This document shows, piece after piece, positions 1 to 64,000 of a stretch of 64,000 bases of DNA (position 1 is its first letter; each line of letters opens with the position of its first letter). The notes beneath the pieces were generated by a model that worked only from the letters and a program-made list of their open reading frames with translations, was not told the origin of the DNA and ran no database searches. The DNA comes from Rhododendron vialii (lineage: Eukaryota; Streptophyta; Magnoliopsida; Ericales; Ericaceae), in NCBI RefSeq assembly GCF_030253575.1, contig NC_080560.1, positions 9,172,501 to 9,236,500 on the forward strand, in the 5' to 3' direction. The position numbers and the translations under genes are program-made.

Positions 1-2182
1 TTAGGATGAAAAAACCACCACACAATATCACATCCTCATGGAGAACAAATCTGAGAATTTATTTCTCGTCCTCCGTCGACTTCGTCTTCCATCCTCCATC
101 CTTCATCACTAGACTCAGTCCTCCATCCTCGCCGATCCGTAATCGACATCGCCGGAAAACACTAGTCATCTAAGGAGAAAGAACGATTTTTGAATGGTTC
201 CAGTTCGTAAGTGCCCCAAATTCATTTTTTTATGATTTAAATTGGCGTTTCAATGATTCACCGCATCGTCCAGTCGTCATCGATGTCCACTCTTCCGCGA
301 TGTACTAGCGGATATTAGGAGGTGGAGATGGTGAAGTTGTTTATGATTATGTTATTGCTGTTGTAGATGATGATTTTGATTATTGAAAATAAAATGGATT
401 TTCATGCAATCTCCCAGTAATTGGCGAGCGGCGGTGCAAGTGGCGAACGATGACATGAATCCCCCAAAATCGAAGCTAGGGCAAGCGGCGGTGAGCAGCA
501 GCGAGGGCAAGCGGCGGTGAGCAGCGATCGGTGGCGAGCATGGAGCGGCAACGTACGGGGAAGATGCACGGATGGGGCATGGGGTCAAATCTGTTTCTCC
601 ACAAAAACTCCACCGGTGACACTATTTCTATGAACGCGATACCCCTCTCCAACGACAACAAAAATGAAGGTACTTTGGGTCTGATTGGGTCGAGAACGCC
701 ATAGTGGAGGAGACCGAGGCGGTAAGGCTTGGGGTTGTATTACGTACATGAAGATGAAATCTACCATGTTTATAAGTTCAATTTTTTAGAAAGCTGCCAT
801 GTTTTAAAGTTCATGTTCAGATTCATGAAACATGACAGATTTTATGTTCATGATCATGATTTTGAAGTTCATACCGAGGCAACAAGGCTTGGGGTTGTAT
901 TATGTACATGCAGATGAAATCTGCCATGTTTATATGTTCAGTTTTAGGGTTCAATTTTTTAAAAATATGCTATGGTTGAAGTTCATGGCGGATTGCACAA
1001 CCGGGTACTTGAATCGATTTATGAAATCTGCCATAATTTTAAAGTTTCTCTTTTGAAATCTGTCATGTTTATGAAACCGATTTCATGGTGGAATCGATTT
1101 CGCGTTTATTTGTTGGGATTAACGATTGTCATGTTTTTATGGAATAGATGTTAGGTTTATTGATTCGAATTGCGTCATGATCTTAATATGTCATGTTTTA
1201 ATAATAAAATCGATTCCATAATTGCGAATAGATGTCACGAATATGATATGAGGCGATGGTTTCGTGTATGTTATAAAAATCATGTATATAATTAACCAAG
1301 AAACACTTATTATAAATTTCTTTCCATTCATGATGTGTTTATTCAATGGGGATTTGGTGTGTATATGGAATGGATTTTAGTTAGTTTTAAAAAGTTTTGG
1401 AAAAAAGATAACAAAGATTTGAATTATCCCCCTTCATTTTCAAATCATCAATCAAATCCCATTTAATTAGGAAACCATAATCACATGCCACCTATTTAGG
1501 CAACATCTGTTATGCATATTTATATGTAATGGTACAATTGGTATTAAAAAAGAGAAAGGATGAAAACATAAGTGCAAAAAAGTCAAAGGATGGAGTCTTA
1601 CGAGGAGTGACGCATAAGGATGAATATTTAAAAACTTCCTTCTTTTATTATTAGGTTAGATATTAAAGCAAAGTGATCATCAGTGAAGATCGAGGGCTCT
1701 CATTGCGACAAGTGTCGGCATTGAATTGGGTGTAAAGATAATTAATGTTAAACAAATAATTAGGAAAAGTAAAAGATCAAGAAAGGAATCTTATATATTA
1801 TTGCGTAGTGACTGCTTCAGGAGGACGCACGTGGACGTGACAAGACAACAATTAAATGGCTAACTACTTTATTTAGTAATATATATTATTTTTGAATTTT
1901 CGAACGAATTCTTTTCAGTTAGCAAATCCTTAATTTGTGGGATAGACTTTCAAACATGGAAACATTTACAAGGATCTTAAATTATTTGTGGGACGAAGGA
2001 AGCCTAATTTAATATTTACGGCGATAATGAGAATGGGACGTACCTAATTTAGAACTAAAAATTAAAGAAAACAAAAGTGACCTTTTTCATTTCCTTGTAC
2101 GTTAATTAGGATAGTTGAGATTTCAAACACATACTATATTCAACCAAGATTTTCAAAAAAAAAAAAATCTATTCCGGATTAT
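1..2182. other. intergenic, no gene recognised
   Basis: No open frame here resembles a known protein. The open frames are short, and several start at non-ATG codons. The first 200 bases are rich in TCC/TCG and could be transcribed leader or gene debris. The stretch holds one imperfect tandem duplication (714-1039). From about 1,300 onward it is AT-rich with nothing I can name. Confidence 0.6.
714..1039. repeat. imperfect tandem duplication, unit about 162 bp
   Basis: The segment starting ACCGAGGCGGTAAGGCTTGG at 714 recurs at about 876 as ACCGAGGCAACAAGGCTTGG. The similarity runs on through the 'gatgaaatctnccatgtttata' region. The short motif 'ctgccatgttt' recurs again up to about 1,075, so the unit may itself be made of smaller repeats. 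No coding role is evident. Confidence 0.6.
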
Positions 2183-2560
2183 GAGAGATACTACATACAC
2201 TACACCAAACCACCACACCATCCACTATATTTTTTGTGAAACCTATTCCGGATTTCACAAAAATACAATTAAAAATCCAAAAATTTTAAAATAATGTTTT
2301 ATGAGGCCCTGTAAAAAATCAGCTCTAACAGATATCGGTAAGTATTATTTCTGGATCTGTAAGTCCGAAACTACGCAGTTTAGCATTTTCGCTCCTACAA
2401 ATCTAGAAATAATACTTACAGATATCCGTTAGAGCTGATTTTTTAAAGGGCCTTATAAAACATTATTTTAAAATTTTTGAATATTTTTTTGTATTTTTGT
2501 GGGACCCAGACTGAGCCCCACAAAAATATAGTGGTTTGGTGTAATGTACCTGACTTATTG
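2183..2560. mobile_element. MITE family Y, copy 1 (foldback, about 378 bp)
   Basis: The two halves are inverted repeats of each other. GGCCCTGTAAAAAATCAGCT in the left half answers AGCTGATTTTTTAAAGGGCC in the right, and the ends read ACACTACACCAAACCAC and GTGGTTTGGTGTAATGT. A second copy of the family lies at 56435-56828 and has a clear 9-bp target duplication, so the type is probably Mutator-like. The flanks of this copy match only partly (both end ATTAT). No coding capacity. Confidence 0.75.
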
Positions 2561-3290
2561 TAAAATTATTGGAACATTGCCTTAGGCTATCCATAATGAC
2601 ATAATAAAAGAAAATTGTTTCTAAAGTTAATAAAGTTGGTGCAAAAGATGGCGGTATAATCAAACAAACTTATCAATATCCTTAGAAATAATTAAATTTT
2701 AGGCTTTGAATAACCAAAACTAGCAACAATTTCCAATAACCAAAACTACTCTACTCTGTCCATATCAATTTGTTGCTATTTCCTATCCCAAAATTCAGCC
2801 TTCATTTAGTGCCATATATCCAAATTCAACAGTGTACGTTCGAACCCAAATCTATCCTTCCTATAACTAGCTATATGCTACTATCATCTAAATGTTGGAC
2901 TAAATTAATTATCTGTACGGATAATTACTATTCTCAGTGTTTAGTAACTTTTTAATATTTTATCAAAATCTTAAAAATTAATTATTTGTCTCGAAAATGG
3001 AGATTACACAAAAAAAAAAAATAATGCAGGGAAGTGAATGGCAAGAAATAGAGGGGGAGACAGAGAGAGAGAAATGGCAGTAGACCCTTTATTTTGGTTG
3101 GACTAGAAGTGACCATTGTGAATCTCAATATTGTTAGGTTTAGCAATCTCTTAAATAGATAATTAAAAGCTAATATGTCAACTTTCAGCTATCCATTTTT
3201 TATTATGTCATTGTGGATAGCCTAAGATATATATAGTGACCTCTAACTCAATGACAAATTAACTTCAATCCTATCTAATCTCTAAAAATA

Positions 3291-3509
3291 TGAGAAAAAT
3301 TCAGTGTCGGGTGGGTACCACGTGGTGCCCGCTCGGAGCATCTTAGCCGTCCATTGCATTTTTTGACAGCTTGGATTTGGAGAGAAAAAAATGAGAGAGA
3401 AAGTGTTGAGGTGAAAGGAGAGAGAGAGTTTCAATCTAAGTCGTCCAAAAGTGTATTTAACGCCCCAAATGTGCCGAGCGGGTCTCACCCCAACACAGAA
3501 AAATTTCTC
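3291..3509. mobile_element. Mutator-type MITE (219 bp, 9-bp target duplication)
   Basis: Terminal inverted repeats of about 40 bp: left TGAGAAAAATTCAGTGTCGG, right (reverse complement) GAGAAATTTTTCTGTGTTGG. Deeper in the arms GCCCGCTCGGAGCA pairs with TGTGCCGAGCGGGT. Both sides are flanked by CTAAAAATA (3282-3290 and 3510-3518), a 9-bp duplication as made by MULE transposases. It has no open frame of its own. Confidence 0.75.
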
Positions 3510-3903
3510 CTAAAAATAACTCACACCAACTATAAGTGTTGTATGCTTGTGCTGTCAAAAAAAAATAAAAATTTGTTGTCTCCTTTCGAATCCGGATCCT
3601 CTGTGAGGAGGTGAGTGGGTTACCGACACAATGGGAGTGCTTGCATAAGGATTTGTGCAATTTTTCTTACGAAAGTCCCAACAAATCATAAAAACCATTT
3701 ATGGCTGACGCACTGAGCTATGGATTAGACTACCTATCAATACCAATCATACTAGGATACAACCGGTGCTATCAACTCTTGGGACTTCTTGTTTACGTGT
3801 TGGTATAGAAAATCAGAAATAATCTCCACCGGCAATCAAGAAAATACGCGTTTAAGGTAATTCAAATTTTTATATCAAAAATACTCCTCCACCACTACTA
3901 TTG

Positions 3904-4030
3904 AAAACATTCTCAATCCAAAAAATTGAGAACATTCTCAATGTGTTTGAGAATATTCTCAAACCAAACAATCGTGAATTTTTAAATTTGAGAATATTCT
4001 CAATCCAAAAAATTGAGAACATTCTCAACG
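3904..4030. repeat. cluster of GAAnnTTC dyads in short repeats
   Basis: The motifs GAGAACATTCTCAA and GAGAATATTCTCAA occur about five times within 130 bp, separated by 'tccaaaaaattgagaac'-type spacers. Each dyad has the GAAnnTTC form of a heat-shock element half-site pair. No gene starts nearby, so this is most simply a short interspersed repeat. A regulatory role is only conceivable. Confidence 0.5.
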
Positions 4031-4039
4031 TACTTGGTA

Positions 4040-7000
4040 GCGGTGGTGGTGGCGGAGATCGAAGTGATTTTGGTGATGGTGAAGTGAAAGTGGTGCATGG
4101 GGTGGAGAGTTGTGGTGGTGCTAGTGGTGGTTATGCAATAGCGAGATGATGAAAGCCATATGACACTCTAGGGTGGAGTTAGTGATAAATAAAATGTGTC
4201 ATTCTTTAACGGAAATTATATATTTCCGAATTTGTGTCATTCCTTAATGGAAATTATTTCCTACTTTCCTAGATCCACACGTAAAAAGCTCGGACTTTTT
4301 AACGCTCACATTATGAGGTAGGCCGGGCTAGATAATAGAGAGGGGGAATCAAAGAAGTGAGCTACGCCAAAGAGTAATTAATGATATATAGTATTAATTA
4401 CTTCTTGTACTTGTTAAGGTTAGTGAACTTTTTTTTTGTTTTCAATCGTAATTTTGTATTTTTTAAACTCCTAATGTCGAGACAGATGATTAATTCAAAA
4501 AATATCACATGATTCTAAACTAAATTCAGAAAAGACGAATAAAACACACAAAATGAAAAAAAAAAATTAAGTTAAAAAGAATACACCTCAATATGATACT
4601 GTAGTTGTCAAATTAGAAACCATGATTTGCTAAAGGAAATTGATTTTGGCGCTTCACTTCGTGTCTTGATCATGTGAGATTACAAAACAAAATGTGAAGT
4701 GTCACTGGCTAAAACTGGAGTGTCAAAATGACATCCCTTTTGCTAAAAAGTAGGGTAGAAAAATGACGGTAGTCTATAGAGAGGATGACATTGACAACAT
4801 GATATTTTTTCGCTTCTTTCGGAGGTTTCCTAGCTTTCATTCTCGGCCATGGAAGCAAACCTTGAAAGCAACAAAGTTAAATGGAAGGAGTCTAGACAAT
4901 GGAATGTGAATCATGCATGTGATGAGTACGAAATCTTTTGGCTCCAATAATTCAGTGGTGGAGGGAGAATAGGACGAGCGGGGCACGCGCCCCCACTCAA
5001 TTTCTTTCTTTCTTTTTAAATTTAAGATTTTAAAATGTATATTTTGTATTTTTTCTAGTTAATTGTATTTCATAATTGTATTTTTTCTAGTCAAATATCA
5101 TTTCATTCTCAATTTCTTTTCTACATATTTGAACATTGTCATTATTCCGGTGAAATGAGATGTCTAATTTGAAAAATAGCCGCCACTTACTATTTGGAAC
5201 TCTCTAATGCATAATGTCCAAAATTCAAAAATGCCTAAACCATGGGTTATATGTTTTATACTTTAGCAATTATTAACAATGGGAGAAATAATGCTAAATA
5301 TTGTGTAGTGAATTGCTCTTAGATTTGGTCCGCTAAGACAATTCAAGTAATTCGATTGTTTTTATATTCTATGTAATTTACTATATTAAAAAATTATGTT
5401 AGTTTTTTCAATTCTTAGCACAAATGTTTTAACGTTGCTTCAAACGAAATTTTATGGTTGAAATGTGTTTAAAAGGTGCCCCAACTTACATAGCTTCTTG
5501 AAAGTTCTGATCATATGAGCTCTCCTTCGCTTTTACACCACCAAAATCCGATAATAGAAAACCTCGGGTTGGCTGGTGGTTTTGGTCAAGGACTTAGGGT
5601 TTTCTCCCTCTTAGGATCCGAGAAAGTTCTTAATGCACGATTATTTGTAACAACTCCCTCACATGGGATGGGATCCACGCATACACGAGGTCCACGTCAT
5701 GTGAGGGCATTACAAATAGCGGTAGCATTGAAACTTTTTTCTTAGGATCCGTTCATCAGTAATGTTATGTGAGAAATGAATTCAAAAGAAAAGTAAAGTG
5801 AAGTGACGTGAAATAATTGAAAATGAAATTTATTTTTCTATTGTATGTTCTCTTGACAAGAAATCTTACAGAAAAACTAAAATTCCTTTATTTTGGCAAG
5901 ACTTATTTTGCAAGGTTGAAATTGTGATTCCTACAATTTTTTTGGTGATTGAACACGCATGTACAGAAAGTGAATCTCTAAAGAAAAACACACAGAGAAA
6001 ATTATAGTAGAAAATTTGACCTTTTCATCCTTTCTGTGCAACAGAACAAGGCCTTAAGGTATCAGATAGGGATGGAGGTAGGTTATGGGATGGGGTGCCG
6101 TATCAATCCTGATGGAAAACATTGAAAACAACATATTTGTATCACTAGGTAAAGTTCTATGTACAATAACGGCCTCCCCCACAACAAATTTCTGGCAATA
6201 CCAACCTACTTCTGATGTAACGCAGCATCCTTTTACAAAACTATTGGCAAGAAAACACAAACAAGTATGAACTAAAGTTATTTCTTCTTCTAACACGCAA
6301 TAATGAAATAAATCTCGTATTTCTTTAATTCAACAACTCCTAACTCTGCCCTAAGGCTTACAATGAATATAAATAGGGTGAAAGAAACCCTAGACAACTT
6401 AGGAAACAATTAAGGCCGCTAATCAAACCCTAATTAGAGGAAATATAAAAATTACCCCAAAAAAATTATAATATAATTTTTATACACCAAAATTAACTTC
6501 CACAGATAGCTAAATTGGATGCCAAAATTAACCTTGGCAGCGTGTCCTTTTTTTAGATTTTTTCCCAATTCGATAGGATCAAATCTTTTTTTTTTTTTCT
6601 GTTTTTTTGAGGAACTCAGCAGAAGCAGATCATATTGATATAATTTGAGTAGAAACTACACAGTCCACATACCAAAACAAAAATAACAGCTGCGTCACAA
6701 AAAGGAAAAGCTTCATGTGTTACAAGCATGAAAAATGTTCGGTGTGTATATCATAAGAGGAGAAAGTGAGGAATGAAAATACATTTTGACCCTAATTTTG
6801 AAGGGAAGACACCAATCCAATCCAGAATGCCCAATAAGTAAATATCGAAGCAGATTCAAAGCTAAGCACAATTGCGATAAAGAAAATTGCGACTCCATGA
6901 AACGCATACAAAACTCGATTCCAATACTAGGTTTAAGTTCCACAATACTAGGAATCAAAGAGAGTCTCAACACTACAAAGGTGGGGAAATGAGTGCATAT

Positions 7001-7079
7001 GTTCCACATAACCAACATTAATTATTAACCTTCGAACCACTAGATATCCAGGGACCGAAATCTCAGACAGTAACACACT
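4040..7079. other. intergenic, no gene recognised
   Basis: A 3-kb stretch without a recognisable gene. The open frames at 5515-5745, 6085-6270 and 6713-7018 have no family signature and mostly antisense partners. At 4953 the sequence CAGTGGTGGAGGGAG followed by a C-rich block resembles the end of a hAT-type element, but I found no partner end. The part just below 7,080 is the 3' untranslated and downstream region of RPL8. Confidence 0.5.
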
Positions 7080-9600
<2,521 letters not shown>

Positions 9601-9604
9601 CTTA

Positions 9605-9890
9605 GGGGGTGTTTCCAATAACAAAAAACATAAAAAATTTAACACATTTTACCATCTCATTTTCATTAATAAAAAAGTTTCATTATTTTACCATCTACTT
9701 TTCACTAACAAAAAAGTGTCAACAAAAACAGTTTTGGCTATACTAACTCTACTCACAAATCCATCAACAACTTATTCACTATCGGAAACAGCTTGACATT
9801 TCTCAACAGCTTATTCACTATCGAAAACACTTAAAAACTTTTCAATCACAAATAAGAATTTATGAATTTTTCACTACCGGAAACACTCCC
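9605..9890. mobile_element. Tourist-like MITE (286 bp, TTA target duplication)
   Basis: Terminal inverted repeats GGGGGTGTTTCCAATA (left) and GGGAGTGTTTCCGGTA (right, reverse complement). The element is flanked by TTA on both sides (9602-9604 and 9891-9893), the 3-bp target duplication of the PIF/Harbinger superfamily. The interior repeats 'ttttcactaacaaaaaagt'-like words and encodes nothing. Confidence 0.75.
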
Positions 9891-10003
9891 TTAAGGGTGA
9901 CTTGTCCTAACAACTTCTTGTTTTTTGATTAATTTTTTGGTCATTGATTTATTCTTTTTTTATTTCTTAGTAAGTTTTTATGAAGGAATTATTCGTATAG
10001 AAG

Positions 10004-10741
10004 CAGTAGCGTAGCCAGAAAATCGCACCAATGGGGGCACAATTCATACACGCGACTTTATTGTGAAAAACAGAAAATTATCTATCGCCTTTTTACGACT
10101 TAACATGTCTTGATTTTTCTTTTGCACTATTTATTCAAGACTTATTTCTATTTAAAAAGTGTTTAGCTATTAGATAATATTAAAATAACAAGGAAAAAAA
10201 ATAAAAATATCATATCTTGCAGATAAATTTATAAGTTCCCTAGTGGTCTAAATGAATCATCTTCAAATATAAAAGAGAGAGGTCTTATTAAAAGATTTAA
10301 GAAGAAAAATAAAGAAATAAGGGAAAGGGCGAAAAGGAATGTCGCTTGATTTGCATTTTCTGATAAGACAATAATCCATACTTATGATTCCTTGAACACG
10401 TGGTGGTTTGGAGGCGAATGTTCAGTGAATGGAGACTTCCTTATGAGTAATTTAGTTATTTAGTGATTAAGGGACCTTACTAGGTTGTGCCCCAACACCC
10501 TTCTCCATCACATATTTATATTGGATTCATAGTATTTATTCTTGAGTCTCACACGAATATGTGTTAGAAAAGAACATATTGAGATACCATCTGGTGATGC
10601 CCTCAATGATTTTTCTTTTTTCGAACGTGATACACAAAAGCTTCTAAGGTTTTTTTTTGCAAATGCAAAAACAAAAAAAAAAAAACAAATTCATCCAGTG
10701 GGGGCACAGGCCCCCACCGGGCCTCATATGCCTCCGCACTG
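10004..10741. mobile_element. non-autonomous hAT-type element (738 bp, 8-bp TSD)
   Basis: Ends are CAGTAGCGTAGCCAG (left) and, as reverse complement, CAGTGCGGAGGCATA (right), the CAGTGGCGGAGCCAG-like ends common in plant hAT elements. A perfect 8-bp target duplication TATAGAAG flanks it (9996-10003 and 10742-10749). GGGGGCACA occurs near the left end and again within a GGGGGC-rich block near the right end. An internal reading frame (10542-10853) runs out of the element and resembles no transposase, so the copy is non-autonomous. Confidence 0.85.
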
Positions 10742-10749
10742 TATAGAAG

Positions 10750-11376
10750 TACAAAAATGGTATAAAAAAATGACCAAAAACTTTAAAAGTTTACTAAAGA
10801 CAAAAATAACACTGTTGGTCTCGACAAGGGATGTATATTTAGGCCCTTTTTGATAAACGGATTGGAGGTTAGGCTTGGATTGCTAAGTGATGGTATAAGT
10901 AATACTTTGTTTGGTTTCCAAAATTGGTCCCAATTGGTATGGGATGAATAATCTGGCCCATAAAGGGGTATTAGCAATACCCATAGGGACTCGGTATTCG
11001 TAGTCCAATCTCAACCCCTTTTCATTACCAATCGCTTCTCATTATCAATTTATTCTATCAATTTAATCACTTCATCTAATTCTATCTCAAACAAACATGA
11101 TATTAATAATTTTATCATCTAATCTCATCGCAAATAAACATACTCATTATCAATCCCTTTTTATTAACAATTCATTCTCATTATCAATCTCAATCATAAT
11201 CTCATCTCCTTACGAATCTTATTCATATATCACTGTTATCATACGGGGAAAATGGTTGTGGGTTGTAGGCCTTTTTTGGGGTGGATGTCTTTTAAAGGAA
11301 ATGGGCCGATCGGAATGTAGGTATGATTGAATTGGGCTAGTTGTCTGACCAACGAAAGAAGGCAAATTAACAAATA
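10750..11376. other. intergenic, AT-rich with short imperfect repeats
   Basis: No gene. The text repeats 'cattatcaat' and 'aatctcatc' words many times between 10,980 and 11,230. The start at 10,840 (GGCCCTTTTTGATAAA) resembles the end of a Tourist-like MITE, but a matching second end was not found. Confidence 0.4.
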
Positions 11377-11517
11377 GGGAAAATGACGGCCCAGGACGTG
11401 TTTTGATAATTAATACCCGCCAAGGACATGCTGAGAACGTTTGAGTACATTTGTTAATGCTGAAAATGTCCTTGGAGGGTATTAATTATCAAACACGTCC
11501 TTGGCCGTCATTTTCCC
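11377..11517. mobile_element. near-perfect hairpin MITE (141 bp, 9-bp TSD)
   Basis: Left arm GGGAAAATGACGGCCCAGGA pairs with the right arm (reverse complement) GGGAAAATGACGGCCAAGGA. Complementarity continues for about 58 bp per arm with few mismatches, leaving a loop of about 25 bases. TAACAAATA flanks both sides (11368-11376 and 11518-11526), a 9-bp target duplication of Mutator type. A transcript across it would fold into a miRNA-precursor-like hairpin. Confidence 0.8.
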
Positions 11518-11526
11518 TAACAAATA

Positions 11527-12153
11527 ACCTAAGATATACGAGTACTATACTTGAACTAATATATGAGGTACTCTATGATTTTACGCATTTTCATAAAATA
11601 CCTTGGGATTATAAGAACATTCATAAGCACATTTGTTCTTATGTTTGATTGCAAAAAGTGTTTATTCTTAAGCTCAAAAAATATAAATATGAAATTTTTT
11701 TGGCTAAGTCTAGTATTCGAATCAAATCAACCTTTCCTCTCCCAAAAGATACTCACGACTTAAATTTCCTAGACTTTGCTCTAAATCCTCTCAGCCCATC
11801 CCGTTGCCCCTTATACGTGTATCTCCCTCGGACCATTTCCTCTGCCAACCAAACTTCCCAACAGGGTAGGTTCTGATAATTTGGGTGCTTAAAGCAAAAT
11901 TTTAATATGGGCTCCTTTATTTCTTAAAAAAATAATCGTGTGTAAATTATAAACTCATAAAACATGATTGTAAGATTCATATAACTAAAATGAAATTAAG
12001 ATATACAAAAATAATACTATTCAAAAAATTAATCAAATATAACTTAAGTATCACTAATCATACCCTATGTTGCCTCTAACTAATCATGTTTATTTAGTTT
12101 ATCTATATGAATACAAATATTAACAATGAAATAATTATCTTAGTTTAAACATA
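11527..12153. other. intergenic, nothing recognised
   Basis: AT-rich DNA between the 141-bp hairpin and a SINE. Open frames at 11563-11876 are short and overlapping, with no family resemblance. Confidence 0.45.
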
Positions 12154-12164
12154 GTTGATCAAAG

Positions 12165-12304
12165 CTCTTTTTTTTTTTTTTTTGGATGACCGGATGTCTG
12201 GGCCAGCTTGCTCGCAACTTGACTTATTTCTAGGGCCCTGAAGGTAACGACCAGGCATAACCTCCAGTGGCCCCAAGGTTTGAAATATTTGATCTCCGTA
12301 GATT
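12165..12304 (-). mobile_element. SINE-type retroposon, minus orientation
   Basis: A T-run at 12168-12183 (an A-tail on the minus strand) is followed by a compact GC-richer body of about 120 bp. A perfect 11-bp target duplication GTTGATCAAAG flanks it (12154-12164 and 12305-12315). The minus-strand text GGGGCCACTGGAGG ... GGTCGTTACCTTCAGGGCCC resembles a SINE-like repeat I have seen in other plant genomes. No clear A/B boxes were found in this copy, so it may be 5'-truncated. Confidence 0.75.
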
Positions 12305-12315
12305 GTTGATCAAAG

Positions 12316-12817
12316 TTTGTTAAAGTTAAAACTAATTAATTTAGCTCTTCATAATCAAAAGTGTTTTATTTGTGTATTTAACATGAAAGTTGCTAGTAAA
12401 CTTAAGGAACATGAAACATAACTAAAACTTTGACCAAAAAAAAAACTTATACTGGATTTTAGTAAAAAACAAACAAAAAATAAATCATGATGTGCAAAAA
12501 ATTTGAATTCTAAGAATTGGAGCACTTTCACACCCTACATTTATTACAAGAATTGTGTTCTACATACATGAGTTAGTCCTCGTTCCACTTTCTCAAATAA
12601 GTACTTAAAAAATAAGGATCTCCTACTATTTTATTTTCCTCCATAAATAATTCTCCCAAAACTCATCCCGTGTCCAATCGGGACCCAATGGCCAATCAAA
12701 CTAAAAGTGTAGAAAAATTATCAAACAATAAGGGAAAAATAGAAAGAAAAAGTAAGTAGGGGAAAAGGGTACACATTTTTATTTTTTATGCACATACATT
12801 ATTATACCCACGCAAAC
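12316..12817. other. intergenic between two SINEs
   Basis: AT-rich sequence with no recognisable gene or element. It forms the distal upstream region of the terpene synthase gene. Confidence 0.4.
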
Positions 12818-12832
12818 GGCCAACAAACTAAT

Positions 12833-13028
12833 GGGTTTGTAGCCCAGTTGGTGACTCCTGACACTCTCCTGTAGGAGATCAGGGTTCAAGCCTCGCTGTG
12901 GGCAGTTTTTGGGGTTCAGTGCTATGGATAGACTTTTGAACTCTAAATCCCATGTGAACTAACTCATTAACTTCTCCTACTAACCTCCGCTCATGTATAC
13001 AATATTGAAAAAAAAAAAAAAAAAAAAA
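12833..13028 (+). mobile_element. tRNA-derived SINE with A-tail and TSD
   Basis: The 5' part carries a pol III A box, TAGCCCAGTTGG (about 12840), and a B box, GGTTCAAGCC (about 12884), as in tRNA-derived SINEs. The body ends in about 22 A residues (13007-13028). Flanks are an imperfect target duplication, GGCCAACAAACTAAT at 12818-12832 and GGCCAACAATAAT at 13030-13042. It lies about 230 bp upstream of the terpene synthase start codon. Confidence 0.85.
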
Positions 13029-13166
13029 GGGCCAACAATAATCTTGGGTTGTATTTTTTTCATTTTCTTTTGTCCTCGCGTGAAGCATGTGCACTCTTTC
13101 TTAATTGCCGAAGATGATTACTATTTTGCCCCTATTTACTTCTCCTGTTGTCTTGTATATGTTTTG

Positions 13167-13173
13167 TATAAAT
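13167..13173 (+). promoter_or_regulatory. TATA-like box of the terpene synthase gene
   Basis: TATAAAT lies about 90 bp upstream of the probable start ATG at 13260. That fits a core promoter with a leader of about 60 bases. It sits just downstream of a SINE. Confidence 0.4.
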
Positions 13174-13259
13174 TAGGTTGCAACATACCAAGGGTGATAG
13201 CTAGCCATCCCCAGTTCTATTTTCTATTGCAAAATTAAGAATAATAATAATTGGGAAAT

Positions 13260-16200
13260 ATGGCTTGCATGGGGGCCAACATTTCTTCACCTTCTCGATG
13301 TAGGGCTATGTGGAGTGGTACTACTACTTCCCTCGGACTTACAACTAAAATGGGGTTTTGTGCATTGACTCGGAGATCGAAAACCCCTGCGCGTGATCGT
13401 TCACAGCACTGCATGTGCATGACAATGCCATCGGCGCCTCTTTCGACGGAGATGGTGATCAATGGAGTGAATAACTCTGTCTTCGCGACTGTTCTACATC
13501 CTCAGGTAATTAATGAGCTTAAGATTCTGTATTTTCTGGTCGTTGAATGAGAGTTGATAAATTTTTAGTCCTGTCTTCTTTTTTCTCTTTTCTCGCACCA
13601 AATATATGTCATATGCTTCTTTCTCATGTTTCTAGCCGGCCAATATTCCATGTATAATCGAGAGGCAAGCTAGGGCTAGGATTTATGGACGATGGGATGA
13701 AATATAAGAGAGCTTATCCTTACGTTATGATTAGCTTCCATTTCTCGATGATAAAGTAGCAAATTATTACTCCCTCCGTCAGTATTTGTTAGTTTATTTT
13801 GGGGTTTTCAACTTTTTTAGGGAACGTCGTGATTGTTTTGCACAATTTTTATTTTTTCTACCCTCCAATCAATTAATTCAATATTTGAATGCAAGGATAA
13901 CATAGTACAATTGATACTATTTACTTATTGACTTTCAAACATGGACAAATATTGAGAGACAGAAAAAAGTATGTTTATGGACTAACAAACACGGACAGAT
14001 AGAGTACTATAGTCTTAATTAATGGGGAGGCTCCCGTCCAGTGTAGGTTGCACCAATCCTGTTCAGTTTTGGCCAATCGTGGGCCTTTTTGTTCAATTTT
14101 TAGATCTCTTCGAAAATATTAGCCATGCCAAAAATCACGCGGATCGGATATTGTTTGACATCATTTTAAAATGCATTAAAGTTTTAGACAAATGTGTGAA
14201 GGGATTGCAATCCAGTGTTGCACATCTTTTTGTTTATAAGATTAACGTGATTTTTGTTGCAGCCAATGTTTGTGGCGAGTTCTAAAAAGCGAAAGATTCC
14301 AATCATTATTTTGGGGTCGAAGAGAGCCCACAATTGGTCGAAACTGGACGGGACTGGAGGCAATCTACAATGGACGGAGCCTCCCCTACTTAACGTGGTC
14401 TTTTGGAACAATTTACTAACGTGTGGCCAAATCCATAAAAATAATAGTAGTAATAATTACATCTCCAAGGCAAATTTTCAAACTCAGCGACTGAACTTGC
14501 AGTTGCCACCCACGTAACAAACAAATCTTGCATCTTATAAATAAAAATAAATAAAAAAACAAACAAACAAATCTTGCTTACACAGACTTATACTACTATA
14601 GAGTGCAAAGGTTTGTTTGGTGTAACCTTTTTGGCTTTTTATTTTTGGAAATTTCTATTAGTTAATGTGTTTGCACAAGTAATTAAGTTGTATATATCCA
14701 TGTAATATCGACTTTCAACATACTAAGTTATGAGATCGATCAATGGGTGTCGGGGTAGCCCAAGTGTTTAGGTGTTTTCCTTATCGGGAAAATTAAGGTC
14801 ACGGATTTTGATTCTCACCGCAGGGTCCTATTCTTTACCTCTTTTATTAGAGAGAGATAAGGTAGTATAGGTTTCTTGCTTGAAAAGAAAAAAAAAAAAA
14901 AAACTTCGTAAGTTGCAGTGGTAATATTGTTGTGCTAGGTCTTACCTCCAAAAGTTGATGATAACACCAAGATGCTAGAACTCCAAGAGAGAACTCAACT
15001 AGCACTCCGAACGGCGCCATCTGAAATGACAATCACCGACGCGTTGAAGTTGGTAGACACGCTTCAGCGACTCGGGATCGGGTACCATTTCCAAGAAGAC
15101 ATCAATGCCTTACTTGAACGATTTTCCGACGGCCCGAACCCACTCCACGATGAAGATCTCTTCACCGCCGCACTATGTTTCCGGCTACTCCGACACAATG
15201 GTTACCAGATGAGTCCTAGTACGTAGCACTACACTGCATTATTTTACGTTGTCTGCTTTTCTTCTTCTTCTTCTTGTCAAAAGCTGGAAATATCGTTGAT
15301 AGCTACGAGGAAAATTAGAAAACAGTACAGGCAAATGGAATCTGTTTTGGGATTTTTTTATTTTTTTTTTTCAAATCTACAACTAGTAGATAAACTATTT
15401 CAAACACATTTTTAAAACTTGTAAGTTAACTTGAACTTCGACTTGGTTCGCTTGTTTACAGCAAGTCTGTCCACACAGACAAATTACACATTGATTGTGC
15501 ACAGATTTTGTAGTCAAACTCACCGCGGATACCACATAAATGATCTGAGTCGTCGTTCATTAAATGTACAACATTTTTTCAAGGGTCCACGCTAAAAATC
15601 AATTCAATCTGATACCTATAAATGCTTGATCCAATTATCTAACTTTTCATTCTCCGAAAATCTAAATGAAAAGTTAGATGATTGGATCGAGCACCTATAA
15701 GTATTAGATTGAGCTGATTTTTAGTGATCGATGACTCTTAAAAAATTGTTTTACATTTAATCAATAGTTCAGATCGTTTGAGCGAGACCTGTGATGGGCC
15801 CACACCAAAATCTGTGCACAATTTATACACAAATGTCTATGTGGTTAGCAGCTGGCTTGTTTTTCTCCACTGTACATTTTTGCTGAGCCCAAAAAGACTA
15901 AGTGCATGGACACCATCAAAGTGTGGGGTAGAGAGTGGCAAAGCTAGAATTCCCAAAGGGCAAAATATAAATAATGAGGATGCATTATGTCATATTTTTA
16001 TCCGTTTGTCCCTTTGGGAATCCTGACTCTGCCACTAACTCACGAAATGCAAAGAGAACAAAAAAATCCTGTACAAAATTCCTTCACGCCATTCTTGTAT
16101 GATTTTGTGAATAAGTTTCCCTTAATTCGCATGTTTTCGCGTAACTAATTGGTTGTTACATGCCCATTATACACGTAGCACAGATATCTTTCGAAAATTC

Positions 16201-18788
16201 ATGGACAAAAGTGGGAAATTCAAGGATTCGTTGAGCACAGACATAGATGGAATGCTGAGCTTGTATGAAGCTTCATACTTGGGCACATATGGGGAAGATG
16301 TATTGAACCATGCCATGGAATTCACAGAGGCTAAGCTGAGGCAATCAATTCCATTGATGGCTCCTCAATTGGGAAGAAATTACTCTCATGCCTTGGAGCT
16401 TCCAAGGCACTTGAGAATGGAAAGGTTGGAAGCCAGAAGGTTCATTGGAGAATTTAGTAGGGAAAGTGACCAGAGCCCATATTTGGTGGAACTAGCAAAG
16501 TTAGATTACAACAAGGTTCAATCACTGCACCAAGCAGAGTTGACTGAGATTTCCAGGTTATTTTCTCTTTTTTGTGGGTATAAAGGCCCAATTTTGAGAA
16601 CAGATAGTGCATACTAATACAACTCCGGATTGTGGGTCCAATGTTGTGTCAGTAATGCGTGCACTGCTACCTTGTCTATACCGTTAGTGCCATTTATCAA
16701 ATGGTTATGGTTCACATGGCGCGACTTGGTGGTTTTATTCAGATTTCCATTTGTCTAAAATAGTTGTACACGCGCGTCACATATTCCTTATGAATCGTTT
16801 GACGACCTAATTATGCAATGGGTGAATGCTGTTTCAGGTGGTGGAAGCAGTTGGGTCTTGTGGAAAAGCTCACTTTTGGCCGTGACCGGCCACTGGAATG
16901 CTACTTGTGGACTGTGGGTCTCCTTCCGGAGCCCAAGTACTCAAACTGCCGAATTGATCTAGCCAAGACCATTGCCATTTTACTAGTTCTTGACGATATC
17001 TTTGACAGTTACGGCTCTTTAGATGAACTTGCCCTCTTCACAGATGCAATTCAGAGGTCTGTATCTGTACTCTACTTTCCGCGTAGATATCAGTTAAAAA
17101 ATTTCGTCTGTTTTCTGATGAGGGACTCTGAACTTGTTATCTCACTTACTTCTTTGCAAAACTTATTAACTTTCAGATGGGATCTTAGTGCAATGGAGCA
17201 GCTGCCCCAATACATGAAGATTTGTTACATGGCCTTGTACAACACTACCAATGAGGTTGGGTACAACATACTCAAACAACATGGATGGAGTGTCGTTCCG
17301 CACCTTAAAAGAACGGTAAATGTTTTGCTCAGTAAAAGTTAGCGCGACACAGAATGAATCACATAATTCACTGGAAGTGAATCACAACCTCATACTATCA
17401 ATTCGGAAAGGTTTCAAAGACCATTTTCTAGGACTCTAGCACTCCTGTATACGCAACATCCAGTACATAACCATGGCCCATGACAGAATTTTGAGCCGTC
17501 CATCTTGTGGAGCCAGCTAATTAAAAAGACTATCCATCCACAATCAAGCTGATCAGGCAAAGGTAGTTGCGTTATTCGAGCATAGGTGTGTTAATTGAGA
17601 AGAAACATAGATGCTTGGTGTATAACCTGTCGATTTTCAAGACAACTTCTTTAACAAGGCAGTTACTTATATCCGATCAATCTGTATTTAACATTAACGT
17701 CCCCCTCAAACTCCTCTATCACAAAGATTAGTTTGCGTTGTTCCATTGGTAGAATGTGCTCCAATACATGACAAATGCGGCAAATTCTACTAATACAATC
17801 GCGACACATCACATGGTACCCAAAACGTGGTACTCAGACAAGGTCACCAAAATATTAGCATTCCAAAAAACTTGAAGCCAATAATTTCAGCTCCAAAATA
17901 TGGATTTGCTATGTTTGCAAACTCCTTTCTTATTCCCTTTTTGCCAAAGACTTCTGTTATTTTGGAGGGAATCACAAGTTTGTTGATCTTGCAGTGGATA
18001 AATATGATTGAAGCCTTCCTCCTTGAAGCTGAGTGGTTCAACAACCGATACGTACCCAACCTAGAGGAGTATCTGGAAAATGGGGTAACAACAGCAGGGT
18101 CATACATGGCCCTGGTGCATATTTTCTTTCTCATTGGACAGGGGGTTAACAAGGAAACTATAGGGATGATGGATCCATACCCCAAGCTCTTCTCCTCCTC
18201 GGGCAGAATTCTTCGGCTTTGGGATGATTTGGGGACTGCAACGGTATGTACACACGGATCTGAGATCCTCTGTTTTAACATTTTTTCTGTCGTCATGTGG
18301 CATAATGTACTAGAAATAACGGATCACAAAACTTTTGAAACACAATCGTACGACTGAAGATATAGTGAGTTGAGGGAATGGTGAGTCCTAATGCAATTAG
18401 AATAAGGTACGGTGAGTCCCAAAGCTCACATAACCTGAACCGTGCATGAACCTTTTGTTTCCTCTTTGTCACAAATTTGTTTTTCCGATTGGGTTAGGAT
18501 GAGCAAGAAAGGGGAGACGTAGCATCGAGCATAGACTGCTTCAGGAGGGAGAAGAATCTTTCATCCGAAGGCGAAGCTAGAAAGCAAGTGAAGCAACTCA
18601 TCCGCAGCCTATGGAAAGAGCTCAATGGCGAGTTTACAGCTCCGAAGCCGTTGCCCCTACCCCTCATAAAAGCATCCCTCAACATGTCAAGGACTGCCCA
18701 AGTTGTTTATCAACATGGAGACGATAACAAGTTCTGCAGTGTTGATGATTGTGTAAACTCTTTGTTCTTCACGCCCATTGGGTTTTAG
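13260..18788 (+). CDS. terpene synthase, linalool/nerolidol synthase-like (TPS-g type)
   Basis: Seven exons: 13260-13505, 14939-15218, 16184-16556, 16838-17056, 17177-17315, 17995-18243 and 18498-18788. All have GT-AG borders and compatible phases, giving 598 residues. The N-terminus is Ser/Thr/Arg-rich with few acidic residues, like a plastid transit peptide. It lacks RRX8W, which points to the TPS-g clade of acyclic alcohol synthases. Catalytic motifs are intact: RDR (315-317), DDIFD (352-356, Mg-diphosphate binding) and the NSE/DTE-type motif WDDLGTA..DE (495-504). The seven-exon layout matches class III TPS genes. Expected reaction: ionisation of geranyl or farnesyl diphosphate to a terpene alcohol such as linalool or nerolidol; the product cannot be read from sequence. 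Exon 1 and the exon 2/3 junction are the least certain. An alternative donor at 15223 with acceptor 16178 would also keep frame but insert extra residues. The ATG at 13260 was chosen because the in-frame codon further up is TTG. Confidence 0.9.
13770..14004. mobile_element. Stowaway-like MITE in terpene synthase intron 1
   Basis: Left end CTCCCTCCGTCAGTATTTGT; right end reads (reverse complement) CTCTATCTGTCCGTGTTTGT. TA flanks both sides (13768-13769 and 14005-14006). CTCCCTCCGT ends with TA duplication are the hallmark of Stowaway (Tc1/mariner) MITEs. Length 235 bp, non-coding. Confidence 0.8.
14021..14393. mobile_element. MITE family Z, copy 1 (373 bp), in terpene synthase intron 1
   Basis: The ends are long inverted repeats. 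Left begins GGGGAGGCTCCCGTCCAGTG; right (reverse complement) begins GGGGAGGCTCCGTCCATTGT. Similarity continues for about 90 bp per arm (for example 'ccaattgtgggc' words). No convincing target duplication was found. The right arm closely resembles part of the tandem repeat unit at 52117-53340. Confidence 0.75.
14744..14902 (+). mobile_element. SINE-like retroposon just upstream of terpene synthase exon 2
   Basis: An A-box-like GTAGCCCAAGTGTTTAGG (about 14755) and a degenerate B box GATTTTGATTCTC (about 14804) are followed by 60 bp and an A-run (14888-14902). The A-tail ends only 36 bp from the exon 2 acceptor (14938), so the element supplies most of the sequence where branch point and pyrimidine tract would be expected. 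No clear target duplication. Confidence 0.6.
15458..15854. mobile_element. MITE family X, copy 1 (397 bp), in terpene synthase intron 2
   Basis: Foldback element: CCAATTATCTAACTTTTCAT in the left half answers ATGAAAAGTTAGATGATTGG in the right, and GTGCACAGATTTTG near the left end answers CAAAATCTGTGCAC near the right. Flanking GCTTGTTT occurs on both sides (15450-15457 and 15855-15862), an 8-bp target duplication suggesting a hAT-related MITE. Other copies are at 33646-34033 and 48096-48489. Confidence 0.8.
15938..16036. mobile_element. miniature element with inverted repeats (about 100 bp)
   Basis: Left AGTGGCAAAGCTAGAATTCC and right (reverse complement) AGTGGCAGAGTCAGGATTCC match closely, and both continue CAAAGGG. 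These ends resemble hAT ends. No convincing target duplication. It lies in terpene synthase intron 2, about 150 bp before exon 3. Confidence 0.55.
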
Positions 18789-19608
18789 GTCAAGGGTCCG
18801 ATCCTATTACAATTTGTATAGCATCGGACAATTTGCCCAAAGACTTGTACAAAATTGGGCTTCTTTTTTTTCCATGTTGGTGCATTGGGCTTACGATTCC
18901 TTTACTTCAGTCTGAATCGGGTGGAAATAAACATTTGTCGACTCATCCAAAATCATCTCAACCCACTGGCATATCATCTGCAGCAGATGCTTCGAATGTC
19001 AATCATAAAAGTTCAAAGATTTTGATATGCCTCGAGCAGTATCTTCAAACACCATCCTACCCTTCAAATTTTCACTCTCTTCAACCAAATCATACTGCTT
19101 TTGTATTCGAAAAATCTAAGCAAATACACCATGAGATGGCAAAACAAGCTATGCGGGTTCTTACAAGCTATTGGTGAATTTCGCAGTGAAATGTGAGAAT
19201 TATCCTTGTATGGTGAAAAGCTTTCTTACCCAACTTGGCTGTGCTTTGTTATGGTTTGTGTGTTCAGTGAAGGCCATGATTTAAAGAGCCTGGTAAGTTT
19301 CGATTTGACGGTGCATTGCTGAAGCCGCTGAAGTGAAGTGAAGTTTTGACCTGCGATAACAAGCTTCTTGAAAACACTCCAAACTTTCCAATTGAAAAGA
19401 TTGACATTAAAGAGAACTACACCAAGAATTGGAACCGTAAGGAGTAAAACCAAAGAAAAGTCGTCAAATGGTGAGATTGACCCAGTATTGGACTTGCAAC
19501 TGATAGAAACAGACAAAGACATAAAACAGGTTCGCTAATAAAGTTACAAGCTAACAACACAAAGAAAGGTGATAGTCTTATGCACTATGGCAACAATAAA
19601 TAAGCTTC
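18789..19608. other. intergenic between terpene synthase and F-box gene A (convergent)
   Basis: Contains the 3' region of the terpene synthase and, on the other strand, the 3' flank of F-box gene A. Around 19,450-19,500 the text 'gtcgtcaaatggtgagatt' is shared with the 3' flank of A' (39420-39460, inverted) and with 26,095-26,130. No further gene seen. Confidence 0.5.
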
Positions 19609-22600
19609 TTACCTCCAGATCAAACAAGATATTTCCATTCCTTGGTAGACATCCATTCCTTGATAAACTTGGAGGCCGCACCCAGGAAAGGATCCCTGAA
19701 CAACTTGAAATCCTTGAGTTCGCTTAACAAGAACTATTGGAATAACTGAATTCTGGTCCAATCTAACAGGATGCAGTACGATCCTTTCTAAGACTACTTC
19801 GCTTTTGAGCACAAGTCTCAAAAAGTGTAATTCATCCATTGTGCCCCAATAGCAGTTTAGCTTAAGGTGCCCCAAACTTGGTAAGTTGAAATTGATCCTC
19901 TCAAACTCTTCAGATATTCTCGCTCCAAAAATCTAAGATTTGAGACAACAATTTTTTCAGATTTGAGACACAATTTTTGCGGACTAATGTTACCACAAAT
20001 AACAATAACTGAGTTGGCACAATTAACGTACCATACTTACCTCTTCATTGATCCTAAGTTCACGGTCTAGGATCATTGTTCCAAGTTTGGGTGAAAGTTC
20101 TAGTAATACGGCAATGCCAACCATATCAGCTTTTGTATATTCCATATTTATTCTCAAATAGTTGAGGTTGTGAAATACAAAACGTTTAGGGAGACAGTAT
20201 TTTGATACCACAGCCTGTTGATATGACAAACATGTAAAAAGTTAAACCTGCGAGGCTGGCAGTATAACCAAATATGTGAAGCCATCTTTCACCTGATTCA
20301 TGTAACTCAAAGACAATTAGTAAGCTTGCAAATGGAGTTGAGATCATCAGCCGTCAACAAATACATCAATCAATTAGAGAATGAATGATTCTTAATTAAT
20401 CTCGTTGCTAAACAACCCTTGTTCTTTCTCTTTCCTCTATTTGCAAAGCATGTTAAATTATTTTTACTACAACATAATTCTTCTTTGCTCTGCTTGCAAA
20501 GTTGAATTGTCAAAACCAGTGAAAGTCACACTGCAATGCTAGCACCGAACCTAGCCAATGCAAACAAGATGTTTAACAGTCTTTCTAATGACCTACACAA
20601 CTCCAATCCTAAATTACACTGTCCTACTTAAAATCTCCACAATCAAGGAAGCCAGCCGAGAAATCGAGCAATCTTAGATAGCATTTCTATTTATAATCTG
20701 CTTAGCTAGCACTGAACGAAAAAAAATTATTCTCTACGAAGACTCATTTTCTCAATCCAGCCGATAGCCCTCTTTATTACAGCAAAGATTGTACATGACA
20801 AGTTAAAAAAACCACTCAGTAATGTGAAACACTTGAACACGACATATGTCATGCATAAGTAAGCACAATCGGTTACAGGTTCAAAGTCTAACCAATCTTT
20901 TCAAGGCTATTGTCTTATGAAACCAATTTTATTTGGGCTTCAATGTATAATACTCCAGCAAATGGGCTAATCAAACAAACAGAAGCACTCATTCCTTGAA
21001 CTTCACAATCAAGGAAAAAACAATTAAACCCAAAAAGAATAGGATGACTTTGCGCCCCCTGTTCTTCACATACTTCACTTCCTTGTTTTCATTAGGCGAA
21101 GCCATAAAATGCCTTTCTCAAAATCTTAGGTGAGAAATTATTCCCCTAGTTTGGCCTCCCCTAAAGAAGAAATCATGGTTCCAATATTGGCCTAGCCGCT
21201 TTAAAGAAGGGTGGTCCAACAGCAAGTTATGCTCAACCTTCATTATATAAACCATTTGCCCTGGAAGTTATTTGTCCTCGATACACAATACAGATTCTGA
21301 AACAATCACCCCATCTAAGTAAATTTTCTACTCTGTTCAGACCTCAATCCCTCATCTCTTTTACTCTCATTTGACATATATCATACATGCGACCCTTTGC
21401 TACACATTGAACAATGTTCTAAATGGAGCTTGGCGGTAGTCGGGCGGAGACCCACCTCCAAGTGCCAAGCCGCCTAGGCAGCGCCAGCAATTCGGCTGAT
21501 TTTATTTTATTTTTTTTTAACAAACCATTATCCAATCAAACTATATTCTATGTATTCATAATGCAAGTTCAAACTTCAAAGTACAAACCCAAATGAAATT
21601 AAATAGTAGCAACTAGCAAATAAGTTGAATAAGACAATAAGCAGAAATAACCATAATGCAATGTTTAATGTTCAAACTTCAAAGTACAAACCCAAATGAA
21701 ATAAAATAGTAGCAACTAGCAAATAAGTTGAATAAGACAATAAGTAGAAATAAACGAGATCGGAGATCCCTAATGCCAAGTTCAAAGTTCATCTCCTTCC
21801 TCCAACTCTTCTCCACCATACCCCTCCAAAGGCCTCCAAAGATGCTGAAGACGCCAACGACGCCGCCAAGCCTGCCAAGACCGCCAAGCCCGCCTAGGTG
21901 GCCGCCAAACCTCCCTGGGTGCCAAATCAAACGCCAAGAGGTATTGGCGTGGCAGCAGGGCACCTCCAAGCGCCGGCGGCCGCCATTTAGAACACCGACA
22001 TTGAATAGCTGACCCTTAACTCTTCATTTTGTGTTCTAGAGGCCACTGAATCCTAGAATCATTACCAGGTTAGCCATCAAGCAAAAGAGTCTCCAATTAT
22101 TAGCCAGCAATTCTTACTCAATCCTATTCTCAGGTTAAATATCTTTTAATCTCCATCTGTATTATACTTTTATACTTATCACCAATTAAAGCCATGGTTT
22201 CAGTTTATTCATGCCTTTCTACCAAAATCTTAGCTCATGCAGTCAAACCCTTACCATTTCTGAAGTCCTCAAAACAGGGGCAGGACACTGTTTGGCCAAG
22301 GGGCCCCCGACACCCCCCAACTTATGTGTAAACCAACAGGGTGTATGTTATGCATACGTTCTGTACAATGGCTTCTATATTCAAAGTCTAGCCAGCTTTT
22401 CCTAAGCCTCTAGTCTAATAAAATTAATCATACTTGGGCTTTAATGTACACCAATCCAACAAATGGGCTTACCCACCAAATAGGCACACGTGAATACCTT
22501 AAACTTCACACTCAAGAGAAAAACAATCAAACCGAAAAAGAATAGGACGATTAGCACCCCCTGTTCTTCACACACACTACTCTTTCTGTTTCCAGTTGGC

Positions 22601-25600
22601 GAAGCTACAAAAAGTGTTTCTAAGATCTCTTGGCAATTTGTTCCCCTAGTTTAGCCTCCCTCAAGAAGAAATCACGGTCTACCATGGCATCAGAGAGGGT
22701 GGTCCAATGGCAAGCCGAGCTGAAATTCTTAACCACAAGGAAACTAAAAAGAATATCTAAGTGCAGACTAGTGAATAACTCTTATCATGAATAAAAGCTA
22801 CTTAAACATGATCTCTGAACCTTTCCCGACACAACCTCATTCCTTTCCCCACCTCAACTCAAAAGAAATTCCAAACGCACGATGTCTTACCCTCTCTCTC
22901 ACTACCATACTTTCCAACCACTAAGCTCATGAGGCGTTGGGAGATGGTGCAATTGCATTATAAAGATAACGGGAATCCAGGTTGTGAAGAAAAAAATATG
23001 GGTATTTGTCAACATAATTGATACCAAAATGATGCGGAATATTAATGTCCTAGACGCCGGAGTCGAGTTTTTTTAGCGGAGGAGAATTGATGGTGTAGCC
23101 ATCGATTGGTCGGACCATAGTTGTCCGCTTTGGAAGCCTCAAGTGAAGCCCATGGGCCCAATGCATAGAATTAAGTCTTTTTAGTCCAACAAGTGTCTTT
23201 GGTAAATTTGTTATTTTAATTATTAGTAATAGGAGGCATTTTAATATTTAATTAGGTTGTTTTTTATGTTTCCTTTTTATTTCCATTAGGGTTATGAGTC
23301 TATAATAAGATGTTCAACGATGCAATCATTAGACTTCGATTAATGAGAATTTGAGACTTAGGGTTTTGACCCTTGTGTGCGTCTCTCTTCCCTTTTACCT
23401 CTTTCTTGTCCGTCATCACAAAAGCATCAGCAGGGACTAATGCTACACTTTGCACACTAGTTGAGATATACCTTGATTTGAAGCAAGCATGAGATAGAAC
23501 TTGTAATAGTATCTCTTCCACAATTCCACAAGGTTGAAATTGTCAAAAGCATGTACAGTAACTTACATTACAGGTTGTTTGACGTACATCGACCAACTAG
23601 ACCCTAATAGCCAACAAGACAAGCTATGCTCAACCAACATTGTTTAAAACCATTTGTGAGTATGAGGAGTGGGAAGAGTACCTGAGGTTGTCCTCCAAGC
23701 ATATGGTGGGCACTACAATGGCTCAAGACCACTGGAGGTGGCGGAGAAGAGAGCTTAGAGCAGCCTTAGAGAGACGGTGATGGCAGTAGAGAATAAATGG
23801 GTTAGGTGTGTCTTCAATACGTATTGAAGGCTTGTCTTGAATAAAGTGTGAACTCCTATTTATATAATTGGAGGAAGGCTAGCCTCTCCCTCATTAATGT
23901 GCACTAGAGTACAGCCAAAGGGATAAGTGAAGTGATTTAGAACTTGTGTTCTGTATCATAAAACTCTCAGATATGTTTGGGTGCTTCTATGTAGGCATGT
24001 ATCATGGGGCAGGTGGTAGGTATGATGCAAGCTCCAGATGTGAGCTTGTCGAGTGAATGTTCCACAGGCATGCTTGTTCCAGATGGCAGGTGACGTAGGC
24101 GAGCCCCTCATGGAGGTGAGCCTTGACATTCCCCTTACTCTAGCCTCCAAGCCACATGCCTCCTTAGGTCCCGAGCAAAGTACCTAGGCCCTGCTCCCAA
24201 CTAGGGTAATGTGAGGAGTCGCCATAAGTTATTGTGAGCTCGTAGATCATGGGGAGACAGGCAATATCTCGTTAAGTATCCTTGGTGAACTAGCTCCTCT
24301 AGGTGATGAGCAAGCCTGAGGAGGGAGTTCAGCGGCTGGCAGTCATGGTACGTGGCCGCCTCAATTAGACAATTACTAAGGGATGGAGGATCCCCCGATG
24401 ACGTCTAGAGGCGGAGGACCTCCAAATACCCACACCATTTCGCCATGCGAGTTATTTGTCCTTGCAACACATTGCGCATTGCAAAACAATCACCCCTGAT
24501 CCATACCAAAGCAAATTCTCTACTGTGCTTAGACCTCAATTGATTCTTACCTCCACAATTTTAAAGGCAAATGATATAGCTCATGCATACTACCCTCAAT
24601 TACACGTTGACAAAGCTAAACCCTACTTCACTTTTTGCGTTTGAATACCCCGATCCTAGTTATCTGGTTAAATATCTTTCAATCTCCAACCCCATCACAC
24701 TTATCCGCAATTATAGCCATAGTTTCAGTTTATTCAATCCTTCCTACCAAAAATCTTAGCTCGGGTAGTCAAACCCCTGCAATTTCTGTTGTTCTTTTGT
24801 CCCCCCACGATGCAAGAAAAGGGCTAAAAGGAAAGAAATACCTCATCCAGAATCAAATAACAATCTAATCGCAAATAAAGTGCGTATTGCATAGGTACAT
24901 AAAGGGGGAAAAATTACCTTATACCACCAATTCTGAACATGAAAACGCTTCACATGGCTAAGCAACCTCACAATCTTAATCCAATACCGGTAATTCTCCA
25001 CCATGGAAATGCAAGTGACATCTGCTTCTTCAACAGCAGAGGAGTCCTCCATTACATACTCCCCAACCTCGAAGAAAAACATCCTCAAATTTGACAAATT
25101 CGGAGCGCGAATCTCAACCGATCCTTCGTCGCACCTGAACTGCCAAAGATCCAACCTTTTAAGACTCGGTGAAGATATCTTAACCTCCTTCATCCCGTGA
25201 CACTGCCTTATAGTCAGAGCCTCAATGTTCAAACACCCCGCAACCAAATCCGATATCCTCTCATCCGTCAAGTAGACCTGAACAAAATCAATACTCGCCA
25301 GCGACTCGCATAATCGCGTGCGCGACGTGTTCCTCGGCACATCGAGGTTGCAGTGTTTGAGATGTAATGACCGAACGCTGCCGTTTCGGAGAAGGGGGAG
25401 AGGGAAGGGGTAGTAGTACGAGTCAGTAGTTTCGTTTAGAAATTGGAGGAGGTATTTGGAGGAGAAGGTGAGGGAGAGGGATTCGACGTCGTGAGCGACG
25501 GCGTAGTGGATCCAGGAGTCGATGTGGCGGCGGTAGGGGAGGTGGTGAGTGGCGGAGTCGAGGCGGAGGTGGAGGGAGCGGAGGGGGGAGGAGGAGGGGG

Positions 25601-25877
25601 GGTGGCGGAGGAGGAAGGCGCGGGTGACGAAGTCGGAGAAGGCGCGGAGGGTTTGGGAGGGGGTGTCGCAGGGGGGGAGGAAGAGAGAGAAGTCGAAGGA
25701 GAGAGAGGGGAGGGAGGTCCAGAGGTCGAGGAAGGCGGGGGAGATTAGGGTTGTTTGGATGGCGTCGAGGGTTGAGAGGGAGGAAATGATGCGGAGGAGT
25801 AGGCTCGGCGGGAGGTCGTCGAGGGTTGTGGGTGGTCGTGCGACGGCGGAGGAGGAGCCGCCGGCCGGCGACGCCAT
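19609..25877 (-). CDS. F-box/LRR-repeat protein (gene A)
   Basis: Three exons on the minus strand: 25877-24918, 20214-20041 and 19932-19609. All junctions are phase 0 (AAG|GTAATT, CAACAG|GCTG, GAAGAG|GTAAGT, CTTAG|ATTTTT), giving 485 residues. An F-box (about residues 18-62: TTLDDLPPSLLLRIIS then LWTSLPSLSFD) should bind SKP1 in an SCF ubiquitin ligase. The rest is an irregular LRR-like region (SIDFVQVYLTDERISDLVAG, LNIEALTIRQC) that would select the target. Exon 1 is extremely C-rich on the coding strand in its first half, so its antisense shows spurious Gly/Glu open frames. The stop TAA lies within AGG|TAAGAAG, which could also serve as a splice donor, but the paralog has a stop at the same place. 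Intron 1 is 4.7 kb and has grown through a solo LTR, a MULE-like element and an internal duplication. Substrate unknown. Confidence 0.85.
20871..22720. repeat. duplicated block inside intron 1 of F-box gene A
   Basis: About 370 bp at 20,871-21,240 ('ttcaaagtctaaccaatctt', 'aatgggctaatcaaacaaac', 'gcgccccctgttcttcacat', 'gaagaaatcatggtt') recur at 22,345-22,720 with moderate divergence. A single inverted copy lies in the A' intron (37,320-37,500). The two copies therefore arose by duplication within this intron, and a MULE-like insertion lies between them. Confidence 0.7.
21414..21997. mobile_element. MULE-like non-autonomous element (584 bp) in F-box A intron
   Basis: Ends are inverted: left ATGTTCTAAATGGAGCTTGG, right (reverse complement) CGGTGTTCTAAATGGCGGCC. 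Both ends carry 'gcc' and 'ccaag' repeats. Flanks ACATTGAACA (21404-21413) and ACATTGAATA (21998-22007) differ by one base, consistent with a 9-10-bp target duplication. Inside is a tandem duplication of about 100 bp ('ttcaaacttcaaagtacaaa' at 21,570 and 21,673). Confidence 0.65.
23655..24434. mobile_element. solo LTR (780 bp) in F-box A intron 1
   Basis: Begins TGTGAGTATGAGGAG and ends CCAAATACCCACA, the TG...CA ends of an LTR, with TGTG(A/G)GTAT inverted at the tips. A 5-bp target duplication CCATT flanks it (23650-23654 and 24435-24439). The inverted paralog A' has the uninterrupted equivalent (around 37,133-37,150), which supports a clean insertion. An internal TATTTATATAATT (about 23,868) can be the LTR promoter. 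No gag-pol follows, so it is a solo LTR left by recombination. Confidence 0.8.
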
Positions 25878-26134
25878 TGGAATCCCAAGTGCACGCTGTG
25901 CATATAGAGTAATTTCTTTTTGCTCCCTTCGACTTTCACTCGAATTCCACTTTGATTCTTATACTTTTAATTTGAACAACTCTAACCCTGTACTTACTTC
26001 ATGTGTTGCAATGTAAACCCGCCGTTGCCTTCCGTTGGAATTGGGGACGGAAAACACCCATGTGTCATCCACGTGATATAACCCAAAGATAACTCGTCAA
26101 ACGGTGAGATTAACCCAGACTCAGTATTGGGAGA

Positions 26135-26897
26135 AATTTTTGAATTTTGCTATGGGTACTACAATTTTGTACCGAAAGTGTACTACATGCTTAGGTGGAA
26201 GGGGGCTCACTTCAAAAATTCAAAAGAGAAGCAAAACAAAGTCCGGTAAAATTAAGAGAAAAAAAAAAGGAAACCCAAAATCCAAACGCCCAAAAGGAAA
26301 CCCAACTTTACTCCATTGACAACACCAAACTCCATTAACGTTGACCATGAACCTTCCCAATCTCTATCCCGAAAACCCACTTCTATCTTCCACACCCTCT
26401 CTTTTAACTTCTACCCCCCTATTCTCTCCTCTGTAAAGTAAGTCTGTAAAGTAATGAATGCATGTAAGGTAAAGTCATGCCTAGTATAGTCATGCCTGTG
26501 AAGGAAAGTCTTAGGGTAGTAAATACCCTGATCAAAAGTCTTAGGTGCAGTAGAAAAATGACGGGCCCCAATTATGTACCCTTCTGTAAAGCCTCCTTAC
26601 TCCATCTCCAACACTATTTCGAGGGACCACCGATTTGAGGTTAGTGGTTGAAATTAACTTCTTTTTTTGAAACAGCAAAAATATTATAAGGATGAAATTA
26701 ACTCTTTAATGTGGTCTTGTTCATATTGTTAATGTGTTCTGTATATGTGTTGTTGACTATTAAAGGTTTTTTTTTTGTCTTTTAGCTTTTTGGTAGTATA
26801 AAGAGAATATTGGAGAGCTAACTCGCCTTGAGATTATCGAGAGTTACAACACAAGTTTCTCCGGCGGGTTGGCCTGATTCGACAGTCATCTCCATCC

Positions 26898-26932
<35 letters not shown>

Positions 26933-27345
26933 CCGGGTACGGTTAAGTTTTGACATATTTTTGTTGTTTCAAAAAAAAAAGAAAAAAAAGAAGTTAATTT
27001 CAACCACTAACCTCAAATCGGTGATCCCTGAAAATGGTGTTGGAGAAGGAGAGAATAGGGAGGTAAAAGTTAAAAGAGAGGGTGTGGAAAACAGAAGTTT
27101 CGGGAGAAAGATTGGGAAGGTCCATGGTCAACGTTAATGGAGTTCGGCGTCGTCAATGGAGTAAAGTTGGGTTTCCTGTTGGGGGTTTGGATTTTGGGTT
27201 TCCTTTTCTTTTCTCTTAATTTTTCCGGGCTTTGTTTTGCTTCTCTTTTGAATTTTTGAAGTGGAACCCCTTCCACCTAAGCATGCAGTACACTTTCGGT
27301 ACAAAATTGTAGTACCCATAGCAAAATCCGAAATTTTCAGTTGCA
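26135..27345. repeat. long inverted repeat (foldback) between F-box genes A and B
   Basis: The left arm (26,135-26,690, carrying a 150-bp extra segment at about 26,440-26,590) is the inverted copy of the right arm (about 26,960-27,345). For example TTTTGCTATGGGTACTACAA at 26,147 has its reverse complement at about 27,305-27,324. Arms differ by a few substitutions per 100 bp, and the loop is about 270 bp with an (AG)n tract (26,899-26,930). No target duplication was found. A read-through transcript would form long double-stranded RNA. Short frames in both arms encode the same spurious peptide. Confidence 0.8.
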
Positions 27346-28828
27346 AATCGAGTACCACGTGAACCTTACCCTATTTGCACCCAAAAAAATTTCCAGTGTT
27401 AGACTTGTAAGTTGTATAGTAACTGATAATAATCAAAGACAGGATAAAACGGATCTCCAAGAGGGGTCTTTTAAGCCATTTAAACAAGTAATATTATGGG
27501 ATGAGTAACTCCTTTTTGTAGAATATGGCGGGTTTTGAGTGGGTTGTCAATGAGAAGATTTGGACGGGTCAATAAATATGGAATTCTATTACGCATTGTG
27601 GCCTAATCTAGTTTAGGAGAAGTAGTAGAATATAAGGAAGGAATTACTTGGTGCCCCTGGTCCCAGGATTCTCTATTAAGATGTTGGATCTTCGATTCCA
27701 CTACATGTGTATGAACACTATATCAATGTTGGGCAATGAAGCAAGGTGCTTAGGGGCATTGAATAATTACTTGAAGTTAAGGTGATGGTAAACTCCACGT
27801 GCTACTAGAAATATTATTCGGTGCTCCTTAGAATAGAGAGGTTGTCACGCGATGTTCCAAAATCATTCAGCACCGCATATGTGCTGAAGGGGAGGCACTG
27901 CATGTACTTTTTTGATCCTCTGCATGTACTTTAAGCCCACTTAATAATAACTTTTCACTACTGAGAAGAGTTATGAGAACTGTTTACCTTGTTTCATTGT
28001 GGTATTGTTATTTCTTCTCAGAGAGATCATAGGGACTCTTAATCCACAATGGATCCCAAGAAGAATAAGCCATCTGCTATCAGTTTTTACTACATCAAGC
28101 GCGAGTAAAACAAAGGCTCCCGCATGACATCTGACTCGCATAACTATTATTGTCCATGAGTTTGACGTATGACTGTCCGAGTAAGAACAGACACTTGCTC
28201 CCACAACTTCGTGAACTCGTCTAGTACTGTCATGGTGATGTTCGGAGGTTGGTTCCAAAATTGTAAATCTTCCAATGGTCTCACACTAAATTCTTTGGCT
28301 TTCAAAATTATATTCTTCAATGCAATGACCATATTGGTACACCATTACTATCACATGATTTGTAGCAAGGAAGCTGAAATCTAACCTGGGTGTCTAATTT
28401 TGTACTAAAATTAAGTCAAGACAATTTGGAAAAGTTTAAAAAAATAATAAGGGAAAACTAGATTTTGAAAAAACACCGACAAGCTTATTGGATATCCCAA
28501 ACACAGAGAGAATGAAATTCATTCTTCACTTTCTTGGGAGCATAGGCATTACAAGATTGGACTTCAGACAATGGAATGGCAACGAGGAAACACAACCATC
28601 ACAATTCAGAAGGCAAAAGAATGGACATTACTCAGATGCAAATGAAAGAGCCTAGAAATCATGAAACTGACGACAAAGTGAGTTAATTTCAAGCTGACTG
28701 AAAAGTATTTCAAGAAACCAACCGAGGGGAAAAATAAATAAATAAAAAGATAAAAAGAACTATCTTCAATAAAAAATATATATAAATCATCTAATAGGTG
28801 TTATCTGCAGAACTGAGCTCTGACCGTT
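27346..28828. other. intergenic, partly F-box B 3' flank
   Basis: No gene. From about 27,960 to 28,640 the sequence is homologous, inverted, to 43,860-44,290 beyond the decayed B-type copy ('ttctcataactcctctcagt' there against 'ctgagaagagttatgagaa' here). This part therefore belonged to the duplicated F-box unit. Confidence 0.5.
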
Positions 28829-31800
28829 TTATGCTACCGCTATAATCTTCTCCAAGACCACCTGTTGTTGTCTCAGAAGCTTCACGAAATACAACTGAAG
28901 CAGTGAACTGGCGAAACTTTTAATCTTGACTTGCCTGAGACTTGGCATGCTGAATTTAATAGGTCTGTTAAGAATCTCCTCTGATAAGCTCTCCTGAAAC
29001 ATTGAGTAAAATGAGCTTTTGTTGTTTACTCGCTACAAAATTGGGCGAACGCTGCATATATCTGGGATTGGTTCTTCCACTGCAGGAGAGCCTCGTTAAA
29101 CAATCAATCAGAGAAGACTAAAGTTGTGGCCTTGTGGATCAAAAAAATTGTGTTGAAAAGTTTACAATCTTTATGACATTTTGTTAGTTAATGTTTCCAC
29201 TATGTTTACATCCAATAGCTACATTTGCGGAAGATGATAAGAAACTCACATCTTCGTCAATCTTGAAAAGATCACTGACAGTCAATATCTCGAGGTTGGG
29301 AGAACACTCCAACAACGCAGCTATACCTAGTAGATCATATGTTGTATAGCCAGTTCGCAGCTCCACGGAAGTGAGGTTGTTGAATACAAGATCCTCAGAA
29401 GAGATCTCCATTGATGAGTGAAGCTTAAAATAACAAACATGAGAAAGGATTATGCAATATTTAAATAGTATGAGCAACAGTTCTAAATGATAAAGAATGA
29501 CATAAAGCAAATTGAGACCTTTATATTTCAAGAGGATGATAGCGAAGCTTATTCAAAATTGGAGAGTTTATGTGGAACATGTAATGTGAAAGGACTTATT
29601 GGTTCTCCATTTAACTTGCTTTGGGTAAGTAGTTGCCAGACACCAATTTGATAGTTCTTACTTCTTACCGGAGATCTATCAGAAACCACCTTTTCACTAG
29701 TTACAGAAAACCCTACACATCCTAGCAAAGCACATGGTTATACATGTAATAATATGCCATGTGAGCATCTACGATTACATGTATATTGACTATGACAACA
29801 ACAAGTGGTATTCTCTCCTCCACCTCCCCACCTCCACGTCCTCCTTCAACAGAACTCTATGTGGAATATCACCTCTTTGATTTGTACTCGTAGTTTGCCT
29901 CAGATATTTACTTGTAGTTCAACTTTATTGTAACTAGCACTAAGTGTGAGTGTTTTTGCTGGACAAATCATATCTTCTAGGGAGTTGGTAATTTAAAATA
30001 AAATGAGGACAATGTATCGTGTCAACCACTCCAGAATCAACAAATTCAGCCACATAAATATAGGAAGGCAGGATTTTTGGGGCAAAGAAGTTCCACAGTG
30101 CGCAATTGGTATGAATATAAACCACAAAAGATAAGATGTGTGTACCAAAAGTTGGGACATCTGGGAAGAATAGAGTCCCACATCAGTTCCTCCCCAATGG
30201 TTTGGGCCTTGTTGCAGGCACCCTAAGTAGCCAAAACATGTCGATCTGCATTATTATTTCGTTTCTCTTATGATTTCGCAATTCACGTAATTTTTTCAAT
30301 GTGTTTCCAATGTGCCCATCTACTAGTTTTTTGGGGGAAAAGAACGTTTTTGTGTCCGTGCTGCTTAGGGACTCCATCGTTACCCTGCACAAATCCCCAA
30401 CAAGTGGTATTCCGACCAAGGACTTGTAGATGGAATCTCTGAGCCAAGAACACCAGTGTCAGTGGGCTTGCAAAGAAACTCCATGGATAACTCCTGACGG
30501 AGACAAAACCCTCGCGGCATATCTGTCGACGGAGTATGGTGGCTCTTGGCAGACGTGTTATGGTGAATTGGTGATTGATTGTGAAGAGTGACCATGATGC
30601 TGGAATTAAAATGGACGCGTGGGCATTCTACGGTGAACTCTGCAGGATGAGTTTACCAGAGATCTTATATAGCTGACATTACTTTTTTCGATGATAGACC
30701 AGACTCAAGAGGGAGCTAAGCCTGGTTGGTGCAATGTACAGCTCAAAAAATACCATACCAATACAATATTCAAAACCTTGATGCTAGCTTACAAGTTATT
30801 ACTAACAATGGCACCCATTGTTGTCATCAATCTCAGGACACCATTGATCCTCAAAATTTGTGTTTGTCCACATTTAAATCTCTACATTCTTTGGAGAAGG
30901 CTTTATTCTCTAAAAACCCACAAAGGAGGTGCTTAGTTTAGAAAAGCTCTTGAATAAGCATCACAGAAGTAAGGTATTGCATAACTGCAAGCCCCCAAAA
31001 GACTCCCAGACGCTGGTCAAGCGGATCAATAGTAACCTCTATCCATGATTTCCAAATACTGGGCGTACCTAAGCAACCAAAACTGACGTTCTTCTATTAT
31101 TTATTCCACCAAATGTGCCTATACAATGGTTCAATTCCCTTTAATTCAACCTATCCGCCAAAAAGTCCTACAAAAAGTTTCTTATCTTCCTTTCGCACCA
31201 ACAGTCATATGGAATACAGGACAAAATGGCAGTATGAAGTAAATCACTCTCTCTCTTGAAAGAACAGATTGAGTCCTTGAACTAATCCCAAAATCAACTG
31301 AGAAGTATAATAGCAACCTGACGACCCTTTCTGCCCCTGCATTTAGTCACTCTTTTCTTCCTACCATAACTGATTAACTTCTTCCGAAAACAATAGTCTG
31401 CTTGGTAGCATCCACTTGATTCTCAGTTTGAAGCACGATTCTGAACTTTTAGTTTTCTAGTCACTGTAAATTACATCTAGCAAACATTCATTTTCAGCCA
31501 GAAAATGTAATGCATATTTTCGTGTTGATTGGCAAATGTAATGCATATTAAGACGTACTTGTTAGTTGTTACCAATCTTCCCGAATATAATGTACACTAA
31601 GATTTCCTTGTATTTATTTCCGTGCCCACGAAAATCCCAGAGAAGAGGAGCGAAGGAACTTACTCTAATCCACCAATTTTCCACAACGAGATGCTTGACG
31701 CCACTGAGCAACCTCACAACCTTGCTCCAGTACTTATAATGCCTCTCCTCGTGCATAAACTCCACGTACGCTTCATCCAAACCCGTCGTTCCTTCCATCG

Positions 31801-32608
31801 AATACATCCCCATCTCGAAACAAACGATACGAAACGACCGCAGATTCAGAGCGCATACCTCCACCGACTCCTCCTCTTCGTCCTGCGAATGGAAATACAA
31901 CAGCGACAACCGCTTCAGCCTCGTCGAACGAATCCTCAACTCCTTCATATCGCAACAGTACTCGAGAACCAAACTCTCCAAATTCGGACACCCCGAGATC
32001 AAATCCGAGACCATCTCGTCGTTCAGGTATATCTGATCCAGGTACAACGACTGTACGAACTTAAACGACGAGATAGTAGAGAAACCGAGAGGTAAAATCA
32101 GCTCGCAACGAGAGAGTTTCAAAACCCTCACGCGGCTGTTTTTGATGGAATTGAAGTAGAACGTGAAGTAACATTCGTTGTAGCTGTAGCCGCCGTCGGC
32201 TTGGTCGAAGACTTGGTAGTCGCGGTGGATGAAGAAGTCGGCGTCGATTTCGGTGACGCCGTGATTGACGGCGTGGTGGATCCAGGAGTCGATTTGGGAG
32301 GAGTGGAGGTAGTCGCCGAAGTCGAACTGGAAGCGGAGGTTGAGGAGGGGGGAGGTGGGGGGGCGGCGGAGGAGGAAGAGGTCGACGAAGTCGGCGAAGC
32401 GGCGGCGGGTATCGGAGGGGGAGGCGGAGGGGGGGAAGAGGGAGTAGTCGAAGTTGAGGGAGGGGAGAGAGGGGAGGAGGGTTTGCCATTTGCGGCAGAC
32501 GGGGGCGGTGCGGAGGGCGTCGAGGGCGGGGAGGAAGGAGAGGATGTGGAGGAGGAGGTGGTCGGAGAAGTCGTTCAGGCTGCGGTAGCTGGTTGGTTCC
32601 ACCGCCAT
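28829..32608 (-). CDS. F-box/LRR-repeat protein (gene B)
   Basis: Three exons on the minus strand: 32608-31664, 29423-29250 and 28993-28829. Junctions are phase 0 (TTAGA|GTAAGT, TTTTAAG|CTTCAC, GAAGAT|GTGAGT, TTTCAG|GAGAGC), giving 427 residues. The F-box is at about residues 10-54 (SLNDFSDHLLLHILSFLPAL, then KWQTLLPSLPSLNFD). The LRR-like region that follows contains YLNDEMVSDLISGCPNLESL. Exon 2 is 174 nt, the same as in gene A, so A and B are diverged members of one family. It probably acts as a substrate receptor of an SCF ubiquitin ligase; substrate unknown. The ATG at 32608 was chosen because the F-box starts ten residues later; the frame is open further upstream but shows no conserved sequence. 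The stop (TAA at 28829-28831) may be early: the decayed copy near 43.6 kb reads on about 15 codons. Confidence 0.82.
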
Positions 32609-33262
32609 AATGACGGAGAAAATGCACCAGGAGGTGGTTGGAGAAGTATATGGCGTACCGCCACTGTGTGGAGTGCGCTGGCCTGTTCTTCGGATCTTCC
32701 TAAATTTTGTTCGGTTAGTATTTGTTTGTTGAAGAGCGGTTTCGGGAACATTTAATAAAATATCTTTTAGTTTTTGATCAAACTTTAATAATTCGAGTCG
32801 TTCAATATATTTAAAACATATTTTTAAGGATACTTTCAAGAAATCAGCTCAAACAAATATTCAAAAGAGCTTAATCCATTCAGTTTTTCATAAAATAGTT
32901 TTTATCAACGTTTATAAAAAAACTGCTCAAATCAAATCATTCCTGGCCTCTTTTTTTTTGTTTATTTCTTGCAAATAATCTTAAAATCACATTTTAAACA
33001 CATTGAATGGTTCGGATTATCAAAAATTGATAGAAAATTATGAGATTAAGATTTGAAATGTTTTTTTAGGTGTCTTCTAAACTGTCTCGTTGTTTATTTC
33101 TTCAAATTTTTGTTTTACGTTCTCTTTTTTTCAGATCACGATGAAAAAAAGAAAAAAAGAATGATTGCGTCAAATTCTAAGCAAAGCTATTGATTGAGAA
33201 AAATGACAAGAAATGAAAGGCATTAAATTCTAAGCAAAGTTAAGAATTAATTTTTTTTTCTA
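32609..33262. other. upstream region of F-box gene B
   Basis: AT-rich divergent upstream region with no recognised element. A clear TATA box was not identified. Confidence 0.35.
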
Positions 33263-33269
33263 ATTAACT

Positions 33270-33420
33270 GGAGCTAGCTCAGTTAGCTATGACTCTTGAA
33301 TCTTATTAGAAGACTCTTGAATCTTATTAGAAGATTAAGAGTTCGAATCTCTCCACCTGCGTGTGGGTGTTCTTCTTTTAGAAAGACTTTTCGTTCTTTT
33401 TTTATTTTTTGTATCGATCG
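33270..33420 (+). mobile_element. tRNA-derived SINE-like sequence
   Basis: A-box CTAGCTCAGTTAGCT (33274-33288) and B-box GTTCGAATCT (33341-33350) mark a tRNA-derived pol III promoter. Between them a 21-bp unit (GACTCTTGAATCTTATTAG plus AA) is perfectly repeated in tandem (33291-33311 and 33312-33332). A T-rich stretch follows. No target duplication was recognised, and it does not fold as a tRNA gene. Confidence 0.55.
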
Positions 33421-33645
33421 AATTGTTGGACTTAATTATGTCGAAACTCAACTCAACCCTAGATTAGTAACAAACCAACCTCGGACATCCAAAGAAGCAA
33501 AGCCCCATCAACATTCAATGGACCAAGTCCAAACACATATGAGACTTTAAACGGGTCTTAAACCCAGATCTAAACATTCAGCTCAAACACAGATATTTGA
33601 TATTTCTTGTCCTCAGTCAATTTTTTTATTTTTGGTTGTAAATTT

Positions 33646-34033
33646 CACAGAAAGTTTGTTCACACAAATTATTGGTGCACAGATAGTGCACATATTATGT
33701 TGTGGACCAACTATGGGTTCCATACAAATGATCCAAACTGTTTATTAAATATAAAATATTTTTTTAAGGATTTACGCAAAAAATCAGGTTAATCCAATAT
33801 CTATAGATGTTCCATCCAATCGTCTAATTTTTCATTCAGATTTCAAGATAATGAAAAGTTAAACGATTGGATTAATCATCTATAGGTATCGGATTTAGTT
33901 GATTTTCTTCAAAGACCCTTGACAAACTGTTTTACATTTAATGAACGGCTCGGATTATTTGTGTGAGACCCGTGATGAACCCCAGAATAAAATTTGTGCA
34001 CAAATTATGTGTGTGTACTGCGTAGCAGGGTTC
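33646..34033. mobile_element. MITE family X, copy 2 (388 bp)
   Basis: Foldback element like the copy at 15458: GTCTAATTTTTCATTCAGAT pairs with the 'atgaaaagttaaac' arm, and GTGCACATATT and TTGTGCACAAATT lie near the ends. TAAATTT flanks both sides (33639-33645 and 34034-34040), extendable to 9 bp with one mismatch. It sits in the spacer between the divergent F-box genes B and A'. Confidence 0.75.
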
Positions 34034-34040
34034 TAAATTT

Positions 34041-35659
34041 TACTATCTTTTAAACTCTTCTAATCGAGTCGAATGACCAATTCAACAAAAAAAAAAAGTT
34101 AACAAAAAATATTTAATATGTGATTTTAACAAAAGTTCAGAAAAGACGAAATTATACCAAAACAAGAATTTTGGAAGAACAAGCCTATAAGTCGTAGAGT
34201 AATACACATGCGGGAGCGGGAGTAAACACGAGCACTTGTTTAAAAAACAACATGAACGAGTACTAAAATACATGAAAGCGACAATTAAATGAATCCGAAT
34301 TCGGAAATTTTTTCCATTATGCTTGGAACCGTGTTTGCATGAGTATTTATTGGCCCAATCAGATAATGACAAGTGGCCATTCATGTCGGACGAGACGAAG
34401 TACGCATAGATTGAAATATATGAAATCACACAATTTAAAGAACGATAACGTTCTGATTAACTTAGTGTCATTTTATAGGTAATGACAATTGTTGTCAGAT
34501 GTCACTCAAATGATAGCTCAAAAGATGAGCAGTTCGAAACTAAAAAGCGCGAATCGTATTATTTAAACAAGAGGCAGTACACCAAGTTGACACAATCAAA
34601 GGAGTTAAGATCCAAGCATGTAACTGAATCACCAATATTAGAAATCATGCAGGGAAAGTTTGAATTCAAAGTTGAGATGACTTCGAAGGCAGTTAAGCGG
34701 GAAAATGAAAACCGTGGAGAAGACTTAAGAGTTTGCCTATAAATAGAAGAAATGACAAATCATCAAACAAACAACAATGCTATGCTTGGTTTGTCCATTA
34801 GGCAATAATTTAGAAATTTAGACTTAATTCGAAGTAATTTGTAGTAGTAGTCACACTATAATCTGTTCTATTCGTTTGTGGAAGTTGAAGAATCAATTGG
34901 AAGGCAAGTTGTTTTAAATTGATCAAGGTATCTTGTTTATTCTTTGGTTTGTCAATTTTCCAATGAATCGTTGTACCATTTTAATACTTTTAGATAGAAA
35001 AATCTTCTTCGTTGAGGTAATTGAACCCACGCCACGATCGTCTAATTAAGTTTGGCTTTTATAAGTTAAATCTATAAAGGATAATTATAAGCCTTTTTTG
35101 ACACTCTCGCACCCAATCATATTTCTGAAATAAGCCAAAAATCTCAGCCAAACAAGTTGTAATTTCTTTTCGAACGGTCTGGTAGGTTGTAATTAGAATT
35201 TTTCACAAATAAATACTGGTTTTTGGCTAAATAAGCTAATTGACTTATTTTTTATCCTTATTCAATATTTTTTGCTATTTTTTTTAATTGATTTTTTTTT
35301 TTTGTGAATTATTGGGTTGTTATGAAGTAAAAAATCTAAAAAGTAAAGAATTATGATAAAATTTTAAATTTATTTAATAAAGACAAAAATAAGTTAATAA
35401 AATATTTTTTCCGTCTTTAATCACAAAAATTTAAGTTTGAACCATAACTTTTTACTCTTCTAATTACTCTCGTCGATTCGAACTAATAATTCAAAAACAA
35501 TTAACGTAAAATTAACAAATGTGAAAAAATTTAAATAAAAGAAAAAAGTAAACCAATTAATTTATTTAGCCAAAAAGCCCTGGAGTGATTTTCTCGGAAG
35601 AAAAAAAGAAGAATATTCAAAGAGCGTAGACTGACCTGTAGAGTGCACAGCTGATTCCA
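34041..35659. other. spacer between divergent F-box genes B and A'
   Basis: AT-rich spacer; the frame at 34482-34742 has no family signature. This is the junction of the two opposed F-box arrays. The last 50 bp before 35,660 form the leader of A' and resemble the region upstream of A, so the duplication break lies near here. Confidence 0.4.
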
Positions 35660-36592
35660 ATGGCGTCGACGACCACCGACTCCTCCGCCGTCCCACGACG
35701 ACCCACCACCCTCGACGACCTCCCGCAGAACCTCCTCCTCCGCATAATCTCCTTCCTCCCAACCCTTGACGTCATCCAAACCACCATAATCTCACCCGCC
35801 TTCCTCGACCTATGGACATCCCTCCCCTCTCTCTCCTTCGACTTCTCTCTCTTCCTCCCTCCCTGCGACACCCCTTGCCAAACTCTCGGTGCCTTCTCCG
35901 AATTCCTCACCCGTGCCCTCCTCCTCCGCCACCCCCCGTCCTCCCTCCGCTCCCTCCACCTCCGCCTCGACTCCGCCACACACCACTTCCCCTACCGCCG
36001 CCACATCGACTCCTGGATCCACTACGCCGTCGCTCACCACGTCCAGTCCCTCTCCCTCACCTTCTCCTCCAAGCACCTCCGCCAATTTCAAAACGACATT
36101 ACTTACTACTACCCCTTCCCTCTTCCCCTTCTCCGAAACGGCAGCGTTCGATCATTACGACTCGACCGCTGTAACCTCGATCTGCCGATGAACTCGTCTC
36201 GTATTCAATTCGACTCGTTGACGAGTATTGATTTTGTGCAGGTCTACTTGACGGATGAGATGATATCGAATTTGGTTGCGGGGTGTTTGAACATTGAGGC
36301 TCTGACTATAAGGCAGTGTGACGGGATGAAGGACGTGAAGATATCTTCGCCGACGCTTAAAAGCTTGGAGCTTTGGCAGTTCAGGTGTGATGAAGGATCA
36401 GTTGAGATTCACGCTCCGAATTTATCGAATTTGATGATGTTTTTCTTTGAGGTTGGAGAGTATGTAATGGAGGACTCGTCTGCTCTTGAAGAAGCAGATG
36501 TTACTTGCATTGCAATGGCAGAGAATTATCGGTATTGGAGTAAGATTGTGAGGTTGCTTGGCCATGTCAAGCGTTTTCGTGTTCAGAATTAG
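35660..36592 (+). CDS. truncated F-box/LRR protein (A', first exon only)
   Basis: 310 residues, closely similar to exon 1 of gene A throughout. The F-box is intact (TTLDDLPQNLLLRIISFLPT, then LWTSLPSLSFD) and is followed by the same LRR-like region. The frame ends at TAG where gene A has the first Trp of QNWWYK. Directly after, gene A's donor AAG|GTAATT reads AAGTTAGTC here, so the normal phase-0 donor has lost its G and a splice at the remaining GT would shift frame. The ORF could still give an F-box protein lacking the C-terminal 165 or so residues, which might act as a dominant-negative or simply be a decaying copy. Exons 2 and 3 survive downstream without stops (38702-39289). Confidence 0.7.
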   Translation: MASTTTDSSAVPRRPTTLDDLPQNLLLRIISFLPTLDVIQTTIISPAFLDLWTSLPSLSFDFSLFLPPCDTPCQTLGAFSEFLTRALLLRHPPSSLRSLHLRLDSATHHFPYRRHIDSWIHYAVAHHVQSLSLTFSSKHLRQFQNDITYYYPFPLPLLRNGSVRSLRLDRCNLDLPMNSSRIQFDSLTSIDFVQVYLTDEMISNLVAGCLNIEALTIRQCDGMKDVKISSPTLKSLELWQFRCDEGSVEIHAPNLSNLMMFFFEVGEYVMEDSSALEEADVTCIAMAENYRYWSKIVRLLGHVKRFRVQN

Positions 36593-37513
36593 TGGTATAA
36601 GTTAGTCTTTCTCTATGCGCAATTTATTTTCAATTGCATTGTTATTTGATTCTAGTTGAGGTGTTTCTTCCCTTTTAGACCTTTTCTTGTATGTAGGTGG
36701 TAAAAGAACAGAAATTGCAAGGGTTTGACTGCTTGATCTAAGATCTTTGGTAGAAAGGATGGTATAAACTGGAACTGTGACTTTAATTGGCGATAAGCAT
36801 AATGGTATGGAGATTGAACGTTGTTTAACCAGATAATTAGGATGTAGCAAGATCTGCTAACTGACTGGCATTATTGCTCTTTTGCTTGATACCTAACCTG
36901 GCAATGATTCTAGGATTCTGGTGCTTTTGAACACAAAATGAAGAGTTAGGGTTCAGCTATGTCAATGTGCAATTTATGGTGCCATGTGTGATATATGACA
37001 CATGCGACTCTAATTGTGGTGGTAAGGATCAGTTGAGGTCTAAACACAGTAGAAATTTTTTAGTTTTGAATGGATCCTAGGGTGATTGTTTGGTAATCTG
37101 TGATGTGTTGCAAGGACAAATAACTCACGTGGCAAAATGGTTTTAGACAATGTTGGTTGACCATAACTTGTTTGGCAATCTGTAATGTGTCTGGACAGAG
37201 TTGAAAATTTACTTTGGATTGGATACTGGGGTGATTGTTTCGGAATCTGTAATGTATTGTGAGGACAAATAACTTGCAGGGAAAAATGGCTTTATATAAT
37301 GATGGTTGAGCATAACTTGCCGTTGGACCACCCTTCTCTTGTCAATGTTGGAACCATGATTTCTTCTTATGGAGGCCGAACTAGGGGAACAATTTCTCAG
37401 CTAAGATTTTGAGAAAGGCATTTTATGGCTTGCCTAATGAAAACAAAGCATTAATGCTATGTGAAGAATGCGACTTAGTGTTTTTCTTGATTGTAAAGTT
37501 CAAGTAATGTGTG

Positions 37514-37887
37514 CAGGGACGTAATCAGAATTTCATATATGCAGGGGTCATAACGCAATAACAAAATTTTAGAATTTTAAGGCTCAGGGGTATAGAAAAA
37601 GTTTAATGTCTGTTAAATTAATACCCAATAGAGAGAAAAATTTAGGTGATTTGGTGAGTTTTTCTTTTCGTGTATGAGAGAGATGAGTGATGGACCTGTT
37701 ATCCATAAAGGAGAAAGAAACGTGCGAGAAAGTGGTCCAAGTTTGTAACTCCTATCTAAGTTCTTTCGTATATTACAAATTACCAAGATGTTAAGTCTTG
37801 TATGTAAAAAATCTAAGGTAATTATAGGTGTTTCTCAAATTGAGGGTAGCCGTGGCCCCTGGTAACCAACCTTTGGTTACGTCTTTG
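37514..37887. mobile_element. hAT-type MITE (374 bp, 8-bp TSD) in A' intron
   Basis: Left end CAGGGACGTAATCAGAA; right end (reverse complement) CAAAGACGTAACCAAAGG. A perfect 8-bp target duplication AATGTGTG flanks it (37506-37513 and 37888-37895). It is absent from the corresponding gene A intron, so it inserted after the two copies separated. Confidence 0.85.
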
Positions 37888-38701
37888 AATGTGTGCTTAT
37901 GTTTAATTGTTAAGCCCATTTGTTGGAGTGGTATACATGAAAGGCCAACTTGGCCAAGTAAAATTGATTTTACAAGACAAGAGACTTTTAAAAAAGCGCT
38001 CAGAATTTGAACCCAAAACCAATTGTGCTGACATATGCATGATATGCAACTTGTTCATGTGTCTTTTTAACTTGTCTTGTACAATCTTTGCTGTATTAAA
38101 GAGGGCTATTTGCTGCATTGAGAAAATGAGTCTTTGTTAAGTTTTTTTTTGGTTGAGTGCTAGCTAGACAGACATTAAATAGAATTGCGATCTAAGATTG
38201 CTCGAGTCGCAACTTTCGCGGATGGCTTCCTTGATTGTGGATATTTAAGTAGGACAGTGCAGTTGAGGATTGGAATTTTATAGGTCACTAGAAAGTCTGT
38301 TAACCATCTTTTGCATTGGCTGGTCTCAGTGTGAGGAGACATGCAGAGCAATGTATGACTTTCACAGTATTTCACTGTTCAATTTGCAAGCATAGGAAAG
38401 GAAACTTTATGTCAAATTAAAATTTAATTTCTCAAGTACTTGAAATAATTGAACATATTTTGCAAACAGAGGTAGGAGAAAGAACAAGGGTGGGGTGGGT
38501 TTTTTTCCTTATTTAGCAACACGATTAATTATGAGTCATTTGATCTCTAATTGATTGTTGTACTTATTAACCACTGAATGATCTCGAGTACTCTTTCAAG
38601 CTTACTAATGTCTCTGATTTACATGAATCAGGTGAAAGATAACTTCACATATTTGGTTATACTACCAGGTTTATCTTTTAACATATTCATCATAACAACA
38701 G

Positions 38702-39289
38702 GCCGTTGTATCAAAAGATTGTCTCCCTAAGAGTTTTGTATTTCACAACCTCAACTATTTGAGACTATATTCACGGTATACAAAAGCTGATTTGCTTGGC
38801 ATTGCCGTATTACTTGAACTTTCACCCAAACTTGGAACAATGATCCTAGACCATGATCATAAGCTCAGTGAAGAGGTAAGTGCTTTACCTTAATTGTGTC
38901 AACTCAGTTATTTTTTTCATGTGTAGTAACAACATTAGTCTGAAAGATTTGTCTTCTCTAAATCACAGATTTTTGGAGGGAGCATATCTGAAGAGTTTGA
39001 GAGGATCAATTTCATCTTGCCCAGTTTGCGGCAACTTAAGCTAAACTGCTATTGGGGTGCAATGGATGAATTACACTTTTTGAGACTTGTGCTCAAAAGC
39101 GAAGTAGTCTTAGAAAGAATCGTACTACGTCCTGTTAGATTGGATGGGAAAGTTATTCCAATAGTTCTTGCCAAGCAAAGTCAAGGATTTCAAGTTGTTC
39201 AGGGTTCTTTTCCTGGGTGCAGCCTCCATGTTTGTCAAGGATTGGATGTCTACCAAGGAATGGAAACATCTTGTTTGTTCTGGAAGTAA
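38702..39289 (+). pseudogene. detached exons 2 and 3 of F-box copy A'
   Basis: Exon 2 (38702-38875, 174 nt) and exon 3 (38969-39289) align with the gene A exons, with intact acceptors (CAACAG|GCCG, CACAG|ATTTTT) and donor (GAAGAG|GTAAGT) and no stop until the same terminal TAA. Exon 3 is one codon shorter than in A. They are cut off from exon 1 by its stop and weakened donor, so they are probably untranslated. The frame is still open, which means the exon 1 lesions are recent, or that RNA-level repair or an alternative first exon is used. Confidence 0.7.
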
Positions 39290-39749
39290 GAAACTTAGTT
39301 ATCGTTGTCATAGTGCATATAACTATCACCTTTCTCTGTGTTGCCAGCTTGTAACTTTCTTGGTGAACCAGTTTTATCCTGTTTCCAATTTCTATCAGTT
39401 ACAACTTACAAGTCCAATACTGGGTGAATCTTACCATTTGACGACTTTTCTTATGTCGTACTCTTTAAGATTACAAGCCTTGGGTGTGGTTCTTTTTCAA
39501 TGTAATTCTTTTTGATCGGTGAGCTTGACATGTTGCCTGCTTTTGCATCTCATTATAAGGACAAGTATTCAACTCCGTCCTTGCACGGAGGCTCTCTTTA
39601 TGAGTTGTATTTGTGTTTGTTGTGGTACCTATATGCTTGTGGACGTTTTTTAGACCTTCTTACAAGACGTGTTTGATGAAATTCTCATAATAACTGTAAC
39701 TTAACTTGGTGCTTACTGGTTGATTTGCCTGGAGGAATCAAAAACACCA

Positions 39750-41540
39750 AAGACAATTTTCACTTTATTGTTTCTTTGAAACTTTCTTGTGACTTGCTAG
39801 ACATTCTTCAGTTTTTGGAGGAATCAACATGTATAGGCAACTTCTCCTTCTGCTCTAAGTGCATCCGGCAATGTCACGATGAAACTGACTCCTCCTTCCC
39901 CGTATACTACTACTGCTTCCCTTTATGCATACTCCGAAACGGCACAGTACGATCTTTGTGACTCGAACGGTGCAACCTCAATCTGCTGAGGAATAAACAA
40001 TTCAAGTCAATGAATGGGATTGTTCTTTAGCAGATCCATTTGACCGATGAGACGATATCGGATCTTGTTTCAGTATGTTTGAACATTAAGACTCTGAGTA
40101 TAAGGCAGTGTGAAAGGATGAAGAATGGGAAGATATCTTCGGCGAGGCTTAAAAGCTTGGGGCTATGGCAATTCAAGTCCAACCAAGGATCGGTTTAGAT
40201 TTGTGCTCCAAATCTCTTGAATTTGACCATTCTTTTTCCTTTGAGGTTGGGAAGTATGTAATGGAGGACTCTGCTCTTGAAGAAGCACGTGTTACTTGCA
40301 TTTCCAGGGCGGAGAATTACCGCTATTGGAGAAAGATTGTGAGGTTGCTCAGAAATGTGAAGCGTTTTCAGGTTCAGAACTGGTGGTATGTGCACTTTAT
40401 TTGCAATTGCTTTATTGTTTGATTCTAGATGAGGTACTTCTTTTCTTTTCGGCCTTTTCTTGCATTGTAATTTGTAGGTGAAAAAAGAAGAAGAAAAGAA
40501 CAGCAGAAACTGGAGGGTTTTGGATCAAAACAAGAAACTGCAGGGTTTGACTACCCGAGCTAAGATATTTGGTAGAAAGGATTGAATAGACTGAAACTAT
40601 GGCTGGAACTGAGTGAGAAGTCTAATAGGGACCAAGATTTTGTGCTAGCTAGACTGAGAGTCGGAGTCCTAGGACTCAGCATGGACTGCTGGCTAATAAC
40701 AACTGAAATCACTCTTTGCTTGATGGCTCTATGATTCTGGTGCCCGTTGAATGCAAAGTGAAGGGTTAGCGTGGGGGCAGGAGTCAGTTGAGGTCTAAAC
40801 ACGGTATAAACTTACTTAGGAATGGATCCGGGTGTGATTACTTTGGAACCTGTGATGCAAATAACTTGCAGGGTGGTATGGTTTTTAGATAATGATAATA
40901 CAGTATGCTATTCGACAGTTTCAGTCTTGTGAAATTGTGGAAGAAACATTATGAGATCTGTCTCATGCTTGCATTGTGTAACAGTCACAATCTACATATG
41001 CACGAGGCCTGTTCTTGAAATGGATTGTCATAACCTCCCTGTGCCCGATGACGTATCATGCCGTTATGAGGGTAGTAGTTGGAATTGGAAACTCTGGTAG
41101 TAATAGGGAGGTTAAGACGTGCGTTCGGGCTTTCTTTTGGGGTTCGGCCTGGGTTCGGAGATCGTGTTTAAGTTGCTTTTATAGAGGCTAGATTGAGAAT
41201 CAGAAAATGTCTTTGCTTAGAAGAATTTTTATTCGAGATTAAACAGAGGGAGAGCTTACTCATCGGAATTTTCCGTCGAGTGCTGGCTAAACAGAGATTA
41301 AATAAAAATGGGATCTAAGATTGCTCGGCTTTCTCGGACGGCTTCCTTGATTGTGGATATTTCAAGTAGAACAGTGCAATTCAGGAAAGGTACTGTATTG
41401 GTTACTACAGAGGCTGTTAACAGAGGAAAGGAAAATTTATTTGAAATTAATTATTTTTTGGACAATTACTCGAAATAATCGTATATTTTGCAAAACAGAG
41501 GAAAGAAAAAGCACATGGCAGCAGCTCTTTAGGTTTTGGA
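39750..41540 (+). pseudogene. decayed third A-type F-box copy (A'')
   Basis: From about 39,750 to 40,395 the sequence matches the second half of gene A exon 1 ('ctccgaaacggcacagtacg', 'aatatcggatcttgtttc'-like, 'tatgtaatggaggactctgc'), ending QNWWY. Several stops and frameshifts interrupt it, and the F-box itself is missing. From 40,396 to about 41,540 it continues with the A-type intron ('ggatctaagattgctcgg', 'ttccttgattgtggatattt' also at 38,190-38,250). Exons 2 and 3 are absent, so the copy ends abruptly. Confidence 0.75.
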
Positions 41541-42960
41541 TAAAAAAGTTAGGTTGACTTTTTTGCTTGTCTTTATTTAAAAAAATATATATCGTATTTT
41601 GTTGTTTTGTGTTAAATTTTTGTAGATTATTGATTCGTCTCAACGAGAGAAATCAAAAAAATATAAAATTTTGATCGAAACTCTAAAGTATAAAAATTTT
41701 GATTGAAACTCATAAATTTTTGAATAAAGACAAAATAAGTTACAAAAATTAGGAGTTTCGATCAAAATTTTACTTTTTCAATTACTCTCGTGACAAAAGG
41801 TTGATGCATAATTAATGACTGCGGATTTTTTTTAAATAAAAACAAAAAAGAAATAAACTTTTTTATCCAAAATCACTTTGCTCACATAGGAAAACACAGA
41901 AGAGGACAAAACATACGTTCTTGATTTTGTGTGGAGGTATATTATTTCCCTTGGTAAAAACACCAAACCAAATCCTGTGTACTACTTGCAATTAAAAATA
42001 AATAAATCCAGACACTTGAGTCATAAAAAAAATAGGTTTGGACAAAAATAGAAACTCGTATAGTAGTTTTCTTCGATTTGAGCTCTCAAAATCCATGCCA
42101 TTGTTGAATGGAGAGGAAACGGGGCTCCAAACGAGCCCTCCTTCCACGAATCCACGGTTGAGTAACGATTTTGGGGTAATTGATGGAGAGATTAGGCGTG
42201 ACCAAACAGAAAAACGCTCTGCCTTCTCTCTACTCCCTCTCTCTAAACTTTTCTCCAAATGGGGTTTGTGCTTGGGGGATGGGGCTGCCGCCTCTCACCT
42301 CCCCCTCCCATCTCCAGCCGGCCACCCTCCTCCGCCACGCCACCTTCTCTTAACCCGCTCTTTTGCCAAGAAAATTCTGCACATCCTGTAATTTGGTGGC
42401 TAATTTGTTATTTCTGGATGTGGACCATGTGGTTGACACTTACGAGACACTGCTCGATATGTCTCCACCTCATTTTCTTTTACTAATTGTGGACTCCCTA
42501 GATGATATGAATTATGCAGCGAAAGCACTCAAACATCGTTCTAGTTACCAGAAAGTAATATTTGAGATGAACTACAAAGTAAAAATGTAAGAGGTGATAA
42601 TCAGCTGAGTCCTGTTCAAGGAGGATGGAGAGGTGGAGTAGAATACCAAGTGTTAGTTTTTTTTCTTTTTAATCCGCCAAAACGCCCCTCGCCAGTCAAT
42701 TTGGTGACTGGCGATCGACTACGTGTTCGGAGCAAGTTAACTGGAGAACCATTTAAGTCCTATAATGGATTACCTCAATATCAGCCGGTGGTATTGAAGT
42801 AGCTGCTATTTTCTACGGTCGGTTTCATCGAATCGTAGTTGCATTATAAATATTCCACTTAAAACTGTCCAATTTTGAAAATGCTTAGCTATCATTCTCT
42901 TGGAATAGAATGATCCCAGATTGCTTTTATGTCATTCCTAATCCTTTAGAACTGTTGCTA
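41541..42960. other. unassigned DNA separating the decayed A-type and B-type copies
   Basis: AT-rich in the first half. A C-rich patch at 42,270-42,360 (CCCCTCCCATCTCCAGCCGG) resembles transcribed leader sequence but leads into no recognisable gene. The frames at 42038-42391 and 42363-42590 match no family I know. Confidence 0.4.
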
Positions 42961-43010
42961 ATACTATTTAAATATTGCATAATCCTTTCTCATGTGGTCG
43001 TTATTTGAAG

Positions 43011-43640
43011 CTTCTAGCTCATCAATGGAGATCTCTTCTGAGAATCTTGTATTCAACCACCTCACTTCTGTGGAGCTGCTGCTGCACACTGGCTGTACAA
43101 CATATGATCTACTCGGTATAGCTGCATTGTCGGAGTGTTCCCCCAACCTCGAGATATTGATTGCCGTTGATCTTTTTCGAAATCGACGAAGATGTGAGTT
43201 TCTTATCGCCATCCGGAAATGAAGATATAAAATGTTAACCTAGTGAAGACAATTTTGTTGATCCACAAGGCCACAACTTTAGTCCTCCCTGATTGGTCAT
43301 TTAACTAGGCTCTACTGCAACGGAAGAACCAGTCGCGTATCGATTCGGTGTTCACCCACTTTTGCAGCGAGTGAACAACATCAGACTTTATAGTTTGCTG
43401 GTTAGAACTGATTTTACTCCATGTTTCAGGAGAGCTTATCAGAGGAGATTCTTAATGGAGCTATTAAACTCAGCATGCCAAGTCTCAGGCAAGTCAAGAT
43501 GAAAAGTTTCGCAGGTTCACTGCTTTAGTTGAATTTCGTGAAGCTATTGATTGAGCAACGGGTGCTCTTGGAGAAGATTATAGCGGTGGCGGAAGCCGGT
43601 GAGAGCTCGGTTCTGCCGATAAGACCTCCTCCATTGTAGA
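43011..43640 (+). pseudogene. decayed B-type F-box copy (exons 2-3 only)
   Basis: Exon 2-like 43011-43193 matches gene B exon 2 (MEISSENLVF, TYDLLGIAAL) but has a 2-base insertion near its start and a 1-base insertion before its donor. Exon 3-like sequence from 43430 (ESLSEEILNG, SMPSLRQVK) has TAG in place of CAG. Beyond gene B's stop site this copy reads on in frame (AEAGESSVLPIRPP) to a TAG. No exon 1 or F-box was found upstream. Homology with the gene B 3' flank continues to about 44,290. Confidence 0.78.
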
Positions 43641-44817
43641 TGAAATTTTATTTGTTTTTGTTAAGGAAATATAATCCCACATTGCTTGGGAGTGGAATGG
43701 GTGATCACTTAATAACATCTGGAACCTCTCCACTTATTGCCAATTAGTTTTGAGATGGATATAAAGTTTCCACAGTTTTAATTGAAAATAGTTCTTTTCA
43801 TCTTTCTTTTTTTTTTTCCCTCGGTTGGTTTCTTGAAATATATTTTTCGAGAGAGTGATTCATCGTTGCCATTGCATTGTCCAAAGTCCAATCTTGCAAA
43901 ATCTATGCTCCCAAGAAAGTGAAAAAGAATGAAGTTCAAAATCTCGTTTTCTCTGATATCTTAAATTTTAACCTTTTCTCTTCTCTTTTTTTACTTTTTC
44001 AAATTGTCTTGACAAAAGAATTGATTATTTTTTTTTAAAAATTAGATCGCTCAGGTAAGATTTTAATTTTATTAGCTTCCTTATTACGAAGCATCGTGAT
44101 ATTAATTTCGTATCAATATGATCGTTGTTGCATTGAAGATTTAAGATTTTTTAAAGGTTAGAAATAGCTACACCGATGGACCTCCCATACTATTTTCTGA
44201 TATGAGGGAAGAAATAAAAAGAACCATAACGCAACAAGGTAAATAAATTCTCATAACTCCTCTCAGTAATGCAAAGTAAATACTACGCTATTAAAGTATT
44301 GTCATTTGGTGCCCGCCTTTTAGCGCCACACATTTTGTAGGATCCACATGTATAAACTTCACAATAATATATGGTGATGAAACAATTTCGAAACATCATG
44401 TGGCAACCTCCCAGGTCTAAAGAGCGCCTAATAATTTTCGTAGTAGGGCGTGGAGTTTTACCATCTGCATATCGATCTATAAATAATTATCCAGTCTCTC
44501 CTAAGCACCTCGCTCCACTGCCACAAATTGACGTGGTGTTCATACATTTAGTATCCAAATCGACAATTTGACACGGTAATAGAGAAGCCTGGTACGCGGG
44601 GGCACTGAGTAATTCCTTCATTATCTTCTAGTATTACTTCTCCGAAACCAAAAGTCTACGTTCACCGTTCAACATTCACCGCTCCCTCCACCGCTCTCAA
44701 TCTTACCGTCTAAAAGTTTTTTTTTTAATTCGGACCATTAATTGCCTAGACGGATGGTGAAATATCGAGCAATGAATGTTGAGTAGCGGACGTAGCACCA
44801 CTGTCTCCTAAATCATG
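43641..44817. other. 3' flank of the decayed B-type copy, then intergenic
   Basis: From about 43,860 to 44,290 it is the inverted homologue of 27,960-28,640. The stretch at 43,660-43,830 ('atataatcccacattgcttg') resembles the 5' end of an LTR but has no found partner and is missing from the gene B side, so it may be an insertion. Nothing else recognised. Confidence 0.4.
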
Positions 44818-45052
44818 CTCCATCTGTTCCAAAATAAGTAACCTTTTTGGAACTCTGTGTCATTTTAAAATGCTTATATCTTTCGATTTATGAAATTTTA
44901 TGATTTTGAAAACTTCGTTTAATAGAATTAATTGAAATCTATCAAATAAGATCTATATTATATATTTTTTAATATTAAAAATATTAAAATATATAAGTAA
45001 TTGAAAAAGACACACTTTCCCAAAAAGATCATTCATTTTAGAACGGATGGGG
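44818..45052. mobile_element. Stowaway-like MITE (235 bp)
   Basis: Left CTCCATCTGTTCCAAAATAAG; right (reverse complement) CCCCATCCGTTCTAAAATGA. TA follows the right end and a mutated TG precedes the left. Typical Stowaway ends, non-coding interior. Confidence 0.7.
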
Positions 45053-45084
45053 TACGCAGTAATTACTCCACAATCTTATCATTA

Positions 45085-45919
45085 GAGTATTAGCAGTGGA
45101 ATAAGTAAATGTGAATAATCAAAACATGCCATATCAGATTTTGATTATTCATTTAGAGGTTGCTAAAGTTAGCAATGTTAAATCTCATATTGATTATTTT
45201 TTGCCCATAATCAAAATCAATGGGCCCTCCAAACTTATTCCCTTCATTTCACGCATATTTTTTGAAAAAGCGGTATTTGAAGGAAAAAAAAACAGTTTAT
45301 GTTAGAAATAGTTAAAAAAAAAAAGTTTTTCGAAACAAAAAATAGTTTTTCAAAAAACACACTTTGTTCACTTAAAAACTGTAAATACAATTTTGAGAAA
45401 TTTTGAAAGAATTATATTTACACAAATAGTTTTGAAATTTTAAAAACTATAAATACAGTTTTTTAAAAATAGATTTTGTGTAAAAAATAATTTTCTATAA
45501 AAGAGTTTTGAAATTTCAAAAACAGATTTTTGAAAAACACTTTATTTACTTATAGTTATTTAAAAATTTTGAAAAAAATTATATTTTGTAAAAAAAAAAA
45601 GTTTCTGAAAAAAACCAAAAAAAAATATTGAAAGTTACAGTTTTTTTAAATTAGTTTTTGAAAACATTGTTGAGAGAGAGGGAGAGAGAGTGAGAGAGAA
45701 AATGGAAGAGAGAAGGTTTTTGTGTAATATTGATGTATTTGATTAAGAGATAAAATTTGGTTATTAACAAAATATTGCTAGTTTTGATTATTGAAAAATT
45801 AAAATTTGATGAGTTGTTAAGAGGTTGCAAAGTTTAGTTATTTCAATATGAACACTTTTTTTATCCAACATTACTAACTTTAACTTTCTTTTGTTTTGCT
45901 TATTTCACCGTGGATGCTC
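45085..45919. mobile_element. Harbinger/Tourist-like element (835 bp), low-complexity interior
   Basis: Ends GAGTATTAGCAGTGGAATAAG (left) and GAGCATCCACGGTGAAATAAG (right, reverse complement). TTA flanks both sides (45082-45084 and 45920-45922). The interior is almost only A/T with many degenerate copies of 'tttgaaattttaaaaactat' (45,300-45,650) and a GA tract (45,671-45,700). No transposase frame. Confidence 0.65.
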
Positions 45920-46267
45920 TTAGGACGTCAATTGAAAGAAGCGGCAAAAATAAGAGAGGCCCCACATGACACGTCAAGTCTATCTAGCCATTCAGGTGCG
46001 TATCACCACGTGGTCCCTCTCCTTGGTGGACCAGATTGTGCCACGTAAGCAAATCTGAATCTGCTCACCATTGGATGACACGTGGTAGTAATTAACTGAA
46101 GTTGCTCTTAGAGAGAGAGAGAGAGAGAGAAATATCCAGCACCGAACCGAACCTCGGAAACAACAACCACCACAACTCCCCACCGAACGTCTTTGTCCCC
46201 TCGCCAGCTTACACCTGTCACTACATCCCGCCATTCGCCAGCCTCGGATTCTACACCTTTCACAATA

Positions 46268-46438
46268 GAGAATAAATTATTTACACCACGGGTGGAAACA
46301 TTTGTTTCCTCCAAATCAATTGTATTGCGCAACGTCGTCATGTTTTATTAATTGGGATCACTGTTTTTACACGTGTCGTGATGCAACTGATTTGGAGAAA
46401 ATAAATATTTACACCAGCGGTATAAAAAATTTATTCTC
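46268..46438. mobile_element. Mutator-type MITE (171 bp, 9-bp TSD)
   Basis: Arms of about 70 bp: left GAGAATAAATTATTTACACC, right (reverse complement) GAGAATAAATTTTTTATACC, both running into TCCAAATCA.TTG. A perfect 9-bp target duplication TTCACAATA lies at 46259-46267 and 46439-46447. An (AG)n tract lies 130 bp upstream. Confidence 0.8.
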
Positions 46439-46447
46439 TTCACAATA

Positions 46448-47495
46448 TATACAGGGAAATGATTTTACTACTTTTTTTTTTTGTTAATGACACTCCTCTG
46501 CAAATGTATTTTTGCACAAAAAATACAATTACAAGGAAGTAAGGTTAACAAAAAAAGGAGTGGTAAAATCAATGGCCTACATACGCCCCGGATTCCTAAA
46601 ATGACAACTAAATTTTGCCACCATAAAAAGATTAGCCTTTCAAGCGCGAGAGCGGGAGCGCACGCAATCGCTTGTAAATGATACATGTCTCAAAGTATAG
46701 TAAAATTACTAGAGCAATGATTGAAAACGAAAGTGAAATGCTTTCTAAGAATTATTTGAGCCTCCCCTCAATTCTTTTGTTATGATTACTTTATTCTGTA
46801 AGTTTGTATATACAAAATCATGTAAATAATTAAATCCTTAAAAAGAACGTGTCTGGATATATTCAATTAGGGAAGAGATTTATGGAGGGATGGAAGAATA
46901 AAGCTAAGAGAAAATCTATGAGCAAATCTTCCAGACACAACTGAGTTCGGAACCGTTCGATATTGAGTGTGGGACCACGTGCATCAAACGGCTTCAGACG
47001 CAATTGCACAATTATTAGTTGAGCAAGTATTACTTTTGAGAAAAATATCCAATCAACATTTAAATCCACCTTGGAATTTTTTTCCCATTCATTTCTCATT
47101 CAATAGTATTGGGGCCTTGTTTGATAAATTCGTTGAATTAGATAGGATTAGTAAGGAGATGAGATTAGGATGAGATTCGTAAAGAGATGTGATTGGGATG
47201 AGATTCGTAAAGATATAAGATTATGGTGTGAAATTCGTAAAGAGATGTGATTAGTAATACTACGTTTGTTTCCCATGCGTAGAATAGGATTGGAAGATTC
47301 GTAATATTACGTTTGAGCTTCTTTTAATCATGTGCGTTTATTTTCTATTTATTCATTCAACTCTCTGTTTTTTTCGTATGTAAAATAAAATTAGCGAAAA
47401 AATAATGGTGTAAGTTTATGGATTTGTGGGTAAAAAATTAAAATCCATAAACAATGGTGTAAGTTTATGGATTTGTTATTTTTTTTGGTAAAAAA
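46448..47495. other. intergenic with short direct repeats
   Basis: No gene. At 47,150-47,260 'gagattcgtaaagagatgtgatt' recurs three times. At 47,402 and 47,452 a 50-bp segment beginning AATGGTGTAAGTTTATGGA is tandemly duplicated. Confidence 0.5.
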
Positions 47496-47514
47496 TTAAA
47501 CGGTCTTGCTATTG

Positions 47515-47667
47515 TTTTTTTTTTGCTCGGCTAAAAGAAATTTCATAGAACTCGAAAGGTTACATCGAGGGGGGAAGGTTGAGGAGCGAACATGCTCAAC
47601 TCAACTGGGGAAAGGGAAGACGATAATCATCCAGTTAGAAGTTGAATGATAATCGTCAAAACAAAGG
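47515..47667 (-). mobile_element. short non-LTR retroposon fragment with 19-bp TSD
   Basis: Inserted between perfect 19-bp target duplications TTAAACGGTCTTGCTATTG (47496-47514 and 47668-47686). The insert starts with a T-run on the plus strand, so it is an A-tailed retroposon in minus orientation. The 150-bp body is either a SINE or a 5'-truncated LINE end. No coding sequence is left to tell which. Confidence 0.8.
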
Positions 47668-48095
47668 TTAAACGGTCTTGCTATTGTTAATCCACTAGGC
47701 TGACGATAAGCACACTAGAAGACAAGAAAAATACATATTTTTGTGTATTTTTTACACTATTTAATACACATTCACACACTTACTATCGTCAACTCATTAA
47801 ACTGATTTTAGAATTTTTCAAAATTAAAAGAATGCGATCGAAAACAACCGTTCAAAAAGATTTACCAGAGAAAGTCCACCTGTCCTTTCCATAGTAGTAC
47901 TTCTTTTTTTTTGTTATGTCGGAAATTAAAAGTATAGTAGTACTTTTGTTATTGTCATTTTATGAATTGCTAAAACAAACGATCAGTGTCACATCTGAAT
48001 GATGTCGTTTGGGCAAAATTAGTATAAATTTGAGTACAATGGAATATAGGCAAAATGTAAATTCGAGTACAATCGATTATACTCATATTACTTTA

Positions 48096-48489
48096 TGCGT
48101 AACTCTATTGACACAGACAAAGCGTGCATAGATTGTGCACTGATTTTAATGTGGGGTTCACTACGGGTCTCACACAAAAAATCTGAGCCGTTCATTAGAT
48201 TTAAAACACTTTTTCAAAGGCTCTCGTGAAAAATCAATTCAATCCGATGTCTATAAGTACTCGATCTAATCATATAAGTTTTCATTTAGGTTCGAAGTTG
48301 AATGAAAAGTTAGATGATTAAATCAAGTATTTATAAGTATCGAATTGAGCTGATTTATTGCGGAGGCCTTTGAAAAATATTTCAAATTTAATGAACGATT
48401 CGGATCATTTGTGTGGAACCCGTAGTAGATCCCACATTAAGATCTGTGCACAATATGTGCCCCTTTGTCTGTGTGAATAGCACCTCTCA
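48096..48489. mobile_element. MITE family X, copy 3 (394 bp)
   Basis: Ends TGCGTAACTCTATTGACACAG (left) and TGAGAGGTGCTATTCACACAG (right, reverse complement). The arms share GTGCAC, 'gggttc', 'gtctcacacaa' and ATGAAAAGTTAGATGATT with the copies at 15458 and 33646. TACTTTA flanks both sides (48089-48095 and 48490-48496). Confidence 0.8.
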
Positions 48490-48792
48490 TACTTTACAAG
48501 ATAGAGCTATCGAACTATATGAAGGGGTATGATCAAAAAAAGAACTCCATGAAGGTGACTCATATAGCCTAAACGATGGATAACTGCATAACCTATTTAT
48601 TTTGTAAATCATTTGTTCAATGGAAAAGTAAACAATTCGATTTAATAAAAATAAAGTCGTGATGGGCTGCATTGAAACGGCCGGAGATGCCGAACAGATG
48701 ACTCGAATGATGCACAATACGGTTCTGTGCATTACTGCACAACACTCATTCCGTTTCCTGCATTAACATTTCCGTCTATCTTAAAAAATGTA

Positions 48793-49024
48793 CTCCCTCC
48801 GTCATCATTCTTTAGTCTCTTTAGGGAGTTCGTGACACTTTTCAATTGATTATATCTTACAATATATAATTTTTTAGGTGATTTTGAAAATATGGTTTAA
48901 AAAAACTCATTGAGATCTATCAAATAATATTTATATTACACATAAATAGTATTATTAATTAAAAATTATAAGTTTTTTATCCAATCGAAATAGTACAAGG
49001 GACAAAAGAATAGAGACGAGGAAG
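48793..49024. mobile_element. Stowaway-like MITE in the B-box gene promoter
   Basis: Left CTCCCTCCGTCATCATTCTT; right (reverse complement) CTTCCTCGTCTCTATTCTTT. TA on both sides (48791-48792 and 49025-49026). It ends about 30 bp upstream of the putative TATA box of the B-box gene. Confidence 0.78.
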
Positions 49025-49049
49025 TATTAAAAAAAAAACAAACTTTCCT

Positions 49050-49291
49050 TCCATATATAGACCGGATCAAACGTAGGAATCACATAAAAATATCCTCATC
49101 CCACGCCCCGAAATAATCTCGTAATTTTGTGAAAAAGCAGGGCGGTTTCATAAGCGACCACAAGGTTACCTTTTTCTTTTTCAACTCTCTCTTCCCTTCC
49201 AATTCCATCCATCTCTTCTCATTATCGAGGGTTTGGAGAGAGAGAAAGAGAGGGGGAGGAGAGAAAGAGAGAGAGAGTTATCCATTCGAAG
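49050..49291 (+). promoter_or_regulatory. core promoter and GA-rich leader of the B-box gene
   Basis: CATATATAGACC at about 49,053 is a plausible TATA box, about 235 bp before the start codon. The leader contains a long GA tract (49,236-49,280), a frequent feature of plant 5' leaders. Confidence 0.45.
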
Positions 49292-51364
49292 ATGAGGAAG
49301 AGGTGCGAGCTGTGCAAGTCGACGGCCACGATTCTCTGCGATTCAGATCAGGCAGGCTTGTGCTGGGACTGCGACGCCAAGGTTCACTCGGCCAACTTCC
49401 TCGTCGCGAAGCACTCCAGGACTCTGCTGTGCCACGTCTGCCAGTCGCCGACACCCTGGAACGCCTCCGGTTATGAACTCTGCAAGACGGTGTCGGTTTG
49501 CCGGGCTTGCCTCGACGGTTGTAAGCCGGTGGTAGAGAGCGAAGCCGACGCAGTCGAAATCGATATAGAAGACGGAGAATGCGACGAGTTGTACGATCAG
49601 GACGACGAAGACGAAGTGGATCGAGATGATGATGACGACGATGAGGTGGTGGAGGAGGAGGAGGAGGAGGGAGAGAATCAGGTGGTGCCGAGGTCGGCGA
49701 GTTTGGCGAGCAGTGAAGAAGAGTCGTCCAGTGTCATGAGGTCATGTAACGGCGATGATGGAGCGGTTTCGTTGAAGCTATTGCGTGAAAAGTCCGTCAC
49801 CGGGGATCTTCACTCTAACGTATGAGTTCTGAGTCCATTTCTTTCGGAGGTTTTTGAATTTTTTCTGATTTTACAACTTTGTTAATCCCAGTAGAGGATG
49901 TGAATATTTTTTTCGGAAGTTCAGCTTTACTTCTTTTGCCTAAATTGATTTCTCTTACAAACAATAAGTATTTTTTTTGTGATCGTTTGTTTACTTTTTT
50001 TTGTAAGGAGTGGTTTCAGAATTTGAGTTTTAGTGGTTACAAAAACGTAAAGAAATTTACTAGGCATGGCTTCACGGCTTGTGTTATTTTGTTGAGTTAT
50101 ACTAACTAATTATTCACAAATTTAAATGAATTTTATTCATTTTCCTTTTGTACGGTTGATCCAGTGCAATTCTGCGCAGACTATACTAAAGAAAAATCAA
50201 ATTTTATATAAAAACTGTATAAAAAAAAAATTAGCACAATTTCTGAACCTAGGAACCCTTCACTTACAGCCCCTTTTGGCAATGGAGGTGAGAAAAGAAA
50301 AAAAAGGGGAGTGATCTTCCTTATTAATGAGAAAAGAGAAGAAAGGGTTGTGATTTAACCATCCATCCAAACAATCATGAGAAATCAAACTCTCTTCACA
50401 TCTTCAGCACTTCAACTCTATCTCTAGCGACTTCAACTCCATCTCCAGCGACCTGAAACTCTCTATTTCTCTCTTCTCCGGCGACCAAACATCATCTCCG
50501 GCTACTGGAACTTCATCTCCGGTGACTGGTCCGAAGTCAAAGTGTTCAAAACTCAATTTTGATCACAGAAGTAGCTTCTCCTTGATGAAACGAAGACCAA
50601 CGGCACAAGTAAGACGACGATCCGACGAGAGGGTGGACCACACGTGCTGCACGCGAGTGAGATCTACTCTCACCCACGCACCTCACTCTCTCTCTTCCTC
50701 ACGGAATCTCGCCGCCACTTTTGGTGAGAAACGGAACCGAGGGGTATGAGAGAGTTCCGTCTCTCTCCTCTCACCCTCTCTCATCTTCTGGGCCTTCCAA
50801 ACGAGGGAGAGAATCCCTTCTCCCTCCGTCCCCTTTCTTTTCTCGAAAACCTCCGTTCCAAACGAGCTGTTAATGGTGGAGCAGCCCATGTTTTTCATCA
50901 TAATTTTTTGGAATCAATTATAATTCATTCTTTGAAGCGATAATAGAAATGGATAAATAAAAAAATAAAGTTCAAATAAAGCGACACTGAGTTGAAGGAG
51001 ATCCTTGAGAACTTGGACTTTGTTTATTCGAATTCAGCATTGAGTCGTATCCGTTTCAAACCGCGAATTGCATTTTTTTCATCTGACTTTTCACCTAACG
51101 CCTTAAGTTGCGTGACAATCGATCATTCATATCTTCTTCTTTTTCCAGAATCCTAGTTGTTAAGATATTAATGTCACTGGCCGATAAGCGGTGAGTATTT
51201 ATTGAATTTCAATTTTTTTTTTTAATTTGCTAAGAGTATGTGGTGATTTTGTGTCGCAGGATGATCTCCGCCCCCGTTCATCTTCTCGCCGGGAAAACAG
51301 TTCGCTGCCGCCAGCTTCTCTCACCAAACGTCAGAAAACTGGCTTCACTTCCTGCGCCGACTGA
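49292..51364 (+). CDS. B-box zinc finger protein, BBX28/29-like
   Basis: Two exons, 49292-49819 and 51260-51364, joined in phase 0 (TCTAAC|GTATGA, GTCGCAG|GATGAT), giving 210 residues. The first exon alone would end two codons past the donor. An N-terminal B-box binds two zincs: Cys5, Cys8, Cys16, Asp19, Cys24, Cys27, His32 and His41 fit CX2CX7CX2DX4CX2CX4HX8H. A second, degenerate box follows (CHVCQSPTPWNASGYEL...C..C). Then come an acidic run (about 90-130, Asp/Glu-rich), a Ser-rich part and a C-terminus with KRQK. There is no CCT domain. This layout matches Arabidopsis BBX28/BBX29, nuclear regulators of light responses that act through protein-protein contacts. The 1.44-kb intron holds a CT-rich patch near 50,400-50,860. 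Confidence 0.88.
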
Positions 51365-52116
51365 TTCTGAACCTATCATCCTACATTAGCTTCGTTTTTC
51401 TAACAAACAACGCAATTTCTAGGATTCGTTATCTATGAATCGTCCTAGTTTTTGTATATTAGGTACTTTTAATACTATGGTTTTTTGGTTAATTGAAATC
51501 AATTTTTCAATGTTTTACTTCGAATTTGGACTCAATAATCAAGCACATATTGGTGCCATTTATGTTTGTTTTTCATTTTGGGAGCCTTCTCTCTCTATTC
51601 GTACGAATTTGGTGAAGTTGTTTCACATGGAATTCCCTTTTTTTTTTCCCCCTCCTCCTATAATCAAGATTCATCATGGAATTCAGTTGCCCTACTATTG
51701 TTCAATGTATATTTCTTGTTGGAGATGCTTTCGTTTAAGTGGCGGATTCAAAACTTCTGCACTACACAAGAGAGAACGTACATATGACTAATAATAAGCT
51801 TCAAAATATTTTCCTTCAGTTAAGATATTATTCGATATCTGACTTATCTGATTTTTTACGTGACTGTGACACGCAACGCATGCTGCAATGCGAACGAATC
51901 TGAATGTCGTATATGACCCGAAATGAGGACGAAACTGGCCGGTTGGAGTCCACCCCCAAACGGCTGGCAAGCCGTGTCCCTTTTTTTATTTTTTATTAAA
52001 GAAATGATAGTGATGAATTGATAATTTCTTACAAGTACGGACGAGGTACCATTGCAAGTTTTCGAAAGAATGAAAAAGAACATATTCGAGGCACAAGTGT
52101 AGAATCCAAAAATCTA
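51365..52116. other. 3' region of the B-box gene and spacer
   Basis: Untranslated and intergenic sequence; no gene or element recognised before the tandem array. The frames at 51435-51791 have no family signature. Confidence 0.4.
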
Positions 52117-53340
52117 GGGCCATGCACATCCGCAACTGTGTTGTTTCTTTCTTATGTAACGATTTTCTTGAGGAGATATCTAGGGGAGGATTAGTTGGGA
52201 GCGGTTCTCATTCAGTTTCTAAGCATCCAATTTGGTCCAGTTTTTGTCACTTGTGGATCGACAACAATGATTAAAATCGTTCACGTTTTAGAGTTAGCCA
52301 AGTATAGCGACCATGTTGAAAATTAAACGAATGGTTGAAACTGGAAGGGCCAGGCACATCCACCACTGTGCTGTTTCTTTCTTCTGTAACGATTTTCTTG
52401 AGGAGATATATGGGGGAGGATTAGTTGGGAGCGGCTCCCATTCAGTTTCTAAGCATCCAGTTTGGTCCAGTTTCTATCACTTGTGGATTATTTGTGGATC
52501 GACAATAATGATCAGAATCGTTCATTTTTTAGAATTGGCCGAGTATAGCGACCATGTGACCACGTCGATAATTAAATTAATGGTTGAAACTGGAATGGCC
52601 AGGCACATCCGCCACTGTGTTGTTTCTTTCTTCTGTAATGATTTTGTCGAGGAGATATCTGGGGGAGGATTAGTTGGGAGCGGCTCCCATTCAATTTCTA
52701 TGCATCTAGTTTGGTCCAGTTTCCGTCACTTGTGGATCATTTGTGGATCGACAACAATGATTGGAATCGTTCACTTTTTAGAGTTAGCCCAGTATAGCGA
52801 CCATGTGACCACGTCGAAAATTAAACTAATGGTTAAAACTGGAAGGGCCAGGCACATCGCCACTGTGTTGTTTCTTTCTTCTGTAACGATTTTCTTGAGG
52901 TGATATCTGGGGGAGGATTAGTTGGGAGCGTCTCCCATTCAGTTTCTTAGCATCCAGTTTGATCCAATTTCTGTCACTTGTGGATCATTTGTGGATTGAC
53001 AACAATGATCGGAATCGTTCACTTTTTAGAATTGGCTGAGTATAGCAACCATGTGATCGCGTCGAAAATTAAACTTACGGTTAAAACTGGAAGGGCCAGG
53101 CACATCCACTACTGTGTTGTTTCTTTCTTCTGTAACGATTTTCTTGAGGTGATATCTGGGGGAGGATTAGTTGGGAGCGGCTCCCATTCAGTTTCTATGC
53201 ATCCAGTTTGGTCCAATTTTCGTCACATGTGGATCATTTGTGGATCGACAACAATGATCGGAATCATTCACTTTTTCGAGTTAACCGAGTATAGCGACCA
53301 TGTGATCACGTCGAAAATTAAACTAATTGTCGAAACTAGA
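52117..53340. repeat. tandem array, five units of about 249 bp
   Basis: Units start at 52117, 52347, 52596, 52845 and 53093 with GGGCCAGGCACATCC (one variant tGGCC, one CATGC). Lengths are 230, 249, 249, 248 and 248. Each unit contains CTTGTGGATCATTTGTGGAT and ATCGGAATCGTTCACTTTTTA. The 249-bp period is a multiple of three, so long open frames (for example 52313-52903) repeat an 83-residue block, but different units have stops. The second half of the unit is homologous to the right arm of the MITE at 14021-14393 (GGCTCC, GTCCAGTTT, TTGTGG, GGAATC, CTTTTTAGA in the same order and spacing). Confidence 0.88.
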
Positions 53341-53344
53341 AGGA

Positions 53345-53425
53345 CCAAGAAATGATCCACAAATTGCCGAAACTGACCCCAAACTGGATGCTAAGAAACT
53401 GGATGAGAGTCGCCCCCAGATTAGT
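53345..53425. repeat. inverted half-unit bordering the tandem array
   Basis: Read on the minus strand, this stretch gives CAGTTTCTTAGCATCCAGTTTG and then TTTGTGGATC, in the same order as inside the array unit. The array therefore ends in an inverted copy of part of its own unit, as expected if the founder was a foldback element. Confidence 0.7.
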
Positions 53426-53520
53426 TCCCATGCACAAATATTCGGAATTAAACTAAGCCACAACTTGAGGCCGGCAATCATGTCAAGTGGGACGATGCTT
53501 TACACCAAGGACTTTCCACA

Positions 53521-54385
53521 CCATTGAATTTAAGAATCATCAAAGACCTCACATTAGAATTCTTTAGTACAGAATTTATGTATTTAAAAGCACTAAAAGC
53601 ATGTGGTTGAGGGAGTTTCCCTGCATCCCACTTGATTATACTACTATACAATTCGCAAAGTTGTTTTTTATTAGTCGTTAGTTGGCATAAGTTTTTCTTT
53701 TTATAATCAAGTGTTTGAGCCAGCTTATGAGTATTTCGACTAATCTTGAAGAACTAATCTTACCATCCACCAATGGGAGACCCGTTGAAAGAAATAAGAG
53801 CAATTATATGGATTGACCCCAAAAGAGTCGATGAGTACAAGAAAGAATGAGATTCTTTCTAGTCATGCAAATGGACTGGATCGATTCAGTTCAGTCTTTT
53901 TGGGCCTTTTTCGGTCTCACTTTAACAATCCGAATCGTTTATATATTAGACCTCGTCGAGAACTATAACCATGCAAGAAAATCAAGTTAATGGGATGTCG
54001 TTTGTTATGATTATGAAGTATGTTTGTATTGGGATATATAAATGTTGTCAAACCGAATCTAAATCCATTCAACCTATTTAGCTCAAAGTAAATGTGTTTC
54101 ATAATCATGTCAAACGATAATTGATCAATTTGATGTTCACTGAGGTCATAGTTCTCAATAAGATCTAAAATATTAACGATTCGGATCATCATACTGGGGC
54201 CAAAAAAGTCCCCATGAGGGCTGAACTGGCTCGGTCTAGTCCATTTGCATGACTGGAGACTAACCCATCCCATTCAAGAATCATCAAGACCTCATATAGA
54301 ATCCTTTAGTACAGAATTTGCAAATTTTAAACCACTAGAGCATGTGGATGAGGGAGTTTCTCTGTATTCCACTTCATTATTCAGT
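53521..54385. repeat. direct repeat pair flanking MITE Z copy 2
   Basis: About 120 bp at 53,521-53,645 ('aagaatcatcaaagacctca', 'ctttagtacagaattt', 'gagggagtttc') recur at 54,272-54,385 with some divergence. The pair brackets about 630 bp that includes a family Z MITE. Confidence 0.65.
53860..54258. mobile_element. MITE family Z, copy 2 (about 400 bp)
   Basis: Foldback: left CATGCAAATGGACTGGATCG, right (reverse complement) CATGCAAATGGACTAGACCG, with AATCCGAATCGTTTATATATT answered by ATCCGAATCGTTAATATTTT. It shares 'ccgaatcgtt..atttttaga' with the array unit and with 14021-14393. Boundaries are approximate. Confidence 0.7.
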
Positions 54386-54666
54386 TCACCACCTTATTTT
54401 TAATTAGTCGTTATGTTTAAGCATAGTTGTTGGCATATTATAAAATAAAATAAAATGAAGTGTAAGGGAAGAGGTAACCAAAAAGTGCGTTGCAAGATAA
54501 ACATGACATCACTTTATGGTGGGATCCATACCATTTCAATTAATAGAAAGAAAGGTAATGTTCACCCTTTTTTAAAGATGGTGAACAAAATTGCATTCGG
54601 TAACTTGCCAATGATGGATTATGCAAGTAAAGGAGGAATAATACACACTAAAGCAATAAACACTAA

Positions 54667-54841
54667 TGCCTTGTTTGGATGCCAATTTGAAAAAAAAAAT
54701 TCCAACTAAAAAAATACTTATTACCCATACTTCCAATCATTAATCTCATTTCTCTCTCATCTCTCCAATCATTATTTTCATTTCGCTCTCTATCTCTCTA
54801 TTCATTACCCTTCTCTCTAATCATTACAACCAAACAAGGCA
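54667..54841. mobile_element. Tourist-like MITE (175 bp, TAA target duplication)
   Basis: Ends TGCCTTGTTTGGATG (left) and TGCCTTGTTTGGTTG (right, reverse complement). TAA flanks both sides (54664-54666 and 54842-54844). The interior is rich in 'ctctctc' and 'aatcatta'. Confidence 0.78.
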
Positions 54842-55706
54842 TAAAGCAACGAAGTAACTGGTAAGTGGTAATTAGAATACTTTAAGGATGGTAGAAACGT
54901 GTCTGCGCCTCATTTGCCGATTCAATTAAATTCCAGAAGCTTAAAATTTTTCCGAAGATTATAACCTATCGAACCGAGCAATTAATTGTTCACACTTGTT
55001 TAAAACTTGAGTAGCTCTGGAATTGCATATTCAACCTTGGCTGGTTAGCTAAAAGCAAAAATGAAATATGATTGGCACATATAGCTATCTTTGGTAAAAC
55101 ATTCTTTCACTCGGAATAATGTGCGCATGCGTAAGTTTGGTAACAATTCAAACCACAGTACTAAGTAGTGAGTGCTTTGAACACTTGGATTCAAAATCAA
55201 AGCACCACCACACACAAAAAAAAAAAAAAAAAAAGTATTTTAAAAAAAAGTATTTTTATGGTTCAAAATTTGTACTTTTAACACCACTTGTGCTTTGGAC
55301 CAAAAACTGGCTTAAAACATTAGTATCTCAACAAATATCTAGAAGGGTTTGGCCAAGGAGAATGAGCAAAGCGATAAGTTATTGTTTTAATGAAGTCACA
55401 TGTTTGAATTTCATGGAAGTCAAACATTTTGAATCTTGGAGCCACCGGAGGGTTCGTCCGATTGTTAATTCCAAAGCTCTGAAAATAGTTGAATTGCATG
55501 CACGTGAGCTAGCCCGATCATCCGATTATATTAAAAAATCAAATCTCTAACAACTAGAAATGAAGAGCTGCTAAAGTTATGATCATTCAATTAAAACTAA
55601 AGTTGTAATATTCCTATTATCCAATTAATTAATTCAACCAATGCGGTCCATGGTGTTGTTCAAAAGCTGTTACAAGGGACCATCCCATGACCATCTTGGT
55701 GAAATA

Positions 55707-55905
55707 CTCCCTCCCAAATTATTTGTCCGATTTGCAAAACAGAATATTAAAAATAATACAATTTTTGCAAAAAAAAATCAAAAGTTTTTTAACAACTTAC
55801 TAAATATCAATGAGTATTTTTAATTTGTGAAAAATTTTGAATTTTTTCTTGAAATTTTTAACACTTTATTTTACGAACCGGACGAAAAATTTGGGACGAA
55901 TGCAG
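55707..55905. mobile_element. Stowaway-like MITE (199 bp)
   Basis: Left CTCCCTCCCAAATTATTTGT; right (reverse complement) CTGCATTCGTCCCAAATTTTT. TA on both sides (55705-55706 and 55906-55907). Non-coding interior. Confidence 0.68.
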
Positions 55906-56434
55906 TAATAAAGAATCGATTTGCTTAGGAGGAAGAAGAGAGAAAGGAGGACGGACGGACCATCTTGTGGTGGAGAATCGTCGATTTTGGATTGTAGCTA
56001 AATATGGAAGAAACAGCAGGTGGTGGAATTGTGTGGCTCTTGTTGTGTTGTGTTTTCTTCCGCAGATATTTATATATGGACTGGATTATAATATATTTTT
56101 TTGACCTCATGTTGTGTGTGTGAAAGTGACAATTGACACAACAATTTCAATCACAAGTCGTGTCGATATGTTATCGACTGGTACGTTGCCTTTTGGGATT
56201 ATTTAGTACTGTTTTATTATTTTTATTCAAATTTTTTTTGTATTGAGTAATTTTGCGCTTAATTTTTTTTGGAATTATTGATTTTTATCTAAATGTTCTT
56301 GATAATATTCCAAAAAAAAAAAAAAAAACCCTGAATGGGCTGTCTTATAAAATATCATTGTTATGATTGTTCTCAAAAACATTATTTCACTTTATAAATC
56401 TTTACCATTACAGAGAATATACTCTTAAATATAT

Positions 56435-56828
56435 GAGAGATGCTACATACACTATCATTCATCCACTACATCATCAATTACATTTTTTATACGGCTTACC
56501 CCGGCTCCCAAAAAAATACAGAAAAAAGTCCATAAATTTTAGAATAATATTTTATGGGGCCCTGTAAAAAATCAGCTCCAAAGAATATCGGTAAGTATTA
56601 TTTTTTGATTTGTAGGGACGAAACTGTTTAACTGCACCGTTTCGCCCCTACAAATCAAGAAATAATATTTACCGATATTTGTTGGAGCTGATTTTTTACA
56701 AGGCTCCATAATATATTACTTTTAAAATTTATGAATATTTTTCTGTATTTTTTTGGAACATAGGGTGAGCCCTACAAAACATGTAGTGGATGATGTAGTG
56801 GTTAAATGTAGTGTACCTAGACTTGTTG
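56435..56828. mobile_element. MITE family Y, copy 2 (394 bp, 9-bp TSD)
   Basis: Foldback element related to 2183-2560: GGGGCCCTGTAAAAAATCAG in the left half answers CTGATTTTTTACAAGGCTCC in the right. Ends are GAGAGATGCTACATACACTA and (reverse complement) CAACAAGTCTAGGTACACTA. TAAATATAT flanks both sides (56426-56434 and 56829-56837), a 9-bp duplication of Mutator type. Confidence 0.82.
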
Positions 56829-57257
56829 TAAATATATACTAGTACATCATTCAATCTCAAAACATGTTTCACAATTTCCAAATGATGTTTCTTTAACCAT
56901 GTCTGTTCTCAAACTTTTTTCCCAAGATGGAAATTGAGATTGGAATTGGCAGTAATTACGAATTAATAATGAAGTTGGTTGGAAGTAAAAATTGAGTCAG
57001 AATTGGTTGTATCTATGTTTGTTTTGGTCAAAAAAAGACACATAAATATGATCAAATGTACAAGAATTTTTCAAGCCAGACAAGAATTTTAGAACAAATC
57101 AAAAGAAAAAAAGAGAGTAGACAAACAACAGAGATGGAGGAAGTATTATTGCTTGTGTAATTCTCTTGTATATGTAAAAAAATTATAGTCTCATTTAATG
57201 ATCGGAGTCTCCACGTAAAGGGTATGTGAGAAAAAATAAAATTCATAGGAGTACTAA

Positions 57258-57498
57258 GGCCCTGTTCCCGAACTCAAAATAGTATTTAGTATTTTTTAAG
57301 AAGACAATTTCAAGCTCAAAAATTATGTGCTTATACAAATAATTTTTCTATCAATATGGATCTTATTTGATAGATCTCATTGAGATATTTTAAATGGTGC
57401 AAAAAAAATTGAAAATTTATTTTTTATTTACATTATTTTTTAGTTTGAAAATGTGAAATACGCTACTTATTTTTTAAGAAGACTTCTGGAACGGGGCC
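57258..57498. mobile_element. Tourist-like MITE (241 bp, TAA target duplication)
   Basis: Ends GGCCCTGTTCCCGAAC (left) and GGCCCCGTTCCAGAAG (right, reverse complement). TAA flanks both sides (57255-57257 and 57499-57501). These are typical PIF/Harbinger MITE termini. Confidence 0.8.
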
Positions 57499-58621
57499 TA
57501 AATCTTGGTTGAACGATTTGTCGTAAGTGCAATGGACAAATAGACTTTAAACAAATTAGATCATCACATAAAATCATGGTAATTTCCAATTTACTCATAG
57601 AAACCGTACGTACTGGTCTCTCCGCGCGCAGCTCACGCCATTCGAGGTAGCCTAGCCCAACATTCATTCGAAAACCCTTTAGTGAAATTTTCGAAAACCC
57701 TTTAGCAAAATTGAGACTACTTTGACCTCGGAAGCTAATTCGCATGTCGTCAGCCCCGTCATTGACTCTATCTATTCATTTAATTTGTTTTAAAAATCCT
57801 TCCATTTTCAAAATATCACATGAGACATCATCAAATGAGAGATTGTCTCATAAAAAAATCTAAAATTCCTTTCGGTCTCAAAACTCGGTCCATCCAATGG
57901 TAAGACGAAGTCTTTTTCGCACATAAAATTAGAACCCAAGTCATCTACTGGTACTATTTAACAACTTCAGATACAATTCTGCACATATGAAATGGCTATC
58001 TTATCTTATAAAACATCATTGTTATGATTGTTCTCAAAAACTTTATTTTATTTCATAAATCTTTACCATTTGATAACGTACAGTACGGATTAGGACTAAA
58101 TCTGGCAGGCTGGATTGTGAAACCCAGGCTTTCCATGGGCTTGTTTCCCTTTCGTAGTCTGCCTGGACAAATATCTAGGCTTCTATTCAACAAAGGTAAC
58201 CAAGTAGTAACAGCTACGGGTTCATCAAACAGGTCATATTAATCCGACTAATTAGCCCTCAGACCCGGATAGTGTTTATTGGGGTTATTTTTCGGCCATG
58301 GCCTTGTCACAACCAGGTCCATAACCTAAACAAATGGCACAGCAAAACGCCAGAAAGCAAGCAGACTGTTTGCCAACACAAAGTTCAGTACCATAGGATT
58401 AGCTTTGAGGTGTCCAAAGGTCAATGATTAAGGAACAGTACAGTTGAAAATATGGAATTCAAGATAGGGGCTAAATTGGAAACCCATGGTTTATTTAGTA
58501 TAATTGTAGTACAGAAAAGAGAGAAACAAATATAGCCTAATCGATGACCGAATCACAAACCTCCATTGGGCAACTCTGCTGGAGAAACTTTCCACCATAA
58601 GTTAAGGTGATTACAAGAGAT

Positions 58622-61600
58622 TTAAGAAAGATTGATGGATTGACCACACAATTGCTCCAACTCACTTTCTAGAACTTGGAACAAATTTGACTTAGTCCGC
58701 CTATAAATCCAAGCTTGAGCATCCCGATCCCAATCAAACCTGGATGGACCACTGCATCAAGAATATAAAATCTGAGGAAAAAAATCATAGTACAAAGTAA
58801 TTACCCACAATTAGTAGATAAGTAAAACAATAATCTTTCCATAAGAATTGTCCAATAATTGTTTGTACCAGCCAAAAGCCAGTCACATTTGGCCATGTAA
58901 TTCAAGAACATTCAAGCGTCCTTTGCGAAAATAACCTGAGAGAGGGAGCACAACTCTAAGACCCTATTTGAAAGTATTTATATGAACATCATATTAACAT
59001 TTCTCAATTGATTAATGCCTTGTTAAGAAGAAGTTGTTTAGCACAAAGGAAGTACAAGGCATGTGGCATGGAGGTCAAGCAGCAGACCACCATTAGGTCG
59101 AAATTCCATGGGAATTATGAGTGTGTGCCAACATGTGCCTGCAGCTGTTGGAGCAATGAGCAATCCAGTGTTTCTCACGCATTACAAATGCTCATGCGGC
59201 AGTGCAAAGATCAATTTAAAAAAACATATAAGACGACCATGATCTGTAAATTTGAAATGGTCCACTTTACAATCCTCAATCTGCTAGCTACAGCGCCATC
59301 CAGTCACTAGTATGCAGTTATGTTACTTAGGTTTGGAAGGGTAATTGACTTATCAAAAGAAAAAAGTTTCCAAGGGCAGATTATGCACTTGTCTTACTCC
59401 CAGTCCCAGCCCATAAAAAAATGCCAGAAACCACATTACTAGACAGGACCTGTAAGAAACTCAGAACTACCAAAACATAGTTGACAAATCAAGTCCATAA
59501 ACAGGGAAGCAAATTTTCCCTCTATTTTAACAAAAGAACCACCAATGTTTCATATGAGGATAAGCATGGTTAAACTATTTCCAAATCAAATCAGGTAATC
59601 AGCACAAGGGGAATGATCCCGTGAAAAGTCCAATGTGGTTACTTTTAGAATTAAATCCCTTGGGCTGTAACTGATTTTCCCCAAGAGTCGAGACTCGAAC
59701 TATAAGCATGCGATATAAATTTCACATTTCATAAATGTACATCGCTGGTCGCTGGCCAAATTCAAAAAACGATCCTCTGATAACCATTCTATAGCCAATC
59801 TCTACAGAAATAACTTCAATCAACATCAAGCCTAAGAGGGCAAAAGGCATAAAAATAGAATTATTATGTGGGGGAGAAGCTTAAGTACCTCAGGGGGGAA
59901 GACATCCAAATTTGTCTATTGGGTGTTTGCTTGTTCACCACATAGGTGCCCAGAGTCCCCAGCCTTAGGGTTAATACCTGATTCTGCCAAGTACATGCCA
60001 TATGTATGTTAGAACAAACGCCAATCTTCCGAAAGATTGAGTGATGAGCAATTACCAGGAATTCTCACCCCATAATCTATATCAAAACCATCGATATCAA
60101 CTGAATCCCCATATTCCTGTCAGGGAGGAAAATATGAGAATGTTAAACAACAGAACAGGCAACAGTAACTTCCATTGCACTCCAAGAGCATGGATAAATA
60201 ACAATATGAGTACAAAATAGTTAACGAAAAACGCATGCCAAAAACCTCTTTTGTCTGTAACCGGTATGCTTACATACAGATATATCCATTGCTCTTAGTT
60301 TACAGATTCTTAGTTTTCAAAAAAAATCATACACCAAAACATGCACACAAAAGCATAAATATGGTTTGAAATATCAGGTAACTGAAACTGAGGGTTACAG
60401 TGGGATAGCTGAAAGAAAGGAGGGATTTCTTCGTTTAAACATAACTAAAACGATCAAACATAGCATGTGCCAACAACCTAGCAGAATCCTCTAATTTTTA
60501 AGGCCAGAAATCGCCGACACTAAAAACTATCTACCAAAACAAATGCTTTGGAGAACTCATAAATCAGGTACATCCTATTCCTAAACTATTGGACTGCATC
60601 TATTTGAACAATATCGTTTTTCGTCACCAATTCTCACCTCTAATTTCTCTAACAGGTCATGTATTGTGGAATCGGCTAGCTTGTGAAATTCCTCCTCCTG
60701 CAGTAAAGAACTAGATTGAAATCAAACATTAGACATTCCATACTTCTTCACATGTCCCCAATAGTAATCACTAATCAGGCATTTGAGAAACAAATCTGAA
60801 AAAGAAAACACAAGTAAAATTGAAGTTTGGTTCACCCCGAAAAAATAGCATTCTGTTAGAATCATCCTTTCATTACTCATCAAAATTCATTAGAAAATTG
60901 CATGATATATCTCTCGGGCAACAACACATCAACACTGGCACTTGAAATGCTTTGCCACAGCCACTAATAATACATATTGTACCATTTCGTACTCTGGGCT
61001 GCAAATGATTCACTGAGCTGTACACGAGCAGCAGCTAGAGCTAACTTGTCTTCTAGTAATGCCATTACTTCACTCAAAGGCTCGGCTCGTTACAGGCTCG
61101 GCTCAGCACATTAGTATTGTTAACTAAATGAGCCGAGCTTGAGAGTCAGTTTCAACTCGGCTGTTTCACAAAACTAGGCTTGTTTAGTGCACGAACCAAG
61201 CTCGAACACCTCGGTACTAAACAAACCGAGCTTGAGCTCAATTTTAAGGCTCGACTCGAGCTCGGGCTAGACTAATTCTGAACGAGCCGGGTTCGAACAC
61301 TTTGGCTCCATGCGTTAGTACCGTTTAGTGAACGAGCCGCCGAGCTCGAGTTATTTGGAAGTCAGTCTGTTTTACAAAACTAGACTCGTTTGTCGTGGCA
61401 GGGCTCGTTTATTACACGAACCGAACCGAGCTCGAACACCACGATACTGAAGGAACCGAGCTCGAGTTCAATTATAAGGGCTCGAGTAGACATATAAATC
61501 AAAATCAAGATCTCGACCTATTGGGAGCTGCGAAAATGATACTCACGCAACAATCCAAACACAACACCAAACACAACCTCTTATATACATGTGGGCTCCA

Positions 61601-62046
61601 CACACACTACTATCTGTGGGCTGAACATTAATGTGAGAGATTGTGTAAGTTGTTGTGTTTGGATTGTTGTGTAAGTAGCATTGTTGGTATTGGTAGCTGA
61701 GAATCGCAAATTAATCACGTGCACAGAAGTTGAACGCATCATAATTACAACAGAATCAAAATCTCATCGCTCTCTTGGCTCGAGATATAAACGATACGCA
61801 CCTGTAATCGACGGGCGCTGGGCCTTGGTCGCCGTCGTGACTCAGGGGACGGGAGCAGAAACTTATAGAAAGGAGTGAGAAGGGAGGAGTGTGAGCACAA
61901 TTCGAAGATTCTAGAAGGCGCGTAGAAGAACATAAAAAGGATTTACGGATCGTAGACGGAGAAAAATAAGAAGAAGAAGAATATGGAGGTTTGAGGTTTC
62001 TTGTAAGTCTTCGGAGTAGAAGCAATTTCGAAGAATGTGAAGCCAT
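58622..62046 (-). CDS. FH: frataxin, mitochondrial
   Basis: Five exons on the minus strand: 62046-61802, 60710-60638, 60116-60069, 59983-59889 and 58751-58622. All have GT-AG borders and matching phases, giving 196 residues. The N-terminus ([16 protein letters not shown], Ser/Arg-rich to about residue 60) is a mitochondrial presequence. The mature part starts near [15 protein letters not shown], whose acidic first helix binds iron. It continues with [10 protein letters not shown] (113-122), [10 protein letters not shown] (139-148) on the conserved sheet surface that contacts the Fe-S cluster assembly complex, and SGPSRFDWD. Frataxin assists Fe-S cluster and haem biosynthesis in the matrix. 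The exon 2 acceptor was placed at TAG|TTCTTT because the nearer CAG|GAGGAG breaks the frame. All signature residues are present, so the gene looks functional. Confidence 0.95.
61075..61500. repeat. GAGCCGAGCTCGA-rich repeat, two units of about 200 bp, in frataxin intron 1
   Basis: Two related units (about 61,105-61,290 and 61,320-61,500) share 'aactagnctcgtttnnnnnnacgaacc', 'gctcgaacacc' and 'aaccgagctcgag' words. Within each, GAGCTCG and CGAGCTC recur in both orientations, giving many short palindromes. The class of the parent element is not clear. Confidence 0.6.
61538..61676. mobile_element. short MITE (about 140 bp) in frataxin intron 1
   Basis: Left ACTCACGCAACAATCCAAAC and right (reverse complement) ACTTACACAACAATCCAAAC are inverted repeats of over 20 bp, and AAACACAAC recurs inside. 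Flanks 'gat' and 'agc' show no clear target duplication. It lies about 125 bp downstream of the exon 1 donor. Confidence 0.65.
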
Positions 62047-62300
62047 TTTCCTGTGATTCTTCAGCTTCACGTTTGAGCCCCCTAGGGTTTGGTTCACAGT
62101 TTCAGAAGAAGAACAGACGAACCGAGTCACTGCCGAGTCGAAGGAGTGACCAGAGACTCGAAGACTTGAGTTCAGGCCCAAATATTTGGACTATAAAGTA
62201 GGCTGAGTTGGGCTTGGGCCAAACTCTACCATCAAACTTCTACGAGGAAAGCTATTTTGACAGTCAAAACTCTTTTACTATTTGGGCTTGGGCTTGGACG
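62047..62300 (-). promoter_or_regulatory. frataxin promoter with site II motifs
   Basis: On the plus strand AGGCCCA (62,173), TTGGGCTTGGGCC (62,207-62,219) and TTTGGGCTTGGGCTTGG (62,281-62,297) give repeated TGGGCC/T site II elements. CCAAACCCTAGGGG on the minus strand (about 62,079-62,092) is telo-box-like. Site II elements are known to be common in promoters of nuclear genes for mitochondrial proteins. Confidence 0.6.
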
Positions 62301-62925
62301 TGTAAATTATTCTTGTCGAATAGGGCAGCAAGCTTGTGATAACTCCAACCCTCCTTTTGCTTGCTATTAATAAGGCCAAGACTTCCCTTTTGAAATATAA
62401 TTCCACTTCCATCAATCTTCTCGTTAAATCGGTAAATATCGATTATATAATAATATTCTTTTCCTTAAACAATTCTTGCCTTAGGAGTTTGAGTCAAAGC
62501 CAAAAGCTCTTGTCACCCAATTAGCTGTGCAGGACCATATGCAGAGAATTACCAAAAATCCTTGCAATCCAAATCTTCTTAAATCAATTCCATCGTAGAA
62601 AAATTCCGTGAGCTTGATTTTGGGTTTTGCTCTTTTGGATCTTCTAATTTAAATTGGGTTGAGCCCACTTGAATCAGACTTCATCGCATAAGTCTCGAAA
62701 GAAACGTTTTTGCGTGATAAAAATCCCAAAATACCTACAAAACATAAATAGATGATAATACAACATAAATAATTATAAAGTCAAGACTAACAATCAAGTA
62801 TGAGCGTCTTTAAGTACTACATTTTGCGCTTATCATATGTCACTTTAAGTCTAACCTATATGTACGGCTTAATTGTCATCCAACTCAGACCTCGAGAACG
62901 TACAGCGAGATAACATAGGCTTTAC
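62301..62925. other. intergenic, possibly part of a retroelement LTR
   Basis: No gene. If the gag sequence downstream belongs to an LTR element in this orientation, part of this stretch is its 5' LTR and leader. The text TTCA|TTATTGGTAT at about 62,960 could be LTR end plus a degenerate tRNA-Met primer site, but I cannot delimit the LTR. Confidence 0.35.
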
Positions 62926-62989
62926 GTGTTTGACTTATATGTGGCATGTTTCTTGCTTCATTATTGGTATAGTATAAAATTTTTGGAAA

Positions 62990-64000
62990 ATCCCCCTGAA
63001 TTTTATTATTTTACATACCCTAGATGGTGGAAACTCATGAGAAATCCGGGAGCAACGGCCAACAGAATAGGCAATCACAAGAACCACTCATCACCAACGC
63101 TCTTAAATGTTGCACAAATCCTCCAAACCCTAGCCACTAACCCACCTGTGCAGCAACCAAGAACCCAAAACCGCGCTTACTTCCTTTTTGAATTTAGGAA
63201 GCAAAGACTCCCAACCTTCCAAGGGACACCTGATCCTCTTGTCGCCAACCACTGGATCCGACAAATTAAGAAGATGTTGGATGCTCTGGGAGTCCAGCAA
63301 AGTGCTGACCAGATAGCTTTGGCCACTTACCAATTTGAAGGAGACGCGGATTATTGGTGAGGAGCCACCAAAACTACAGTCAACCTTGCCACACTTACGT
63401 GGGCTCAATTCGAGGCTATCATTTTGGAAAAGTACTTTCCACCCTTATGAAAGATGAAATGGCACAAAAATTCATGTCCTTGCGTAAGGGAAACATGACA
63501 GTGACTTAATACATGTCTCGATTTGACAAACTGTCACACTTTGCCACAAAGTACATACCAACCAAATCGACTAAGGCTAGAAAATTTGAATGGGGACCTG
63601 ACCACACACTCAAAGAAAAGGTAGTTGGGTTGCGACTCCCAATTTATGCACAAGTGGTGCAGGCCACTTTGATTAACGAAAGAGAACTCAACGACTATTA
63701 TAAGATCGGGGATGAAAAAAGGGCCACTCCACAACAAAGAGAACATATTCGAAATAACAACCAAGGGTATGTTGCTCCAAAACCCTATTCTCAGAATAAC
63801 CCTCGTCCACACCAGCACAACCAACCCTGGAGAAACCCTAACCCCAATCCCAACTCTAACCCAAACCAAGGGCAATTTCAGTTACAGAATCAGTACCCAC
63901 CCCAAAATCGAAACCTTAGATGCTTCCATTGCAACCAGGAGGGTCACTTCCGGAGTAATCGCCCTCAACTCGTCGGATCTGGAAGCTCTGGATATGGAGG
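62990..64000 (+). pseudogene. Ty3/gypsy-type retrotransposon gag, decayed, cut by window edge
   Basis: Reads as a plant gypsy gag: a Pro/Gln-rich start, then FRKQRLPTFQGTPDPLVANHW, LDALGVQQSADQIALATYQF and EGDADYW of the retrotransposon gag domain. A TGA follows where Trp is expected (63358). Later there are a frameshift (after EKYFPP, about 63,445) and a further TAA. The zinc-knuckle region RCFHCNQEGHF (about 63,918) has CX2CX4H, but the last Cys is replaced (SNR). Asn/Pro-rich spacer lies between. Protease and polymerase would be beyond the window. The copy is inactive as it stands. Confidence 0.85.

Follow-up and report, generated by a model that had tools for sequence, protein, structure and literature searches.

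In a 64,000-nucleotide stretch of Rhododendron vialii DNA (the window; contig 4 of a 13-contig, 532.6-Mb genome) we found a tandem array that very probably began as a single insertion of a foldback MITE, the left junction of which was afterwards multiplied in tandem to five copies. The insertion would have preceded the amplification, because the left copy of the target-site duplication (TSD) is present in every unit of the array and the right copy occurs once, after the inverted terminus. A sequence-only reading of the window had proposed this direction of change, from hairpin transposon to tandem repeat, and the distribution of the two TSD copies bears it out. Since the TSD is repeated in each unit, the order of events can be read without an outgroup.

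TRF places the array at 52116-53347, with 5.0 copies of a 249-bp unit, in agreement with the five units of about 249 bp noticed earlier. We delimited the units at the recurrent word AGGGCCA (altered in unit 3), which gives five direct units on the plus strand, spanning 52116-53340: unit 1 at 52116-52345 (230 bp, made up of host flank, left TSD and MITE left arm, aligning to the others with gaps of 11 and 8 bp), unit 2 at 52346-52595 (250 bp), unit 3 at 52596-52843 (248 bp), unit 4 at 52844-53091 (248 bp) and unit 5 at 53092-53340 (249 bp), whose MITE part continues into the right terminus. An inverted partial copy closes the array. The number of units is that given by the genome assembly. Shifted copies of the array are 82-88% identical in self-BLAST, and the units overall are about 82-91% alike; pairwise K2P distances are 0.026-0.107 over the first 81 columns (flank) and 0.096-0.178 over the remaining columns (MITE arm). 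Judged by these distances, the array is not recent. C>T and G>A account for 26 of the 42 unambiguous changes in the MITE arm (an ambiguous site was left out), against 4 of 13 in the flank (Fisher P 0.06), and 42 of 168 sites are variable in the arm against 12 of 81 in the flank (P 0.07). This is no more than suggestive of methylation-type decay of the MITE arm, and we left it out of the argument. The array is open in one frame over 52313-52903 (196 aa) and 52978-53355 (125 aa), helped by the unit length of 249 (3 x 83); neither ORF has a Pfam match, and a coding array was rejected, the open frames being put down to chance. Elsewhere in the window TRF reports a 103-bp tandem repeat in about two copies (21567-21788).

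Each unit consists of about 81 bp of host flank, ending in the left TSD, and a MITE arm, because a query from the flank matches the five units only. In unit 5, taken as an example, the host-flank part lies at 53092-53172 (plus strand, TSD included). A genome search with 53088-53160 (four bases from unit 4, followed by 69 from the start of the flank), with E up to 1, returned five matches, one per unit; the alignment to unit 1 opens at query base 5, where the flank begins. This search gave no match to the flank outside the array, though a failure to match is no proof of rarity. The unit had earlier been described as the end of a MITE; this holds for the arm, which does come from a foldback MITE, but not for the host flank, which makes up about a third of the 249 bp. 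As for the right flank (53428-53860), its first 100 bases gave no other match; beyond them there is a local copy at 54272-54413 and, in the second half, a dispersed repeat. The local copy forms a direct duplication with 53528-53680 (78%) that brackets a foldback element at 53858-54257, and, as it begins near the right end of that element, the locus has been through another local duplication.

Immediately ahead of the MITE terminus, each of the five units carries the 9-bp word GGATTAGTT (plus strand; 52188-52196, 52418-52426, 52667-52675, 52915-52923 and 53164-53172 in units 1 to 5, respectively). Its right counterpart, AGATTAGTT (53418-53426, plus strand), adjoins the right terminus, which ends at 53417, in direct orientation. 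The left and right words agree at eight of nine bases and differ at one; the chance of a match of at least 8/9 at a fixed place is 0.00035-0.00048, and both MITE ends and their flanking 9-mers are in register. Besides its places in the five units and the one after the inverted right end, the 8-mer GATTAGTT has a single plus-strand occurrence in the window, at 17726. The position of the terminus is set independently, because a family copy with a perfect 9-bp TSD of its own (CTTGATAGT; locus L020) aligns at the same base: its first bases match up without a gap with the first bases of the array, as judged by eye on the printed ends. From the TSDs we infer the state of the locus before insertion.

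The place of the TSD also bears on the idea that the array is one foldback transposon with repeats inside its TIRs, similar to Tetris or Galileo, which acquired them before insertion and moved whole. Foldback elements with repeats in the TIR are known (PMC4079207, PMC3169594; both in excerpt), and the topology, repeats together with one inverted end, is similar. Here, however, the repeats are on one side only and do not lie inside terminal repeats, since every unit takes in the TSD and flank beyond the terminus; moreover, the genome search turned up the flank part in no other copy. We therefore consider this origin highly improbable, and favour amplification of the junction after insertion.

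The array has a single right end, the inverted terminal repeat at 53350-53417 (minus strand), which belongs to the remaining two-ended MITE insertion at 53173-53417 (plus strand), a shortened foldback of 245 bp. The interval 53174-53418 folds as a long hairpin (z = -7.5 against shuffles). That an inverted part closes the array had been noticed before, and BLAST locates it at 53350-53418, 78-81% identical to the units; the MITE has two inverted ends, the left arm and 53350-53417, which are alike to the same degree. Near 53326-53350 the right arm looks rearranged: two right-arm-like stretches succeed each other there (for the first, compare L020), and the units include the beginning of that rearranged stretch. 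As they carry it, the MITE was probably already shortened before the amplification, although the rearrangement makes the order of internal deletion and amplification uncertain.

The same inverted copy might be read differently, with the unit as an independent tandem repeat, the inverted copy as an inverted duplication of it, and the MITEs as elements that took their sequence from the array. The resemblance of the inverted copy to the units fits this, as does the genome search, which found the full unit at this locus only. The inverted copy, however, ends at the family terminus and is followed by GATTAGTT in direct, not inverted, orientation, which argues strongly against such an origin: a direct right TSD is what transposition yields, whereas an inverted duplication of a unit would leave the reverse complement there. 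In addition, diverged copies with two arms are numerous elsewhere in the genome, and the search found the flank part nowhere outside the array. An independent repeat is thus very unlikely, if slightly less so than a transposon that moved with its repeats, and a MITE insertion preceding the array is the reading we retain.

Single foldback copies of the wider family are common elsewhere in the genome. A search of the genome with the array gave 60 matches from the 40 scored of 129 candidates. Outside the array these matches are partial; identity is 71-88% in most of them and reaches 97% over 34 bp. Those to the MITE arm are spread over 12 of the 13 contigs, with several arranged as inverted pairs at a distance of a few hundred bases. 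We examined 30 loci (28 fetched and two elements of the window), and in 21 an inverted-repeat element spans the family match by the rule of our script; the nine that failed the rule include the element at 53858-54257, although it is a foldback by other analyses. The repeat unit is homologous to a dispersed transposable element, making the array a TE-derived tandem repeat, and the MITE within it belongs to a foldback MITE family of this genome, whose members are short, consist almost wholly of inverted repeat and are dispersed in many copies. One subfamily, that of L013, is more closely knit: among the 40 candidates scored out of 738 there are 12 further copies, 95-96% identical along almost their whole length. 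Exact 7-bp duplications flank 7 of 21 family copies against 8 of 420 mispaired controls, exact 9-bp duplications 3 of 21 against 1 of 420, and 9-bp duplications with one mismatch 6 of 21 against 15 of 420. Against this, 18 of the 21 copies have no exact 9-bp duplication; copies with none of these duplications are too decayed or too short to tell. Beside the family copy at 449-864 of L011 lies a 389-bp palindrome (22-410) that is 99.7% perfect, apparently a very young foldback element.

Assignment of the MITE to the Mutator type would follow from the 9-bp length of the TSD, which is matched at 8/9 in the array and is exact in L012, L013 and L020. We also looked at 20 MULE transposase loci, mostly selected for their long open reading frames out of 150 scored matches (1102 candidates). 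At no locus is this TIR present on both sides, and a stray MITE-like match is present at 4 of the 20.

Two head-to-tail pairs of foldback MITEs were seen in the genome: at 296-661 and 710-1088 of L068, one of the 21 loci with a spanning inverted-repeat element, and on contig C9 at 26186430-26186770 and 26186878-26187234. The former are 72% identical, which suggests that they are perhaps independent neighbouring insertions. Adjacent same-strand pairs of this sort lend some plausibility to the proposal that serial MITE insertions into the same target site built the array, a double-insertion model being described in PMC12628747 (in excerpt). Serial insertion, however, would repeat whole elements with the TSD alone between them, whereas in the array the flank is repeated along with the left end and units 1-4 have no right terminus; of the explanations considered it is the least probable. 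Multiplication of one junction accounts for the repeated flank.

Two further foldback elements in the window, for which no strand is assigned, had been thought to be parent copies, one at 14021-14393 and the other at 53858-54257 (arms 69.8% alike). The likeness of the array to the former is beyond chance, as had been claimed: local scores of the five units against its right arm are 95-122, compared with means of 45-48 (sd 6-7) and maxima of 65-75 for 200 dinucleotide shuffles per unit, and BLAST aligns 88 bp at 72% identity (E=1e-6). Only the right arm counts here, because scores against the left arm (60-69) are about the shuffle maximum (68-77). The order of words shared with the right arm is as first described, but their spacing is not the same, since the alignments require gaps. 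Motifs in common with the element at 53858-54257 are present but weak, with scores of 73-96 against shuffle maxima of 73-84 and a BLAST core of 26-29 bp only. On folding, the element at 14.0 kb forms a long hairpin (z -10); no convincing TSD was seen for it, nor, by eye only, for the 53.9-kb element. As parents both were rejected: they are distant cousins in the family, and better-scoring matches lie on other contigs. A close sister of the array's MITE was not found among the 24 of 24 candidates scored, the best outside match being 87% over 62 bp. To judge from these comparisons, the parent of the array is the MITE insertion within the array itself.

We propose the following course of events. 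A foldback MITE of the Mutator type would have inserted into host DNA at (A/G)GATTAGTT. A tandem duplication of the segment from AGGGCCA, in the host flank about 80 bp to the left of the element, up to AGGACCA, inside the element, would then have followed; its probable cause is replication slippage or microhomology-mediated repair, with assistance from the hairpin, and unequal exchange among the copies of about 249 bp may have raised their number to five. What the array shows is a left end in each of the five units, preceded by its own copy of the flank and left TSD, and a single right end followed by the right TSD. The proposed microhomology consists of AGGGCCA at the upstream border of unit 1 (52116-52122, plus strand) and AGGACCA at the downstream border of unit 5 (53341-53347, plus strand). 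These words agree at 6/7 positions (chance about 0.002 per pair), which suggests a start by slippage or microhomology; the match is short, imperfect and was noticed after the fact. The right arms of L011, L012, L013, L015 and L016 contain AAGGGCC, which leaves room for the two border words having been identical originally, the correspondence of positions being unsure.

The word satellite, used for the array in the earlier reading, is too strong for five diverged copies at one locus (distances of 0.03-0.11 in the flank and 0.10-0.18 in the arm), and satellite DNA was rejected as a description. No second array of the same kind was found among the scored matches (40 of 129, 5 of 5, 24 of 24 and 40 of 738 candidates), but with so low a coverage others may exist. 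When TRF was run on the 28 family loci that were fetched, it reported one array with a period of at least 40, at 763-883 of L024 (58 bp x 2.1), outside the foldback of that locus (349-627). Being small, diverged and local, the array at 52116-53347 says little on satellites as such. A B-box zinc-finger reading frame (49292-49825) ends about 2.3 kb upstream, and the array is probably selectively neutral debris near this gene. Its use lies in the legible order, transposon first and array second, which is of value for the question of how tandem repeats originate. It is conceivable, though we hold it doubtful, that hairpin MITEs repeatedly provoke tandem duplication of their own host junction, with the TSD stamped into every unit. 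If this is true, TSD-stamped arrays would be a common first step to new tandem repeats, one in which the order of events stays legible in the sequence, and they would be recognisable by a simple genome-wide screen.

In the literature listings searched we met no array that carries the TSD in every unit, and make no claim of absence. The published sources compared below were available in excerpt. Known routes to tandem repeats include 5-10-bp flanking repeats, microhomology-mediated joining and unequal exchange (PMC6947457, PMC9659126, PMC12628747), and MITE-derived satellites are listed in PMC9659126 and PMC6947457. Minisatellites may be born via 5-10-bp flanking repeats (Haber and Louis, cited via PMC6947457), and here a 7-bp near-match flanks the duplicated segment; the unit of our array differs, being 249 bp long and lying across a transposon/host junction. 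The review PMC6947457 doubts the slippage and unequal-exchange route for larger units, but mentions a comparable proposal for the centromeric repeats of maize. The Tm1 Mutator/Foldback elements (PMC3169594) share the foldback shape and 9-bp TSDs with the MITE of the array, but are another lineage, with repeats of about 14 bp in the TIR and a putative transposase, for which we found no equivalent at the MULE loci examined. Tandem Helitron arrays (Xiong et al., cited via PMC12628747) have several 5' ends and one 3' end, much as there are several left ends and a single right end here; they are ascribed to rolling-circle replication, whereas host flank and TSD in each unit point to chromosomal duplication. 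A route from foldback element to emerging satellite is already in print for Tetris (PMC4079207): in Drosophila virilis, as here, a foldback supplied the building block of tandem arrays (Tetris/TIR-220, about 220 bp), but there the repeats lie inside the TIRs, whereas here the repeat spans the boundary between host flank and left arm and is known from a single locus. The array is thus a small, clear case of something already known, a transposable element that gave rise to tandem repeats.
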